From NCBI GenBank assembly GCA_025054775.1, contig JANWZA010000002.1, positions 1-64,000 on the forward strand: a DNA stretch of 64,000 nucleotides, in the 5' to 3' direction. A program made the position numbers and the translations under genes. Origin of the DNA: Microscillaceae bacterium (GTDB taxonomy: Bacteria; Bacteroidota; Bacteroidia; Cytophagales; Microscillaceae). The notes under the pieces are model-generated. The model was given only the letters and a program-made list of their open reading frames with translations, was not told the origin of the DNA and did no database searches. Below, piece after piece: positions 1 through 64,000 of the stretch (positions are counted from its first letter, which is position 1; each line of letters starts with the position of its first letter).

Positions 1-239
1 AAAATTTCACTTGCTTTTTTTACAGGTGTAGAATAAATGGCATTAGCATCATGCGAAACTACGTGCTGAGCGTCATAACGTTTGTCTATACTTGGCTTAA
101 AAATTTGTACCTGTTTACGTGCCAATTTTGCTCTTTTAAGCCTGCGAATCAACTCCTCGGTTTTGCCCGAAAACATACAGCCCGCAATTACTTCTATGCT
201 TCCTGTACTTTGCTTTTGTGTTATATTTTCTACCGACAT
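1..239 (-). CDS. tdk: Thymidine kinase, N-terminal part (cut by window edge)
   Basis: Seventy-nine codons are visible, reading leftward from an ATG at 239; the rest lies outside the window. The product phosphorylates thymidine with ATP in the pyrimidine salvage pathway in the cytoplasm. Residues 20-27 read GCMFSGKT, the P-loop form typical of type II (TK1-like) thymidine kinases, followed by the conserved stretch [10 protein letters not shown] and by FKPSIDKRY about 30 residues on. The family is usually about 190-210 residues, so roughly 40 percent is seen. A promoter-like TATTTTTG sits 27 nt upstream of the ATG. Identification is firm from the P-loop context; the zinc-binding C-terminal part cannot be checked here. 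Confidence 0.93.
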
Positions 240-582
240 GATGTTGCTGATTTGGATTAGGTAAGCAAAAATAGAGAAAAAATTGTATTTAGTTATAGTT
301 GGTAAGATAGCAGTATGAAGGTAGTGGTGTACATGATATCTTGAAATAGCTACAAAATTTGTTTAGATATAGGATATCAGAAGTATAATTGATCATGAAA
401 CTACGTAATATGAACCGTTGCCGAGTAAAAACTCAATCTTCTGTTTATTACTTTCACGTTTGCACCATTTTTAAGAATGGAGTAATATAAAAAAAGCTAA
501 TAAAATTTGCATGCTGCACAAAAAACATATAAATTGCAAGATCAAAAAAGGCTACCAATTTAATTGCTCATACACCAAAACT
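240..582. other. Intergenic region between divergent tdk and response regulator
   Basis: This AT-rich stretch separates two divergently transcribed genes and has no convincing coding potential. It holds the tdk promoter candidate on the minus strand. On the plus strand CACGTTTG at 455-462 resembles a -7 element for the response regulator but has no TTG at the expected distance. I see no terminator, repeat or RNA gene here. Confidence 0.6.
266..273 (-). promoter_or_regulatory. Candidate -7 promoter element for tdk
   Basis: The minus strand reads TATTTTTG, matching the Bacteroidota -7 consensus TAnnTTTG, 27 nt upstream of the tdk ATG. No TTG was found at the usual 17-23 bp further upstream, so only half of the promoter is supported. 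The motif can occur by chance in AT-rich DNA; the spacing to the start codon, shared with guaB, ruvA and others in this window, is the main support. Confidence 0.4.
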
Positions 583-1743
583 ATGGCAAAAATTCTCATT
601 ATTGACGATGACGATAAAATTCGTTTCGCTTTGAGAGATATTTTAGAATATGAAAACTACCAAGTAGAAGAGGCAAGAAACGGTGAGGAGGCACTAGAAA
701 TGCTTAAAAATAATGACTATGATGTGGCTTTTTGTGATATAAAAATGCCCAAGATGGATGGAATGGAACTCTTGGATAAAGCCTTAGAACTGGGCAAAGA
801 TACACAATACATTATGCTCTCTGCTCACGGAACTATCAAAACCGCCGTAGAGGCTACCAAAAAAGGGGCCTATGATTTTATTACCAAACCTCCTGATATT
901 CAACGTATTTTAGTCTCTGTTCGCAATGCTTTGGATAAGACTAACCTGGTAACTGAAAGTAAGCACTTAAAGAAAAAAGTCCTTAAAAGTATTGATATTG
1001 TAGGAAACTCCGAAGCCATTAGGCGCGTCAAAGAGGATATTGAAAAAGTAGCCCCTACCGATGCACGTGTTCTTATTACAGGTCCTAATGGCTCAGGCAA
1101 GGAACTTGTAGCTAAATGGATACATGCCAAAAGCCACCGCAGTAATAAACCCTTGATTGAAGTCAATTGTGCTGCAATCCCTAGTGAACTGATTGAAAGC
1201 GAACTCTTTGGACACGAAAAAGGCTCGTTTACTTCGGCTATCAAACAACGTGTAGGAAAGTTTGAACAAGCTAACGGAGGGACGCTCTTTCTTGATGAAA
1301 TTGGCGATATGAGCCTTTCAGCACAAGCCAAAGTGTTACGAGCCTTGCAGGAAGGAAAAATTACGCGTGTAGGAGGCGACAAGGAAATCAGCGTAAATGC
1401 ACGGGTGATTGCTGCTACTAATAAAGACCTTCGTAAGGAGATTCAGGAAGGTAATTTCAGAGAAGACCTTTACCATAGGTTGAGCGTTATTATTATACAC
1501 GTACCACCACTCAATGACCGACGCGAGGATATTCCACTCTTGATAGATAAATTTTTGAAAGATATTGCCGAAGAGTATGGCGCTGCACCTAAAAGAATGA
1601 GTCCAAGTGCCATAGAATATTTGCAACAACTAGACTGGACGGGTAATATTCGTGAACTTAGAAATGTAGTGGAACGATTAGTCATCATGAGTAATGGTTC
1701 AGAAATTACCGAAGCTATTGCAAGGCAATATTCTATGAAATAA
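583..1743 (+). CDS. NtrC-like sigma-54-dependent response regulator without C-terminal HTH
   Basis: The product has 386 residues. An N-terminal receiver domain (about 1-120) carries the acidic cluster D8-D11, phospho-acceptor Asp52 in FCDIKMPKMDG, and a conserved Lys in FITKPP. An AAA+ sigma-54 activator domain follows, with Walker A GPNGSGKE at 167-174 and Walker B around LFLDEIGD near 235. The sigma-54 contact loop, canonically GAFTGA, reads GSFTSA at 214-219. The protein stops right after the AAA+ C-terminal helices, so the Fis-type DNA-binding helix-turn-helix usual in NtrC proteins is absent. I chose the ATG at 583 because MAKILIIDDD is the normal receiver start; the 24 codons upstream look non-coding. 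No partner histidine kinase lies nearby. It presumably activates sigma-54 transcription without binding a specific enhancer, or with a partner; this is inference. Confidence 0.88.
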   Translation: MAKILIIDDDDKIRFALRDILEYENYQVEEARNGEEALEMLKNNDYDVAFCDIKMPKMDGMELLDKALELGKDTQYIMLSAHGTIKTAVEATKKGAYDFITKPPDIQRILVSVRNALDKTNLVTESKHLKKKVLKSIDIVGNSEAIRRVKEDIEKVAPTDARVLITGPNGSGKELVAKWIHAKSHRSNKPLIEVNCAAIPSELIESELFGHEKGSFTSAIKQRVGKFEQANGGTLFLDEIGDMSLSAQAKVLRALQEGKITRVGGDKEISVNARVIAATNKDLRKEIQEGNFREDLYHRLSVIIIHVPPLNDRREDIPLLIDKFLKDIAEEYGAAPKRMSPSAIEYLQQLDWTGNIRELRNVVERLVIMSNGSEITEAIARQYSMK

Positions 1744-2154
1744 TAGAAAATTATCTTCGTTATCTGTTTTTGCTATCTTATCTGTTATATTTTTGTGAAT
1801 ACTCGGGGAGTGTGTAGAAGAATTTAATAAAACTTCATTACAAAATAAAATTTGATAGATTGTAAGCAAAGAGCAAAAAAGTCAGTATAATTAGCAAATA
1901 AAATTACTCGTGAATTTTACAATGTTGCAATAAAACTTATCAAACCCAAAGGTTTAGTATCAGGCAAGTAGTAGTTCAGTTTCCTAACCGTGGTAAGGTA
2001 AGCTGAAAATAGAATAGTGCAAAGTAGAGGTGAGTTTCATTAAAATTAAAAAGAAAAGAGTTTAATAGCAGATAAAAGCTATTAAATAAGCCATAATAAA
2101 AATTATTAAAAAACCTCTAATAAAAAATTTATCCAAATAAAGACAAGTTTTTAG
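1744..2154. other. Intergenic region with no recognised feature
   Basis: This 411-nt AT-rich gap lies between two plus-strand genes. I found no open frame with plausible composition, no terminator hairpin with a T-run and no complete promoter. The short imperfect dyad CCTAACCGTGGTAAGG near 1984 is too small to interpret. Confidence 0.5.
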
Positions 2155-2631
2155 ATGAATTTGAATCCTATCCGAAGGTTATATGCAGAGGCAGCAAACT
2201 CGCAAAGTAAAGCTGATGAGCTGGCAAAATTATTAGCCCAAGCGGACTCTAAAAATCCAACAATTATTGCCTACAAGGGTATCGTTGAGGCTTACAAAGC
2301 TAAGTATGCTCTCAATCCTTTGAGTAAATTAAGCCATATTCAAGAGGCAAATAAATATTTCAAGCAAGCCGTAGAAGCAGAACCTGACAATATTGAAATA
2401 CGATTTTTGCGTTTCACTATTCAACTCAACACACCTGCTGTTTTGGGATTAGATAAGGAATTAAACGAAGATCGTAAGGTTATTTTAGCAAATATTCAGT
2501 ACTCAGGCATAGAAAATATTATGAAAAAAGCCATTGCTGAATATCTTATCAAAAGTGGTAAATGTTCTGAAACTGAAAAACAATTTTTACAAGATTTAAT
2601 ACCCCAATTAGCCGAAAGCCATGAAAAATAG
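2155..2631 (+). CDS. Hypothetical helical (TPR-like) protein
   Basis: The 158-residue product is predicted to be mostly alpha-helical, with a region resembling tetratricopeptide helices (YKGIVEAYKAKYA at about 40-52 and ANKYFKQAVEAEPDN at about 65-79). It has no signal peptide and no membrane segment, so it is probably cytoplasmic. An in-frame TAG lies immediately before the ATG, which fixes the start. Its last 11 nt overlap the next gene, so the two are translationally coupled and likely act together. I do not recognise a characterised family; the TPR assignment rests on pattern only. Confidence 0.75.
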   Translation: MNLNPIRRLYAEAANSQSKADELAKLLAQADSKNPTIIAYKGIVEAYKAKYALNPLSKLSHIQEANKYFKQAVEAEPDNIEIRFLRFTIQLNTPAVLGLDKELNEDRKVILANIQYSGIENIMKKAIAEYLIKSGKCSETEKQFLQDLIPQLAESHEK

Positions 2632-3217
2632 TATTCTAATCCTCTTGTTTTTGATTGTGCTTATCGTAGTTCTTTTATTTGCTTACCAAACCCTTAAAGA
2701 AGATTTGAAACAGCTGTTTCTTGCACAACCTACCAAAGTAGAAATTACGCATAATACCGTACTTAAAGAAATAGAGGCTATGGGGAAACTGGAATTGGTA
2801 AAATATAAATTTCGTGATGTGATAGAGTACAAAGTAGAATACAGCTGGCTTCCTGATTCTAAAGCTATATTAATTATTGCAGGTGAGGCAGTAGCTTGTA
2901 TGGATTTGTCTAAGATCAAAGAACAAGACATTCAAGAACGAGGTGATACGCTTACTATTCAATTGCCTTCGCCTGAAATTTGTTTTTCCAAAGTCAATCA
3001 TCAAGAGTCCAAAGTATATGATACAGAATATACCTATTTCCAAGAGGCAGAGTTGATAGATGAGGCTTACAAAGAGGCAGAGAAACAGATCAAAAATATA
3101 GCTGTTAAATCAGATATTTTACTACAAGCCGAAAAAAATGCTATTCAACTGCTTAAACCACTTTTTGAACAGATAAGCAAAAAGCGTGTGTTCTTAAAAA
3201 TAGCAAAACCAAGTTAG
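2621..3217 (+). CDS. DUF4230 domain membrane-anchored protein
   Basis: The 198-residue product begins with one hydrophobic segment (about 4-22, ILILLFLIVLIVVLLFAY), an N-in anchor or uncleaved signal. The rest matches what I know of DUF4230: a beta-rich part with AGEAVACMDLSKI and DTLTIQLPSPEI, then a long helix rich in Glu, Lys and Ala and a short C-terminal segment. DUF4230 proteins are widespread, membrane-attached and of unknown function. The start overlaps the preceding TPR-like gene by 11 nt, and a YceI-family gene begins 17 nt after its stop, so a three-gene operon is likely. Confidence 0.85.
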   Translation: MKNSILILLFLIVLIVVLLFAYQTLKEDLKQLFLAQPTKVEITHNTVLKEIEAMGKLELVKYKFRDVIEYKVEYSWLPDSKAILIIAGEAVACMDLSKIKEQDIQERGDTLTIQLPSPEICFSKVNHQESKVYDTEYTYFQEAELIDEAYKEAEKQIKNIAVKSDILLQAEKNAIQLLKPLFEQISKKRVFLKIAKPS

Positions 3218-3234
3218 TTTTCGCTCTTGCAATT

Positions 3235-3780
3235 ATGAAAATGGGTTTTAGCGGATTGGTGATAAGTATATTTTTAGTTTTGACAAAATTCGCTTTTGCT
3301 CAACAAAAACCAATGCGAGTAAAATCATACACAATTGCTTTCAAAATCAAGAACTTTGGCTTTTATGTAGAAGGAACCTTGCAGGGACTGGAAAGCGAAA
3401 TTATCTTCTTGCCCAAAGAATTAGAAAAAAGTAGTATTATTGCCTCTGTAAAAACTGCCACTATCAACACTAACAACTCACTCCGTGACAATCACCTACA
3501 AAAATCCGATTACTTTGATGCTGTAAAGTATCCTAAAATTAGTATGAAATCTAAGAAGGTGGTTGCTTTGCAAAATGGCAGTTTTATAGGTTATTTTGAC
3601 CTAACTATCAAGGGCAAAACGAAAGAAGTGAAAGTACCTTTTACCTACAAGGAAAATAATCAAACCGCCACTTTTCAAGGGAATTTTACCATCAATCGAC
3701 GCGACTTTGGCGTAGGTGGGAGTAGCATTATTTTAGGAGACGAGGTCGTGGTTAATATAAAAGTTGAGACAGAGTTGTAA
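3235..3780 (+). CDS. Exported YceI-family protein
   Basis: The 181-residue precursor has a signal peptide ending near FAFAQQ (about residue 23), so the mature protein is exported, probably to the periplasm. The body follows the YceI lipocalin-like pattern: SYTIAFKIKNFGF near the start, the central SLRDNHLQKSDYFDAVKYP and the C-terminal INRRDFGVGG. YceI proteins bind long amphipathic molecules such as polyisoprenoids in a hydrophobic tube; the ligand here is unknown. A second, lipoprotein-type YceI lies at 51824-52534. Two ATGs, at 3235 and 3241, are possible starts. Confidence 0.88.
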   Translation: MKMGFSGLVISIFLVLTKFAFAQQKPMRVKSYTIAFKIKNFGFYVEGTLQGLESEIIFLPKELEKSSIIASVKTATINTNNSLRDNHLQKSDYFDAVKYPKISMKSKKVVALQNGSFIGYFDLTIKGKTKEVKVPFTYKENNQTATFQGNFTINRRDFGVGGSSIILGDEVVVNIKVETEL

Positions 3781-3854
3781 GGTATTTTTGAATACAACTA
3801 AAAATTTTTAGAAAAAAAAACTGCAAAAAATTAGGAAAACTCAAAAATAAAACT

Positions 3855-3862
3855 TACCTTTG
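3855..3862 (+). promoter_or_regulatory. Candidate -7 promoter element for the RRM gene
   Basis: TACCTTTG matches TAnnTTTG exactly and lies 16 nt before the leader hairpin of the RRM gene. The upstream partner is weak: a TTA(GG) rather than TTG about 21 bp upstream. If used, transcription would start near 3869, so the full hairpin would be in the messenger leader. Confidence 0.45.
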
Positions 3863-3878
3863 TAGAAATCATTGTTGT

Positions 3879-3944
3879 AAGCTCTTTGCTCAAATCTTGT
3901 TTTGACTTTGTAGCTTAACATACAACGATTTGAGCAGAGAGCTT
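3879..3944 (+). promoter_or_regulatory. Long hairpin in the 5' leader of the RRM gene
   Basis: AAGCTCTTTGCTCAAATC at 3879-3896 pairs with GATTTGAGCAGAGAGCTT at 3927-3944. All 18 positions pair in RNA, one of them as G-U. The 30-nt loop can add TTGT/ACAA pairs across a one-base bulge. The stem ends 36 nt before the start codon and is not followed by a T-run long enough for a normal terminator. It may be a regulatory leader, for example temperature-responsive or autoregulatory, or a stability element; this is inference. Confidence 0.7.
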
Positions 3945-3980
3945 TTGTTATTTTGTAGTAATTCTTTTCTTTTATCTTAA

Positions 3981-4322
3981 ATGAACATTTATGTATCAAA
4001 CATCGCTTTTTCCATAAGCGAAGAGGAATTAGAGCAGCAATTTGCTGAATTTGGTAGTGTTAGTTCTGTCAAAATCATTGTTGATCGTGAAACTGGACGT
4101 TCTAAGGGCTTCGGCTTTGTAGAAATGGACAGTGATGAGGAGGCTCACCGAGCTATCAACGGATTGAATGGTAAGACTTTGAAAGGTAGAGACCTTCAAG
4201 TAAAAAAAGCCTTCCCACGTAAAGAAAGCAGTTTTGAAAGCCGTGGCAATGGTAGTTACAAAAAGAATAGCAATAGTAACTATCGCAGTAATGGCAACAG
4301 CAATTTTTCAAAATGGAAATAA
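3981..4322 (+). CDS. RRM-domain RNA-binding protein
   Basis: The 113-residue protein has one RNA recognition motif over about residues 1-80. RNP2 is IYVSNI at 2-7 and RNP1 is KGFGFVEM near 42-49, with the aromatic residues that stack on RNA bases. The tail (about 85-113) is rich in Ser, Asn, Gly and Arg and low in complexity, as in glycine-rich RNA-binding proteins. Such small RRM proteins are abundant in Bacteroidota and Cyanobacteria and are often cold-responsive; their targets are mostly unknown. The leader carries a large hairpin and the gene is followed by a strong terminator, so it is monocistronic. Confidence 0.95.
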   Translation: MNIYVSNIAFSISEEELEQQFAEFGSVSSVKIIVDRETGRSKGFGFVEMDSDEEAHRAINGLNGKTLKGRDLQVKKAFPRKESSFESRGNGSYKKNSNSNYRSNGNSNFSKWK

Positions 4323-4439
4323 AAGGCACGTATCTTAGATGTGAAAATCCCCTGCTAATTTATAGCATAAGGATAAAATTATGATATGTGGTTGAATTAT
4401 CGTTTATTGCTAAACCTTATAGCATTTTGGCATTTGTTA

Positions 4440-4469
4440 GAGGCTATCCACAAATAGCCTCTTTTTTTT
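4440..4469 (+). terminator. Rho-independent terminator after the RRM gene
   Basis: GAGGCTAT at 4440-4447 pairs perfectly with ATAGCCTC at 4454-4461 around a 6-nt loop and is followed directly by eight T residues. It ends the RRM transcript just before the convergent gene on the minus strand. Confidence 0.9.
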
Positions 4470-4497
4470 CAATGTTTTTTATCACTCTCTTTATTTT

Positions 4498-5424
4498 TTA
4501 TCTTACCTCAAAACTCCCTGTTCCGATTTTCTTGCCCTCACTATAAATTTCTACAGAGTATCTCCCTATCTTGAAATCTTTATCTTTATTGTAAACAAAT
4601 TTAACTGTTTGCTGCGAATTGTCAAATAAAATTTGTTGCCGTTGAGTATAATACATGGCTTGCCCATTCACGGGGAATTGCCCACCTCCTGCCGAAGGGT
4701 TGTAGAGGATAAGTCCGTCAGGTTCTATGAGGCGCATCATTAGGTCTTTTGTACCGATTTTCGCTAATTTATTGTCAGCGAGAGTAAAAATAATTTCTAG
4801 GCGGTCAATATCTTTATTTTTATAGACTCCTCCACCTTTAATTTTTCCGCGTGAGTTTACCGCGTTGATGGTCAGGTTCTCTGCTTTAAGCACAGAGGCA
4901 TCAGCTAATTTTTCTTCAACTTTTTCTTGTCTTTGTTTGTATTCTGTAACTGCCCCAATAAGCTCATTTTTTTCATTTTTTAGTTTTGTGTTTTGTTCGT
5001 ATAGTTCGTCTGCTATTTGTTTTAGTCGTTCCATTTCTTTATCCTTGCGGATAAGTAGTTCTTCATATGCCTTAATTTTTTCTTGGTATTCTTTGATTTG
5101 ATTTTGCGAAAGTTGTTGATTAGTTTGTAGTTGTTTGATATAGTTATCTACTTTTTCCTTCTCTGCAGAGAGCGAGTCAAAATCAATTTGCAAGCTCTTA
5201 GCACGTTCAATTTGCTTGGCTAATTGTGCTGAAATAGAGTCTAATTTGATTTTCATTTGCATTTGCTCTTGTTTTTGTTTATCTATTACTTGGTCTTTGA
5301 GGGCAAGTTCTTTTTTGTTGTTTTCTACCAAGAAATAGATTAGAAACATATTCAAGAGTGCTAGAACGATAATAAAGGCAATTAAAATAATTCTGTTGTT
5401 GGCTTGCTTCTTTGCGTCTGACAT
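4498..5424 (-). CDS. Membrane-anchored coiled-coil protein, unknown function
   Basis: The 308-residue product has a short cytoplasmic start, one membrane segment at about 12-33 (IILIAFIIVLALLNMFLIYFL), a long coiled coil at about 40-180 rich in Lys, Glu and Gln, and a beta-rich C-terminal domain of about 120 residues (from LTINAVNSRGKIKGGG). The topology places the coiled coil and globular domain outside the inner membrane. Similar Bacteroidota proteins are sometimes labelled chromosome-partitioning from the coiled coil alone; I see no support for that. The gene starts 50 nt after the acyltransferase gene ends and shares its direction, so the two are probably cotranscribed. Confidence 0.82.
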   Translation of the reverse strand: MSDAKKQANNRIILIAFIIVLALLNMFLIYFLVENNKKELALKDQVIDKQKQEQMQMKIKLDSISAQLAKQIERAKSLQIDFDSLSAEKEKVDNYIKQLQTNQQLSQNQIKEYQEKIKAYEELLIRKDKEMERLKQIADELYEQNTKLKNEKNELIGAVTEYKQRQEKVEEKLADASVLKAENLTINAVNSRGKIKGGGVYKNKDIDRLEIIFTLADNKLAKIGTKDLMMRLIEPDGLILYNPSAGGGQFPVNGQAMYYTQRQQILFDNSQQTVKFVYNKDKDFKIGRYSVEIYSEGKKIGTGSFEVR

Positions 5425-5474
5425 AATCTTGCTATTTGAGTTGTGCTATTTTATTTTTTGGTTTTATATGGATA

Positions 5475-6113
5475 TTATTTTTTTACTGCTTGTGCGGGGT
5501 TTCCGAATACTGTAGAATTTTCCTCTACATTTTGGATAACCACTGAACCTGCTCCGATGCGAGCATTTCTTCCTACTTTAATTCCTGCTACTAGCACTGC
5601 CCCTGCCCCGATAAAAGCGTCTTGCTCAATTTCTACTTCTGCTCCGATAACGGCTCGCGCTCCGATTTGCACAAAATCACCGATGCGTGCCTTGTAGTCA
5701 ATTAACGCTCCTGCATAAAGGATAACATGACTACCTATTTGCACGTTGGTATTGAGTATTACTCCCATGTTTATGAAATTGCCATGGCCTAAGGTGATAT
5801 TAGCGGCTAGTTGGGCTTGTGCGTGAATAGCATTGATAGGTACGTATTTATACTTTTCTAAAAGCATTTTTATCAAATGCTTGCGAACTTTGTTATCATC
5901 TACTGCAACAAATGCTTCACACTTTTTGCCAATTAACTTTAGGTAGCCGTGGTCTTCGGTGTCGCTCAATACAGGTACAAAATTGATTTCAGTACCTTTG
6001 AGTTTGGGATTATCATCTAGAAATCCATATACAATTATCTGGTTGCTATTAAAAATATCTAGAGCTAATTCTCCCAAAGGCGATGCACCTAATATTAACA
6101 CGGGATTTCCCAT
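5475..6113 (-). CDS. NeuD/PglD-family sugar O-acyltransferase
   Basis: The 212-residue enzyme has an N-terminal Rossmann-like PglD_N domain (about 1-85, opening with PVLILGASPLGELALDIF) and a C-terminal left-handed beta-helix made of hexapeptide repeats (for example GDFVQIGARAVIGAEVEI and GRNARIGAGSVVIQ). Family members transfer acetyl or similar groups from a CoA donor to amino sugars used in surface glycans. No other glycan genes are adjacent, so the substrate is open. The gene has its own promoter candidate upstream and appears to lead a two-gene transcript with the coiled-coil membrane protein. Confidence 0.87.
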   Translation of the reverse strand: MGNPVLILGASPLGELALDIFNSNQIIVYGFLDDNPKLKGTEINFVPVLSDTEDHGYLKLIGKKCEAFVAVDDNKVRKHLIKMLLEKYKYVPINAIHAQAQLAANITLGHGNFINMGVILNTNVQIGSHVILYAGALIDYKARIGDFVQIGARAVIGAEVEIEQDAFIGAGAVLVAGIKVGRNARIGAGSVVIQNVEENSTVFGNPAQAVKK

Positions 6114-6147
6114 ATATCTTTAGTATAAGTTATTGACAATTAGACCG

Positions 6148-6178
6148 CAAATTTAATGCTTTTTGCCAAAGTAGTCAA
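6148..6178 (-). promoter_or_regulatory. Bacteroidota-type promoter for the acyltransferase operon
   Basis: On the minus strand TTG (6178-6176) and TAAATTTG (6155-6148) are separated by 20 bp, matching TTG-N17-23-TAnnTTTG. The -7 element lies about 35 nt upstream of the acyltransferase ATG. Confidence 0.6.
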
Positions 6179-6220
6179 AGTAACTTCTAAACTAAAAATC
6201 AGGACTGACTATGTTAAGAT

Positions 6221-8281
6221 TTATGTGGGTTTGAATTTAACTACTAATGCCGTAAAATCATCGTGAATTTCTGTATTGTTTACAAAAGTTTTAATTTGCT
6301 TGTAAATACCTCTAATGATTTCGCGTGCTGTGGCATTAGCTTGTGCTTGTAAAAAATCTCTTAACCGGTCGTAACCATACTCCTCGCCTTGTTGGTTACG
6401 TGCTTCGTTTACGCCATCAGTATAGAGAAAAAGTATGTCGTGAGGTTTATACGAAATTGTTTTTGTTTCTAGAAAATCTCCATATTGTAGCGAATTTCTG
6501 AGCATAGCTAATGCCAAACCTTTGTCTTGTAAGTAACAGGCTTTTTGCGAACAGGCATGGTAATAAAGAGTAGGGACATGCCCTGCTCGTGTGATTTCAA
6601 GTGTTTGTTTTCCAGAGTCAATCAATACTACAGTAGCAGTAAGAAAAGTAGATTTATCTAAACAGTTACTTAGCACTTGGTTAGCAGTAATAAGAAAAGT
6701 ATAAGTATCTAAGCCCAGATGTGCCAAACTTTGGAATATTCCTTTCATTTGTGCCATGCTAAATGCTGCCATGCTACCTTTTCCTGAAACATCTGCCACT
6801 ATGCACATCATATGCAAAGGGCTAATTTGAAAATAGTCATAATAATCACCACCAACTTGGTAGGCCGCTTCTGAGAAACCTGCCATATCAAGGTAAGGGT
6901 GTTTCTCGGGTAAAGCAGGTAAAAGTTTTCGTTGTACGGTGCGGGCAATTTGGATTTCTTGTTTATATCGCTCTGCTTCTAAGGTTTTGGTCAGTAAGCG
7001 TAAGTTAGAGATAGCAATGCTAGTTTGATTGACAAAAGTGTTGATAATACTCAAATCATTGCTAAAGTCGTGTTTTGCTTTTTTGAGCAGGGTCAAAGTT
7101 CCTAGGTGTTTATCATAAGAGTTAAGTGAGGCTACATACACCGAAGCGAAGCCCATTTTTTGTAATTCTTTTTCCCATTCTTGGTTCTTAGTGGAACTTC
7201 CCATAATGCTCAACATACTATCTAATCGGTTTTTGCGTAGCCATGCTTTCAAAGTCTTAACAAACTCCTCGCTTAAGTTTTTAGGAATAATGGCTTGGGG
7301 TGTACCATTTTCATCTAGTATTTCCAGCAGTGCGGCGTCAGCTTCTAAGGTGTTAATAGCAATATCTAGTAAAATTCCATATACTTTCTCCTCTTTATCT
7401 CCTACGCTCAAAACCTGTACTAATCGCTGAAAGCTAACAATCTCTTCATTTCGTTTTTCTAAAACAGGCGTTATAGGTATATTAAACAAGAGCACTAAAA
7501 GTGAGAAAATATTGTAAAAAATACAAAATGAAAAAAGAGCTAACACATAAACGCTATGAGACAGGTCTGTCCAGAGGTAAGGATTAGTGGAATGAATAAT
7601 AAGGGTACGAAAGAAAAATATCAAAAAGAAAGCGATCAATGCTATTAAAGATACTACTTGCCATTGTTGCCCTGTACGTAAATAGGCTATCCATTTCAAA
7701 TTGACTGAGAAGTATAAACCAATTCCTAAGAGTAGAAGAAAACTTGCTAGAAAGAAGAGGTTATCAATGCCTAATTCAAAAAAATTGAATAAGAGGCTAG
7801 CTAAAAGTAAGTATTCAAAAACTTTCCACCAACGTTGTAATTTTTCTACATTTTGATACAATACAAATACTTTCCAAGTAAAAAATATTTGTGTGAGAAA
7901 GAGGGTAGCTAAAGAAACTTGAATGTGGTAAAGCAGATTCATGCTATTAGCTTTCTGCTCGTCAATAGGAGGTTTTTCTAAAAATACGAAAAAAAATTGG
8001 ATAATTAACGAACTTACGAAAGCAATCAGCCCTAAAATAAAAGCATTGCGTAATAGCTTGAAGATATCCTCTATCTTAAATTCTTTAATTTTACCTTGAA
8101 AATAGAAAAAGATTACCAAAAACCATACATTCAGCAACAGCCCTTTGATGTAGAAATTGATAGAGAGGTGCTGCTTGTCGCTAAACCCAAAAATAGCCAA
8201 TAGGTTAATACATAGTAGTAAGAGCCAACTCACTACGTTCACATATAAAAAAATACCAATTGCACTATAGGGTTTATGCAT
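6221..8281 (-). CDS. Membrane GAF-SpoIIE (PPM-type) serine/threonine phosphatase
   Basis: The 686-residue protein begins with about eight membrane segments (within 7-270), followed by a GAF-like sensor domain (about 285-430), a short helical linker and a SpoIIE/PP2C domain (about 465-686). The metal-binding motifs of PPM phosphatases are complete: VGGDYYDYF, VADVSGKG, LYTDGVNEA and HDDFTALVV. Such proteins dephosphorylate regulatory phosphoproteins, often anti-sigma-factor antagonists, in response to a membrane or small-molecule signal. The gene begins only 16 nt after guaB ends and reads the same way, so it is probably cotranscribed with IMP dehydrogenase. No STAS or RsbW gene lies next to it, so its substrate is unknown. 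Confidence 0.9.
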   Translation of the reverse strand: MHKPYSAIGIFLYVNVVSWLLLLCINLLAIFGFSDKQHLSINFYIKGLLLNVWFLVIFFYFQGKIKEFKIEDIFKLLRNAFILGLIAFVSSLIIQFFFVFLEKPPIDEQKANSMNLLYHIQVSLATLFLTQIFFTWKVFVLYQNVEKLQRWWKVFEYLLLASLLFNFFELGIDNLFFLASFLLLLGIGLYFSVNLKWIAYLRTGQQWQVVSLIALIAFFLIFFFRTLIIHSTNPYLWTDLSHSVYVLALFSFCIFYNIFSLLVLLFNIPITPVLEKRNEEIVSFQRLVQVLSVGDKEEKVYGILLDIAINTLEADAALLEILDENGTPQAIIPKNLSEEFVKTLKAWLRKNRLDSMLSIMGSSTKNQEWEKELQKMGFASVYVASLNSYDKHLGTLTLLKKAKHDFSNDLSIINTFVNQTSIAISNLRLLTKTLEAERYKQEIQIARTVQRKLLPALPEKHPYLDMAGFSEAAYQVGGDYYDYFQISPLHMMCIVADVSGKGSMAAFSMAQMKGIFQSLAHLGLDTYTFLITANQVLSNCLDKSTFLTATVVLIDSGKQTLEITRAGHVPTLYYHACSQKACYLQDKGLALAMLRNSLQYGDFLETKTISYKPHDILFLYTDGVNEARNQQGEEYGYDRLRDFLQAQANATAREIIRGIYKQIKTFVNNTEIHDDFTALVVKFKPT

Positions 8282-8297
8282 AGATTTTTGGTAGGGG

Positions 8298-9785
<1,488 letters not shown>

Positions 9786-9794
9786 TTAAGGACA

Positions 9795-9824
9795 CAAAAT
9801 TAGGAAAAAAAGCGATAAAAACAA
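9795..9824 (-). promoter_or_regulatory. Bacteroidota-type promoter for guaB
   Basis: On the minus strand TTG (9824-9822) is followed after exactly 19 bp by TAATTTTG (9802-9795), a full match to the Bacteroidota vegetative promoter. The -7 element is 31 nt upstream of the guaB start codon. Confidence 0.75.
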
Positions 9825-9867
9825 AAAGCCTTTGGTGTTCAACTTGATTTTATTAGTGTGTATTTAT

Positions 9868-10614
9868 TTAGTGTGTATGTTCGTTTTGGACGTGTAGTTG
9901 TCGGAGTGGTTGCTTATAGAGTGGGATTAAAAACCCTAATTTGAGGGCTAACACGTTATCATTTTGAGGCAAAGTTCCCCATGCTTTTATATTATCTATG
10001 TAATCAGTACGCAAGTTGTAAAGTGTAGTTTGGGCTAAAAAGCCAAAGCCGTTTGTAAAATTATAGAGAAACCCGATGCCTGTGGGCAAGGTAAGCACAT
10101 TAGTGCTATAAGTTTCTCCTACTTTGCGTGTAGAGGTAATTTGGGTAAGGTCACGTCCCTCTAAATCTTGAATCCTAAACCGTAAAAAGCCAATACCCTG
10201 GCTAATAAACCAAATAAAATCTCGTTTTTTAATAATATTGTAATGCAATTCATATTGCAAACTAAAAAAATTAGTCTCAAAATATGTGTTAGGGGTAGCA
10301 GGTGGATTTTCAGGCAGGGGATATTCATACAAAGGATTTTCAGCACGTATGCTGGCAGAGATAAAAGTAAATTTGCCATTCCATTGTCGTTTTCGGTTCA
10401 ATTGCAAGGAAATTTGCAAGGTAGGTTGCCAGAATCGCATTTGTGTATTCAAATCTCCGCGATATGCATTAGCTCCTCCTCCAATTTCTAACCAAGATAA
10501 AACTTTTTCTTGTGAAAAGTCTTTTGCTGAAAGAGTAGGCTCTTCCTGGGCGTAAGCAATACGATAAAGAAGAAGCAGGAAAAGAATCTTAAAAGAATAA
10601 AAAAGATACCACAT
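9868..10614 (-). CDS. Predicted outer-membrane beta-barrel protein
   Basis: The 248-residue precursor begins with a signal peptide (MWYLFYSFKILFLLLLYRIA, cleavage near YAQ). The rest alternates hydrophobic and polar residues with many aromatic residues, as in an 8- to 12-strand barrel; examples are WLEIGGGANAYRGDLN and LTLPTGIGFLYNFTNG. A longer reading frame extends to 10671, but its start would be TTG and would coincide with a promoter-like TATTTTTG at 10669-10676, so the ATG at 10614 is preferred. Function is unknown. It lies upstream of guaB, which has its own promoter. Confidence 0.8.
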   Translation of the reverse strand: MWYLFYSFKILFLLLLYRIAYAQEEPTLSAKDFSQEKVLSWLEIGGGANAYRGDLNTQMRFWQPTLQISLQLNRKRQWNGKFTFISASIRAENPLYEYPLPENPPATPNTYFETNFFSLQYELHYNIIKKRDFIWFISQGIGFLRFRIQDLEGRDLTQITSTRKVGETYSTNVLTLPTGIGFLYNFTNGFGFLAQTTLYNLRTDYIDNIKAWGTLPQNDNVLALKLGFLIPLYKQPLRQLHVQNEHTH

Positions 10615-10668
10615 AGAGGCGATAATAAAAATTATTTGAAAAACTGTCGTAAAGATAAGGTTTTTTCT

Positions 10669-10676
10669 CAAAAATA
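10669..10676 (-). promoter_or_regulatory. Candidate -7 element for the barrel-protein gene
   Basis: The minus strand reads TATTTTTG, an exact TAnnTTTG match, 55 nt upstream of the chosen ATG of the outer-membrane protein. No matching TTG was verified, so this is half a promoter. Confidence 0.35.
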
Positions 10677-10780
10677 TTATTTCTTTGCATGTTATTAAAT
10701 GGGAAGGCTTTTCAAGCGTCTATCAGACTACTATCTTTTACATACTCTTTTATACCTTCTTAGTAAATTTGTTAAAGACT

Positions 10781-11290
10781 ATGCAAACTACACCTACTCG
10801 TACTGCTCTTCGCTTTGGCTTAATTGTAGGCTTGGGCTTAATAATTTATGGCTTAATTTTGCAAGTAGCCAAATTGCAAACTAACGCGCTTGCCTCTTGG
10901 GGTTCTACTTTGTTTTTGATTATTGGGCTAATTTTTGCCATGCAAGACTACAAAAAAAATAATGAAGGCTATCTGACCTACGGCGAAGGGCTTACCATTG
11001 GTTCGCTCACTTCTGCTATTGCGGGTTTTATGTCAGGGCTTTTTACTTTTGTGTATATTAGTTTTATTGATAACTCCTTCGTTGATGAGACTCTCCAAAA
11101 GCTGCGTATTGATCTAGAAAAACAGGGGCAACTTACTGATGATCAAATAGATAAGGTGATTGAAATGAGTGCTTATATGCTTAAACCTGGTGTACTTTTT
11201 GCCCTTGGTGTGGTATTTACCTTAATTTTTGGGTTTGTTTTTTCTCTAATTATTTCTGCAATCTTGAAGAAAAATAAGCCTGTATTTTAA
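10781..11290 (+). CDS. DUF4199 family membrane protein
   Basis: The 169-residue product has four predicted membrane segments (about 10-30, 38-55, 70-95 and 140-163). The sequence pattern, with YLTYGEGLTIG before the third segment and FTFVYISFIDNSF after it, fits DUF4199, an uncharacterised inner-membrane family common in Bacteroidota. The longer frame upstream adds 32 unconserved residues; the ATG at 10781 opens with MQTTPTRTALRFGL, typical of the family. It stands alone and is followed by a hairpin shared with the convergent tmRNA gene. Confidence 0.83.
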   Translation: MQTTPTRTALRFGLIVGLGLIIYGLILQVAKLQTNALASWGSTLFLIIGLIFAMQDYKKNNEGYLTYGEGLTIGSLTSAIAGFMSGLFTFVYISFIDNSFVDETLQKLRIDLEKQGQLTDDQIDKVIEMSAYMLKPGVLFALGVVFTLIFGFVFSLIISAILKKNKPVF

Positions 11291-11309
11291 TTATAATCTT
11301 TTCAAAAGA

Positions 11310-11347
11310 CAAAGCCCTTGCATTTTATCCATAATGTAGGGGCTTTG
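11310..11347. terminator. Bidirectional hairpin between DUF4199 gene and tmRNA
   Basis: CAAAGCCCTTGCATT at 11310-11324 pairs with AATGTAGGGGCTTTG at 11333-11347: a 15-bp stem with two G-U pairs and an 8-nt loop. It lies 17 nt beyond the tmRNA 3' end on the minus strand and 20 nt beyond the stop codon of the convergent gene. T-rich flanks are modest on both sides (TCTTTTG on the minus strand), so efficiency is uncertain. Confidence 0.65.
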
Positions 11348-11363
11348 CTATCTTTGATTTCAG

Positions 11364-11733
11364 TGGAGTCGGAGGGATTTGAACCCTCGTCCAAACAAGG
11401 AAAACGGAATGCTTTCTACACGCTTAGTTGCACTTGTTTTTCGTGTATGAAAAGGTGTGCAACTACCTCATTCATACCTTAACTATCATTTTGAATTTCA
11501 CTTTTGAGCGATAGTTACCCAAAAGCTATTCCTACAAGATGACACCTCGTACTCAGGTTGGTAGGAATACAACACTGCGAGATGCTCGCTAAGAACCTAA
11601 TTCCCTGAATTAGGCAGCGAGGGCGTAGTTAGTTTCGCCAGTTATCTTTTGAGATAGTTTTTGACAAGAGTGTATCTCACCTCTTGGCGTGCTCACATTC
11701 ACTTTCACATGTTGTCAAAGCCAAATCGACCCC
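11364..11733 (-). ncRNA. ssrA: Transfer-messenger RNA (tmRNA)
   Basis: tmRNA rescues stalled ribosomes and tags incomplete proteins for proteolysis. On the minus strand the RNA opens GGGGTCGATTTGGCTTTGAC and closes with a T-arm GGGTTCAAATCCC and an acceptor strand CGACTCCA. The 5' GGGGTCG pairs with CGACTCC, with one G-U. The resume frame at 11639-11610 reads GGC GAA ACT AAC TAC GCC CTC GCT GCC TAA, giving the tag GETNYALAA, with the alanine from the charged tRNA-like part in front. The terminal A at 11364 is followed by CTG, so the final CCA must be added after transcription. The length is 370 nt. SmpB is not in this window. Confidence 0.97.
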
Positions 11734-12110
11734 GCTAATCGTGTAGCTAAAGGGAAAATATTTTTTGAACGAAAAAAGTTCATTTTATGGTAAAATTTTT
11801 TCTTTTCTATAACTTACGCAATGTAAATCATTTTTTTCAATCCATGCTATGTTCCTACTATATAAGGATGATTTTATACTTTTTCAACTAACGTAGATGG
11901 AAATAAATAGTGTATCTTATGGGGTTTTAATTTTGTTAAATAAAAAATTAAAGCATTATTGAGATTGTTAATTGAGTGTGGCAACTTGTTAAATAGAGTA
12001 CTTTTTTCTATGATTTTAGCCGTTATTTTGAGTTTACAAAAAAAGAGTATTTTTGTTACACGATTCTAATCTTCAAGGGGGCTTATTTTGTCATTTTCAA
12101 AAGAAAAATT
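11734..12110. other. Intergenic region between divergent tmRNA and a hypothetical gene
   Basis: This 377-nt AT-rich gap must contain the tmRNA promoter, but no TAnnTTTG is present just upstream of the tmRNA on the minus strand. On the plus strand a promoter candidate at 12028-12055 serves the gene at 12111. I see no open frame, repeat or RNA structure otherwise. Confidence 0.55.
12028..12055 (+). promoter_or_regulatory. Promoter candidate for the gene at 12111
   Basis: TTG at 12028-12030 is followed after 17 bp by TATTTTTG at 12048-12055, within the spacing accepted for Bacteroidota promoters. The start codon follows 55 nt later. Confidence 0.5.
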
Positions 12111-12707
12111 ATGGAACTAGAATTTAGATTTATAAAAATACGAAAAACAAATACCAAGTATGTGCTATGGGCAATAAGGCTAATGCTATTGTTGCATATT
12201 AATGTAGAGCAAGTTCAATGGGCTTGGGCACAAACCCCAAAAGATAGCCTACCCCCTAAAAACACTATACAAGAGCGATATTTGGTAATGGATAGGTTAT
12301 TTATGGGACGGCATAAACGCTTACGATATAGGCAGGGAGAGGAGATTTTTTTTAAGTTAAAAGGAAATAAAACTTTGCATAGAGGCATAGTTATGTACGT
12401 GGGAGATACTACCTTACTTTTAGCAGAGTATTCTAAACCTATACTTATTTCCAATATTCGGGCTATTCGTACTTATAGTAATTCAGGTGTTGTACGGCAG
12501 GGAAAATTATTGTTCTTTGTAGGTGCTTTAGTATTTTTTGCTATGGATTTTTTTGGGGCTAATGAACGAGACATTACTCGCCTACCTCAAAGAAGCTATA
12601 TTACGACGGGTTCTCTTGCTATTGCAGGTATCCTTTGCGGCATGTTTTCGCAACGAACCTATCGCATGAACCAACGCAATATATTGAAAGTGATTGCTCA
12701 CCCATAG
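12111..12707 (+). CDS. Hypothetical exported or membrane protein
   Basis: The 198-residue product has an N-terminal hydrophobic segment (about 18-31, VLWAIRLMLLLHI) ending near AWAQTPK, which resembles a signal peptide. A beta-rich middle part (RQGEEIFFKLKGNKTLHRG, VMYVGDTTLLLAE) follows, then two C-terminal hydrophobic segments (LLFFVGALVFFAMDFFGA and SLAIAGILCGMF). I do not recognise a named family; similar short exported proteins with SH3-like middle parts occur in Cytophagales. It stands alone between the tmRNA and mscL. Some tail residues beyond 185 are basic. Confidence 0.7.
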   Translation: MELEFRFIKIRKTNTKYVLWAIRLMLLLHINVEQVQWAWAQTPKDSLPPKNTIQERYLVMDRLFMGRHKRLRYRQGEEIFFKLKGNKTLHRGIVMYVGDTTLLLAEYSKPILISNIRAIRTYSNSGVVRQGKLLFFVGALVFFAMDFFGANERDITRLPQRSYITTGSLAIAGILCGMFSQRTYRMNQRNILKVIAHP

Positions 12708-12947
12708 TTAGAATAGCAGCTATGAAGGTATATTTTATCCTTTCCAACTTATCTTTGTGTTCTTTTTTAGAACCTAAAAGCCCTGTTAAAAAAAAAACAC
12801 TCCAAAATGTGTTTGGCAAGTCTTATTTTTTGTAAAAGTAAGTATTTTTGCGAGAGAGTGTATACATTTCTCTGTGTTCTTATTCAGCAAAATGCATAAT
12901 TTGAACGTAGTTATTTATTGTCTAACAATCACAAAACACTATAAAAA

Positions 12948-13391
12948 ATGGGATTTATCAAAGAATTCAAGGAATTTGCCATGCGTGGCAATGTGGTAGA
13001 TTTAGCTATTGGGGTAATTATTGGAGGGGCTTTTGGTAAAATCGTTACTTCTATGGTTAATGACATCATTATGCCTCCTATTGGGATTATTCTAGGTGGA
13101 CTAAATTTCAAAGATTTGAAGCTGGTACTCAAAAAAGGTAGTGAGGCAGTAAAAGAAGGTGATAAGGTAGTGAAAGAAGCTGTAGCAGAGGTTTCACTTA
13201 ATTATGGGAATTTTATTCAAAATATAGTGGATTTTTTAATCATCGCTTTTGTCATTTTTTTAGCTATCAAAGCTGTTAATCGTTTGAAAAAGAGGGAAGA
13301 AGTTAAACCTGCTATTCCACCTGCACCCCCTGAACCTACTACTCAAGAAAAACTACTCATGGAAATTAGGGATCTGTTGAAAAATAAATAA
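12948..13391 (+). CDS. mscL: Large-conductance mechanosensitive channel MscL
   Basis: MscL forms a homopentameric inner-membrane pore that opens under membrane tension and releases solutes on osmotic downshock. The 147-residue length is normal. Helix 1 holds the pore constriction in [20 protein letters not shown] (about 17-36), preceded by the amphipathic start [13 protein letters not shown]. The second membrane helix is [20 protein letters not shown] at about 92-111. A proline-rich linker and a short C-terminal helix ([12 protein letters not shown]) complete the fold. The periplasmic loop ([16 protein letters not shown]) is charged and somewhat longer than in Escherichia coli. It appears monocistronic. 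Confidence 0.97.
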
Positions 13392-13566
13392 CGCTCAAAA
13401 TATTAAAAAATTACCTTCCCTAATGCAAGCTTTACAGGTTTTTAGAGAATGGTTGAAAATATACATAGAAATAATACCAAGTAACACCAAGGTAGAAAAC
13501 AAATTACTTATTCAATAAGTTAGAGCAAAGAAGTTCGTAACTTTTATTACTTGATTTACTTTTTTC

Positions 13567-14265
13567 ATGAAAAATTTTTTGATTGTAGGAGCGAGCAGTG
13601 GCATAGGTTATGCATTAGCTCAAATACTTATTGCAGAAAATCACAAAGTTTTCTCAGCCTCACGTCAGCAACCACGAAATTTAGCTATTGCCCAACATTT
13701 CACCATAGATGTTAGTCAATCGCCTAACTCCTTTAACTTTGATTTACCTGAAGAATTGCATGGTTTAGCATACTGTCCTGGAACTATTAACTTAAAGCCT
13801 TTTAATCGGCTTACACTACAAGATTTTTTAACTGATTTTCAGGTAAATGTGTTAGGGGCAGTTTCAATTATTCAGAGTGTATTACCTAAACTCAAAAAAG
13901 CTCAAGGGGCAAGCGTAGTTTTGTTTAGCACAGTGGCCGCACAAGTAGGTATGAGTTTTCATGCTTCCATAGCTACTGCCAAAGCAGGTATTGAGGGCTT
14001 GACTAAAAGCCTTGCTGCAGAATTGGCTTTGCAACAAATTCGTGTTAATGCGATTGCCCCTTCACTTACCAATACACCCCTAGCAAGCAAAATCCTAACG
14101 AATGCTGAAAGAATAGAGGCTTCTAACAAACGCCACCCCATAGGACGTATCGGGCAAGCTCAAGATGTTGCTCATTTAGCCCACTTCTTGCTTTCAGATA
14201 AATCCGCTTGGCTTACAGGGCAAATTATCGGTTTAGATGGTGGCATGGGAACTCTTAAACCTTAA
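13567..14265 (+). CDS. Short-chain dehydrogenase-like protein lacking the catalytic tyrosine
   Basis: The 232-residue protein has a Rossmann fold with the nucleotide-binding motif GASSGIG at 8-14, Ser121 in LFSTVAAQ and the C-terminal WLTGQIIGLDGGMG of FabG-like SDRs. The active-site motif YxxxK is changed: the Lys is Lys139, but the position of the Tyr, 135, is Ile (FHASIATAK). Without that Tyr the usual acid-base chemistry should fail, so either another residue substitutes or the protein has a non-classical role. A subgroup with HAS(V/I)AxAK at this position is, to my knowledge, found in several phyla, which argues against a sequencing error. The natural substrate is unknown. Confidence 0.88.
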   Translation: MKNFLIVGASSGIGYALAQILIAENHKVFSASRQQPRNLAIAQHFTIDVSQSPNSFNFDLPEELHGLAYCPGTINLKPFNRLTLQDFLTDFQVNVLGAVSIIQSVLPKLKKAQGASVVLFSTVAAQVGMSFHASIATAKAGIEGLTKSLAAELALQQIRVNAIAPSLTNTPLASKILTNAERIEASNKRHPIGRIGQAQDVAHLAHFLLSDKSAWLTGQIIGLDGGMGTLKP

Positions 14266-14322
14266 AAAAGATATAAATTTAGCCTTGCGATTGACTATCG
14301 GCAACTTATAACCACTCAACAA

Positions 14323-14913
14323 TTACATTCGTAAAGCTAATTTAATAATATCTTCTACTTTTAAGTCTTTACCTTTTTGTTTCAAAATGGTATCTACATT
14401 TCTCTCAGCTATGTTTTTGGGAATTTGCAAAGCTACTAGGGCGTCAATAGCATCCTTGCGATTGTTCGTGGCAGGTGTCATGTCTGTTTTAAGGGCAGAG
14501 ATTTCAGTATTTTCCTTGTATATTTTATCTTTAAGCTCTAATACAATGCGCTGTGCCATTTTTGCTCCAATACCTTTAATAGATTGAATAGTAGCTACGT
14601 CTTCATTCACAATAGCAGTTTTTATTTCTTGTGCAGAAAGCGATGAAAGAATTAGTAATGCTGTATTCGCTCCAATTCCCGAAACACTCATTAAATCTAA
14701 AAAAACTTTTTTTTCGGTATTGTCTATAAAGCCATAAAGCGTGTGCGCATCTTCTTTGATATGCAAATAAGTTTGCACTTTACACAATCCACTACTCGGT
14801 AAGGCCAAAGAAGTATGCAATGAGATGCGTAAAAAATAGCCAATTCCCCCTACGTCTATTACTACAAAAGTAGCTTCTTTTTGAACGATTTTCCCTTCAA
14901 TGTACGCGAACAT
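14323..14913 (-). CDS. ruvA: Holliday junction branch migration protein RuvA
   Basis: RuvA binds four-way junctions as a tetramer and loads the RuvB motor during recombinational repair. The 196-residue protein shows the three usual domains: an N-terminal OB fold (MFAYIEGKIV, with LHTSLAL), a central domain with two helix-hairpin-helix motifs (MSVSGIGANTALLIL at about 72-86 and IKGIGAKMAQRIVLEL at about 107-122), and a small C-terminal helical domain (AIDALVALQIPKNIAE) that contacts RuvB. The acidic pin cannot be assigned precisely by eye. RuvB and RuvC are not nearby. A complete promoter lies upstream, divergent from the Omp85 gene. Confidence 0.96.
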   Translation of the reverse strand: MFAYIEGKIVQKEATFVVIDVGGIGYFLRISLHTSLALPSSGLCKVQTYLHIKEDAHTLYGFIDNTEKKVFLDLMSVSGIGANTALLILSSLSAQEIKTAIVNEDVATIQSIKGIGAKMAQRIVLELKDKIYKENTEISALKTDMTPATNNRKDAIDALVALQIPKNIAERNVDTILKQKGKDLKVEDIIKLALRM

Positions 14914-14941
14914 AACGATCTTTTTTCTTTGAAAATTACTT

Positions 14942-14970
14942 CAAAATTAGCAAATAAGTGTTATATTCAA
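14942..14970 (-). promoter_or_regulatory. Bacteroidota-type promoter for ruvA
   Basis: On the minus strand TTG (14970-14968) and TAATTTTG (14949-14942) are 18 bp apart. The -7 element is 29 nt upstream of the ruvA ATG, the same distance as for guaB. Confidence 0.7.
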
Positions 14971-14992
14971 AGCTATAAATTATTTCCTGCTA

Positions 14993-16843
14993 ATGTCTGC
15001 TTTTATTTGGATTCGTATTGCCAAAAAGTTTGTCTTCTTGCACATTTTCTCTATTTCTAAAATCAAAAAAATAGAAAGATTGATATATTTTTTTGTTTTT
15101 TTAGCACTAATCCATCAATTATCTTGGGGAATTTGCTTTGGGCAAGATTTGATAAAAAATCAAAGGAAAATAGTAAAACTGACCATTTTATCCGAAATTT
15201 CTGCCAAAGAGTTGAAAAAAATGGGGCTAAAAAGTTACTATGTGATAAAAGATAGCCTTCAAATTCTTTTGTTAAGCCAACACCTTATCCAAAAAATACA
15301 AAATGCAGGCTACTTAGAAACACAACTTCACAGCCTGCATCATACAGGAGATACAATTCTATTACAATTACAAACAAATTCTATGTATAGATGGAAAAAA
15401 TTGGGGAAAGGTAACCTACCTAATGATGTTTTTTCTAATTTCTTTTCAAAAAAGAACGATCTTGCGGGCAAGCCGTTTTCTTGGAACGAGGTGCAAGTAC
15501 TTCAAAATCAAATACTTAATTATGCTGAAAATATAGGCTATCCCTTCGCTACCATTCAATTAGATAGTATTCAATTTGACAATTATCAAATCTCTGCAAG
15601 CTGGCATTGGCAGGCGGGCAAATTATTTTTCTTTGATACGCTTCAAATTAAGGGCAATGCCAAAGTAAAAACCAATTTTTTGAAAAAATACCTTCGCCTT
15701 TATCCTGACCAAGTGTATAATCAAAAAAAAATAGAGAAAGCTCAAAAAATTATTTATCAAATCCCTTTTGTGCAGGTAGAAAAGCCGTTAAGTATTCGGT
15801 TTGAGCAAAATGTAGCCAAACCATTACTCACACTTAACCATCGTAAAATCAATCAATTTGATGGCATATTAGGACTTTTACCTAATGAGGAGCGACAAAA
15901 TAGCTTATTACTTACGGGTGAACTCAACCTCAAACTTCATAATCTTTTTGGGCAAGGAATCTTACTTAAAGCTGAATGGCAACGCCTACAAACTAATGCC
16001 CAAAATTTGAATTTGCAATACGAACACCCTGTTATTCTCGGTTCAGTAATAGATTTGCAAGCACAGCTACAACTTTTGCAACAAGATAGTTCCTTTTTGA
16101 ACGTGGAGCGAAAAGCAAGCATTTTATACCGCTTTTTGAGCAATGACCGACTTTCATTAGATATTAGCCTACGTACTTCGCGCCTAGGCACTACCTTACA
16201 AAATAGAAATGAGAATGCAATTTTTTTGAGCAATACCGATTTTTTGTCTACGGGTTTGGGCTATCAATGGAATGGTGTAGATAATATTTTTTACCCTAAA
16301 CAAGGTTCAAAAGGAAGTTTGCAAGTACAGATTGGTAACAAAACACTCACGCAAACTACTGCTGTTCCTGATAGTATTTTTCGGCTTTTTCGCTCTCCTA
16401 CCGTACAAGTTTTAGCCAAAGCGGACATAGAAAAATACATGCCTATTCGCAAAAAAAATATCTTACTCTTACGGCTACAAGTAGGAATAATTGCTAACGA
16501 AAACTTATTTCTCAACGATTTATTTCGTGTGGGTGGGCTAAATAGCTTGCGTGGACATAATCAAAACTTTTTTTTCGCTTCGCAATATGGGATTTTTACT
16601 TGTGAGTATCGAATGTTTAGTGCCGAAAATTCGTATTTTTTTGTGTTTTATGACCAAGCCTACTTACAAAGACATATACAAAACTTTACCCAAACCGACT
16701 ACCCGCTGGGTATAGGTTTGGGAGCAAGTTTCGCTGTGAAAGCAGGTATTTTCAATATTGCTTACGCTTTGGGGCAAGCCCAAGAGCAACCTTTGGCATT
16801 TAATCGTGCCAAAATTCACTTTGGGCTGATTAGCAGGTTTTGA
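14993..16843 (+). CDS. BamA/TamA-family (Omp85) outer-membrane protein
   Basis: The 616-residue protein has a hydrophobic export signal at about 29-47 (IYFFVFLALIHQLSWGICFG) that begins unusually late, so the true start may be internal. A POTRA-like domain lies around 205-275 (FFDTLQIKGNAKVKTNFLK). A C-terminal barrel of about 330 residues contains the Omp85 lid motif as SLRGHNQNFFFAS near 520, matching the (V)RGF-type signature. Omp85 proteins insert or translocate outer-membrane proteins. BamA itself has five POTRA domains and is longer, so this is an accessory TamA-like member. It is divergent from ruvA and convergent with the homoserine dehydrogenase gene. Confidence 0.85.
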   Translation: MSAFIWIRIAKKFVFLHIFSISKIKKIERLIYFFVFLALIHQLSWGICFGQDLIKNQRKIVKLTILSEISAKELKKMGLKSYYVIKDSLQILLLSQHLIQKIQNAGYLETQLHSLHHTGDTILLQLQTNSMYRWKKLGKGNLPNDVFSNFFSKKNDLAGKPFSWNEVQVLQNQILNYAENIGYPFATIQLDSIQFDNYQISASWHWQAGKLFFFDTLQIKGNAKVKTNFLKKYLRLYPDQVYNQKKIEKAQKIIYQIPFVQVEKPLSIRFEQNVAKPLLTLNHRKINQFDGILGLLPNEERQNSLLLTGELNLKLHNLFGQGILLKAEWQRLQTNAQNLNLQYEHPVILGSVIDLQAQLQLLQQDSSFLNVERKASILYRFLSNDRLSLDISLRTSRLGTTLQNRNENAIFLSNTDFLSTGLGYQWNGVDNIFYPKQGSKGSLQVQIGNKTLTQTTAVPDSIFRLFRSPTVQVLAKADIEKYMPIRKKNILLLRLQVGIIANENLFLNDLFRVGGLNSLRGHNQNFFFASQYGIFTCEYRMFSAENSYFFVFYDQAYLQRHIQNFTQTDYPLGIGLGASFAVKAGIFNIAYALGQAQEQPLAFNRAKIHFGLISRF

Positions 16844-16876
16844 ATTAAAGAATGAAAATTTGCCTCTGAATCACGT

Positions 16877-18064
16877 TCATTTACCTGTATGTACCAAAAA
16901 AATATTTTGCTTACGAATTGCTTCTATATTTTGGAAAATATTTTTTAAGTTAATTTTTCCAATTACATACCGAAACTCCTTGCCAATAAATTGTGTACTT
17001 ATGTCCTCAAAAGGGAGATATTGCAAATCACTCTCTTGGTGGTAACGTACAAATATTTCTATGATGTGGTTTTGCGTAAAGGTAAGGTTTTGATTAGCTT
17101 TGTTATGTTTACGGTATTCATACCTGTAATCAAAACGATTAGCTGAAATATCTGAAATCATAGCTGAGCCTGTGGGATAGCCTCCTGCTCCTTTGCCTAC
17201 AAAAACTTGCTTATCTGCAAAAGCGGCTTCAGCAATTACTGCATTATACTCATTTTCAACGTGATACAAATAGTGTCCTTTGGGAATAAAAGTAGGTAAA
17301 ACTGAAAGTACTACTTCATTATTATCTGTTTTAATTGCACTTGCTACGAGTTTTATTTTTACACCTTTCTCTTGGGCATATTGTTGGTCATAGATAGAAA
17401 GGGTTTGTATGCCATAATTTAATACATCATCAGGATTGACAAAAATACCGTAGGCGTGTGCCGCAATAATGCAAAGTTTATATTTAGCATCAAATCCGCC
17501 CACGTCAAGGGTAGGATCTGTTTCGGCAAAACCTAATTCTTGAGCTTTTTTGAGTGCTGTTTCATAACTCCACCCTTCTTGAAAAATTTTAGACAAAATA
17601 TAATTAGACGAGCCATTGAAAATTCCTGATACTGAACTCAATAGGTCGTTATCATAATACTCCTCTAAATTACGGATGATAGGAATACTACCGCAAGAGG
17701 AGGCTTCATATAAGAGTGAGACATTATATTTTTTCTGCAATTCCACTAGTTCGGCTAAATGCTCTGCCAACATTTTTTTATTTGCCGTAACTACGTTCTT
17801 ACCATTCTGCAGAGCTGTTTTTACGATATGGTAAGCATCATCGGCATTATCAATCATTTCTACTACCAAATTGATGTCAGGATTTTGTAATATCTCTTCT
17901 TTATCAAAAGTGAAGTGATGCATAGGAATAGGACGAGGCTTGTCCCTATGTTTTACACAGATTTTAATGATTTCAGCATTAAGCGAAGTCTTTAGAAAAA
18001 TACCATACAAACCTTGACCAACACAGCCAAAGCCAAACATTCCAATTTTAAGTAATTTGTTCAT
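16877..18064 (-). CDS. hom: Homoserine dehydrogenase
   Basis: The enzyme reduces aspartate semialdehyde to homoserine, feeding threonine, methionine and isoleucine synthesis. The 395-residue protein starts with the Rossmann motif GMFGFGCVGQGLYGIF. It has the conserved TANKKMLAEH (about 93-102) with a coenzyme-contacting Lys, the family signature region GIFNGSSNYILSKI and LGFAETDPTLDVGG DAKYKL, which holds catalytic Asp and Lys residues. The last 70 residues are short and may form a degenerate ACT-like regulatory part. It is monofunctional, without the fused aspartokinase seen in many Bacteroidota. The tyrosine phosphatase gene lies 86 nt upstream in the same direction. Confidence 0.94.
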   Translation of the reverse strand: MNKLLKIGMFGFGCVGQGLYGIFLKTSLNAEIIKICVKHRDKPRPIPMHHFTFDKEEILQNPDINLVVEMIDNADDAYHIVKTALQNGKNVVTANKKMLAEHLAELVELQKKYNVSLLYEASSCGSIPIIRNLEEYYDNDLLSSVSGIFNGSSNYILSKIFQEGWSYETALKKAQELGFAETDPTLDVGGFDAKYKLCIIAAHAYGIFVNPDDVLNYGIQTLSIYDQQYAQEKGVKIKLVASAIKTDNNEVVLSVLPTFIPKGHYLYHVENEYNAVIAEAAFADKQVFVGKGAGGYPTGSAMISDISANRFDYRYEYRKHNKANQNLTFTQNHIIEIFVRYHQESDLQYLPFEDISTQFIGKEFRYVIGKINLKNIFQNIEAIRKQNIFLVHTGK

Positions 18065-18150
18065 GGGCTTGAATTGATTTCTGATTTAATAACTGGTTTA
18101 ATGATTTTCAAATTATAACTTCACGAATTAGGCTACAATAGTGGCCTTTT

Positions 18151-18648
18151 TTAAGGTAAAAGTAGTGTAAAATTATGTTTTTGAGCCAAATATCTCAAAA
18201 AGTGCTGATTGCTGTTCCATAGAATTTGAAAAACATTTTCAAAATCCTGCATAGTACCATAATACGGATCGGGTACTTCTTGTTTAAGAATAGGATCCTC
18301 AAAACTACGCATTAAAGCGATCTGAGCTTTAGGTTTGGGCTTAATACGTTGGTACATTTGTTTAATGTATTGGTAGTTACTATTATCCATAGCAAGAATA
18401 TAGTCAAAAGTATCAAAATCGGCTTGTGTAATCTTACGAGCACGGTGATTGAGTTGAATGTGATGTTTCAGAGCGGTTTCACACATGCGCTCATCAGGCA
18501 TTTCACCGATATGATAGTCCGCAGTACCCGCTGAGTCGCAAGTTATTAAATGTTTTAAGTTGTTTTTCTCAATTAAATCATTAAAAATGCCCTCTGCCAT
18601 AGGAGAACGACATATATTTCCTAAACAAACGAATAATACCTTTAGCAT
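18151..18648 (-). CDS. Low-molecular-weight protein-tyrosine phosphatase
   Basis: The 165-residue enzyme hydrolyses phosphotyrosine, or in some cases protein arginine phosphate, in the cytoplasm. The catalytic P-loop CLGNICRS is at 8-15, with nucleophile Cys8 and Arg14, followed by PMAEGIF. The general acid is Asp127 in DPYYGTMQDFENV. The overall length fits the family. No tyrosine kinase or capsule gene lies nearby to suggest a Wzb-like role, so a housekeeping role is likely. It is transcribed in the same direction as hom, and the 86-nt gap leaves cotranscription open. Confidence 0.95.
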   Translation of the reverse strand: MLKVLFVCLGNICRSPMAEGIFNDLIEKNNLKHLITCDSAGTADYHIGEMPDERMCETALKHHIQLNHRARKITQADFDTFDYILAMDNSNYQYIKQMYQRIKPKPKAQIALMRSFEDPILKQEVPDPYYGTMQDFENVFQILWNSNQHFLRYLAQKHNFTLLLP

Positions 18649-18884
18649 ATCATAATTTATTTAACATCTTGTGTTGCGTTGCAAGTTTTTTTAGATGTAT
18701 TGTGCGTTTGATGGCGTGCGTTTAAATGTAAATATATTTTTTGTTTTTTTTGTTTCTAAATTAAACAAATTTTAGATACAAATCCAAACTTTTTAGTTTT
18801 TTTTTATGTTTTCCACAAAGGAACTTAAAAAAATTTTTAAGAGAAATTTTTAACCTAATAAGAAAAAACTAATTTTCAAACTCT

Positions 18885-19640
18885 ATGAGAAGCTCTAATC
18901 CTGTATTAAAGCGTGCCTTTGAAACAGCACGCATGGGCTGGGGTTCAATGACAGCAGCCAATCGTTCTACAGTGATGACTTTGCAAGGCACTATCAATAA
19001 AACCTTAGCCTTATCTGTACTTTTGGTTGCAGGGGCAGGATATGCTGTTTGGCAAATGACTACCATTGCTAATCCTTACACGCTTATGTGGTTAAGTATT
19101 GGTGGTGGTTTAGTAGTAGCCCTTGTTACTAGTTTTCGCCCTGATTGGGCACCTGTTACAGCTCCAATTTACGCTGTTTTAGAAGGAATTGCCTTAGGGG
19201 TAATTTCATTTTTCTTTGAGCAAATCTACCCTGGCATTGTAGCACAAGCCATCGGATTGACTATGAGTGTATTTGTAGTAATGCTCTTGGGCTATAAAGC
19301 AGGCGTTATTAGGGCTACCGAAACCTTCCGCTCTATTGTAGTAAGTGCTACCATGGCAATTTTTGTGGTCTATCTCATGACTTGGATTTTGCGAATGTTT
19401 AGCTGGGAAGTGCCTTACATTCACGGAAGCGGTATAATCGGTATTGTATTTAGCTTGATTGTGGTAGTAGTTGCTGCATTGAACTTAATTTTAGACTTTG
19501 ATTTTATAGAGCAAGCCTCTGAAGATGGCTCTATGCCTAAATATATGGAATGGTATGCGGGCTTTGGTTTGTTAGTTACATTAGTATGGCTCTATATTGA
19601 AATTCTGAAGTTGCTAGCAAAACTCCGAAATGATGATTAG
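18885..19640 (+). CDS. Bax inhibitor-1/YccA family membrane protein
   Basis: The 251-residue protein has about seven membrane segments and the family features: an N-terminal cytoplasmic stretch ending in MTLQGTINKTLALSVLL, ALGVISFFFEQIYPGIVAQA in the middle, and the C-terminal acidic segment LDFDFIEQASEDGSMPKYME before the last helix. BI-1 proteins are pH-gated calcium leak channels in the studied bacterial homologue (BsYetJ); this role is taken from the family. The gene is monocistronic and is followed by a strong terminator. Confidence 0.93.
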   Translation: MRSSNPVLKRAFETARMGWGSMTAANRSTVMTLQGTINKTLALSVLLVAGAGYAVWQMTTIANPYTLMWLSIGGGLVVALVTSFRPDWAPVTAPIYAVLEGIALGVISFFFEQIYPGIVAQAIGLTMSVFVVMLLGYKAGVIRATETFRSIVVSATMAIFVVYLMTWILRMFSWEVPYIHGSGIIGIVFSLIVVVVAALNLILDFDFIEQASEDGSMPKYMEWYAGFGLLVTLVWLYIEILKLLAKLRNDD

Positions 19641-19680
19641 CGGCTAATAAAATTTTTATCTTTTATTACTTGTTTATATG

Positions 19681-19717
19681 CACTTTCCAAATTGTTTGGA
19701 AAGTGTTTTTTTTTTTT
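19681..19717 (+). terminator. Rho-independent terminator after the BI-1 gene
   Basis: CACTTTCCAAA at 19681-19691 pairs perfectly with TTTGGAAAGTG at 19695-19705 around a 3-nt loop, followed by twelve T residues. Confidence 0.93.
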
Positions 19718-19919
19718 ATTGTTTTATTATTTATTGAAATAGGTTTTCAAATTATCAAACTTTTATACTAGTATTAAGTCAAGGTTAAGAATATTATTTT
19801 TTTGTTATTCTAACCCAAGAAAGTCTTTTTTAATTGAATTTTTACAAACTTTGTTTCGCCATAAACGCGAGGAACTATTTTTTATAGTGTTTCCCAAGTG
19901 TAGCAATTACAATATTATT

Positions 19920-22900
19920 ATGGGCAAAAAAATTATGATTTTAGCAAGTGTTTTTCTTGGGTTAGTTTTTATCTTTTATGCAAACGTTGGGTGGGGGCAG
20001 GTGAGTATTACAAGTTTATCAGTTGCATATACCGAGAATTTTAATGGTATGGGTACATCGGCTACTGCAACTTTACCCGCAGGTTTTAGAGTAAATACAA
20101 CAGCTAACTGGACGACAGGCACAACTACTACAACCCAAGCGGCAGGTACAACAGGAACAGGAGCACTTACAAGTACCTCACCTGGTGGGACGTATAATTT
20201 TGCAGATGGTATTACAGGTTCTTCCACTGAAAGGGCATTAGGTTTCTTGACTTCTGGAAGTTTCTCCTCACCAAGAAGTATTATTTTTGCCTTTACAAAT
20301 AATACAGGGGCGACTGTTACAAGTTTAGATATTAGTTTTAACTATGAAAAATATAGGTCAGGCACTCGTGCCTTTGATTGGACATTTTTTCATGGAGATG
20401 TAGCCACCAGCGTAAATACCTCTGCCCCTGCGGGCAATCAGTCTTACGTTGCTGACGCTGACAATAATACTGTTTTTAACCCTCCTTCAAGCATATCTAA
20501 GACATTTAGTATATCCAGTTTGTCAATAGCAAATGGCACTACTTATTATCTATGTTGGACTTACACAGGGGTAGGAGGTAGTACAAATGCACAAGGTTTG
20601 GGCATAGATAATTTTTCTATTACCTTACAAAGTGCTACCTTCACCTCCACCCTCGCCTCCAGCGCCGCTTTAACTGAACCCGCCACGATTTCGGCTTTGG
20701 GAACGGCTTTTACAGGAGCAACGCCTCCGCAACAAAATGCCGTAGCTAATTTTGACTTCCGCTTCATAGATGATAACGGCTCTGGAGGGGATACTGATGA
20801 CACACGCATTTCGCAAATTGTGTTTAATGCAGGCACAGGCAATAGTGTAACCAACTGGGCAGATGCCATTGCCGAAGCCCTCCTCTCCGATGGTACAAAC
20901 ACCCAAACCACTACTACTATTGGGGCAAGTAGCATTACTTTTGCAAGCATTCCCAATGGTGCGGGGCAACTCGGTAGAGTAGCAGATAATGCTACCAAAA
21001 CCTATACCCTGACTATTCGTTTCAAAACGGCTATGACAGGCTCCGCCCCTACCACGATTGATGGGCAAGATTTTGTATTTTTAGTCAATAACAGTAGTTT
21101 TACTTTTGTCGCAGGTGGCTTGGCTGCTTCGCAAAGCGTCAATTCGGGAGATGGAAATAATACCGTTGTGGTGGTAGCTACGGAGTTACGGTTTGTAACA
21201 CAACCCCCTACTAATACAGTTGTGAACACTAATTTTAGCACCAACCCCAGCGTACAAGCTACTGATGCCAATGGTAACCGCGATCTAAATTACACCAACA
21301 CTATTACTTTGAGTTTGAGTGCCAACGGTTGTGGTACAATTGCAGGCTCTAACCCTGTGAACGCAGTCGCAGGTTTGGCTACTTTCGGCTCACCTACACC
21401 TTTACAAATCAATAGAGTACAAAAGAACATACATTTCATTGCCACAGGATCGGGTAGCCCAAGCGTTACTTCAGTGAATAGTAATACTTTCAATGTTACC
21501 AAGCCTGTGAATCCGGTAATTTTAGCTGCTCAAAATTTTGATGCTTTGAATAGTTGGGGCTACGCTACACCTACCTCGGCTAATACAACAGTTTGCATTG
21601 GCGGCTCGGGTTCGGCAGTTACAAGTTTTAGCAATACGCGAGGTGTTTCAGGAAGTAATGCCTTTACAAAAAGCCATAGTGTTGATAATAGCTCAGGACA
21701 ACTTCTTTCAGAAACAACTCTAACTTTTGATAATGTAACCATTCCTTCAGGCGCTACTAACATCAAGGTAACATTTAAGGTTCGTTCAGTAGATGTAGAT
21801 GCCAATCCAGGAACTGGAGTAGACTCGGGCAATAGTCCTAATTGCAACGATAGGATTGTTTTAGAGTCAAGCATTGACGGAGGTAGTACCTATTCGCTGA
21901 CTTTCAATCACCGTAGTACGGGAGGCGACCAAACATGGAATTTTGACGATAATCCCCAAACAAGAGCCTACAATGCCAATGATGATAATACTCAATATAA
22001 TTGTGGAGCTTATACCATTACTTTTCCTGACGGAACTACTCAAGTACGCATACGTTTTAAGTTCAGAAACAACCGTACCAACGAAATGTATGCTCTTGAT
22101 GATATTTTTCTATTAGCAGACCTTCCCCCTGTTCCTGCCAAACACTACCGCACTGTTAGCAGTGGCGATTTCAACTCCGCTTGCCCTTGGGAAATAGCTG
22201 ATGATGAGGCTTTTACCACAGGAGTAACTTTTGCTTCTCTGCCTCCTGATTTTAATGCGCTTACCGTTAAAGTAAGAAATGGGCATACCATTACTACTGA
22301 TGCTACCGAAAATACAGATATAGACCAACTCACAGTAGAGACAGGTGGCACACTCATTTGCCAAGGGGCAACTTTTCGTATTGTCAATGGTACAGGAATA
22401 GACCTTACCGTAAATGGTACTTTCATTGACAGAAATACAAATAATAAATTTACAGGCTCTACTGCTACCTGGGTATTTGGGGCAAATGGTACAATGATAC
22501 GCACAAAAAACTCTTCTGCCACAGAATGGCGAGATAGGTATGATGGTGGCATGAGTAACATTCCTGCTACTGCTAACTGGATTATCCGACGAGAGAATGC
22601 AGGTGATAGCCCCTCGCTCACTGCCGTAGATACCTTTTATCCTAATCTTACACTTGAAAATAACGTAACAGGTACTTGGGACGCAACAGGGGTAGGAAGT
22701 AAGTTCACAGGTGCCAGTGGCTTTTGTACCGTAAAGGGAAATATGGACGTAGGTGGTACAGGAACGGGTACGGTTATCATTTATAATGAAAATACCAACG
22801 CTCAGCCTATGCTTATCCAAGGCGATTTGATTGTACGTGCAGGAAATACCCTTACCACTAATTCCATAGGACGCGGTTTTGAATTAAGCAATGGTAATTT

Positions 22901-23135
22901 AATTGTCAATGGTACGCTTAATGCCACAGGTGGAACGGGTTTGGGCATTGCTCGGTTTAGTTCCACTTCGGCAGAGCAAACTATATCAGGAACAGCGGGG
23001 AGTGTAAATATTGCCAATTTGGAAGTAAATAAATCGGCTTCTTTTGATTTAAAACTTTTGCGAAATATCAATGAACAGGAACGGCTACACTCAATAACGG
23101 CGATATCAACCTCAACAGCTTCAATATTGATTTAG
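19920..23135 (+). pseudogene. T9SS-secreted adhesin-like protein, part 1 (up to a frameshift)
   Basis: The chosen ATG at 19920 gives a signal peptide MGKKIMILASVFLGLVFIFY with cleavage after WGQ; a longer frame begins with TTG. The next 1,000 residues are rich in Thr, Ser, Gly and Asn and beta-stranded: a Bacteroidota jelly-roll-like region (TENFNGMGTSATATLPAGF, FNYEKYRSGTRAFDW), a segment with DDNGSGGDTDDTRIS, an Ig-like segment (LRFVTQPPTNTVVNTNF) and repeated beta-helix-like elements near the end. At about 23073 one T is missing: ATCAATGAACAGG would read N-I-N-V-T-G if it were GTAACAGG. The frame then ends early at 23135. The frame downstream continues the protein (see next entry), so this is a single gene of about 1,400 codons with a one-base deletion, either a real mutation or an assembly error. 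Confidence 0.85.
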
Positions 23136-24145
23136 GCACTACGGGTAGCATTGCTGAAACCTTAGCCGATACGGGAAGCAAACGTATCAAAGACCTGACC
23201 GCCACCTCCGAAGCAAACAAGGGCGGGTATATTAGAGCCACTAATCGCACTGTGAATGCAAGTAGCACAAATATTGCAGGATTAGGGCTATTTCTCAACC
23301 GAACTACAGGTACAGACTACAACGTAAATATAGACCGCTACCATTACCGAGCAGGCAATGGACTTTCTATTCGTAGGGGATATTATATTACTCCTACCCC
23401 AAGCACCGTACCAAATACAGAATTGAGTATAAACTATGCAGGTGAAGAATTAGCAGGTTATCCTGAAACATTTTTGACCACTTACCGATGGTTAGCCGCT
23501 ACGGGTTGGTTTCAATACACTACAGGTATTAACCGAAATACCACTACAAATCGTGTGAGTGTAAATGGAATTACAGGCTTTTCTTATTGGACACTCGCCC
23601 CTGACAATGTGCTACTTTCGCAAAATACAATACAGTTGCAAGCTACTTTGCAACCCAACAAGCAAAACGTTCTCTTAACTTGGAAAAGCACTGAAAAACA
23701 CTGCACCGCCAAACAATTCTTTTTAGAGCGTAGCTTTGATGGCAAAACTTTTGAAACTTTGGCAACTTTTGATAATCTAAGCACTTCCCAGTATCTTGAT
23801 CTACTAACCCAGCCTAAAGCCTATTACCGCCTGAAATGGTTAGATTTTGAAAATAACCTTTGGTATTCGGATATTGCTACAGTAAATAAACCCTTAGAAG
23901 AATTAGTAAAGATTTATCCTAATCCCTTTAGCGAAAAACTAAATATCCAACTAATTGATAAACAAATTTTTACAAATTTATTTTTACACGACGAATCAGG
24001 AAAGTTACTTGCCGAAGTTTCTGCTCCCTGCCAAGAGGCTGAAGTTAAGCTAAATGCACAACTAGCTAATTTGCCCAAAGGAAATTATATATTAATTGTT
24101 TGCACTAATGATTACCAAGTGAGTCAAAAGTTAGTGAAATACTGA
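23074..24145 (+). pseudogene. T9SS-secreted protein, part 2 with C-terminal sorting domain
   Basis: From the frameshift onward the second frame reads TGTATLNNGDINLNSFNIDL, continuing the beta-helix pattern without a gap, so it is the displaced C-terminal part of the preceding gene. The first in-frame ATG-like start inside it (23252) is not a genuine gene start. The last 80 residues form a type A T9SS sorting domain: VKIYPNPFSEKLNIQL, LANLPKGNYILIV and QKLVKY at the end. Such domains are recognised by the T9SS outer-membrane machinery and removed or attached to A-LPS at the cell surface. If the frameshift is real, the truncated product lacks the sorting domain and could not be secreted by T9SS. 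Confidence 0.85.
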
Positions 24146-24182
24146 CTAATTAGTAGAATAAAACTATCGGAATGAGCCTTCG

Positions 24183-24209
24183 CCACATTTGTTGTTAAAA
24201 CAAGTGTGG
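24183..24209 (+). terminator. Hairpin after the T9SS gene
   Basis: CCACATTTGTT at 24183-24193 pairs with AACAAGTGTGG at 24199-24209, 11 bp with one G-U and a 5-nt loop. The following sequence (TATTCTTT) is only partly T-rich, so it is a possible terminator or a 3' stability structure. Confidence 0.6.
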
Positions 24210-24280
24210 TATTCTTTAGCTAAAAAGCAACTGAAATGCCTCAAAAAATGTTGCTATCAAAAATTCACTTCTATAAAACT

Positions 24281-24838
24281 ATGAAGCTGATTGAGACTTT
24301 TTGGACCTACGAACAACTTTTAGCCGAATTTCCTGCCGAAAGCCAGACAGAATTGATAATAATGAAATCTTTATGCCTCCTGTGCCAAGCACACAACACC
24401 AAGAAACTTTACGTGATTTAGGTTTTCTCCTGTATCAATTCGTACGTACGCATCAACTTGGAGAAATATTTTTCGCTCCATTTGATGTAGTACTTGACAA
24501 TAAAACCATTGTACAACCTGACATTGTTTCTATTACCAAAGAAAAATACCATATACTTACCCAATGCGGTTGCGAAGGTGTCCCTGACTTGGTAGTAGAA
24601 ATTATATCTCCTGCTACTTTTTATCGTGATAGTGAAAAAAAAATTTGCTCTCTACGAAAAGGCGGGTATTCAAGAATATCGGTTAATTGAACCTAAGTAC
24701 CAAACCGTGCCAATCTTTCGCTTGGAAAATGAAAAATGTATATTGCATAGCTACATTGATGCCGAAAATACTCAGATCATTGTACAACCTCACTTGCTTA
24801 AAGGCTTTGAAGTTAGTAAGAAAGAAATTTTTACATAG
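24281..24838 (+). pseudogene. Uma2-family (DUF820) endonuclease-like gene with two frameshifts
   Basis: Three overlapping frames together encode a normal 186-residue Uma2 protein, a PD-(D/E)XK nuclease-fold family of unclear function. Frame 1 gives MKLIETFWTYEQLLAEF up to TELI. Frame 2 gives NEIFMPPVPSTQHQETLRDL, the motif IVQPDIVSITKEK and VPDLVVEIISPAT with the acidic pair. Frame 3 gives KFALYEKAGIQEYRLIEP to the end. The first break, near 24355, looks like one lost base. The second falls in a run of nine A at 24635-24643; eight A would restore the frame. Catalytic-looking residues are kept, so the decay is recent, or the breaks are sequencing errors or slippage sites. Confidence 0.8.
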
Positions 24839-24851
24839 AGCTACCTAAAAA

Positions 24852-25487
24852 ATGATTAGTCCTGAACTCCAAAAGTATTGCGAGCAACATACCTCACCGC
24901 CGAGCGAAATATTGAAATATATTGAACGGCAAACACATTTGCACATGCTTATGCCCCACATGATTTCAGGGCACTTGCAAGGGCAATTTTTAGCTTTTGT
25001 TTCGGCTATGCTTAAACCGAAACTTGTTTTAGAAATAGGGACTTTCACAGGCTATGCTACTATTTGTTTGGCAGAGGGCCTATCTCCAGAAGGTAAAATC
25101 GTTACGATTGAAAAAAATGAAGAGTTACAACCCAAACTCCTAACCTATTTTTCAAAGGCAAATTTACAACATAAAATAGATTTGCGTATCGGCTTGGCAG
25201 CAGAGATTATTCCTACTTTGCCTTACACTTTTGACCTCGTTTTTATTGATGCAGACAAGAAAAATAATGCTCTTTATTATGATTTAGTTTGGGAGAAGGT
25301 TGCTCTTGGTGGTTTTATTTTGATTGACAACGTGCTTTGGCATGGCAAAGTCATAGAACAGAAAAAAGATACCGAAACACAAGCCATTCATGACCTGAAC
25401 CAAAAAATTCAACAAGACCAACGAGTAAAAAATCTACTGCTCCCACTCCGCGATGGACTAATGTTAGTTCAAAAAATAAGACCTTAA
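24852..25487 (+). CDS. Class I SAM-dependent O-methyltransferase
   Basis: The 211-residue enzyme belongs to the catechol-O-methyltransferase-like family (Methyltransf_3). It has the SAM motif LEIGTFTGYATICLAEGL at about 60-77, an acidic residue ending strand 2 (KIVTIEKNEE), the metal-binding DLVFIDADKKN near 130 and LIDNVLWHGKV near 158, in which Asp residues bind a divalent cation. Family members methylate catechol-type phenols such as caffeoyl-CoA or aromatic natural products. The substrate here is unknown, and no biosynthetic cluster surrounds it. It starts 14 nt after the Uma2 remnant in the same direction. Confidence 0.93.
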   Translation: MISPELQKYCEQHTSPPSEILKYIERQTHLHMLMPHMISGHLQGQFLAFVSAMLKPKLVLEIGTFTGYATICLAEGLSPEGKIVTIEKNEELQPKLLTYFSKANLQHKIDLRIGLAAEIIPTLPYTFDLVFIDADKKNNALYYDLVWEKVALGGFILIDNVLWHGKVIEQKKDTETQAIHDLNQKIQQDQRVKNLLLPLRDGLMLVQKIRP

Positions 25488-25553
25488 CAAAAGGTAAATC
25501 TCAAAAAATACTTACTTTTGATTGCAAAATCTCTAAACATTTTTCTAATCTAT

Positions 25554-26342
25554 ATGAAACGCTTTGAACAACTATTGAGCCTCATAATAGGTGCGGGAGT
25601 TTTCCTTGCTTTGCTATTTTTTATACTCAAGTATACGCAAATTACCATAGGCAACCTTGCCGATTGGCTCGTGGGCTTCGGTATGACCGCTTGGCTAATT
25701 ACCATCACCCTCATCCCTTGGGACATTTATTTCGAAGCCAAACGCGTTTTGAATGACGCCGAAATTTCCAAACGCAAAAACATCAAAATAGAAGAAAGCG
25801 AAGTAAAATATGCCGCCAAAGTAGCTCAAATTGCTCTGTCAGTGGCTATTTTATTACACTTGCTCTCTGCTGTGGGGTTGTACTTTGTAGCTTATTACGA
25901 AATTAGCATCGTGGGCTATTATGGCAGCGTGGCTTCGCTCTTGCTCACTTTCCTACGCCCTGCGGTACGTTTGTATCAATATGTTTCAGAACGTTTAAGC
26001 AATATTCGTTTAGAAATTACTCACCCAAGAGAAGACGTGAAAGAATTAAATCGGAAGCTACAAGATGTGCAAACTATCCTCAAAAAAATAGATAAAATGC
26101 TTGACCAAAAGGCTGAAGACTCGTGGATAAACCAACATGAAAATAAACTCCAAAAACACGAACAGGAGATAAAACAACTTACTTGGCAAATTCAAAATTT
26201 AAGAGATGAGATTGAACAAAATCGTCAAAAAATTACCAAAGAAATGCAAACTTCCATAGCAGATCTCAAGCGAGAAGGCAAATTTGTAGATAACTTTATA
26301 GAAAATTTGGTAGAAATTGTACGATTTATTAAAAAAGTGTAG
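25554..26342 (+). CDS. Membrane protein with C-terminal coiled coil, unknown function
   Basis: The 262-residue product has about four membrane segments (near 8-28, 38-56, 90-112 and 120-140), a cytoplasmic loop with KRKNIKIEESEVKYA between the second and third, and a C-terminal coiled coil (about 160-245) rich in Gln, Lys and Glu. I do not recognise the family. The chosen ATG (MKRFEQLLSLIIGAG) skips twelve hydrophobic codons of a longer frame. The gene is alone between the methyltransferase and amidohydrolase genes. Confidence 0.75.
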   Translation: MKRFEQLLSLIIGAGVFLALLFFILKYTQITIGNLADWLVGFGMTAWLITITLIPWDIYFEAKRVLNDAEISKRKNIKIEESEVKYAAKVAQIALSVAILLHLLSAVGLYFVAYYEISIVGYYGSVASLLLTFLRPAVRLYQYVSERLSNIRLEITHPREDVKELNRKLQDVQTILKKIDKMLDQKAEDSWINQHENKLQKHEQEIKQLTWQIQNLRDEIEQNRQKITKEMQTSIADLKREGKFVDNFIENLVEIVRFIKKV

Positions 26343-26438
26343 CTTGTGTCATAATAAACATCAATTATTTAATACCTTGAACTCCTCTTTAACTTAAATT
26401 AGGTTTTTTCATACCTTTCAAAGCAAAAATTTTCTTCA

Positions 26439-27644
26439 ATGAAAACGCAAATCCAACATTTGGCACAACAATATTACGAGCAAATTGTATTAGATCGCAG
26501 GCACTTGCACGCTCACCCTGAGCTTTCTTTCAAAGAAAAGGAAACAGCACGATACATTGCCGAAAGGTTGAAAAGTATAGGGCTTTCTCCACAAGAAAAT
26601 ATAGCAGGACATGGCGTAGTGGCTGTAATTGAGGGCAAAAATCCCCAGAGGCAATGCGTAGCTTTGCGTGCTGATATTGACGCTTTGCCTATTATAGAAA
26701 AAAATGAGGTTCCCTACAAGTCTAAAAATGAAGGTGTAATGCACGCTTGCGGGCATGACGTACATACAGCCTCACTTTTGGGAGTAGCACAAATTCTACA
26801 AGATCTGCGACAGGAATTTGAAGGAAGTGTAAAGCTTATTTTTCAACCTGCTGAAGAGGTTTTTCCTGGCGGAGCCTCACTTATGATAAAAGAAGGAGTT
26901 TTAGCGGCAAATTCTCATACACCTGCTCCAAAAAGTATTATCGGACAGCACGTCATGCCTTTGTTAGAAGTGGGTAAAATCGGTTTTCGTGAAGGAGTGT
27001 ATATGGCAAGCACTGACGAGATTTACGTAACCGTCAAAGGTAAAGGCGGACATGGAGCCATGCCTGAATTAGGCATTGATCCTGTGCTTATTGCTTCGCA
27101 TATTATTATTGCTTTGCAACAAATCATTAGCCGAAACACTCCTCCCAAAATTCCTGCTGTACTTACTTTTGGTAAAGTAATTGCCCAAGGAGCAACTAAC
27201 ATTATTCCTAACGAGGTAGTTTTAGAAGGCACCTTCCGTACTTTGAGCGAAGAGTGGCGATACGAAGCCCACCGCAGAATGAAAAAAATGGCAGAGAGCA
27301 TAGCCGAAGGCATGGGCGGAGGGTGTGAGTTTAATATTGTGGTAGGTTACCCATCCCTAAAAAATGATGTTGCCCTTACGCAACGGCTCAAATATTTTGC
27401 CCAAGAATATGTAGGCAAAGAAAATGTAATAGATTTAGATATCTGGATGGCAGCTGAAGATTTTGCCTACTACTCGCAAGTTACCGATGCTTGTTTTTAT
27501 CGTTTAGGTACACGCAACGAAGCCAAAGGCATTACCTCAGGCGTGCATACCAATACCTTTGATATTGACGAGGAAGCCCTCAAAATAGGAGCAGGGCTAA
27601 TGGCATGGTTAGCAGTAAAGGAATTAGCAGGAGCATTTTATTAG
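26439..27644 (+). CDS. M20 family metallo-amidohydrolase
   Basis: The 401-residue enzyme belongs to the M20D group (IAA-amino acid, hippurate and N-acyl amino acid hydrolases), which cleave acyl groups from amino acids with a dimetal centre. Metal-site motifs are HACGHDVH near 103-110, with a Cys ligand typical of this group, and QPAEEVFPGGA with the catalytic Glu near 138. The lid domain contains GKGGHGAMPELGIDPV with the conserved His. A further metal ligand His lies in SGVHTNTFDID at the C-terminus. No signal peptide is seen, so it should be cytoplasmic. The precise substrate cannot be read from sequence. Confidence 0.93.
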   Translation: MKTQIQHLAQQYYEQIVLDRRHLHAHPELSFKEKETARYIAERLKSIGLSPQENIAGHGVVAVIEGKNPQRQCVALRADIDALPIIEKNEVPYKSKNEGVMHACGHDVHTASLLGVAQILQDLRQEFEGSVKLIFQPAEEVFPGGASLMIKEGVLAANSHTPAPKSIIGQHVMPLLEVGKIGFREGVYMASTDEIYVTVKGKGGHGAMPELGIDPVLIASHIIIALQQIISRNTPPKIPAVLTFGKVIAQGATNIIPNEVVLEGTFRTLSEEWRYEAHRRMKKMAESIAEGMGGGCEFNIVVGYPSLKNDVALTQRLKYFAQEYVGKENVIDLDIWMAAEDFAYYSQVTDACFYRLGTRNEAKGITSGVHTNTFDIDEEALKIGAGLMAWLAVKELAGAFY

Positions 27645-27792
27645 TAAGAATACGAGAAAGGCATAGACAATATAAGCACTATAGCAAGAAAGGGATCGAG
27701 TAACAGCTCTATAATACTCGTAGTTTCCTACTCAAAAGTGAAATTAGCAACCAAGTTTTTAACAGAACTTCATAACTATTTGACAATAGTCA

Positions 27793-27800
27793 TATATTTG
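27793..27800 (+). promoter_or_regulatory. Candidate -7 element upstream of the glycosyltransferase gene
   Basis: TATATTTG matches TAnnTTTG exactly, followed by the CACC often seen at this position, but no TTG lies 17-23 bp upstream. It would start transcription about 110 nt before the gene at 27918. Confidence 0.35.
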
Positions 27801-27917
27801 CACCATTATTAAAAATAAAATTTCAAGAACTCTAAACACATCAAACGCTTAAGATTATTTTCTGTCTCCTAAAAAACTACAAGAAAAATTATATTTGCAA
27901 TAAAAAGTACTAAGTAA

Positions 27918-28640
27918 ATGCAAATCACTAAACTTTCTATCATAATTCCTGCTTACAATGAAGGCAAAACTATTCACCTAATTTTAGATAAAATAAAAGC
28001 AGTGCAGCTGGTTAATCAGATTGAAAAAGAAGTTATTATTGTGAATGATTGCTCAAAAGATAATACCGAAGAGGTAGTTTTGAATTACAAAGCTCAAAAC
28101 CCTGACCTAAGTATACAGTATTACAAACACGAGGTAAACCAAGGCAAAGGAGCAGCCTTGCACACAGGCATAAGTAAAGCCACAGGCGAATACTTGATTA
28201 TTCAAGATGCAGACTTGGAATATAATCCTGCAGAATATAACTTATTACTTCAGCCCGTGCTGGATGGTTTTGCTGATGTGGTCTATGGTTCACGATTTGT
28301 GGGAGGCAATCCCCACCGTGTGCTTTTTTTTTGGCATACCATAGGTAACAAGTTCTTAACTTTTTTGTCTAATATGTTTACTGATTTGAACCTCACCGAC
28401 GTGGAAACGTGCTATAAATTATTCAGAACCGATATTATCCAAAACATTCAACTCAAAGAAAAGCGTTTTGGATTTGAGCCAGAGGTAACTGCAAAGATAG
28501 CACGCATCCCTAAAATTCGGATTTATGAAGTGGGGATTTCCTATTATGGACGCACCTACGAAGAGGGCAAAAAAATCGGCTGGCGGGACGGCTTCAGGGC
28601 AATTTACTGCATCTTGAAATACAATCTTTGGGCAAAATAA
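27918..28640 (+). CDS. Family 2 glycosyltransferase (dolichol-phosphate-mannose synthase-like)
   Basis: The 240-residue enzyme has the GT-A fold start [14 protein letters not shown], a nucleotide-sugar region ([15 protein letters not shown]), the metal-binding DADLEYNP near 100 in place of DxD and [10 protein letters not shown]. It has no membrane segment of its own at the C-terminus, unlike GtrB proteins, and matches the short DPM1-like form that makes polyprenyl-phosphate sugars. The product could feed lipid, glycan or protein glycosylation. Thioesterase and TonB receptor genes nearby do not refine its role. Confidence 0.92.
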
Positions 28641-28730
28641 GCATTTCGGCTTCATAAATACAAGCCTAAATAACTTCCTGACAGGCTACTTTTCTCCGAG
28701 CACTTTTGTCTATATGCTTTAATCGCTGGC

Positions 28731-29162
28731 TTATCGCATCTCACTTATCGGCACTACTGCCATCGTGATACGGCTTACACACACTAGTTTTTGCTCTTCA
28801 TTAGTGATTTTTACTTCCCAAACTTGTGTCATTCTGCCTGCATGTAGCAAGGTAGCTTTGCCGTACACATATCCTGACCTTACACTACGTATGTGATTAG
28901 CATTGATTTCTAACCCTACGCAATAATATTTTTTAGTATCAATGCAGAGCCAAGCTCCCACACTGCCCAAAGTTTCAGCTAAAACTACCGATACACCGCC
29001 GTGCAGTATGCCCATAGGTTGGTGATTGCGTTTGTCTACGGGCATTTTTGCGCAAACATAGTCCGGACCAATTTCAGTAAATTCTATACCTAAATAACGG
29101 CTAATAGGTGGATTATTAGCTTCGCTGTTAAGCATTTCTAAACTAATTTCGGGGTTTATCAT
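28731..29162 (-). CDS. PaaI/MenI-type hotdog-fold thioesterase
   Basis: The 143-residue protein has the hotdog fold with the signature HGGVSVVLAETLGSVGAW at about 60-77, including the catalytic Glu, and the active-site region NHQPMGILHGG. Homologues hydrolyse acyl-CoA esters, notably 1,4-dihydroxy-2-naphthoyl-CoA in menaquinone synthesis or phenylacetyl-CoA intermediates. Because menaquinone is the usual Bacteroidota quinone, the former is the more likely role, but no other men gene is in the window. I chose the ATG at 29162 (MINPEISLEMLNSEANN); a longer frame starts at 29207. Confidence 0.88.
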   Translation of the reverse strand: MINPEISLEMLNSEANNPPISRYLGIEFTEIGPDYVCAKMPVDKRNHQPMGILHGGVSVVLAETLGSVGAWLCIDTKKYYCVGLEINANHIRSVRSGYVYGKATLLHAGRMTQVWEVKITNEEQKLVCVSRITMAVVPISEMR

Positions 29163-29341
29163 AGCGGTATCTAATCTCAAAATTTTGTACTTGTGTAGCC
29201 CATGCAAAGCTATTCAAAAACTTGCATTAGAGTGTATTTGTTCAAATAAAAGCAAAATTTTTATTTAGAAGTTATAGCTTAATAAGCTTATTAACTACAA
29301 TTTTCAACAACTCTCTTCTGCCTTTCGATTATCTTTATTAT

Positions 29342-29846
29342 CTAAGTATTTAATACCTTTTGTTAATCTTTTAGCGTTAGATGTTAAGTTTTTGATATTT
29401 GATGTTATATTTTTACTACTTAATACTACGTTTTTAATTTTCAATGTTAAGTTTTTAATATTTAATGTTAAGTTTTCAATATACAATACTAACCTTTTGA
29501 TATTCAATTTTAAGTTTTTAATGTTTTATATTGATACTTTAATGTTTAATGTTAATTTTTTAACTTTAATAAGTAAACATTTATTGTTAAATACTAAGTA
29601 TTTATTACAGATAACTAAACATCTAACACTAAAAACTTAACATGTAATATTAGATACCAAACATTCAGTATTAAATACTAAACATTCAGTATTAAATATT
29701 AAACATTTAATATTAATAGTTAAAAAATTGCTATTAAAAAGAAAATCGATAGCCTTAATAATTACGTGTTCTCCATTAAATAGAAAACATGTAATTTTAA
29801 TTACTAAGTATTTACTATTAAAAGCTAAATGTTTATTTAACTGAAC
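29342..29846. repeat. Array of 24 degenerate 21-bp tandem units
   Basis: The 505 nt divide into 24 units of 21 bp; units 11 and 19 are 22 bp and unit 18 is 20 bp. Units 1-11 (29342-29573) follow a T-rich form that opens TTAAGTTTTT and closes ATTTAATG; the best copies are 29384-29404 and 29447-29467. Units 12-24 (29574-29846) follow an A-rich form that opens TAAACATTTA and closes TTAAATAC; the pair 29658-29678 and 29679-29699 differ at only two positions. The centre TTTAATATTAAA is self-complementary. The array starts about 180 nt beyond the hotdog gene start and ends 6 nt before the TonB receptor stop codon. Twenty-one bp equals two helical turns, so A/T tracts fall in phase and the DNA is probably curved. 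There are no spacers between units, so it is not a CRISPR array. Confidence 0.9.
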
Positions 29847-29852
29847 CTTATA

Positions 29853-32438
29853 CTAAAAGCTATAATTGAGGCTTACTAGGTATCTTCTTCCAAAATCAGG
29901 AATTTGGTTAGGCTTATAGTAGAGGTTACTATTCCAACTTTGAGCATCGGCATTGAGAACATTCCAAACAGTGGTATTAAAGAGATTATTTACTTTCAGT
30001 TCTACGAAAATATTCTTTATCCCTACCATTCTTCCGCTTTGTCGAAGGTATAAGTTAAAATATTGACTTGCAGGAACGCGATGTATGGTATAATTATTTG
30101 GATTGAGTTGTGTATTTTCTATAACTTGGTTTCCTTGCACGATCAGAATAGCAGGGTTGAGGTCTCCAACATTGTTATTGGCAGGAGCAAGGGTCTGTAT
30201 TTCTCCGTTCCAGTATTGTTCTATACCGATAGTAAAGCCTTTGCTTGCTGCATAGCTAATCCCTGCTTTGAAGAGGTGTTGCGGTGAGTCCAAAGGTAGA
30301 TATTGATTAGGCAAGGGGTCATAGATGGGAGCGACTCCCCCCGAGCCAATTGTTCCTACGATGCCTGTACCTGGACGCGGGTTTTTCCAATCACGCATAA
30401 AAGCAAACGCATCAGAAGGGCGTCTGATAAAAAAGTACGAGCCATTAGCCCAAATAAGGAGTTTATTGTCTAAAAGTTGATGCTGGGCTGCAAGGGTAAT
30501 ACCTGTGTTTCTCCAAGCGCTTCCTGCATTGAAACTTTGCGTAGCAGGATTGAACTGGTACAAACGATTGTTTTCTAAATGAAAAGCGTTAAAGGTGATA
30601 CTTCCTCGTTTTTTAGCGAAATATTGTTTTACAATCAATTCATAGTTACGAGTAATTTCTGACCTAGCGGGTGTACCAAAGGGCAAGCGAATAACCTCTT
30701 GTGGCGGTACGGCACGAAAGGCTTGGGCATAGATTAAGCGAATATTTGTATTTTCTGAAAAGCGATAGTTAAGGGCAAAACGCGGTGTAAAGTTCTCATC
30801 AAATTTGTTTCGCACTTGAAAAGGTGTAAATACATTGGTTTGGGCATTGAATGTATAAATTACCTCGTTGGCAATATTGCGATATACGTTTTCAATCATT
30901 TGGTAGTCGTAGCGTAGCCCTGCTGTAAGGGTAAGTTTAGGAAAAGGAGTATAAATGGCTTGCACCCATAAGCCATAATACCAGCCGTAATCGGTAATAC
31001 CTCCTGAGGGGCGGTGGGCAATGTATTGCCCTTGCCGTGTGCTTACCCATTGAATATTTTTGTAGTCAGCTATTTCCAAATTTCCACCTGCAGTGATAGT
31101 AATTTTTTCATTTTGGTAAGGTAAGAGTTGAAATTCTGCTCCAAAAGATTTAGTAACACCTGCATAATTGGAATTTAGCCCACCACCATTTCGGTTGAGT
31201 GTGCTGTCAGCAAATTTGCTCAAATCCAAAGAAGGAACGTATTGCACAAAGTCTTCTCCACGTCGCAGGTAGCGGTTTAAGTTTCCTGCTCCTGTGTAAA
31301 AATTACGGTAAGCATTTTGGGCTAAGCTAAGGGTAGTGTTAGGAAAAAAATCATTACTGCTCATATCTGAAATTTCGCGATTAGTAGAAAGGTTATAGCT
31401 AATTCGCCCTGAGATTTGCATTTTGGTAATAGGTTTTAGTTCTGCATAAGCTGCTCCGAAACTCCATTGCCGGTCGTTGCTAGGGTAATTAAAGGTGTGA
31501 TTTTCCTTAGGATGAACCCACGTAACGGCTCGGCTGTGCATAAATGCCCCTGCGGAGAAATAACGGGTATTGAGCCGTACATCAAAGGAAGGGAAAGTAA
31601 TACCTCCTCTAAAACTACCGTCATTAGGCACATAGGTATAAAGTTGGTTACGCATTTGCATACGAGCCATACCTGCTCCGTCTTGGCGTGTAAATTGACT
31701 TTGCCAAGGGCGAACCGTATTGCCTGTTTTGGTATCAAATAGCAGCCCCCCACTTACTTGATAAGCATTGATTGAAAGGTTGGTATTTTTAGAAAAACGC
31801 ATGACAAAACCAAAGGTATTGCGTTGTACCAAAGAATTTCTACCTAACTCCTCTACTACTACCGACTGAAAAAGTCGTACTTTTTGCTCACTATTTTCAA
31901 AACGTGGCTCGGCATTTTTGGTAATAATGTTTACTACGCCTTGCACTGCCACACTACCATACAAAGCCCCGCCAGGTCCGCGAATAATCTCTACGCGTTC
32001 TACATTGTTCAAATCTCCAATGACATCGGCATAAAAGTCGCCAAAGTGAAACCGCTCATTCAAGCGATGCCCATTATAGAGAAAAAGTACGTTTCGTCGT
32101 GTGTTATTAGTAAAAAAACCTCTAAAATCAGTATCAAAATTATTGCCTGTAAAGTGGGTATAGACTTCAGGAACACGCGCCAAAAGTTCGGCTAAATTGC
32201 GGTAGCCGTGCCGTTCGATATCCTCGCGAGTAATTACGGTAATGCTTGCAGGAGCATCGCTCAAATTCTCCTTTAAGCGCGAGGCAGTAGTTACTTTTAT
32301 CTCCTCGTCAGTTTGTCGTTCTTGTTTCAGAACTTCCTCTACACTTGGAATGTACCAATAAGTGGTATCTTGAGCACAAGCAAGAGTGTAAAATACTAAA
32401 AAACCGCAAAAGAAGTTAAAGGTAGTTTTGTGTTTCAC
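29853..32438 (-). CDS. TonB-dependent outer-membrane receptor
   Basis: The product (about 862 residues from a GTG at 32438) imports an unidentified ligand through the outer membrane with energy from TonB. A signal peptide (KHKTTFNFFCGFLVFYTLAC, then AQ) is followed by the plug domain (DAPASITVITREDIERHGYR and VERVEIIRGPGGALYGSVAV) and a 22-strand-type barrel ending in aromatic YLVSLNYSF. No carboxypeptidase-like N-terminal domain or adjacent SusD is present, so it resembles metal-complex or vitamin receptors rather than SusC. The longer frame to 32570 is unlikely because a -7 element TATCTTTG lies between the two starts. No siderophore or metal gene sits next to it to reveal the ligand. Confidence 0.92.
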   Translation of the reverse strand: MKHKTTFNFFCGFLVFYTLACAQDTTYWYIPSVEEVLKQERQTDEEIKVTTASRLKENLSDAPASITVITREDIERHGYRNLAELLARVPEVYTHFTGNNFDTDFRGFFTNNTRRNVLFLYNGHRLNERFHFGDFYADVIGDLNNVERVEIIRGPGGALYGSVAVQGVVNIITKNAEPRFENSEQKVRLFQSVVVEELGRNSLVQRNTFGFVMRFSKNTNLSINAYQVSGGLLFDTKTGNTVRPWQSQFTRQDGAGMARMQMRNQLYTYVPNDGSFRGGITFPSFDVRLNTRYFSAGAFMHSRAVTWVHPKENHTFNYPSNDRQWSFGAAYAELKPITKMQISGRISYNLSTNREISDMSSNDFFPNTTLSLAQNAYRNFYTGAGNLNRYLRRGEDFVQYVPSLDLSKFADSTLNRNGGGLNSNYAGVTKSFGAEFQLLPYQNEKITITAGGNLEIADYKNIQWVSTRQGQYIAHRPSGGITDYGWYYGLWVQAIYTPFPKLTLTAGLRYDYQMIENVYRNIANEVIYTFNAQTNVFTPFQVRNKFDENFTPRFALNYRFSENTNIRLIYAQAFRAVPPQEVIRLPFGTPARSEITRNYELIVKQYFAKKRGSITFNAFHLENNRLYQFNPATQSFNAGSAWRNTGITLAAQHQLLDNKLLIWANGSYFFIRRPSDAFAFMRDWKNPRPGTGIVGTIGSGGVAPIYDPLPNQYLPLDSPQHLFKAGISYAASKGFTIGIEQYWNGEIQTLAPANNNVGDLNPAILIVQGNQVIENTQLNPNNYTIHRVPASQYFNLYLRQSGRMVGIKNIFVELKVNNLFNTTVWNVLNADAQSWNSNLYYKPNQIPDFGRRYLVSLNYSF

Positions 32439-32464
32439 GGCAAAATTTCTTGATTTGTTTCTAA

Positions 32465-32472
32465 CAAAGATA
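32465..32472 (-). promoter_or_regulatory. Candidate -7 element for the TonB receptor gene
   Basis: The minus strand reads TATCTTTG, an exact consensus match, 27 nt upstream of the GTG at 32438. This places the transcript start downstream of the longer alternative start at 32570. No TTG is at the usual distance. Confidence 0.45.
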
Positions 32473-32678
32473 ATTAAAATACTGCAAATTTTTGCTATGC
32501 CAAATGCAGACTGATAAATAATTTTGCAAAACTGACAATAATCGTTACCTTTATCTGAAAATAGCTTCATGTTAAGTTAAGTTGTGTAATCTTAATTTTT
32601 CTCCTACAAATTATTAGCTCCTTTCTGCTTAAAAATTTCGTTAAGAACTACAGATTTGATTAAATTTTTGCAGTATTT

Positions 32679-33266
32679 ATGCAGCAAATTGGAATTACAG
32701 GCGGTATTGGCTCGGGTAAAAGTTTGATTTGTAAAATATTTCAAACTTTGGGTGCACCTATTTATGAAGCTGACAGCCGTGCCAAATGGCTTATGGTGAA
32801 TTATTTACCTCTTAAAGAACAGATTATACAACATTTTGGTAAAGAAGCCTATTTGCCTAATGGAGAACTCAACCGTAATTTTTTGGCAAAGGAGGTGTTT
32901 AATGATAGTGCTAAAACGCAACTCATTAACCACTTGGTACATCCTTGCGTAGGGGAGGATTATCAACGCTGGGTGAGAGAAAATTCCCACTTTCCTTACG
33001 TTTTGAATGAAGCCGCCTTGCTTTTTGAGGCAGGTAGAGATAAAGTGTTAGACAAGATAATTACCGTTTTTGCCCCCAAAGCCTTACGCATAAAACGCAT
33101 ACAACAACGCGATAAGCACCGCTCTTTGCAAGAAATTGAGGCAATTATGGACAAGCAAATTTCGGAAGAGGAGAAAATAAAACGTGCCGATTTTGTTATC
33201 TATAATGATGATGTTCAACCTGTTTTGCCGCAAGTGTTGCATCTGCACCATCTTTTTTTAAGATAG
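32679..33266 (+). CDS. coaE: Dephospho-CoA kinase
   Basis: CoaE phosphorylates dephospho-CoA at the 3'-hydroxyl, the last step of coenzyme A synthesis. The 195-residue protein has the P-loop GGIGSGKS at 8-15, the conserved YEADSRAKWLM, a LID region with RIQQRDKHRS and a Glu/Ile-rich tail ending in ADFVIYNDD. Length and motif order match the family. It is divergent from the TonB receptor gene and 47 nt upstream of an MFS transporter gene in the same direction; no functional link is evident. Confidence 0.97.
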   Translation: MQQIGITGGIGSGKSLICKIFQTLGAPIYEADSRAKWLMVNYLPLKEQIIQHFGKEAYLPNGELNRNFLAKEVFNDSAKTQLINHLVHPCVGEDYQRWVRENSHFPYVLNEAALLFEAGRDKVLDKIITVFAPKALRIKRIQQRDKHRSLQEIEAIMDKQISEEEKIKRADFVIYNDDVQPVLPQVLHLHHLFLR

Positions 33267-33313
33267 TTTTGCTCTATATTTGTTAATTTTGGGCAAAGTT
33301 ACCCTAAACCGCT

Positions 33314-34552
33314 ATGTCTGAAAATAGGCTATCACCCTATTTAGCACTGCAAAATGCCGAATTTCGCTTTTTTTTGGCTATGCGTTTGTGCGTTACCTTA
33401 GCCGTGCAGATGCAAGCCGTGATAGTAGGTTGGCAAATTTATGAACTTACGCAAAAAGATACCCTTTATTTAGGCTTAATCGGCTTGACTGAGGCTGTAC
33501 CAAGTATTTTAATTGCTCTCTATGCAGGGCATTTGGTGGATATGTACAGCCGAAAGAAAATTTTGCAAAAAGTGTTTTACGTGCTTGTGTTTGCTTCGGC
33601 TTGCTTGTGGTTATTGAGTTGGCAAATAGTGCAAGTGTGGATTGGCAAGCCTATTTTTCCTATTTTTGGAGTGATTTTTTTGATTGGCTTGGCACGTGGT
33701 TTTGTTAGCCCTGCCTATTTTGCTTTTCTTACGCAAGTGGTTTCACAAAAGGAACTACAAAATGCTATTGCTTGGAATAGCACGAATTGGCAAATCGGTA
33801 TGGTAATAGGTCCTGCTCTTGGGGGATTAGTGTATGCTTTTTTGGGTGTGCAAATGGCTTATTTATTGCAAACGTTATTATTTGTCTTTGCTCTTATTTT
33901 TTTGGGAATGATTGCTCACAAACCTGCCCCGCCCAAACCTGAAGTTATAGATTTGAGAGAGCGAATGTGGTCAGGGGTGCAATTTGTATTTAGCCAACCG
34001 ATTATTTTAGGAGCAATTTCTTTGGATTTATTTGCTGTTTTGTTTGGAGGGGCTGTTGCTATACTGCCTGCTTTTGCTTCCGATGTGTTGAGTGTAGGGG
34101 CAGAGGGGCTAGGTTTTTTGCGTTCTGCCCCAGCAGTAGGTTCGGTGGTTATGGCAATAGCATTAGCATACTATCCTGTTCGTAAGCACGCTGGGAAACG
34201 GCTACTTTTGGCTGTGGCAGGTTTTGGCATAAGTATTATTGCCTTTGCCCTTTCTACTAATTTTTGGCTTTCACTATTGTGTTTATTTTTGAGTGGTGCT
34301 TTTGACAGTGTAAGTGTGATTATCCGAAGTAATTTGTTACAAACGCACACACCTGAAGCTATGAAAGGGCGAGTTTCGGCAGTGAATTCTATTTTCATTA
34401 GTTCCTCTAATGAAATAGGAGCATTTGAGTCAGGGGTGGCAGCTAAATTGCTTGGGTTGGTGCCTTCGGTCATTTTTGGAGGTGTAATGACTTTGGTAGT
34501 AGTTATAATTATAGCTTGGAAGGTTCCACAATTGCGAAATTTGGATTTGTAG
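33314..34552 (+). CDS. Major facilitator superfamily exporter (EntS-like)
   Basis: The 412-residue protein has about 12 membrane segments and the MFS_3 (enterobactin-exporter-like) pattern, including LYAGHLVDMYSRKKILQK after the second segment, GLARGFVSPAYFAFL and ISSSNEIGAFESG in the second half. Family members expel siderophores, drugs or other small molecules using the proton gradient. The substrate cannot be told from sequence. The gene follows coaE by 47 nt and converges with the DEAD-box helicase gene. Confidence 0.9.
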   Translation: MSENRLSPYLALQNAEFRFFLAMRLCVTLAVQMQAVIVGWQIYELTQKDTLYLGLIGLTEAVPSILIALYAGHLVDMYSRKKILQKVFYVLVFASACLWLLSWQIVQVWIGKPIFPIFGVIFLIGLARGFVSPAYFAFLTQVVSQKELQNAIAWNSTNWQIGMVIGPALGGLVYAFLGVQMAYLLQTLLFVFALIFLGMIAHKPAPPKPEVIDLRERMWSGVQFVFSQPIILGAISLDLFAVLFGGAVAILPAFASDVLSVGAEGLGFLRSAPAVGSVVMAIALAYYPVRKHAGKRLLLAVAGFGISIIAFALSTNFWLSLLCLFLSGAFDSVSVIIRSNLLQTHTPEAMKGRVSAVNSIFISSSNEIGAFESGVAAKLLGLVPSVIFGGVMTLVVVIIIAWKVPQLRNLDL

Positions 34553-34572
34553 GGTAAGAATTTGATCCATTT

Positions 34573-35955
34573 TCAAGGGCTGGTCTTTTTCTTGCTTTTA
34601 TTTTTTGTTTTTGGGTAATTAGTTTTTGGTTGGGTATTAGATTTTTTGATAGATTTTTGCGAATTTTTACTAATACTTTTTGCTTTACTTTTTTTCTTTG
34701 AGCTGATATTTTTAGCCTTTTTTTCATGAAAAGCCCCTTGAAAATCAGGGTTTTCTTTTTTACGTTGGTCGTCAATAGCTTTGGCTATGGCTTGTTTCTC
34801 TTCAAAGTCTGTTTCAGGCACTTCTACTCCTGCGGGAATAGGCAGACGTGGGATAGTCATTTTGATAATTTTTTCAATTTTGCGAATATGGTATTCATCT
34901 GAAGGTAGGACAAAAGTAATAGCTTCGCCCTTGTGGTTTGCCCTTCCTGTACGTCCAATACGGTGAACATAATCTTCATAAACAAGTGGCACATCAAAAT
35001 TGACTACATGGCTTACTTGGCTTACATCAATGCCGCGGGCAGCTACATCGGTTGCTACTAAAATGCGTACATTGCCTTCCTTAAAGTCATTCATAGCGTT
35101 AATGCGTGTTTGTTGGGCTTTGTTGGCATGAACAGTACGCACCGCTTCTTGACCTAATTTTCGTTTCAAAAAGCGATAAATATTTTCAGCAAAAAGGCGG
35201 GTACGTGTGAAAATAATCACCTTTTGCCAAGTAGGATTTTGCAAGAAATGAGCTAATAAATTGATTTTCGTTTTGAAATTAGGCACTTCAATCAAACTTT
35301 GGCTTATAGTTTGGGCAGGTGTGGCTTGTGGTGTAATTTCTACTATTTGCGGATATTCTAAGAACTCTTCTACTAACTGCATTACTTTGGGAGGCATAGT
35401 AGCTGAAAAGAGTAAATTTTGGCGTTTTTTGGCAGGAATTAGCTCTAAAATTTGGTTAATTTGTGGCATGAAGCCCATGTCCATCATCTTGTCGGCTTCA
35501 TCTATTACGAAAATCTCTATTTGTTTGAGTGGCAGTTCACCTTCGAAATAAATATCCAGTAACCTACCAGGGGTAGCAATTAAAATATCTACTCCTTGTT
35601 GAATTTGCTTGATTTGGTTTTTCATACCTACCCCTCCGTACACACACACAATACGCAAATCGGTATATTTGGCGAATTGTTGTGTTGCTGTGGCGATTTG
35701 TACGGCTAATTCGCGGGTAGGGCTGATAATCAAAGCTCGTGGAAAAGAGCCTTGGGCATATTTTATTTTCATGAGTAGAGGTAGTACATAAGCGGCAGTT
35801 TTGCCCGTGCCTGTTTGGGCAATGCCTAACACATCATGCCCTGCTAAAATGAGTGGAATAGCTCTGGCTTGTATGGGGGTAGGTTCGGTAAAACCTGCCT
35901 CAGCAATTGCTGTTAAGAGTTGTTTGTTTAGTTTTAGTTCTTCAAAAGTAGCCAT
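34573..35955 (-). CDS. DEAD-box RNA helicase
   Basis: The 460-residue enzyme unwinds short RNA duplexes and remodels RNA-protein complexes using ATP. All core motifs are visible: the Q motif with GFTEPTPIQARAIP, AQTGTGKTAAY (motif I), VIDEADKMMDMGF (motif II), SATMPP (motif III), DVAARGIDVS, and HRIGRTGRA (motif VI). The last 70 residues are a Lys- and Ser-rich tail that probably binds RNA non-specifically. In Bacteroidota such RhlE/DbpA-like proteins act in ribosome assembly or cold adaptation. I chose the ATG at 35955 (MATFEELKLN) over an in-frame upstream start. Confidence 0.95.
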   Translation of the reverse strand: MATFEELKLNKQLLTAIAEAGFTEPTPIQARAIPLILAGHDVLGIAQTGTGKTAAYVLPLLMKIKYAQGSFPRALIISPTRELAVQIATATQQFAKYTDLRIVCVYGGVGMKNQIKQIQQGVDILIATPGRLLDIYFEGELPLKQIEIFVIDEADKMMDMGFMPQINQILELIPAKKRQNLLFSATMPPKVMQLVEEFLEYPQIVEITPQATPAQTISQSLIEVPNFKTKINLLAHFLQNPTWQKVIIFTRTRLFAENIYRFLKRKLGQEAVRTVHANKAQQTRINAMNDFKEGNVRILVATDVAARGIDVSQVSHVVNFDVPLVYEDYVHRIGRTGRANHKGEAITFVLPSDEYHIRKIEKIIKMTIPRLPIPAGVEVPETDFEEKQAIAKAIDDQRKKENPDFQGAFHEKKAKNISSKKKSKAKSISKNSQKSIKKSNTQPKTNYPKTKNKSKKKTSP

Positions 35956-35986
35956 AAAATTGCTTTGCATTTGTTAAATTAAGTTA

Positions 35987-35994
35987 CAAAAGTA
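35987..35994 (-). promoter_or_regulatory. Candidate -7 element for the DEAD-box helicase gene
   Basis: The minus strand reads TACTTTTG, matching TAnnTTTG, 32 nt upstream of the chosen ATG. A TTG at the usual distance was not found. Confidence 0.4.
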
Positions 35995-36071
35995 CGAAAA
36001 TTGTGCCGTGTAACGCTCTCCTAAAACTAACAAACAATACAATGTTTTCTGAAAAGTATTTTCATTTTCAA

Positions 36072-37103
36072 ATGCTAACAAGAATATGCCTGGGCGTATT
36101 TGGATTATGCTTTCTGTACCAATGTAATAGGTCAGATAAGCAAATAAAACCTGCTTTTTATTATTGGCAAACTAAACTACAACTTAGTGAAAATGAGCAA
36201 GTTTATTTGCAGAAGTTGCAAGTCAGTCAGCTTTTTATTCGCTTTTTTGATATAGATTTTAACCCAGAAACGCAAGAGGCTTTGCCTTTGGCTTCGCTTA
36301 AATTACCTACACAATCTTTGAAAAACGTAGAAGTTATTCCTGTGGTATTCATTACAAATCGCACATTACGCTTTATCAAAACTAACAAAATAGAAGTGTT
36401 AGCCAAGCAATTAGTCCGAAAAGTGCAAAAGATGCATGCTCATGCTACGTCTAATCCTTTGCAAGAGTTGCAAGTAGATTGCGATTGGTCAGTAGAAACA
36501 AAAGAAAAGTATTTTGCTTTGTTGAAAAAAATAGCCCAAGAACTACCCAAAACGGTTTATCTTTCAGCTACTATTCGGCTTCACCAACTTAAATACCCTG
36601 CCATGGTGGGTGTGCCACCTGTACACAAAGGATTGCTCATGTACTACAATATGGGTGATTTGGTAGGAAGTCAAACGCAAAACTCTATTTTGGACAATGA
36701 AATTGCCAAAAAATATTTGCAAAATTACCATACCTATACACTACCTTTGGACTTCGCTCTGCCTTTGTATGGCTGGGGGGTAGTTTTAAGAGAAAATAAA
36801 GTGGTGCATTTGCTCAATGAAATCCAAACTACGGATTTAGAAAAGAAAAACTTTGAACCTATTGCAAAAAATACATTCAAAGTAAAAAAGTCGCATTATT
36901 TTGCAGGTGTATATTTGTACGAAAATGATGAGTTGCGTGTAGAAAATCCTACTTTGAATGATTTGCAACAGGCTTGCCGACTGCTCCAAAAGCAAATCAA
37001 TCAACCAAATACAAGGCTAATCTTTTATCACCTCAGTCCTAACATTTTGCGAAAATTTGAGGTTAAAGATTTGGAAAAGTTGATTATTACTTTACAAAAA
37101 TAA
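36072..37103 (+). CDS. Putative lipoprotein, unknown function
   Basis: The 343-residue precursor starts with a lipoprotein signal, MLTRICLGVFGLCFLYQC, with the lipobox LYQC and Cys18 as the lipidation site. Longer frames begin at 36042 (ATG) and 36003 (GTG). The body has LQVSQLFIRFFDIDFNPE and the conserved-looking LQELQVDCDWSVETKEKYFA, which resembles the TIM-barrel, glycosidase-like DUF3142 group, but the match is by eye only. It is divergent from the helicase gene and 23 nt upstream of a NUDIX gene, so the two may be cotranscribed. The substrate, if it is an enzyme, is unknown. Confidence 0.72.
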   Translation: MLTRICLGVFGLCFLYQCNRSDKQIKPAFYYWQTKLQLSENEQVYLQKLQVSQLFIRFFDIDFNPETQEALPLASLKLPTQSLKNVEVIPVVFITNRTLRFIKTNKIEVLAKQLVRKVQKMHAHATSNPLQELQVDCDWSVETKEKYFALLKKIAQELPKTVYLSATIRLHQLKYPAMVGVPPVHKGLLMYYNMGDLVGSQTQNSILDNEIAKKYLQNYHTYTLPLDFALPLYGWGVVLRENKVVHLLNEIQTTDLEKKNFEPIAKNTFKVKKSHYFAGVYLYENDELRVENPTLNDLQQACRLLQKQINQPNTRLIFYHLSPNILRKFEVKDLEKLIITLQK

Positions 37104-37126
37104 TTTATTTTCAACTATTTATTGAA

Positions 37127-37624
37127 ATGCTAGCCCAAGAAACTCAACAAGCTATTATAGAAAGATTTGGAAATACTTTACGCTTACGGGTAAGCGGAAT
37201 TTGTATACAGAATGAAAAAATTTTGCTCATAAAACATCAATACTTGGGCAAAGGCAACTACCTATGGTCGCCCCCAGGAGGAGGTATGTACTTTGGTGAA
37301 ACGGCACACCAAACCCTTAAACGTGAATTTGCCGAAGAGACAGGACTAATCATTGAAGTAGGAAAACTGCTATTTGTGAATGAATTTTTAGACCCTCCTT
37401 TGCATGCCATAGAACTTTTTTTTGAAGTGAGCATCATAGGAGGCACGCTCAAACAAGGTTTTGACCCTGAACTTACCTCACGAAACCAAATTATTCAAGA
37501 GGTGCGCTTTTTATCTGTTACCGAGTTGCAAGCTGAACCGCAGGAATGTTTGCACAGCCTCTTGCGTAATTGCACCCAAGTAAATGATGTTTTGCAGAAA
37601 AATGGATACTTATGCACAAAATAA
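37127..37624 (+). CDS. NUDIX hydrolase
   Basis: The 165-residue enzyme hydrolyses a nucleoside diphosphate linked to another moiety. The Nudix box begins GGGMYFGETAHQTLKREFAE and ends ETGLI, matching GX5EX7REUXEEXGU with the catalytic glutamates in REFAEETG. Specificity cannot be predicted; candidates include ADP-ribose, NDP-sugars or oxidised nucleotides. The protein is cytoplasmic. The gene follows the lipoprotein gene by 23 nt in the same direction. Confidence 0.93.
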   Translation: MLAQETQQAIIERFGNTLRLRVSGICIQNEKILLIKHQYLGKGNYLWSPPGGGMYFGETAHQTLKREFAEETGLIIEVGKLLFVNEFLDPPLHAIELFFEVSIIGGTLKQGFDPELTSRNQIIQEVRFLSVTELQAEPQECLHSLLRNCTQVNDVLQKNGYLCTK

Positions 37625-37779
37625 GTGTTTCTCTTTTTATGATAATCTTTGTGAAAACATAAAATTTAATTTATCAAATACCTCCCAAACCTTATATAGA
37701 TAGCTACCATTCCTTGTCCGAAGGTTTTTCTTAACTTTTTTCGTATCTTTGTGGCACAAAATATTTTCTGAGTGTGTAC

Positions 37780-39057
37780 ATGGAGCCCTCTCTTGCTGAA
37801 AACGAACGTAAACGTTTGATGCTCAAAAAGATACAGTTCCTTGCTACGGGGCTACTTGTGCTTATGGCTAGCTTGTTTCTTTTGAGCAAATATTTGGAAA
37901 CCTCTTATCCTTGGCTTGGGTTTTTGCGTGCCTTTACTGAGGCAGGCATGGTAGGTGCTTTAGCCGATTGGTTTGCCGTAGTTGCCTTGTTTAGGCACCC
38001 TTTGGGCTTACCTATTCCGCATACGAACCTGATTGTGCAAAAACAAGAGGCTTTGGGCAAAAATTTGGGCAATTTTGTAGTCCAAAATTTTTTAGACGAG
38101 GCAAGTATTCGGCGAGAGGTGCAAAAAATACATATTGCTCAAGAGGTTGCTAAGTGGCTTAAAACACCTGATAACGCCCTCCTGCTAGTTAAAGAATTAG
38201 AAAAGTTTATTCCTAATATCATTAATGGCATTGACGCCCAAGAAATGAATACTTTTCTGAAAAATAAGGCATTACATTTTGTTTATAACATTGATTTAGC
38301 CTCGCTTGTAGCTGATATTCTGAACTATTTTACCCAAAAAAATGAACATCAACGGCTGCTAGATTATGTATTAAAAAGTTTGAACGAATTTTTGGCAAAA
38401 GATGAAAACCGCGAGTGGCTAAGACAAAAATTTAATGATAAGGGCTTACCTTCGCTCTTGGGAATTGGTACGGCTATTAACGAAACTTTTGCCGATGGTA
38501 CACTGGAAGCCGTCCAAGAGTATTCTTATGAAGTTTTAACCACCCCTAACCACGTTCTCCGACAGCGATATAATCAACTTACCCAGCGCCTTTTTGCTGA
38601 TCTTAAAAACTCCCCTGAATATAAGCAAAAAGCAGATAAAATTAAAGATGAAATTATACAAGGAACTGCTTTTCAACGTTACACAAGCAATATTTGGGAT
38701 GAACTGAAAACTACTATCTTAAAAGATTATTTGAGCGAAAATTCTAAAATCCGTGAATATTTGCTCAAAGGTTTGATGGCTATGGCTGAGAAATTAGAAA
38801 GTGATACCGAAATGCGTGCAAGCATTGACCGAACTTTGCACGAGGAGATTATACAATTTGTACAAAAAAATAAGACTTGGATTAGTACGCATATTGGCAC
38901 TACCGTAAAAAATTGGGACAAAGCCGATATTGCTGACAAGTTAGAGTTAGAAGTGGGAAAAGACCTACAATATATTCGTATCAACGGTACCATAGTAGGA
39001 GGGCTGGTAGGGCTCATTTTGTATCTTTTGTTTGATGTATTATTCAAATTGCATTAA
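37780..39057 (+). CDS. DUF445 family membrane protein
   Basis: The 425-residue protein has the DUF445 (YjiN-like) arrangement: an N-terminal segment (FLATGLLVLMASLFLLSKYL), a second segment with the family hallmark GMVGALADWFAVVALFRHP, a long helical central region, and a C-terminal segment (TIVGGLVGLILYLLFDVLF). The hallmark GALADWFAVVALF supports the identification. The family is uncharacterised. A -7-like TATCTTTG lies at 37744-37751. The MlaE-like permease gene follows after 25 nt, so a shared envelope role is conceivable. Confidence 0.9.
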   Translation: MEPSLAENERKRLMLKKIQFLATGLLVLMASLFLLSKYLETSYPWLGFLRAFTEAGMVGALADWFAVVALFRHPLGLPIPHTNLIVQKQEALGKNLGNFVVQNFLDEASIRREVQKIHIAQEVAKWLKTPDNALLLVKELEKFIPNIINGIDAQEMNTFLKNKALHFVYNIDLASLVADILNYFTQKNEHQRLLDYVLKSLNEFLAKDENREWLRQKFNDKGLPSLLGIGTAINETFADGTLEAVQEYSYEVLTTPNHVLRQRYNQLTQRLFADLKNSPEYKQKADKIKDEIIQGTAFQRYTSNIWDELKTTILKDYLSENSKIREYLLKGLMAMAEKLESDTEMRASIDRTLHEEIIQFVQKNKTWISTHIGTTVKNWDKADIADKLELEVGKDLQYIRINGTIVGGLVGLILYLLFDVLFKLH

Positions 39058-39082
39058 CCTAAACCTAAAAATAATACTGAAA

Positions 39083-39826
39083 ATGAAACAATTAGGTAGA
39101 TACATGATTTTTTTAGGTACGATGTTTATCAATCGTGAAAAATTTAGAGTATATGTTCGCCTCGTGATTGATGAATGTGTACTTATTGGTATCAATTCGG
39201 TATTTATCGTGAGCATCATTTCTACTTTTATTGGTGCGGTGAGTGCCGTCCAAACCACTTACAACTTGGTTAGTCCACTTATTCCACTTTATGTGGTAGG
39301 TACAATTGTACGAGATATGACCATTTTAGAACTTGCCCCAACTATTACTTGCATTGTATTGGCAGGTAAAGTAGGTTCAAATATTGCGGGTACGTTAGGT
39401 ACAATGCGCGTTACCGAACAAATAGATGCTTTGGAAATTATGGGTATCAATTCTATTTCGTATTTGGTGTTACCCAAAATTATCGCTGCTATGATTGTTA
39501 TTCCTATGTTAGTGATTTTAGCCGCTTTTTTAGGAATGTGGGGCGGATTTTTTGCAGGCGTCTATACAAATTGTTTTACTGAAATGGACTATATTACAGG
39601 AGTACGTACCGATTTTAAGCCTTTTAGTGTACCTTTTGCCCTTATCAAATCCGTAGTATTTGGTTTTCTGATTGCCTCTATCTCCGCTTTCAAGGGCTAT
39701 TACACACGTGGCGGTGCTTTGGAAGTAGGGCAATCCAGTACCAAAGCTGTTACCAGTAGTTGTATTGCTATTTTGGTAGCCGATTTTATATTAGCACAAC
39801 TTTTAGCCGAATATTTAGTAAAATAA
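39083..39826 (+). CDS. MlaE/YrbE-type ABC transporter permease
   Basis: The 247-residue protein has about five to six membrane segments and the MlaE family signature: GINSVFIVSIISTFIGAVSA near the start, LAPTITCIVLAGKVGSNIAG in the centre and GALEVGQSSTKAVTSS near the end. MlaE permeases move phospholipids between membranes together with an MlaF ATPase and an MCE-domain (MlaD) protein. Neither partner gene lies adjacent; they may be elsewhere on the chromosome. The ATG at 39083 was chosen over a frame starting 51 nt upstream, which overlaps the DUF445 gene. Confidence 0.93.
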   Translation: MKQLGRYMIFLGTMFINREKFRVYVRLVIDECVLIGINSVFIVSIISTFIGAVSAVQTTYNLVSPLIPLYVVGTIVRDMTILELAPTITCIVLAGKVGSNIAGTLGTMRVTEQIDALEIMGINSISYLVLPKIIAAMIVIPMLVILAAFLGMWGGFFAGVYTNCFTEMDYITGVRTDFKPFSVPFALIKSVVFGFLIASISAFKGYYTRGGALEVGQSSTKAVTSSCIAILVADFILAQLLAEYLVK

Positions 39827-39941
39827 TGTCAAGTGAAGCCAAAACATTAAAAATGCTAAAAAAGTAATCCAATTATTTTCATTTTATTAAAAACTAGGCT
39901 AAATTTGCCAAAAAAATAAAACAAATGCTTTGTAACCTGCT

Positions 39942-41783
39942 ATGCAAACCGCTTCTTACACCGAAGATAACATCAAAACTTTAGACTGGCGTGAGCATAT
40001 TCGCAAACGCCCAGGTATGTATATTGGCAAATTAGGTAACGGCACTGCTGCCGATGATGGTATTTATGTATTAGTAAAAGAAATTATAGATAATGCCGTT
40101 GATGAACACATAATGGGCTTTGGCAAACGTATAGATATACAGATTGACGAGAAGCGTGTGGCAGTTCGCGACTATGGGCGAGGCATTCCACTTGGCAAAG
40201 TAGTTGATTGCGTATCCAAAATTAATACAGGTGGAAAATACGACTCAGAGGCTTTTCAGAAAAGTGTAGGACTAAACGGAGTGGGTGCCAAAGCGGTGAA
40301 TGCATTATCAAGCTATTTCAAAGTACAATCTTTTAGAGAGGGGCGTACCAAAGTAGCTGAATTTATGCAAGGCATCCTAATCAATGATGCCTCTGAGACA
40401 TATACCGACGAGCCAAATGGTACGCTTGTTATTTTTGAACCTGACGACACCATTTTTGAAGGCTACGCTTTTGATACTACTTTTTTAGAAGAATTAATCT
40501 GGAACTATGCTTTTTTGAATGCAGGGCTAAAAATTTATCTAAACCAAAAAGAGTACTTTTCTGAAAATGGCTTGTTAGATTTGCTAAAACAAAAAGTAAG
40601 TGAGGAAGAGATTCGCTATCCTATCGTACACTTCAAGCACGAGGATTTGGAAATCGCCTTTACCCACACCGATAGTTATGGAGAGGATTATTTTTCCTTT
40701 GTCAATGGGCAAAATACTACCCAAGGTGGAACGCACCTATCCGCTTTCAAAGAAGCCTTTACCAAAGCTATCCGCGATTTTTATAAAAAAGAATTTGAAC
40801 CTGCTGACATCAGAGGCTCTATTGTTGCTGCTATAAGTATCAAAGTGCAAGAGCCAGTTTTTGAATCACAAACTAAAACCAAATTAGGTTCACAAAACAT
40901 GAGTCCACAAGGGCAAACTATCCGTTCTTTTGTGAATGAACTGATTAAAAAAGAGTTAGACAACTATTTGCACAAAAATCCTTCCACTGCTGATGCCTTG
41001 CTGAAACGCATCCTACAATCTGAAAAAGAACGGAAGGAAATTTCTACTATCAAAAAATTAGCTAACGAAAAAGCCAAAAAAGCTAACCTGCACAATAAAA
41101 AATTACGCGACTGCCGCATACATTTCACCGATTTGAAACAAGAACGACGCTACGAAAGCACTATTTTTATCACCGAAGGGGACTCGGCAAGTGGTTCTAT
41201 TACCAAAGCTCGCGACGTACAAACGCAAGCCGTGTTCAGTTTGAGAGGTAAACCGCTCAATTGCTTTGGTTTAAGCAAAAAAGTAGTTTATGAAAATGAG
41301 GAGTTTAACCTTTTACAACATGCCCTAGACATTGAAGAGGGTATTGAAAATTTACGTTTCAACAGAGTGGTTATTGCTACCGATGCTGACGTAGATGGAA
41401 TGCACATTCGCCTTTTGCTTACAACCTTCTTTTTGCAGTTCTTTCCTGACTTGGTGCGTGCAGGACATCTCTACATTCTAGAAACCCCACTTTTTAGAGT
41501 AAGAAACAAAAAAGATACAATTTATTGCTACAATGAAACCGAAAAACAACGTGCTATGCAAAAATTAGGGGCTGGCGCCGAAGTTACCCGCTTTAAGGGA
41601 TTAGGTGAAATTTCTCCCGAAGAGTTTGGAAAATTTATTGGCAAAGATATGCGTTTGCAACCTATTAGCTTAAAAAAAGATACCGTAATTCACAAACTAT
41701 TAGACTATTACATGGGTAAAAATACTGCTGATAGGCAAGATTTTATCGTACAAAACCTGCGTTTAGAGGATAATTTAGCATAA
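39942..41783 (+). CDS. parE: DNA topoisomerase IV, subunit B
   Basis: Topoisomerase IV separates interlinked daughter chromosomes and relaxes supercoils; subunit B supplies the ATPase and part of the DNA cleavage core. The 613-residue protein shows the GHKL ATPase start ([24 protein letters not shown]), [14 protein letters not shown], and the TOPRIM domain with [10 protein letters not shown] at about 410 and [16 protein letters not shown] near 480. The shorter length than gyrase B and [11 protein letters not shown] favour ParE. The partner parC is not adjacent. Confidence 0.95.
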
Positions 41784-41889
41784 GTAATTCACCTCCTTTT
41801 TTAACATGAGTTGAAGTTGCTAAACATTAAAGCAATTTTATTAAGTAAAGACAATACCTATCTATTAAGGGCACAAGCAAGTTAGAATT

Positions 41890-41905
41890 CCGAAACACAT
41901 TTCGG
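41890..41905. terminator. Small hairpin between convergent parE and sensor genes
   Basis: CCGAAA at 41890-41895 pairs with TTTCGG at 41900-41905 around a 4-nt loop, with further partial pairing outward. There is no strong T-run, so it is at most a weak terminator. Confidence 0.35.
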
Positions 41906-41974
41906 TTCTATATCAAAAAAAGGCAAAAGTAAAGACATTATAAGGTAAATCTTCAAATTTGCATTGAATTAAAG

Positions 41975-44659
41975 TCAAGTATTATTAACAACTTGAAAGT
42001 TATTATCTAACTCTTTTGAAATTACTGAAACACCAATGATTTTATTTTTTTGTTTTACAGGATTGATAAAGTACCGTCTTCGTTGATTAGGGGATAATGG
42101 ATTTTCTTTAATAAAGCTAAAAGACTCGCCACTCAATCCACGATCATAGTAACCTTTCCACTCTTCGGCCAAGTCTCCTAATGTTTCTAGTATATTACTT
42201 CCTATGTCAATTCGGTAAGATGTATTTTCATATTGCTTTTTAAGTATTTCGTTTAATAGTATAATTTTGTACTCACGGTTAATTACTAGAATAGACTCTT
42301 CAATACTACTCAAAATAGCGTTAAGTATATCTTGTTGCTGTTCAAAACTATATGTCTTTTTTTGTAGCATTTCTTGAGTTTGAAGCATAGCTTCTGTACT
42401 TTGTTTAGCTATTATTTCTTGTTCAGCAAGCTGAGCGGTTTTCTCTTGAGAGGTAATAAGTGTTTTTTCAAGCACTTCTTCTGTTTTTTTAAGATGGGTA
42501 ATATCTGAAAACATTCCACTATAAATCACGGCTTGGTCTTCAGAGACTTGGGGACGCGCAGTACTTGATACCCATTTCTCAGTTCCATCAGGCTGAATAA
42601 TTTTACCTTGCCATTCCCAAATTGTACGCGTTTTGATAGATTTTCTGAAGCTTTCAGCTAAGTCCTGTAGAAAGTCAGGGTGGATAATTTTGAAGAAGTT
42701 ATCTGAGTCCTTTAATAATTCCTGTGGTTCAAGTCCAAAAATTTCTTTTGTTCCTGAACTTACATATAAGAACTCGGCTTTTTCTCCTTTTTTCTTTTTA
42801 TATTGAAAGATTACTCCAGGTACGGCATCGGTCATTTGTTCAAAATTTTGTTTGGCTTTTTCAATTTTTGCTTTCACATGCAAAATTTCTAGTTCTTTTT
42901 GTTGTGCTTCTTGTAGTAGCTTTTCTAGTTGCAAACTTTTGTATTTCGTTTCCTCTTGGGAGGCTTGCAGCTCCTCGTAATTTTGTCGCATTTCTTCCTC
43001 TTGAGTTTTTAGCATATCTGCTTGTTTTTGGGTTTCCAAGAGTAGTTTTTGAGTTTTATCATTAGCTTTAATAGTGAGGAGGTTAGCAGCAATATTTTCT
43101 GCTAATCGTTCTATGAACTCAATTTGGTAAGGTGGCATTGGTTTAATGGAGGCTAGTTCTACCACTCCTTCCACTTTTTCGTTCAATTTTAATGGTACAA
43201 TCAGTAAGAACTTGGGTTTTGCCTTTCCTGAGGCAGAGGAGATTTGCACATAATCATTGGGAATATCAGTAAAAATGAGGGTGCGAGCCTCTTTGAAGCA
43301 TTGCCCTACTAATCCTTCTGCAAATCTTTGGTGAATTTTAATTTTTTCTCTTTTTAGATTTTTATCATTTAGTCCATAGCCTGCAAATAGCTCCAAGTAA
43401 GGTTCTTGTGGATTATCTTCATTCAAGATGTAAAAGCATCCGTTTTGTGCTTCTACGTACTTAGTCATTTGCCAGATAATTGTCTCTGCCCAAAGTTTCA
43501 AATTTTCTTTATTTTCGCGAAGCATTATTACAAATTTTGACAGTCCTTCGGTAGTCCATTTCCGAATAAAATCCTTTTCACTGGATTTTTGTAGTTTTTG
43601 CGACATTTGCAGGAGCGCATTTCCTAGCATGTCCTGTTGGCTCACGGGTTCAAAAGGTGTATCAAAACGTCCTTCTCCAATTTCTAAGGCAAAGAGGCTT
43701 GTTCTACGCAGGCGTTTAGAAAGTGTATTAGCACTTTTCACTATGTCTGCAAATTCATTATCAGGTACTTTGGCTACACGTATTAATTCCCCATCGGCTA
43801 ATTGATTAAGCATAAAAGCTGGCTGTGCGATTGATTCTTGAAATTTGCGCGTAAGGCTGTAAGTAAGGCTAATAATAATAAGGAGAGCAAAAATGGTAGC
43901 AATAACAATAAAAGTGCTTAATTGATTTAATTCTTTATTAACACGTTTAAGCTCGTCTTCTAATAGCTTATTAGAGGAGGAGGACAATCGGATCAAGATT
44001 TGACGTAATTCCTTAAATTCAGCATCTTTGTTTTCCAACAACTCGTTAAATGTGGTTTGTAGTTTTGCTTCTTGTTCTATGTAAGCGCGTAGGGTTTGTT
44101 TAGCTAGGGTATCTTGCTTAATGTAAAACTTACGATAGCTCACTTGCCTTTCAAAGTCTTTATCTAAACTTTGTTGTTTTTTTTGAAGTTTGGGTAAAAG
44201 TTTCTGAATACTATCCAAACGGGCTTTATTCTCTTTCTCTAGGACCTTATCTTTAAGGCTCAAAAGTTCTTTGCTTTGCTTGCTGATAATTGCTTCCCAA
44301 AGGAAATCACGGTCTCTTAGATATTTCTTATCTTGGGTCATCCAATATGACTTTTGTAAGGAAATTGAACGGTTAAGCGAGCTAACTAAGGCATTAGATA
44401 AAGCAGGTATTTTAGAGCGAACCTCTTCTACATATTGATTAAGCGAGGTAGTACGTTGGTTTTGATAAAGAGTTAGCGAATTAGTAATGATCAAAATACT
44501 TAAAAAGGAGAAGGTGAGCCAAACAATTTTACCTGTAATGGTACGTATATTCCAATAGTTCTTGATAGATTTCAAAGGAGTAGTACTGGTTTTTTCTAAT
44601 TTGTTTGTAGTTTTTTTATCATCTTGGGCGATATTTTTCACTTTGCTTTGCTTCTCCAT
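41975..44659 (-). CDS. Membrane GAF/PAS sensor without a kinase or other output domain
   Basis: The 894-residue protein has a Lys-rich cytoplasmic start, a membrane segment (about 44-64), a helical extracytoplasmic domain of about 185 residues, a second membrane segment (FIVIATIFALLIIISLTYSL, about 250-270) and a HAMP linker. Then come a GAF domain (about 375-540, with NGCFYILNED and GLVGQCFKE), a coiled coil (about 545-605), a PAS domain (about 608-730), another short coiled coil and a second PAS near 780-885. The protein then ends. There is no HisKA, HATPase, GGDEF, phosphatase or receiver domain. Similar kinase-less proteins are common in Cytophagales. The signal may pass through coiled coils to a partner protein, which remains unidentified. 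Confidence 0.9.
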   Translation of the reverse strand: MEKQSKVKNIAQDDKKTTNKLEKTSTTPLKSIKNYWNIRTITGKIVWLTFSFLSILIITNSLTLYQNQRTTSLNQYVEEVRSKIPALSNALVSSLNRSISLQKSYWMTQDKKYLRDRDFLWEAIISKQSKELLSLKDKVLEKENKARLDSIQKLLPKLQKKQQSLDKDFERQVSYRKFYIKQDTLAKQTLRAYIEQEAKLQTTFNELLENKDAEFKELRQILIRLSSSSNKLLEDELKRVNKELNQLSTFIVIATIFALLIIISLTYSLTRKFQESIAQPAFMLNQLADGELIRVAKVPDNEFADIVKSANTLSKRLRRTSLFALEIGEGRFDTPFEPVSQQDMLGNALLQMSQKLQKSSEKDFIRKWTTEGLSKFVIMLRENKENLKLWAETIIWQMTKYVEAQNGCFYILNEDNPQEPYLELFAGYGLNDKNLKREKIKIHQRFAEGLVGQCFKEARTLIFTDIPNDYVQISSASGKAKPKFLLIVPLKLNEKVEGVVELASIKPMPPYQIEFIERLAENIAANLLTIKANDKTQKLLLETQKQADMLKTQEEEMRQNYEELQASQEETKYKSLQLEKLLQEAQQKELEILHVKAKIEKAKQNFEQMTDAVPGVIFQYKKKKGEKAEFLYVSSGTKEIFGLEPQELLKDSDNFFKIIHPDFLQDLAESFRKSIKTRTIWEWQGKIIQPDGTEKWVSSTARPQVSEDQAVIYSGMFSDITHLKKTEEVLEKTLITSQEKTAQLAEQEIIAKQSTEAMLQTQEMLQKKTYSFEQQQDILNAILSSIEESILVINREYKIILLNEILKKQYENTSYRIDIGSNILETLGDLAEEWKGYYDRGLSGESFSFIKENPLSPNQRRRYFINPVKQKNKIIGVSVISKELDNNFQVVNNT

Positions 44660-44799
44660 ACTTGCACGAAAGATAGTCTAGAATAATTAAGCTTTTCTAT
44701 TCTATTAGGGAATTATATTCTTTTTCATTTGCAAATTACATGCAAAAGTTATGTTTGGTGGCTCTATAACTAAAATTATTTACCAAAAACCACTTTTTC

Positions 44800-45981
44800 C
44801 TATTTGTTATCTATTAGCCCGCGCCCTGTTTTGCGGATTTTACCTTGTTGTAATAAATCTTGTGAAATAGCATCAAGTAAGCCATTAACGAATTGCTTGC
44901 TTTTGGGCGTGCTATAACGTTTGGATAGTTCTATATACTCGTTAATCGTAACTTTGACAGGGATACTCGGGAAATGTAACATTTCACAAATTGCCATTCT
45001 GATAATAATACGGTCAAGTTGGGCTAATCGTTCTAATTCCCAATTTTCAACTTTTTGGTCAATAATTCGTTCCAACTCTAGTTGATGTTTCCATGTAAGG
45101 TGTAAAATTTCTTTCACAAATAGGAAGTCCTCTTCCCAGTTGAGAGCAAGGGGAGTGAGTTCAAAGAAGTTAGGAGTAGTTTTTTTAAGATTTTTATTAA
45201 GCATATCTCTCACGATAGCAGCATTCTCTACCCAATGAGGATCAATCTCTTCTAGAACGGTTTGTATGCTTTCATTTTTTAAGATAACTTGCCGCAGAAG
45301 TTCGGTAATAAAGGTACGGTCTTGTTCGAAATCAGTAGTAGGGGCTTGGTCATATTGTTTGTAAAACTCCTCATTTCTAATGACTTGCCTAAAAAGATTA
45401 TGCACTATCTCACGGTAGTTGTTCCAGGATAAATTTCTTTTTAGAATTTCTTTTTGCAGGGGTTGGCTTTGACGCAAGACTTCACAAAACTGATTATTTT
45501 TCAATTTAAAGTCTCCTTCTAAAACAATAACTTGGTTTTGGTAAGCCAAACTCTTTTTAATACGTATCTCTTCTTGGCGTGCAAAGTCGCTTAAATCGAT
45601 CAATAAAAGTAAAAGCATTAGATAGGCATCATACATTTTATTGAATTGACTTTCTAATTGCTTGGAGAGAAAGTTATAATCTTTGGATAATTGGTTTTTA
45701 TAGAAAGTAAAGGCTTCAAGAGCAATTTTTTTTACGTCAGGGTGAACTGAGGCATCAAACCTAATTGTATCGTTTTGGTAATTTCGTTCAAGAATATCTT
45801 GGGCGCTTTGTCGTTTTTTAGCTATCTCCTCAAAATCTACGGTAGATTTGTCTACATTCCATGCAGGTTCGAGGCTATGCTGAATTAGGTCAATAGCAAT
45901 ACTGTAGGCGGCTCTTTGGCTGTGCTCCAAGCTGTAAAGGGTTTGCATAGCCTTGCCGCGGAGCAGGTGTCGGTTGAGCAT
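44800..45981 (-). CDS. nusB: Transcription antitermination factor NusB with long N-terminal extension
   Basis: NusB with NusE binds boxA in rRNA leader transcripts and prevents early termination. The last 130 residues match NusB: DFLFVKEILHLTWKHQLELE, LERLAQLDRIIIRMAICEML, VKVTINEYIELSKRYSTPKS and FVNGLLDAI. The 393-residue length is far more than the roughly 140 of Escherichia coli NusB. The extension is helical, and its start (MLNRHLLRGKAMQTLYSLEH) itself resembles the NusB N-terminus, so the extra part is inserted within the fold. This long form is usual in Bacteroidota. I chose the ATG at 45981; a longer frame upstream adds 20 unlikely residues. Confidence 0.92.
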   Translation of the reverse strand: MLNRHLLRGKAMQTLYSLEHSQRAAYSIAIDLIQHSLEPAWNVDKSTVDFEEIAKKRQSAQDILERNYQNDTIRFDASVHPDVKKIALEAFTFYKNQLSKDYNFLSKQLESQFNKMYDAYLMLLLLLIDLSDFARQEEIRIKKSLAYQNQVIVLEGDFKLKNNQFCEVLRQSQPLQKEILKRNLSWNNYREIVHNLFRQVIRNEEFYKQYDQAPTTDFEQDRTFITELLRQVILKNESIQTVLEEIDPHWVENAAIVRDMLNKNLKKTTPNFFELTPLALNWEEDFLFVKEILHLTWKHQLELERIIDQKVENWELERLAQLDRIIIRMAICEMLHFPSIPVKVTINEYIELSKRYSTPKSKQFVNGLLDAISQDLLQQGKIRKTGRGLIDNK

Positions 45982-46054
45982 GAGGCTTGTTTTTTTTCTA
46001 AAAGCAGTACAATAAATAAAAAGTAAGGAATGAGCTTGCAAAATTACAAAAAAA

Positions 46055-47101
46055 TCAAATATTGTGCTTATCTACGGTTTCTTGTAGGCGTTCAAATCTC
46101 TCTGCAGGGAGATTAAGCCAACGCAAAGCGTTGCGCCCCAAAAGTTTTTCTCTTAATTCAGTAGAGATATTTCCTAATTCGTCAATTACTTTACCCATTT
46201 CTAACTCACCTAATGGAAAGGGATAATCTGTTCCCAGAGCAATATTATCCTCGCCTATTACTTTAATCAAATATCGCAAGACTTCAACATCATGCACCAA
46301 TGAGTCCACGTAAAATTTACCTAAATAATTACGTGGGTTTACATTGTTATCAATTGCACAAAGGTCAGGGCGAACTAAAAAACCTTGCTCAATTCTTCCG
46401 ATAGTAGCAGGGAAGGCTCCTCCCCCATGAGCGAAAGCTACACGTAAGTTAGGAAAACGTTCAAATACTCCTCCGAAGATCATAGAACAGATAGCGCGTG
46501 AGGTTTCGGCAGGCATTCCTACGAGCCAAGGTAGCCAGTACTTAGGCATTTTGTCTGCCCCCATCATATCCCAAGGGTGAACGAAGATGGCTGCGCCTAA
46601 GTGTTCGGCTGCTTCAAAAAATGGGAAAAGTACCTCTTCTGACAAGTTCCAATCATTGATATGTGTCCCAATTTGTACTCCTGCCATACCCATTTTCATG
46701 CATCGTTCTAGTTCTAAAATGGCTAAACCAGGAGCTTGCATAGGTAAAGTTCCTAGTCCTACAAATCTTTGAGGGTATCTTGCTACCAGTTCAGCTATAT
46801 GGTCATTTAAATATTGTGAAATTTCTAAACAATGCGAAGGCTTTGCCCAGTAATTAAACATGATGGGTACTGTAGAAAGTACCTGAACATCTACATTAAA
46901 CAATTCACATTCTTTAAGCCGCACTTCTGGATCCCAACAATTGTCATGAATTTCACGAAAAAATTTATCATCTATCATCATGCGAGCACGGCAGGGCTTG
47001 TAGTGGTCTAAATGTACGAAGCCACTATAGCCGAATTTTTCGCTATATCGTGGGATATGCTCAGGAAGAATATGCGTATGAATATCTATTTTGAGGCACA
47101 T
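46055..47101 (-). CDS. Amidohydrolase of the ACMSD family
   Basis: The 348-residue protein matches 2-amino-3-carboxymuconate-6-semialdehyde decarboxylase, which diverts the kynurenine/3-hydroxyanthranilate route away from quinolinate. Metal ligands are the HxH in DIHTHILPEH, a His in FVHPWDMMGAD near 175 and Asp in LGTDYPFPLGE near 290; AFAHGGGAFPAT carries another conserved His. No other kynurenine or hydroxyanthranilate gene is nearby, so it could also be a related gamma-resorcylate-type decarboxylase. It lies just upstream of nusB (74 nt), same direction. Confidence 0.9.
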   Translation of the reverse strand: MCLKIDIHTHILPEHIPRYSEKFGYSGFVHLDHYKPCRARMMIDDKFFREIHDNCWDPEVRLKECELFNVDVQVLSTVPIMFNYWAKPSHCLEISQYLNDHIAELVARYPQRFVGLGTLPMQAPGLAILELERCMKMGMAGVQIGTHINDWNLSEEVLFPFFEAAEHLGAAIFVHPWDMMGADKMPKYWLPWLVGMPAETSRAICSMIFGGVFERFPNLRVAFAHGGGAFPATIGRIEQGFLVRPDLCAIDNNVNPRNYLGKFYVDSLVHDVEVLRYLIKVIGEDNIALGTDYPFPLGELEMGKVIDELGNISTELREKLLGRNALRWLNLPAERFERLQETVDKHNI

Positions 47102-47386
47102 GTAAGGTTAAAGGTGGTAGAGTTTGGGCAATTTTTTGCTAAAATACGAAATTACAATGAAACAGAGCAAATTGAAGCAAAGAAATTTTTGTTCTTTTTT
47201 AGTTTAGTTTTTCATATTTTTGTCAAGCTTTCATTAGGAGTGTTTAGCCGTGTTGTTTACAAATCAAAATTCCTGATGATTGCAGGCTCTGTTAAGTAAT
47301 TTTGTTTTTTTTTTTTATTTTTGCCTAGTATGCAATTTCTCTACCGCTTATATTTCTTTGTTAGATACAAATTTTTTCGTAAATCT

Positions 47387-47776
47387 ATGCCAAGTATCTT
47401 TACCAAAATTGTGCAAGGTGAAGTCCCTTGCTACAAAGTAGCTGAAAACGAACGCTTTTTGGCTTTTTTAGATATTTATCCCGTTGCCAAGGGGCATACT
47501 TTGGTTATTCCTAAACAAGAGATTGATTATTATTTTGATTTAGAGGATGATTTAATAGCTGAAATGAATATTTTTGCCAAAAAGGTGGCAATTGCTCTGA
47601 AAAAATATACAAATTGTAAGCGGATTTGCACTGCTGTTATCGGCTATGAAGTCCCTCATGCTCACTTGCATTTAATACCTACTAATAGCATGGCTGATGT
47701 GCAATTTTCCAAGAAACTCAAGTTTTCACCTGAAGAGTTTAAGGAAATTGCTCAAGACATACAGAAATTTTTGTAA
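47387..47776 (+). CDS. HIT-family (histidine triad) nucleotide hydrolase
   Basis: The 129-residue protein has the HIT signature HAHLHLIP, with His91, His93 and His95 as the triad, preceded by IGYEVPHAH. The start MPSIFTKIVQGEVPCYKVAE is typical of HINT-type enzymes, which hydrolyse adenosine phosphoramidates and related nucleotides. A longer upstream frame adds 22 hydrophobic, non-conserved residues. Its cellular substrate is unknown; such proteins are housekeeping in most bacteria. It is divergent from the ACMSD gene and 88 nt upstream of the TPR phosphatase gene. Confidence 0.94.
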   Translation: MPSIFTKIVQGEVPCYKVAENERFLAFLDIYPVAKGHTLVIPKQEIDYYFDLEDDLIAEMNIFAKKVAIALKKYTNCKRICTAVIGYEVPHAHLHLIPTNSMADVQFSKKLKFSPEEFKEIAQDIQKFL

Positions 47777-47864
47777 AATTCATTTTTTGCAAAATTTTTG
47801 TGCTAATTTTGAATGATTGAATAACTTTTAGTAGCAAAAACAAACTTTCTACTTTTTATCAATT

Positions 47865-50471
47865 ATGTTTGCTAATTCTATTGCTCGCCAACTTTACTTC
47901 TGTCGATTTTGTTTAATCAGGGGAATAACCATTCTTGTTATTGCCTGTATATGCTTCTCTCCTGCTCCTGCCCAGCAAACTACTATTAGTGAACTTTTAG
48001 CCCAACTTAACCAGGCTAAAAAAGATGAGCAAAAAATAAATCTACAAAATCAAATTGCTCTGGAATACCAAAAACAGGAAGCCCATAGCAAGGCCATAGA
48101 ATATTACCAAAAATCCTATAATCTGCTTAAAAATACGGATAAGAATAGTCAAAAAATTGCAATTCTAAAAGGCATAGCCCTTTCCCAAGTGCAAATAAAA
48201 GACTACAAAAATGCTATCCAAACACAAAAGGAGATTTTAGCCATCTACAAACAACAAAATGACAACCCCAACATTGTGAGTACCTTGCAAGAAATAGCTA
48301 ATCTCAATCGCATAGAGGGTAATTACCAAGATGCTTTACAAAACAATTTGGAAATCTTAGAGGTTTATCAAAAGAATTCACAAATCCAAAATCAAAATAA
48401 TTTAGCCCTTACCTACAACAACATTGGATACCTTTATAGGCAATTAGGCGACAATACGCAATCAGCCAAATATTTTGACCGAGCTTTAGAAATAAATTCT
48501 AAACTCCCACAGGCTCAAAACCAGCAAGTACTTACTTTGCTCAACCGAGGGGTTACTTTTTCAAATACTAACAGCTTCAAGTTAGCTGAGCAACAATATA
48601 ATGAAGCCCTGAAAATAGCAGAAAAAAATAATAACAAACAACAAATTGCTACAATCAATAATTACCTCGCTGCCAACGCCTATATTGCAGGCAATAATAC
48701 CCAAGCCCTAGAATATGCCCAAAGAGCTATTGAAATTGCCGAGCCTAATCAAATGGAGGACGTCATGATGATTAGCTACAAAATCTTATCTGACGTGTAT
48801 AGCAAAGAGGACGACCTGCGACAATCGCAAAAATACTATAAGCTTTACCAAGACCTCAAAGAAAAAGCCAACCAAAAAGGTATAAAACAGCAACAACAAC
48901 TCATGGAACGCCAAGTAGAGGTAGAAAAAAAAGAAAGTGAAATAAAATCTATCTTGGCAGAAAACGAACGTAAAGAAGCCCAAATTCGTGAAAGTAAGTT
49001 GGAGGCAGAAAAAAAACAACAGGAACTCATCTTAAAAGAACAGGAACTTGCCCTACTCAAAGAACGTGAGAGCAGGCAACAAGCCGAAATACGTAACCAA
49101 CAATTAGAAAAAGATCGCTTACAACAACTTTTAGCCCTTACTCAACAACGAGCCGAAGCCGAAAGACAACGACAAGAAATTAGCCTCTTACAAAAAAATA
49201 AAGAACTTCAGGATATTAAACTTAAAGAACAAGCCGCCCAAGATGAAGCCCGCAAAAAAGCCCTTGAAGCTGCCGAAAAAGACCGCCAACTCGTAAAACA
49301 ACGCTTAGAGGACGAAGCGAAAATTAAACTTTACCTCTATGGGGTACTAGCACTTATTGCCTTGGTGCTAATCTTAGTGATAGTTGGGCTTATCAATGCC
49401 CGACGCACAAGCAAAAAACTTAGAGAACAAAACGAGGAAATTGAAGCCCAAAGACAAGAAATATTAACTAATAATGAAGAACTTCAACAAAGCCAAGAAG
49501 AAATTATTGCACAAAGAGATTACATTGAAGCACAAAATAAAGAACTCAGACGTAGCCAAGAACTTTTAGAGCAACACATGGCTGTACTGGCAGAAGCTAA
49601 TGAAAAACTACGAAATAACGAGGCAATCTTGCGTGAATCCTATGAAAAAATAAAACGAAGTGAAGAAACTATACGCGAGCAAAATAAAGTACTGCAAGAT
49701 ATCAACTCTCGTATCAATAGTAGCATTAAAGCCGCACTCACTATTCAAAAAGCTATATTGCCTTATCAAGCCAAAATGGAAGCCCTGTTCCACGATTATT
49801 TCGTTCTCTATAGGCCCAAAGATATTGTCTCTGGGGATTTCTATTGGATAAATAAAATTGAAGATAAAATTTTTGTAATTGCTGCTGATTGCACAGGGCA
49901 TGGAGTCCCCGGAGCTTTTATGACCTTAATCGGTAATAATCTATTAGATAAAATTATACGTGTGTGGGATATTCACAACCCTGCTCAAATTCTAAACCGC
50001 CTTCATGACGAGGTACAGACCGTCCTTCGGCAAAAAGATACAAGCAACAACAGCGGTATGGACTTAGCTGTCGTGGTTTATCGTGCATTAGATACCCAAA
50101 CCCTAGAAATTACATTTTCAGGAGCAAAGCGACCACTTTATTACTTACCCAAAGGAGAAACTAAAATCCAAGAACTCAAAGGTGATAGAAAATCTATCGG
50201 AGGTGAGCAGAATGAAGAAAAGGAATTTACTAACCAAGTAATCCAACTCCCTGTAGATAGCATCCTATATATGTGTAGCGATGGCTTCGCTGACCAAAAT
50301 AATGATAAACGTAAACGATTCGGGGAAAAACAAATGTTGGAAATTCTAGAAAAAAATTCGCACCTGCCTCTTAAAGAGCAACACACCGCTCTTGAAAAAG
50401 CTATGCAAGAACATATACAAAATACCGAACAACGCGATGATATGCTCGTGCTTGGAATACAAATTATTTAA
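47865..50471 (+). CDS. Exported-TPR, membrane-anchored SpoIIE (PPM) phosphatase
   Basis: The 868-residue protein has a signal peptide (cleavage near PAPAQQ, about 37), an outside region of TPR repeats (about 45-340, for example NIGYLYRQLGDNTQSAKYF), a long Gln/Glu/Lys coiled coil (about 345-485), a membrane segment (about 490-511), an inside coiled coil (about 515-625) and a SpoIIE phosphatase domain (about 630-868). Metal-binding motifs are complete: IVSGDFYWI, IAADCTGHGVPGAFM, LYMCSDGFADQN and RDDMLVLGI. The design resembles SiaA of Pseudomonas, where an outside sensor is joined to a PP2C domain that dephosphorylates SiaC. The next gene, 262 nt downstream, encodes a SiaC-family protein, which supports such a pair. 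Confidence 0.92.
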   Translation: MFANSIARQLYFCRFCLIRGITILVIACICFSPAPAQQTTISELLAQLNQAKKDEQKINLQNQIALEYQKQEAHSKAIEYYQKSYNLLKNTDKNSQKIAILKGIALSQVQIKDYKNAIQTQKEILAIYKQQNDNPNIVSTLQEIANLNRIEGNYQDALQNNLEILEVYQKNSQIQNQNNLALTYNNIGYLYRQLGDNTQSAKYFDRALEINSKLPQAQNQQVLTLLNRGVTFSNTNSFKLAEQQYNEALKIAEKNNNKQQIATINNYLAANAYIAGNNTQALEYAQRAIEIAEPNQMEDVMMISYKILSDVYSKEDDLRQSQKYYKLYQDLKEKANQKGIKQQQQLMERQVEVEKKESEIKSILAENERKEAQIRESKLEAEKKQQELILKEQELALLKERESRQQAEIRNQQLEKDRLQQLLALTQQRAEAERQRQEISLLQKNKELQDIKLKEQAAQDEARKKALEAAEKDRQLVKQRLEDEAKIKLYLYGVLALIALVLILVIVGLINARRTSKKLREQNEEIEAQRQEILTNNEELQQSQEEIIAQRDYIEAQNKELRRSQELLEQHMAVLAEANEKLRNNEAILRESYEKIKRSEETIREQNKVLQDINSRINSSIKAALTIQKAILPYQAKMEALFHDYFVLYRPKDIVSGDFYWINKIEDKIFVIAADCTGHGVPGAFMTLIGNNLLDKIIRVWDIHNPAQILNRLHDEVQTVLRQKDTSNNSGMDLAVVVYRALDTQTLEITFSGAKRPLYYLPKGETKIQELKGDRKSIGGEQNEEKEFTNQVIQLPVDSILYMCSDGFADQNNDKRKRFGEKQMLEILEKNSHLPLKEQHTALEKAMQEHIQNTEQRDDMLVLGIQII

Positions 50472-50678
50472 GCATACTAAGCACAGAAACTCAATAAAAG
50501 AGTATGGCAATAGTTCAAAATGTATGATACCTGTAGTTTCACATTTGGTGGTTATTTACCAAATACTATTTATCTTGTATACTATTGCCAAAAAAACTTT
50601 TACTCCTAACTTTAGGATTTGTATACTAATTCCTTAGCTTATCATATTTAGAAACAGAATTATTTTACTAAAAATCCT

Positions 50679-50686
50679 TATTTTTG
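50679..50686 (+). promoter_or_regulatory. Candidate -7 element for the SiaC gene
   Basis: TATTTTTG matches the consensus 46 nt before the ATG at 50733. No TTG was found at 17-23 bp upstream. If used, it lets the siaC-like gene be expressed apart from the phosphatase gene. Confidence 0.35.
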
Positions 50687-50732
50687 TGCCTAAATTTATT
50701 AAGCCTAAGTTTTTATTTCTTGTGATTAAAGT

Positions 50733-51152
50733 ATGGATAGTTTGTTTATTGAAAGTACACCCGTAACCCCCGAAGTTCATTTCAACCCTGAAACAGCCAT
50801 TTTTGAAATTAAAGGAATTTCTATGCCTGAATATGCAGACGAGTTCTACAAACAACTTTTAGACTATATCCACGAATATTTAGCTACTACCGCTAACGAA
50901 ACCACTACACTTATTTTCAAATTCAATTACTTCAATACAGGCACCAGCCCTGCCGTAGAAGCCATTTTGAAAGCCTTTGAAAAAAATAAACCTGAAAAGC
51001 ACGAAGTTAAGGTAAAATGGTACTATGAAACCGAAGACGAGGATATGAAAGATTTAGGTGAGCATTATCAAAATATGACTTCACTTCCCGTAGAAATTAT
51101 TGCCTCCGATGAAACTTTCTACTCACCCCCCGAAGATGCCTCAACTGAATAA
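50733..51152 (+). CDS. SiaC family (DUF1987) regulatory phosphoprotein
   Basis: The 139-residue protein matches DUF1987: MDSLFIESTPVTPEVHFNPE opens it, and the core has FKFNYFNTGTSPAVEAILKA, where the family phosphorylation site lies on a Thr/Ser of the FNTxT turn. In Pseudomonas SiaC is phosphorylated by the kinase SiaB and dephosphorylated by SiaA, and the unphosphorylated form activates the diguanylate cyclase SiaD. Here a SiaA-like phosphatase is next to it, but SiaB- and SiaD-like genes are not in the window. The end overlaps the next gene by 17 nt. The target protein is unknown. Confidence 0.93.
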   Translation: MDSLFIESTPVTPEVHFNPETAIFEIKGISMPEYADEFYKQLLDYIHEYLATTANETTTLIFKFNYFNTGTSPAVEAILKAFEKNKPEKHEVKVKWYYETEDEDMKDLGEHYQNMTSLPVEIIASDETFYSPPEDASTE

Positions 51153-51696
51153 ATATTTTTTCTTGCTGATTTTAACTTATCTATTCACTTTGTTAGGTAA
51201 AAATCAGCAAGTATTAGCCCAAGCAAAAGTGAGCGAAATACTGAAAAAATATACAGGTACATGGCAAGGAGAACTTGGAATATGGAAAGAGAATAACCTC
51301 AAAAAAAGAGTGATTATGCAACTGCAAATTTCACCCACAAGCCAACCCAAAGTCTGGAATTGGATAATTCGCTACATAGATAAAGAGCAAACCCAAGAGC
51401 GAAAATATGAATTGATTATAAAAGACGAAAGCAAAGGCTATTGCCAAATTGACGAGAAAAACTCTATCTTTTTAGATACTCAATTGGCTGATAATAAGCT
51501 AATTAGTTGTTTTTTAGTAGAAAAAAGTTTGCTTACTACTACCTACACTTTTACCTCCAAAAGCATAGCGTTTGAAGTAATAGTAAGCCAAACTTCGCAA
51601 GCAAAAAATACAGGAGCAGGGCAGGAGAATATTCCTAGTGTGGTAGATTATGGCAATACAGTCTATCAAAAAGCAAGTTTGCGTAAGAGAAAATAA
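51136..51696 (+). CDS. Small exported protein overlapping the SiaC gene
   Basis: The 186-residue precursor has a signal peptide (MPQLNKYFFLLILTYLFTLL, cleavage near VLAQ) and a beta-rich body opening KYTGTWQGELGIWKE, which resembles lipocalin-like DUF1579-type folds, followed by KKRVIMQLQISPT. The start overlaps the SiaC stop by 17 nt in another frame, so translation of the two is coupled. I do not recognise a named family. It may act in the periplasm in the same signalling pathway; that is inferred from the overlap alone. Confidence 0.78.
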   Translation: MPQLNKYFFLLILTYLFTLLGKNQQVLAQAKVSEILKKYTGTWQGELGIWKENNLKKRVIMQLQISPTSQPKVWNWIIRYIDKEQTQERKYELIIKDESKGYCQIDEKNSIFLDTQLADNKLISCFLVEKSLLTTTYTFTSKSIAFEVIVSQTSQAKNTGAGQENIPSVVDYGNTVYQKASLRKRK

Positions 51697-51823
51697 TAAT
51701 CAAAATTAGCTTAATCCTTCAAACAAAAACTATTTTTTCAAAGTTTTTACTTGCAAGGAAATATTGTTGTATTTACAACTATTCTTTATTTTATCGTTTA
51801 ACCTAAAAAACACTTTTTCAGCG

Positions 51824-52534
51824 ATGTTCAACACTATTCAATCTTATTTTTGGATTTTTGTATTAGCTATTTGGGTAATGAGTTGTAGCCAAGCCCCCAA
51901 AAGCGACGAGGCTAAAACAGGAGAAGCCGTAAAAGTAGATGAATCTAAAAAAGCAGACGCACCTGCTTACACCGTAGATTTAGCCACTTCGGAAGTTACC
52001 TGGGTGGGAACTAAGCCCACAGGTAAACATAACGGCACCTTCAAAATTAAGGAAGGAACTATCAATGTAAAAGATGGGCAAGTAGTAGGCGGTGCGTATG
52101 TAATTGACCTCAATTCACTTAAAGTATTAGACCTCAAAGATGAAAAGCAAAATGCTGACTTGACAGGACACCTCAAGAGTAAAGATTTCTTTGAGGTAGA
52201 GAAATTCCCTACGGCAAAATTTACTATCGTGAGTGTAAGTCCTTTCAAACCAGATAGTACCCAAAAACAAATAGAAAAAGACAAGGAATACAGTCTTGAA
52301 AACCCTACACACACCGTGAAAGGTAATTTAGAATTGAAAGGGGTAACCAAGTCTATTGAATTTCCTGCTAAGATTGAAGTTACTGAAAGTGAAGTAAAAG
52401 CAGAAGCAAAATTCAATATTGACCGCACCGCTTGGGGCATGAACTATAAAGCCGAAGGCTCTATTCCTGACAAGTTTATTCACAACAAAGTAAACATAGG
52501 CTTCAAGGTATTTGCTAAAAAAGCAACACAATAA
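51824..52534 (+). CDS. YceI-family lipoprotein
   Basis: The 236-residue precursor has a lipoprotein signal peptide (MFNTIQSYFWIFVLAIWVMS, then Cys21) and a Lys/Glu-rich linker, then a YceI domain from YTVDLATSEVTWVGTKPTG. Conserved parts include KHNGTFKIKEGTINVKDG, LTGHLKSKDFFEVEKFPTAK and FNIDRTAWGMNYK. The domain forms a tube that holds a hydrophobic ligand such as a polyisoprenoid. A longer frame adds 20 hydrophobic residues before the chosen ATG. It differs from the soluble YceI at 3235 and is placed on a membrane by its lipid. Confidence 0.92.
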   Translation: MFNTIQSYFWIFVLAIWVMSCSQAPKSDEAKTGEAVKVDESKKADAPAYTVDLATSEVTWVGTKPTGKHNGTFKIKEGTINVKDGQVVGGAYVIDLNSLKVLDLKDEKQNADLTGHLKSKDFFEVEKFPTAKFTIVSVSPFKPDSTQKQIEKDKEYSLENPTHTVKGNLELKGVTKSIEFPAKIEVTESEVKAEAKFNIDRTAWGMNYKAEGSIPDKFIHNKVNIGFKVFAKKATQ

Positions 52535-52554
52535 GTAAAAATAAGTAAATACAT

Positions 52555-52593
52555 AAACTTCGGTATCTCTTCAACTAGTGCCGAAGTTTTTTT
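52555..52593. terminator. Hairpin terminator between convergent YceI and spermidine-synthase genes
   Basis: AAACTTCGG at 52555-52563 pairs with CCGAAGTTT at 52581-52589, a 9-bp stem with a 17-nt loop, followed by a T-run to 52593. It reads as a terminator for the YceI transcript, and the A-rich left flank could serve the minus strand. Confidence 0.8.
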
Positions 52594-54151
52594 AATATAA
52601 ATCCCAACTTCCTTTTAGGTAATAACGATAAAGCACAGGATTTTGCAAGGTGTTTATTTCAATTAGTTCATCAGGAGAAATAAATACATTTAGTTTTCCA
52701 AAAGAAGTCATTTGCAGCATTGCCTCTTGTGTGAGGAATTGTGTATCAATGTGGTCAAAGCGAAGGTTTTGGAAGCGTTTTTTTAGAGTTGGTCTATCTA
52801 CTATTTTTTTGGAGCCAATTAAAAATCCCCACTCACCCATAGTAAGAATTTGGTTGTGCATAGGTAATGTGCTAAAACCTACATGTTGCAAAGTCAAGTC
52901 AATACATTTGAAAGCTTTGGTAGCATAATAAGGGCTACCCGCTTGTGTGATGAGTAGTCCCTCGGGACGTAATTGGCGAAAGCAAAAACCGTAAAACTCT
53001 TGTGAAAATAATCTATTCAATTCAATATTTCGCGGGTCGGGTAAATCACAAATGATAATATCAAAAAATTGTGAAGTATTAGCCAAAAACTGAAAAGCAT
53101 CTTGATTGATAATTTTTACTCTTTTATCAAGCATGGCTTTTTGATTTACTTTCAGAAAAACAGGGTGAGTTTTTGCCAAATCGGTAATATCTTTGTCAAT
53201 ATCTACAATAGTAATACTTTTCACGGAAGGATATTTCAACAATTCGCGAGCTACTAATCCATCTCCCCCACCTAACACCAAAATATCTTGCGGATAAAGG
53301 TGAGCCGTCATAACAGGGTGAACTAGTGGCTCGTGGTACATAACCTCGTCCAAAGTACAAAATTGTTGGCTTCCATCAATAAAAAACCAATAATTATTTT
53401 GCCATTGTGTAATAACCAAATGCTGATAACGTGATTGATGCTGAAAAATTACTTTGTCTTTGTATTTACGTTGTTCACCGAAAAAGATAATTGGTTCGGC
53501 AAAGTAACCGCCAACGCTAATTGCTAAAAAACAGAATACTCCCATTATTTGGGCAGTCCAAAGATTTTTTTTACCTATCAAATTGTTTAGCTTGAAGTAA
53601 ACCATCAAAGCCACACTAAAATTTACTGCCCCCAACACAAAAGGCGTGTAAGTTAAACCTAAATAAGGCAAACCCACAAAAGCAAAAAAAACACCACCCA
53701 CCAAACTGCCGTAATAGTCCTTTTCCATGACGGAGGCGATATTTACACGCAATACTTCGTAGGCTTGGTTGAGGCGAGTAACCAAAGGAATTTCTAACCC
53801 AATAAGCAAACCAATGCAAATGCTAAGGGCATAAATGATGACAGGGGTATAAACCGTAAAACCAGAAACCAAATACACACTCATAGCCGAAAAAGACACC
53901 AAAAGCGATAAGCTAAATTCTATCATAATGAAATAAAATAGCAAATCATTTTGGATAAATTGCGTAATTCGGCTACCCAAGCCCATAGAAAAAAGCATTA
54001 AAGACAAAATAATTGTCCATTGAAATACTGAATCACCCAAAAAATAACTTGCTAATGTAGATAAAATATATTCGGCAACAATGCCTGATAGCCCTGTGGC
54101 AAATAAGGAAATTTTGAGAATAGCAGATCGTGAAGTATTTGTTTGAGGCAT
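52592..54151 (-). CDS. Membrane-fused polyamine aminopropyltransferase (spermidine synthase-like)
   Basis: The 519-residue protein has an N-terminal half of about seven membrane segments (within 8-220) fused to a C-terminal spermidine-synthase-like domain (about 235-500). The aminopropyltransferase part shows the nucleotide-binding motif ILVLGGGDGLVARELL near 288, ITIVDIDKDI, and the catalytic-loop DIIICDLPDPRN near 375. Classical SpeE is cytoplasmic and about 280 residues; this form adds a transporter-like membrane domain of unknown role. The enzymatic activity of this fused group is not well established, so the product may be an aminopropyltransferase or a related transferase. Confidence 0.88.
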   Translation of the reverse strand: MPQTNTSRSAILKISLFATGLSGIVAEYILSTLASYFLGDSVFQWTIILSLMLFSMGLGSRITQFIQNDLLFYFIMIEFSLSLLVSFSAMSVYLVSGFTVYTPVIIYALSICIGLLIGLEIPLVTRLNQAYEVLRVNIASVMEKDYYGSLVGGVFFAFVGLPYLGLTYTPFVLGAVNFSVALMVYFKLNNLIGKKNLWTAQIMGVFCFLAISVGGYFAEPIIFFGEQRKYKDKVIFQHQSRYQHLVITQWQNNYWFFIDGSQQFCTLDEVMYHEPLVHPVMTAHLYPQDILVLGGGDGLVARELLKYPSVKSITIVDIDKDITDLAKTHPVFLKVNQKAMLDKRVKIINQDAFQFLANTSQFFDIIICDLPDPRNIELNRLFSQEFYGFCFRQLRPEGLLITQAGSPYYATKAFKCIDLTLQHVGFSTLPMHNQILTMGEWGFLIGSKKIVDRPTLKKRFQNLRFDHIDTQFLTQEAMLQMTSFGKLNVFISPDELIEINTLQNPVLYRYYLKGSWDLY

Positions 54152-54373
54152 AGATAAAAAAGACTCGCATGAGGTTAAGTAACTATGACGAGTAAAAAAT
54201 CCTAATTATAGTAATTTTTTATGTACTTGTAATTCCCATGGTTTTTAGCTTTTGTTGAAGGTTTGTGCTAAATGTCGTAATCGTACTAAAATGAATGATA
54301 TTTCATACGGCTTGTATGCATCAGAATTTGAAGAGAGGGGAGGTACAATATCTACAAATATGATAATTTGAGT

Positions 54374-54829
54374 TTATTCGCCCCAAACGAGTTTGAGGAC
54401 AAACATCTTGATTTCTTTGGGATTTATTTCTTCCATTTTCAACTCTCGCGATATACCTTTGATATTAGTTTGCTTTAAACCTGTAACTTTGATATTAAAC
54501 TTATCACCTTTTTCAATGTTAAACTCTTTGAAAGGAATATGATTGGAATTTAATTTTTTCTTTTCCACTACTGCTCCATTGCGGTATTGAGAAACTTCGG
54601 TACGTAAAATTTCATAAGTTACTTTTTGCATCTCTTCATCAACACTTTCTTCAGTACTTTCTGCTACCAGCTGAGCCCCGTTAGCTAAAACGACAGGATT
54701 TTGCACGTCTACCACTTGCCCTTTATCATCTTTAAGCAGTAGGTTATAGTGTACTTTGATAAATAGTTGGCTATATCCAAAACTAAAGCTAAAAAAACTC
54801 GATGCTAATAGTATTATCTTAAGCCTCAT
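54374..54829 (-). CDS. Hypothetical exported protein
   Basis: The 151-residue precursor has a signal peptide (MRLKIILLASSFFSFSFG, cleavage near YSQ) and a small body rich in Val, Lys and Glu (KGQVVDVQNPVVLANGAQ, TGLKQTNIKGISRELK) likely to be a beta-sandwich. No family is recognised. It lies alone, 98 nt downstream of the ABC ATPase gene in the same direction. Confidence 0.7.
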   Translation of the reverse strand: MRLKIILLASSFFSFSFGYSQLFIKVHYNLLLKDDKGQVVDVQNPVVLANGAQLVAESTEESVDEEMQKVTYEILRTEVSQYRNGAVVEKKKLNSNHIPFKEFNIEKGDKFNIKVTGLKQTNIKGISRELKMEEINPKEIKMFVLKLVWGE

Positions 54830-54927
54830 ATCTGACTGGTGATATATGCTAACTTTCTGAGCTGTTTTCGTTGCTCTAATTCTGTTGTAAAATTACTAAA
54901 AGTAGCTTTGTTGTAAAAATTGAAAAA

Positions 54928-55608
54928 TTAAATAAGTTCTCCGTCTTTCATTTGCAAGCAGTTATCTATTTGTAAGTGTTCCCTCACTCTCAGATCGTGG
55001 GTAGCTAGTAAGATAGTTTTTCCATTGTGTTTCAATTCATTCAAGATTTGCAAAATTTGTACCGACCTTTGTGTATCTAAATGCGAGGTTGGCTCATCAG
55101 CTATCAAAATACTTGGATTTTGCACCAGTGCCCTTGCCAAAGCAGTGCGTTGCATTTCTCCTCCAGAGAGATTTTTTACTTGAAATAGTAGCCTGTGAGC
55201 TATGCCTAGCTGCTCTGCCCAAGGCTTTACTTTTTGTTCTATTTCTTTGTATGAATACGGAAACGGCAGTAAAGGTAAAGCAATATTTTGAAAAACAGTC
55301 AAATCAGGAATAAGTTGAAAATTTTGAAATACAATACCAATATGTTTGCGTCTGAATTGTGTCAAGAATTTCTCTGACCAATGCGTAACGTGATTACCCA
55401 TGAGCCAATAATCTCCTGAAGAGGCTTTATTAAGGCATGCTATTATGCTTAAAAGAGTACTTTTGCCTGAGCCCGATGCCCCTTGAATGACGGTACAAGT
55501 GTGCGGTAAAATTTCCAAAGAAATATTTTTTACAGCTATGACTTCGTTATTTTTTCCTTTATTGAAAGTTTTACTAATATTTTGTAAGCGGATAATAGGT
55601 GATTGCAT
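54928..55608 (-). CDS. LolD/MacB-type ABC transporter ATP-binding protein
   Basis: The 226-residue ATPase has Walker A GASGSGKST at 43-51, a Q-loop with GIVFQNFQLIPDLTV, the signature LSGGEMQR near 146, Walker B ILIADEPTSHLD and a switch His in LLATHDLRV. The length and the Q-loop fit the LolD/MacB/FtsE-like group, which works with FtsX-like permeases to extract lipoproteins or power envelope processes. No permease gene is adjacent in the window, so its partner is elsewhere. It is transcribed leftward, 145 nt from the nupC gene. Confidence 0.93.
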   Translation of the reverse strand: MQSPIIRLQNISKTFNKGKNNEVIAVKNISLEILPHTCTVIQGASGSGKSTLLSIIACLNKASSGDYWLMGNHVTHWSEKFLTQFRRKHIGIVFQNFQLIPDLTVFQNIALPLLPFPYSYKEIEQKVKPWAEQLGIAHRLLFQVKNLSGGEMQRTALARALVQNPSILIADEPTSHLDTQRSVQILQILNELKHNGKTILLATHDLRVREHLQIDNCLQMKDGELI

Positions 55609-55753
55609 TAGATATTTGAGAAAATATTTTGTAAATATCGTAGTGTTTTTTGAGTATTTTTTGAATAGTGGGCAATTGATTAAAAATTTGTGCTGGGGCT
55701 CTTAAAAGCAGAGAGCGCTCTAATTTACTACTGTCTAACAGATACGTTAAAAA

Positions 55754-57037
55754 TCAAAAAAGCATACCTGCTATAGTTGCTGAAAGATAAGAGGCTAATG
55801 TACCACAAATTAAAGCTTTGAAGCCCAAACTAGCAATGTCGGCTCGGCGTTCAGGGGCTAATTGTCCGATGCCTCCTACTTGAATAGCAATAGAACTGAA
55901 ATTAGCAAAACCACACAAAGCAAAACTCAAAATAACGATACTTTTAGGCTGTAAGCTATTGCTTTTCATTAGGGCAGTTAAATCCAAATAAGCTACAAAT
56001 TCGTTTACTACGATTTTGGTTCCCAAAAGGGAGCCTGCCGTATAAACGTCTTGACTAGGGACGCCCATCACCCAAGAAAACAAGGCAAAAAAAGCTCCTA
56101 AAATACTTTTAAGCGAAAGTTTAGCTAAATCTATACCTATGAAATTGAGCGAAAGCGAGGTGTACTCGGCTAATATTCTACCTATCCAGCCCAAACCTGC
56201 ATCAATCATAGCAATTAGAGCAATGAACCCAATCAACATAGCTACTACATTCAAACTCACTTTTAAGCCATCACCTGCCCCATGCGAAATAGCATCTACT
56301 AAATTAGCATGGATTTTTTGAACTTCTAACTGAATTTTGCGTTTTGTTTCAGACTCTTCAGTTTCAGGATAAACAATTTTGGAAATTACCAAAGCTCCTG
56401 GAGCAGCCATAATACTTGCGGCAATTAAATAGGCAGCAGGAATACCAAAAGAAATATAAACTGCCATTACTCCGCCTGCTATACAAGCCATGCTTCCTGC
56501 CATAGAGGCTAAAAGTTCAGATTTGGTCATGCCTTTCAAATAGGGTTTTATCATAATTTGGGCTTCCACTTGTCCTACGAATGCACTTGCTACATTTGAC
56601 AGGGCTTCGCTTCCGCTTGCCCCCATGAGCCAATATACAATACGTGCAAAGAAAGCCACCACACGTTGCATTAAACCTATATGATAAGCAATACTTACCA
56701 AGACTGCTACAAAAATAATCGTAGGAATAATTTTGAAGAAAAAGATAAACTCATTCTCTTGCCCAAACACTTGGGTCATCTCTTTCTTTTTTACTAAAAC
56801 TCCAAAAACGAAATTTGCTCCTTGATCGGCAAAATCTAACAAATCTTTTACAAACGTCCCTAATGAGGCGAATATTTGTTGTCCGATAGGTACTTTAAGA
56901 ATAAAAATAGCTAAACCTAATTGCAATGCTAATCCTGAAGCTACTAGCCTGTAATTGATGGCTTTACGATTATTAGAAAGTAAAAAAGCAATTCCTAAAA
57001 TTACTACTACGCCAATTAGTCCTGTAAAACGTTCCAT
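55754..57037 (-). CDS. nupC: Concentrative nucleoside transporter (NupC family)
   Basis: The 427-residue protein has about 10-11 membrane segments and the CNT family pattern: LGLAIFILKVPIGQQIFASL near the start, VIGLMQRVV-like intracellular turn, GSEALSNVASAFVGQVEAQI in the nucleoside-binding core, KSILGAFFALFSWVMGVP and ALCGFANFSSIAIQVGGIG near the end. It imports nucleosides with protons or sodium. It starts 34 nt after the PP2C gene ends, so both are probably in one transcript. A thymidine kinase for salvage lies 55 kb away in the window. Confidence 0.93.
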   Translation of the reverse strand: MERFTGLIGVVVILGIAFLLSNNRKAINYRLVASGLALQLGLAIFILKVPIGQQIFASLGTFVKDLLDFADQGANFVFGVLVKKKEMTQVFGQENEFIFFFKIIPTIIFVAVLVSIAYHIGLMQRVVAFFARIVYWLMGASGSEALSNVASAFVGQVEAQIMIKPYLKGMTKSELLASMAGSMACIAGGVMAVYISFGIPAAYLIAASIMAAPGALVISKIVYPETEESETKRKIQLEVQKIHANLVDAISHGAGDGLKVSLNVVAMLIGFIALIAMIDAGLGWIGRILAEYTSLSLNFIGIDLAKLSLKSILGAFFALFSWVMGVPSQDVYTAGSLLGTKIVVNEFVAYLDLTALMKSNSLQPKSIVILSFALCGFANFSSIAIQVGGIGQLAPERRADIASLGFKALICGTLASYLSATIAGMLF

Positions 57038-57071
57038 AGTGGCTTTTGAGTACCTTTAATTGTGCAAAAAG

Positions 57072-57800
57072 TTAAAATCTAATGCGTATAATACTCACAT
57101 CATCATAGGGCTTATAGCCATATTTATTGCCTAAAATATTGCACTTTCGGACAAGCATTTGTGGATTTTCAGAAAGATTATTATCTTTTAAAAGATATTC
57201 AATAGGGTCTATATTACGGCTGGCTATTTTGATACTTCTGAACGTACTAATTCCATCACTACTAATAGCTACTTCTTTGGGCTTAGTAATTTCATAAGTA
57301 TATTTTTGGTTGTTAAACCATGTTTCAAAATCCTTATGTAAGGAATAAGCTACGTACTCAGGTGCATTGTTTTGGTCAATTTCTATTATTTCTCCGTCAA
57401 TTGCAATAAAGCCATCTCCCATAGCAATAATAAAAGCCTCTTCGCGAGCTTCATTATAGACAAGCAAGGTAATTGTGGTAAGGATTTCAGCAATTGTAAG
57501 CCCAAGTATATCTATTAGTTTAGGAAACTCTAGGAATAATTTCCGTAAAATTTCTTTGGCTATTTCACTGGATTTGAGTTGGGTATCATTTTCTAAAAAG
57601 TCTTTATAGGGGAGGTTACGAGCAATTTTACTTATTAGCTTTCCCATAAGCGAGGAGGCAAAATGAGAGTGTAGCCCTGCCGAACAACCGTCAAGAACTG
57701 CTCCAATGTAGTAAGAGTGGCTTACGTATTGCGTAACTAAAAAATCTTCACAAAATACGGGGTGCCCTTCTCCTTTTCTAATGACCGTGTAAATCTTCAT
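57072..57800 (-). CDS. PP2C-family serine/threonine phosphatase
   Basis: The 242-residue protein is a compact, soluble PPM phosphatase. Metal ligands are the Asp in PVFCEDFLVT, the Asp in IGAVLDGCSAGLHSHFA, the Asp of AISSDGISTFR and the Asp pair in KPYDDVSIIRIRF; MGDGFIAIDGE is the conserved central strand. It has no sensor domain and no membrane segment. Its gene lies directly upstream of the nucleoside transporter gene (34-nt gap), suggesting phosphorylation control of uptake or chance clustering. No serine/threonine kinase gene is in view. Confidence 0.88.
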   Translation of the reverse strand: MKIYTVIRKGEGHPVFCEDFLVTQYVSHSYYIGAVLDGCSAGLHSHFASSLMGKLISKIARNLPYKDFLENDTQLKSSEIAKEILRKLFLEFPKLIDILGLTIAEILTTITLLVYNEAREEAFIIAMGDGFIAIDGEIIEIDQNNAPEYVAYSLHKDFETWFNNQKYTYEITKPKEVAISSDGISTFRSIKIASRNIDPIEYLLKDNNLSENPQMLVRKCNILGNKYGYKPYDDVSIIRIRF

Positions 57801-57922
57801 ATAATGAGCAAAATTAACATAGATTTCATTAGAATTTCCACCTTTCTGGTCAAAAGGCCTAAAATTTGCGTTAAGTTAGAAAACTTTTGCAATAATCCGA
57901 AAAAAAAACGTAAAATCTTACA

Positions 57923-58060
57923 ATGAAAAAAGTAAAGAAACAGCATTTACCACAAAAAGTTTGCGTAGTTTGCCAAAGACCCTTTACTTGGCGAAAAAAG
58001 TGGGAGAAGTGTTGGGAGGAGGTAAAATACTGTAGTGATAAATGCCGAAGCCAGCGGTAA
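57923..58060 (+). CDS. DUF2256 small Cys4 zinc-ribbon-like protein
   Basis: The 45-residue protein has the DUF2256 pattern: [19 protein letters not shown] followed by YCSDKCR, with four or five Cys (14, 17, 30, 37, 41) arranged to bind zinc. Its sequence is basic and its function is unknown. In other bacteria DUF2256 genes are, as I recall, often close to cryptochrome or photolyase genes; here a photolyase gene lies about 2 kb away on the other strand. The frame starts with ATG and ends with TAA, and a strong hairpin follows its stop. Confidence 0.85.
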
Positions 58061-58065
58061 AATAG

Positions 58066-58099
58066 AAAGCTATAAAGTGGTATTGAACTTTATAGCTTT
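58066..58099. terminator. Bidirectional terminator between DUF2256 and sppA
   Basis: AAAGCTATAAAGT at 58066-58078 pairs perfectly with ACTTTATAGCTTT at 58087-58099 around an 8-nt loop, 13 bp, with T-rich flanks on both strands. It lies between two converging genes. Confidence 0.85.
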
Positions 58100-58105
58100 T
58101 CAGAG

Positions 58106-59872
58106 TTAGCGAATAATCAAATTTACAGGCATACGTGCTTGGATAGGTTGTATAGTTTGTATATCCTTCAAAAGTTTGTAATAAGGATATAACATGCCTA
58201 ATTCTCTTTGTAAAGTTGATTCAGCATTTTGTATTTGGAATAAGGTTTTAAATCCTTCGGTAAGTTGTTCAAAAAAATTCTTTTGTACGGGTAGATAACG
58301 TAAGCGATAGTCTCCTTCTTTGAGTTTGGCTTCTTTAGCAGCTACTTTTATGGCCTCGTCTAATCCTCCAAATTCATCAATTAAGCCGATACTTTTAGCT
58401 TCCTTGCCTGACCATACGCGCCCTTCGGCTACGGCTTTTAGCTTTTCTAACGGCATATTTCTACCTTTTGCCGCTTTTTGAGTAAATGTTTCATAAACTT
58501 GATTTACAGACTTTTGAATGATTTCTTTTTCTTTATCTGTGAAAGAGCGATTGGGATTACCGATATCTGAGAAATTTCCCGTACGTACACGGTCATAGGT
58601 AATGCCTAATTTATTTTTGAACATATTCTCGGTATTGAAAAAAATCCCAAACACACCGATAGAACCTGTAATAGTATTTTCGTGTGCTAAAATTTTGTTA
58701 CATTCCATAGCAATATAGTAACCTCCTGAAGCTGCTACATCGGACATAGAAGCAACAATTGGTTTTACCTTTTTAGTTAGAGCCACTTCGCGCCAGATAA
58801 TGTCCGAGGCCAAAGCACTTCCCCCAGGAGAGTTAATACGCAAAACAACTGCTTTTACGTTCTTATCTTGTCGTACCTTTCTGATTTCTTGGGCTAAACT
58901 TTCACCACCGATTTTGCTGTTTGTACTTTTTCCCATGTCAATTTCTCCTGTGGCAAAAATGACGGCAATTTTGTTAGCAGCAGTAGAAACCTCATCAACA
59001 GTTTTGCTATAAGCGATGGGGCCAATGGTTTCTAAATCCTCTTTTTCGGGGGTACCTACGGCTTTTTTCAAATCGGTTAGCACCTCGTCGTAGTTAGCTA
59101 ATTGAGTAACTAGTTTGTACCTCAAGGCATCTTGGGCATTCTGCACCAAAAGTTCATCAGAGATGCGGGTAAGTTCTGTTAGATCAATATTTCGGCTTTT
59201 GGCTACATTTTCCAGATAAAAATCATAAATTGAATTGAGAAAAGAAGTGTACTGCTCGCGATTAGCCTCGCTCATCTTATCGTTGATAAATGGCTCCACG
59301 GCACTTTTATATGTACCCACTCTAAAGATTTCAGGCTTAATTTCTAACTTTTCTAACGCGCCTTTGAAAAAGAGAATTTCAGCAGAAAGCCCATTGAACT
59401 CTACTAATCCCTTGGGATTTAAGTAAATTCTATCAGCTACGGAAGCAATATAATATGCCCCTTCGCTGTAGTTGTCAGCATAGGCATAAATAAATTTCTT
59501 ACTTTTCTTAAAGGCAATCAATTCATCTCTAATTTCCTGCAAAGAAGCAAACCCTGCTGAAGTAGAAGAGAGTTTTAAGAAAATACCTTTTATTTTGCTA
59601 TCTTTTGCCGCCCCGCGGATAGCTGTGCGAATTTCCAACAAACCTTCACCACTTTCTCCATCGGGAAAAGGGGAATTGTCAATAAGTTCGGATAAGGGAT
59701 TGTCTATGGTTCGCTCTTTAATAGGTTTGTTTAATTGCAATACTAATACAGTTTTGTCTTTCACCTTAGGTTTATCATCGGGGATGAGCAATGCTGCTAG
59801 TCCTATAAAAATTAAAGTGAGTAGGACAATGCCTACCATTGTAGCAAAGGTGAATTTAAGGAATTGTAACAT
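58106..59872 (-). CDS. sppA: Signal peptide peptidase SppA
   Basis: SppA is an inner-membrane serine protease that degrades signal peptides after release. The 588-residue protein has an N-terminal anchor (about 9-31, FATMVGIVLLTLIFIGLAAL) and two tandem S49 domains. The catalytic Lys is Lys189 in GTYKSAVEPF and the nucleophile is Ser352 in NSPGGSALASD, with AASGGYYIAMECNK after it. The length matches the long (Escherichia coli) form. It is monocistronic between a bidirectional terminator and the photolyase gene. Confidence 0.95.
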   Translation of the reverse strand: MLQFLKFTFATMVGIVLLTLIFIGLAALLIPDDKPKVKDKTVLVLQLNKPIKERTIDNPLSELIDNSPFPDGESGEGLLEIRTAIRGAAKDSKIKGIFLKLSSTSAGFASLQEIRDELIAFKKSKKFIYAYADNYSEGAYYIASVADRIYLNPKGLVEFNGLSAEILFFKGALEKLEIKPEIFRVGTYKSAVEPFINDKMSEANREQYTSFLNSIYDFYLENVAKSRNIDLTELTRISDELLVQNAQDALRYKLVTQLANYDEVLTDLKKAVGTPEKEDLETIGPIAYSKTVDEVSTAANKIAVIFATGEIDMGKSTNSKIGGESLAQEIRKVRQDKNVKAVVLRINSPGGSALASDIIWREVALTKKVKPIVASMSDVAASGGYYIAMECNKILAHENTITGSIGVFGIFFNTENMFKNKLGITYDRVRTGNFSDIGNPNRSFTDKEKEIIQKSVNQVYETFTQKAAKGRNMPLEKLKAVAEGRVWSGKEAKSIGLIDEFGGLDEAIKVAAKEAKLKEGDYRLRYLPVQKNFFEQLTEGFKTLFQIQNAESTLQRELGMLYPYYKLLKDIQTIQPIQARMPVNLIIR

Positions 59873-59989
59873 AGTCTTTATTCGTGTGTAATTACATAAG
59901 ATTGTACCATGTAAAAGGTTTTTGACAGAGTATTTGAAAGTTAGTAGCTAAGATGCAAAAATATTACAATTTTTACGAAAAAATGCTCC

Positions 59990-61312
59990 TTATTTAGAGG
60001 CTTGTAGAGCTTTTTTGTAGATTTCTAAACAACGGTTACGAGCAAAAGTATGCTCTACAATAGGTTTAGGATAGTCCAGAGTATTTAACTCAGGAACCCA
60101 TTTTTTTACATATTCTAAATTTTTGTCAAAATTTTGAGTTTGAGTCGTAGGATTGAAAATTCTAAAATAAGGTGCAGCATCACAGCCTGAACTAGAAGCC
60201 CATTGCCAGCCGCCATTATTAGCAGATAAATCAAAATCCAATAATTTTTTGGCAAAATAAGCCTCTCCCCAGCGCCAATCGATAAGCAGGTGTTTAGTAA
60301 GAAAACTAGCTGTAATCATTCTCACACGATTATGCATAAAACCTGTAGCGTTCAGTTCGCGCATGCCTGCATCCACGATAGGGTAACCTGTTCGTCCTTG
60401 GCACCAAGCTTCAAATTCCTGTTCGTTGTTTCGCCAAGGAATGTTATCAAATTCGGGCTTGAAAGCTCGTGTAGCTACGTGTGGGAAGTGCCATAGGATC
60501 ATCATATAAAAATCTCGCCATATGAGTTCATTGAGCCAAGCCTCGCTCAATTGTATGGCTTTTTGTGCTACTTTACGAATACTAACTGTTCCAAATCGCA
60601 AATGCACACTCAATCGGCTGGTGCTTTCTATGGCAGGGAAGTTACGATTTTCTGCATATTTCCTAATAATCTCCTCTTTAATTTGAGCCGAAGGAAAGGG
60701 CAACCCTACTGCCTGAAAGCCCATCTTCTCCAAAGGAGTAATATTTTGAGGGAGAGCCTGCAAACTTTTTTCAGAATTTTGAGCAAAATTTGAAAAATAT
60801 TTTTCCGTAGGATAAGATTTGAGGTAAAAATCATTCAAAATGGCACGCCATTTCCTAGCATAAGGTGAAAAAACGGTATATGGTTTTTTTTCACTACTCA
60901 ATATTTCATCTTTTTCAAAAATGGTTTGGTCTTTGAAGGTGTAAAAAGCAATTCCTTGAGTGTTCAAAAACTTTCGTACCTCTTCATCTCTTTGGCGGGC
61001 ATAAGGTTCGTAATCATGGTTTGTGTAGACGGCTTTTACAGGGATTTGCTCTACAATTTGTTTCCAAATTTCTAAGGGGTAGCCGTAGTGCGTCCAAAGT
61101 AAACTACCTATTTTTCGTAATTCTTGGTGTAATTTTTCCAAGCTTAAATGAATAAACTCTACACGTCGGTCTTTTTTTTCGCTAAGTTCGTCCAAGATAG
61201 CTTTATCGAAAATAAAAATGGGTAGCACTTTTTCATTGTTTTTCAAAGCATGGTAAAGCCCTGCATTGTCGTCTAAACGTAAATCACGGCGAAACCAAAA
61301 AATAGTGAACAT
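59990..61312 (-). CDS. phrB: Deoxyribodipyrimidine photolyase (cryptochrome/photolyase family)
   Basis: The 440-residue enzyme repairs UV-induced pyrimidine dimers with blue light through FAD. It begins MFTIFWFRRDLRLDDNAGLY, the photolyase N-terminal domain, and its helical C-terminal part shows SRLSVHLRFGTVSI, ELIWRDFYMMILWHFPH, GYPIVDAGMRELNATGFMHN and KKLLDFDLSANNGGWQWASS, which contact FAD and hold the electron-transfer Trp residues. Length and motifs fit class I CPD photolyase; a cryptochrome role cannot be excluded by sequence alone. I chose the ATG at 61312; a longer frame to 61399 adds 29 non-conserved residues. Confidence 0.95.
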   Translation of the reverse strand: MFTIFWFRRDLRLDDNAGLYHALKNNEKVLPIFIFDKAILDELSEKKDRRVEFIHLSLEKLHQELRKIGSLLWTHYGYPLEIWKQIVEQIPVKAVYTNHDYEPYARQRDEEVRKFLNTQGIAFYTFKDQTIFEKDEILSSEKKPYTVFSPYARKWRAILNDFYLKSYPTEKYFSNFAQNSEKSLQALPQNITPLEKMGFQAVGLPFPSAQIKEEIIRKYAENRNFPAIESTSRLSVHLRFGTVSIRKVAQKAIQLSEAWLNELIWRDFYMMILWHFPHVATRAFKPEFDNIPWRNNEQEFEAWCQGRTGYPIVDAGMRELNATGFMHNRVRMITASFLTKHLLIDWRWGEAYFAKKLLDFDLSANNGGWQWASSSGCDAAPYFRIFNPTTQTQNFDKNLEYVKKWVPELNTLDYPKPIVEHTFARNRCLEIYKKALQASK

Positions 61313-61483
61313 AGTTCTTTTGTAATTTTTTTTCCAAATTTCTAACCTCAAAGCAAGGATTTTTGTTTGCTTAAGTTTATTTATTCGGCAAAACTGCAAA
61401 ATTTCTTACACTATATTCTGTTACACTACAAAATGCTTGACACAAAGAAAAATTAACCAAGGTGATCTTGCAATAAACTTTGT

Positions 61484-62080
61484 TTACCAACTTTGTATCC
61501 AAAAAAATACAAAAAGGACTACCCACAGAGCATCTAAAAAGTGCCAATATGCTGTAACAAGCCTGATTTTCAATACATTAGGAGCATTGAGGCTGTACAC
61601 GTAAGCATCTATGTAAGAGCGGTTACGATAGGCTTGAACAAGTAACCAAAGCAAACCTAGTAAACCGCCTAAAAGATGGAGCAGATGCAACCCTGATATA
61701 ACATATAAGAAAGCCCCTGTAGGGTTGCCACGCAAAAAGGTTTTGGATAATTGTAACTCTGCCCAGCCCAAAAATTGTGATATGCAAAAGCCTATTCCCA
61801 AAAAAAATGTAATCAAAACCGCTAAGCGATAGTGTTTGTAATTCTCTTGGTCAAACAAACGATTTGCCCAGTGTAACGTAGCACTACTAGTAATTATCAC
61901 AGCCGTACTTATCCAAAAAGCCCAAGGTAAAGCTGCCGCAGGAAGGTTATTTTTTGCTCTGATTCGCAGGTAAAAGGCAAGTAAAGCAAAGAAGGCAACA
62001 CTTACCCCAATTAAAAACAAGGCTAATAAAAGTGTATATTTTTCACCGCGCTTGTTAGATAAAGCAGAAAACAGATTCAT
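61484..62080 (-). CDS. Heme-copper oxidase subunit III
   Basis: The 198-residue protein has five membrane segments, the short form of cytochrome c/quinol oxidase subunit III found with bacterial oxidases (the long form has seven). Conserved parts are TLHWANRLFDQEN, VISGLHLLHLLGGLLGLLWL and the end YWHFLDALWVVLFVFFW. Subunit III supports proton uptake and stability of the respiratory oxidase in the inner membrane. Subunits I and II are not adjacent, so this is a stand-alone gene or one of several copies. Start codons at 62086 and 62110 are also possible. Confidence 0.9.
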   Translation of the reverse strand: MNLFSALSNKRGEKYTLLLALFLIGVSVAFFALLAFYLRIRAKNNLPAAALPWAFWISTAVIITSSATLHWANRLFDQENYKHYRLAVLITFFLGIGFCISQFLGWAELQLSKTFLRGNPTGAFLYVISGLHLLHLLGGLLGLLWLLVQAYRNRSYIDAYVYSLNAPNVLKIRLVTAYWHFLDALWVVLFVFFWIQSW

Positions 62081-62212
62081 TACCATAGCAAAAGAATAAG
62101 GAAATTTCACACCGAAGATGTAGTCTTTAAGTTAACTAACAACAATCTACACTAAAAGGTTGTTTGCCTTTAAGAGTTCACTTCGTAGCTTCTTTAAAGT
62201 CTAGTCTAAAAG

Positions 62213-62243
62213 TTGTTACGATATTATAATTTTTGTAGTTTTG
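62213..62243 (+). promoter_or_regulatory. Bacteroidota-type promoter for ndk
   Basis: TTG at 62213-62215 is followed after 20 bp by TAGTTTTG at 62236-62243, matching both elements of the Bacteroidota promoter. The start codon of ndk is 45 nt downstream. A longer ndk frame beginning at 62241 would overlap the promoter, which supports the later start. Confidence 0.7.
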
Positions 62244-62288
62244 CAGCCAAATTTTGAGATTCTATTTATCAAACTTATTCTAATTCTA

Positions 62289-62708
62289 ATGATTACCAAT
62301 CGGACTTTTACAATTATTAAGCCTGACGCAGTAGAGGCAGGCAGCAGCGGAGCGATCTTGAAAATGATAGAAGAGGCAGGCTTCAGGATAGTAGCTATGC
62401 GCATGACTAAACTTTCACCTGAACGTGCAGGGGAGTTCTATGCTGTCCATAAAGAACGACCTTTTTACAAAGGTTTGTGTACTTACATGTCTTCAGGGCG
62501 TATCATTGCCGCCATCTTAGAAAAAGAAAACGCCGTAGCAGACTTCCGCAAACTAATCGGAGCTACTGATCCTGCTCTTGCCGAAGAGGGAACCATCCGT
62601 AAACTCTTTGCTAAGTCTATTGAAGCTAATGCTATCCATGGCTCCGACTCCGACGAGAGCGCCGCCATAGAAAGTAATTTTTTCTTTGCAGGAATGGATA
62701 TATTTTAG
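62289..62708 (+). CDS. ndk: Nucleoside-diphosphate kinase
   Basis: Ndk transfers the gamma-phosphate of ATP to other nucleoside diphosphates. The 139-residue protein has the family pattern: [13 protein letters not shown] at the start, [20 protein letters not shown] in the middle, and the active-site histidine His117 in [12 protein letters not shown]. Length and motifs fit the tetramer/hexamer-forming bacterial enzyme. I chose the ATG at 62289 ([11 protein letters not shown]) because it follows the promoter; the longer frame to 62241 adds non-conserved residues. A convergent hairpin follows the gene. Confidence 0.97.
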
Positions 62709-62721
62709 ACCTAATTTCTTT

Positions 62722-62773
62722 AGGTGTAAGGCAAAATCTTAAGATATGTTACTTAAAATCGTACCTTACACCT
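62722..62773. terminator. Inverted repeat after ndk
   Basis: AGGTGTAAGG at 62722-62731 pairs with CCTTACACCT at 62764-62773, 10 bp with a 32-nt loop that itself contains the palindrome TCTTAAGA. It lies between ndk and a convergent small gene and could end both transcripts, though the loop is long and the T-run short. Confidence 0.55.
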
Positions 62774-62796
62774 TTATATATTACGACTAAATTAAA

Positions 62797-62985
62797 TTAA
62801 AAATCTTTTTCAAACTCATCCCTTAACTGCTCTTTAGCCCGACGTATCATATCCATAGGACGTTTTTTTGTGTTTATATTGATATTTTTAACTTGGGCAG
62901 GCTGAATACCCAAATTTTTTTGTGCAAATTCTAACAATTCTTTGACTTGCTGTTCATTCTGCACAATGAAGCTAATGATTTTCAT
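62797..62985 (-). CDS. Small hypothetical protein
   Basis: The 62-residue product begins with MKIISFIVQNEQQVKELLEF and has a charged C-terminal half (KRPMDMIRRAKEQLRDEFEK). Composition is like that of a real soluble protein rather than random translation of AT-rich DNA, and it has a normal ATG and a region free of other genes. No family is recognised. It is convergent with ndk. Confidence 0.5.
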   Translation of the reverse strand: MKIISFIVQNEQQVKELLEFAQKNLGIQPAQVKNININTKKRPMDMIRRAKEQLRDEFEKDF

Positions 62986-63177
62986 AAATGTAAGTTTAAG
63001 ATCAATTTTTGTAGAAATTTAGTTAAGATTTTTACGTGAAAATAACCTTATTTTGCCTAAAACACAAATTTTTTTTGTAAAATATTTCTTATTCAGCCCA
63101 AATTATGCGTTACGAGCTATCGTCTTAGAAAAAAAGAGCCCGAAGTATATAACTTTCGTTGAAAATTAAACTAAATT

Positions 63178-64000
63178 ATGGGGAAAAAAATTCGCAATAC
63201 TCTCGTTTTTTTGCTTTTGTTGGTATTAGTGGGTGTACTAATTTACCCCCGCTTGGAAGTTGGTAAGTTTTCCTCTAATAGCCAAACGGCAAACAAGCCT
63301 AAGGATGTGCCTGTAGTGAAAGTAAAAGTACTTGATTATCAAGTATTTGAGGATAAAATTATGAGCAATGGGACAGTTCTTGCTAATGAAACGGTAGAAC
63401 TACGCCCTGAGGTTTCAGGAAAAATTACTTCAATTTTGTTCAAAGAAGGAGACTATGTTATGGCAGGTACTCCCCTTGTAACTATCTATAACGAGGAACT
63501 TAAAGCTCAATTACGCAAATTAGAAGCTAACAAAAAGCTAATAGAAACTAATGAATTTAGGCAAAAAAAATTACTAGAAAAAGAAGCTATTAGTCAACAA
63601 GAATATGATGTGGCTCAAAATCAATTAGCTACCATAAATGCAGAAATAGAGGTGCTAAAAGAGCAAATTAAGAAGACGACAATTGTAGCTCCTTTTGATG
63701 GCGTTCTTGGTCTACGCTTGGTAAGTTTAGGAGCGTATGTTTCACCTAATACCGTGATTACTAGTCTTACTAATTTCAATCCTGCAAAAATACAGTTTGC
63801 TATTCCTGCTAAATACGGTCATTTGGTAAACAATGGGAGTACTATTAGATTTTCCACTGAGAGCGATAACCGTATTTTTGAAGGAAAGGTTTATGCTATA
63901 GAACCTAAAATTGATGAAGCTACACGCTCTATCCAAATTCGTGCACTTTGTCCTAATCCTAGCAAGCAACTTTTGCCGGGTGCTTTCGTGAGAGTAGAAC
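63178..64000 (+). CDS. RND efflux membrane-fusion protein, partial
   Basis: The first 274 codons of a periplasmic adaptor of the HlyD/AcrA type are visible; the gene continues past the window. The N-terminal membrane anchor (NTLVFLLLLVLVGVLIYPRL) is followed by the lipoyl-like half ANETVELRPEVSGKITSILF and its partner KKTTIVAPFDGVLGLRL, separated by a coiled-coil hairpin (about 110-165). The beta-barrel domain follows. Such proteins link inner-membrane RND pumps to TolC-like channels; the pump gene normally follows downstream, outside this window. Confidence 0.93.
   Translation, partial: MGKKIRNTLVFLLLLVLVGVLIYPRLEVGKFSSNSQTANKPKDVPVVKVKVLDYQVFEDKIMSNGTVLANETVELRPEVSGKITSILFKEGDYVMAGTPLVTIYNEELKAQLRKLEANKKLIETNEFRQKKLLEKEAISQQEYDVAQNQLATINAEIEVLKEQIKKTTIVAPFDGVLGLRLVSLGAYVSPNTVITSLTNFNPAKIQFAIPAKYGHLVNNGSTIRFSTESDNRIFEGKVYAIEPKIDEATRSIQIRALCPNPSKQLLPGAFVRVE

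Follow-up and report, generated by a model that had tools for sequence, protein, structure and literature searches.

The window—64,000 nucleotides, corresponding to positions 1–64,000 of contig C34 in a 3.01-Mb, 99%-complete Microscillaceae assembly—contains a gene for a SiaA-like phosphatase followed on the same strand by a gene of the SiaC family (Table 1). From the N-terminus, the phosphatase is composed of a signal peptide, a periplasmic TPR array, a coiled coil, a single transmembrane helix at about residue 490, a cytoplasmic coiled coil, and a PP2C/SpoIIE domain (residues 667–866), the topology being derived from sequence. Pfam recognizes both TPR_12 (1.9e-27) and SpoIIE (6e-24), and a PDB search with the phosphatase domain returned SiaA of Pseudomonas aeruginosa as the sole strong PP2C match (6k4e, 6e-37; runner-up 0.08). 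The metal-binding aspartates are retained in the motifs SGDFYW, ADCTGHGVPG, CSDGFADQ, and QRDD. By these sequence matches the protein is a SiaA-family phosphatase with a SiaA-type PP2C domain; it scores 190 bits, over its C-terminal half only, against the cut-off of 700 for the NCBIfam SiaA equivalog NF038263. Full-length orthologues occur in 11 relatives at 37–45% identity.

Table 1. Features of the phosphatase–SiaC locus (window coordinates)
Feature	Position	Strand	Basis or remark
SiaA-family phosphatase, 868 aa	47865..50471	+	ORF, Pfam, PDB match
AT-rich intergenic region, 261 bp, 26% GC	50472..50732	+	between phosphatase and SiaC
SiaC-family protein, kinase-less 'type 2' subclade, 139 aa	50733..51152	+	Pfam, PDB, tree, residue profile
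Thr69 codon, counterpart of P. aeruginosa SiaC phospho-acceptor Thr68	50937..50939	+	alignment to 6kko
198-aa exported protein	51100..51696	+	ORF; TTG 51100, likelier start ATG 51136

The SiaC-family protein matches PF09345 (DUF1987) at 1.9e-34, with 118.4 bits against a Pfam cut-off of 24.5, and P. aeruginosa SiaC (6kko) in the PDB at 2e-10; its score for the NCBIfam SiaC equivalog NF038265 is 69.9 bits, below the cut-off of 150. SiaB phosphorylates P. aeruginosa SiaC on Thr68 (PMC7647112), and in the alignment the counterpart of this residue in the window protein is Thr69, located within YFNTG. Throughout the alignment of 103 SiaC proteins with P. aeruginosa SiaC, this column holds threonine (98) or serine (6 of 104). 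A preliminary description of the locus as a SiaA-like TPR phosphatase adjoining SiaC in the absence of siaB and siaD is therefore confirmed with respect to both open reading frames, their domains, and the conserved acceptor.

Co-transcription of the two genes is uncertain because the AT-rich gap between them may hold a promoter of its own for SiaC: a promoter-like sequence of the Bacteroidota type, TTTG-N19-TAAGTTT, is found at 50683–50712, a weak match to a pattern only, and a sigma-70 scan of the gap gave chance-level results. The small exported protein, which overlaps siaC by 53 bp from the TTG codon or by 17 bp from the likelier ATG, had been put forward as a new component of the system. 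It has zero Pfam or NCBIfam matches, its single-sequence fold reaches a pLDDT of 35, too low to be informative, and no homologue is present in any of the fetched relative loci; since no counterpart lies near SiaC in relatives, it was discarded as a component.

Two further phosphatase genes, neither of them adjoining a SiaC gene, lie on the minus strand of the window: a second SpoIIE phosphatase at 6221–8281 (146 bits, a score that ranks it in the genome's top two) and a PP2C_2 phosphatase at 57072–57800.

Kinases, cyclases, and SiaC copies in the genome and its relatives

Neither siaB (PF19788) nor GGDEF genes are found near the pair, the nearest SiaB being encoded on another contig. In the genome as a whole, 11 SiaC, 9 SiaB (DUF6272, PF19788), and 29 SpoIIE phosphatases are encoded, and the number of GGDEF domains (PF00990) is zero. 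The original view that kinase and cyclase are both missing thus holds for the surroundings of the pair and, as far as GGDEF proteins are concerned, for the entire genome, but not for the kinase, as a genome search for DUF6272 proteins recovered nine of them elsewhere. The presence of nine SiaB kinases and the lack of any GGDEF protein imply that the kinases would act in trans and that the known output is absent. SiaB-family kinases are already named as such by NCBI, and SiaA, SiaB, and SiaC are known protein families.

The same combination extends to related bacteria. The comparison set comprised 57 relatives, counting the window's own genome. Of these genomes, 44 encode SiaC and 43 encode SiaB; presence agrees in 56 of the 57, and copy numbers correlate with a rho of 0.98. 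Each of the 15 Microscillaceae members has between 7 and 44 SiaC genes (270 in total). SiaC was present in 18 of 296 genomes drawn evenly from the phylum, and more than four copies were seen only in the window's genome. A GGDEF protein was detected in one of the 57 relatives, a genome devoid of SiaC, and in none of the SiaC-bearing genomes. The expansion of SiaC therefore does not depend on GGDEF proteins making c-di-GMP, and, as Microscillaceae lack the c-di-GMP enzyme controlled in Pseudomonas, the SiaC switch must act on another target. The earlier proposal of an output different from a diguanylate cyclase is borne out to this extent.

Several unusual gene forms were encountered among the relatives. 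Apparent SiaB–SiaC fusions of 324–329 aa in one open frame occur at G325:C11:67788-68621 and G337:C72:30449-31276, and an apparent SpoIIE–SiaB fusion of 625 aa occupies a single open reading frame at locus L317. In the genome with 44 SiaC genes, two to three neighbouring copies form runs (L235, G307:C76:10659-12500; L234, G307:C58).

Gene neighbourhood and the kinase-less SiaC subclade

In none of the 11 genomes harboring a full-length orthologue of the phosphatase does SiaC lie beside it; the closest case is G302, with a SiaB–SiaC pair on the opposite strand at a distance of 2.7 kb. A comparable unit is nevertheless widespread in the family. The cassette SpoIIE–SiaB–SiaC1–TPR.SpoIIE–SiaC2 occurs in 13 of 14 Microscillaceae relatives, a count that includes copies with an absent or truncated first SpoIIE. 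Its second phosphatase is a TPR–SpoIIE protein, and the SiaC encoded behind it belongs to the subclade of the window SiaC. The exported TPR sensor, regarded at first as a special feature of the locus, is accordingly the normal architecture at this position of the cassette, and the question of neighbourhood conservation receives a divided answer: the exact pair is not conserved in the 11 genomes with a phosphatase orthologue, but the equivalent order, TPR–SpoIIE and then SiaC, is maintained in 13 of 14 family members. The recurrence of this order suggests that the window arrangement is a TPR–SpoIIE/SiaC unit of the same kind in a different genomic position, which probably came together within this lineage. 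In contrast to the cassette, the window pair stands alone, and its phosphatase, at 868 aa compared with 650–690 aa, is not an orthologue of the cassette enzyme. The cassette of the window's own genome resides on contig C29 and lacks SiaC2. Relocation of this SiaC2 to the window is unsupported, since a SiaC on contig C18 groups slightly better with SiaC2 (0.79) and the long branch of the window SiaC (0.69) also counts against it. An 894-aa membrane protein encoded in the window at 41975–44659 on the minus strand, with GAF and PAS domains and without a kinase, phosphatase, or other output domain, resembles the sensor half of the first SpoIIE phosphatase of the cassette.

In a tree of 103 SiaC proteins, the window protein groups with cassette SiaC2 proteins and the products of lone SiaC genes in a large clade restricted to the family; in a larger tree this clade comprises 42 members with moderate support (0.78). 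SiaB is encoded directly upstream of 4 of these 42 genes, compared with 43 of the 61 other SiaC genes of the family (P = 4e-10, a value that counts sequences and not independent events).

The residues of SiaC that face SiaD have been defined in the 7e6g complex (PMC8457831). At P. aeruginosa positions 69, 72, 75, and 110, the 43 SiaC proteins with an adjacent stalk gene (see below) have serine, lysine, mostly leucine, and aspartate or glutamate, respectively; the window protein has glycine, proline, glutamate, and histidine. PMC8457831 does not list position 72 among the contacts; this position was included since Lys72 is invariant across all 43 stalk-linked proteins. Judged by this residue profile, the subclade has kept the acceptor and lost part of the SiaD-docking face, and the changes at the four positions in the window SiaC therefore predict a changed or lost docking partner.

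Putative docking stalks encoded downstream of siaC

SiaD carries two SiaC-binding motifs, RLERIARISDGFQ and RLEKVARISDRYQ, both visible in 7e6g; their sequence was recovered via the SiaD of Azospirillum, a detour taken because a PDB search with the Bacteroidota protein described below gave no significant match. Scanning 2.1 Mb of fetched DNA for the motif yielded 22 matches, where residue-shuffled sequences would be expected to give 5.4; the gene immediately following siaC accounts for most of the 22. The motif-bearing stalk is combined with different partners: with a GGDEF domain in distant Bacteroidota, Paraburkholderia, and Azospirillum, with a histidine kinase in Azospirillum, or with none, as a stalk of about 80 aa. 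The commonest form in Cytophagales is a protein of 160–210 aa consisting of the stalk and two transmembrane helices, without an enzyme domain and without a Pfam family above cut-off. An alignment of this form, run against 84,980 species genomes, returned 29 proteins, two of which (L304 and L306) do not match the strict motif pattern. In 26 of the 29 loci, the nearest upstream gene on the same strand is SiaC, which was not part of the query—some of the 29 genomes had themselves supplied query sequences—and the usual order is SpoIIE–SiaB–SiaC–stalk.

We infer that SiaC could be a phospho-switch for a portable docking stalk to which exchangeable output parts are joined, and the stalk protein with two transmembrane helices is the likely SiaC output elsewhere in the phylum, as judged by this gene linkage. 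Occurrence of the SiaD docking motif in enzyme-less proteins encoded directly downstream of siaC turns this into a concrete prediction of SiaC partners. The window locus shares with the Bacteroidota stalk operons a PP2C/SiaC switch without a cyclase; those operons, however, carry a kinase and a protein with a SiaD-type docking motif beside siaC, whereas the window has neither. The motif is absent from the 198-aa exported protein directly downstream of the window siaC, and the 0.9 of 3.0 Mb scanned in the window's genome yielded no stalk protein; a stalk gene is present in the relative G301.

Other loci display variations on these parts. On plasmid AZO_p3 of Azospirillum lipoferum (L291:4408-5343), a histidine kinase with an N-terminal SiaC-docking stalk motif is encoded between siaC and siaD, so that two outputs, the cyclase and this kinase, may be under the control of a single SiaC. 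TPR proteins of about 470 aa (L322–L330) share the C-terminal transmembrane part of the two-helix stalk protein; they lack the SiaC motif and are not encoded near SiaC. A conserved SiaB–SiaC cluster with an ABC exporter (L070:2836-13405; G000:C44:72835-83404), also present in five relatives, is composed of a CheB-like gene, a transmembrane protein, a dCache-HAMP-GAF-PAS-SpoIIE protein, SiaB, SiaC, the exporter, and a lipoprotein. The exporter, TerB-ABC-ABC2 (ABCG-like) and about 1028 aa long, is a candidate SiaC output.

Proposed role of the pair and competing explanations

Taking together the domain architecture, catalytic motifs, acceptor, copy numbers, SiaB presence, GGDEF absence, synteny, and motif linkage, all of them read from sequence, it seems rather probable that the pair belongs, as a single branch, to a SiaA/SiaB/SiaC partner-switching network that has been multiplied, is supplied with SiaB in trans, and is directed at a non-cyclase target. 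The periplasmic TPR part would sense a signal or a partner and, via the transmembrane helix and coiled coil, activate the PP2C domain, which would then dephosphorylate phospho-Thr69 of the neighbouring SiaC. Opposing phosphorylation of Thr69 would be provided in trans by at least one of the nine SiaB kinases. Unphosphorylated SiaC would bind a helical target that the phosphorylated form would not bind, the direction of control being taken from P. aeruginosa. The target should not be a diguanylate cyclase; since the docking face of the subclade is altered, the window SiaC probably has a different target or a role in tuning the network through competition for kinase and phosphatase.

The main rival holds that the two genes are neighbours by chance: the TPR phosphatase would have a different SiaC, or a STAS protein encoded elsewhere, as its substrate, and the adjoining SiaC would serve other SiaA and SiaB proteins from a promoter of its own. 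Preservation of the exact pair in 0 of the 11 genomes with a full-length phosphatase orthologue, the 261-bp gap with its promoter-like site, and a genome holding 29 SpoIIE, 11 SiaC, and 3 STAS domains would all fit such a situation, and the chance that one of 11 SiaC genes lies directly behind a SpoIIE gene is about 0.06 (an estimate based on 29 SpoIIE among ~2,700 genes). Yet order and domain architecture match the TPR–SpoIIE–SiaC2 end of the conserved cassette, and the window SiaC shares its subclade with SiaC2. This recurrence argues against a chance neighbourhood, which is considered unlikely while retaining some weight.

SiaC of this subclade, its effector-docking face lost, might alternatively serve as a phosphate buffer or decoy that mainly competes with other SiaC proteins for SiaB and SiaA and thereby sets thresholds in the network. 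The acceptor is kept while residues 69, 72, 75, and 110 change, and the subclade is rarely accompanied by its own kinase, its cassette members sharing their locus with another SiaC and adjoining the second phosphatase, as such a function would lead one to expect. Tyr65, Asn67, and an acidic residue at position 103 are conserved, however, and a changed face could just as well point to a new partner, so that a pure buffer appears distinctly improbable.

A canonical SiaABCD pathway that has only been broken up, its siaB and siaD lying at other genomic sites, accounts for the SiaB kinases on other contigs but can practically be dismissed in view of the zero GGDEF proteins in this 99%-complete genome and in the SiaC-bearing genomes among the 57 relatives, and of NCBIfam scores for both proteins that fall well short of the equivalog cut-offs for SiaA and SiaC. 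With P. aeruginosa SiaABCD (PMC7647112, PMC8457831), the locus and its genome share a SiaA-type PP2C domain with its catalytic motifs, the SiaC threonine acceptor, and SiaB-family kinases. They differ in the TPR sensor, the lack of siaB beside siaC and of any SiaD/GGDEF protein, the altered docking face, and the occurrence of 11 SiaC and 29 SpoIIE proteins instead of a single operon. The preliminary interpretation of the locus is partly supported by these comparisons.

In the literature searched, which did not extend to subscription journals and preprints, no description of SiaABC in Bacteroidota was found; SiaC biology is known there only from Pseudomonas and only in the form of a c-di-GMP regulator, and the single paper there that mentions DUF1987 by name leaves its role in other bacteria open. 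These sources thus appear to hold no description of a many-copy SiaABC network lacking cyclases, of a kinase-less subclade of SiaC, or of a stalk output that is not an enzyme, and here one bacterial family is seen to use SiaC with no diguanylate cyclase, the copy number reaching 44 per genome. It can be proposed, as a tentative generalization, that SiaC is a general switch for a portable stalk, that in Bacteroidota without c-di-GMP it was multiplied into networks comprising tens of SiaA/SiaB/SiaC proteins, which drive stalk proteins with two transmembrane helices, ABC exporters, and other outputs, and that the kinase-less subclade represented in the window acquired either a different partner or a buffering function.

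Partner switching by a PP2C phosphatase, a GHKL-fold kinase, and a small phospho-switch protein is also the principle of the RsbU/RsbW/RsbV and SpoIIE/SpoIIAB/SpoIIAA systems, although SiaC is only structurally related to STAS. The window system has the phosphatase, the kinase, and the small switch protein in common with these systems and differs from them in that no sigma factor is linked to it. The window's genome additionally encodes three STAS domains and at least two RsbW-like kinases, among them a STAS/RsbW pair on contig C23, which shows that an ordinary STAS/RsbW partner switch exists alongside the SiaC proteins; some of the SpoIIE phosphatases could have STAS/RsbW-like proteins as their substrates or partners instead.
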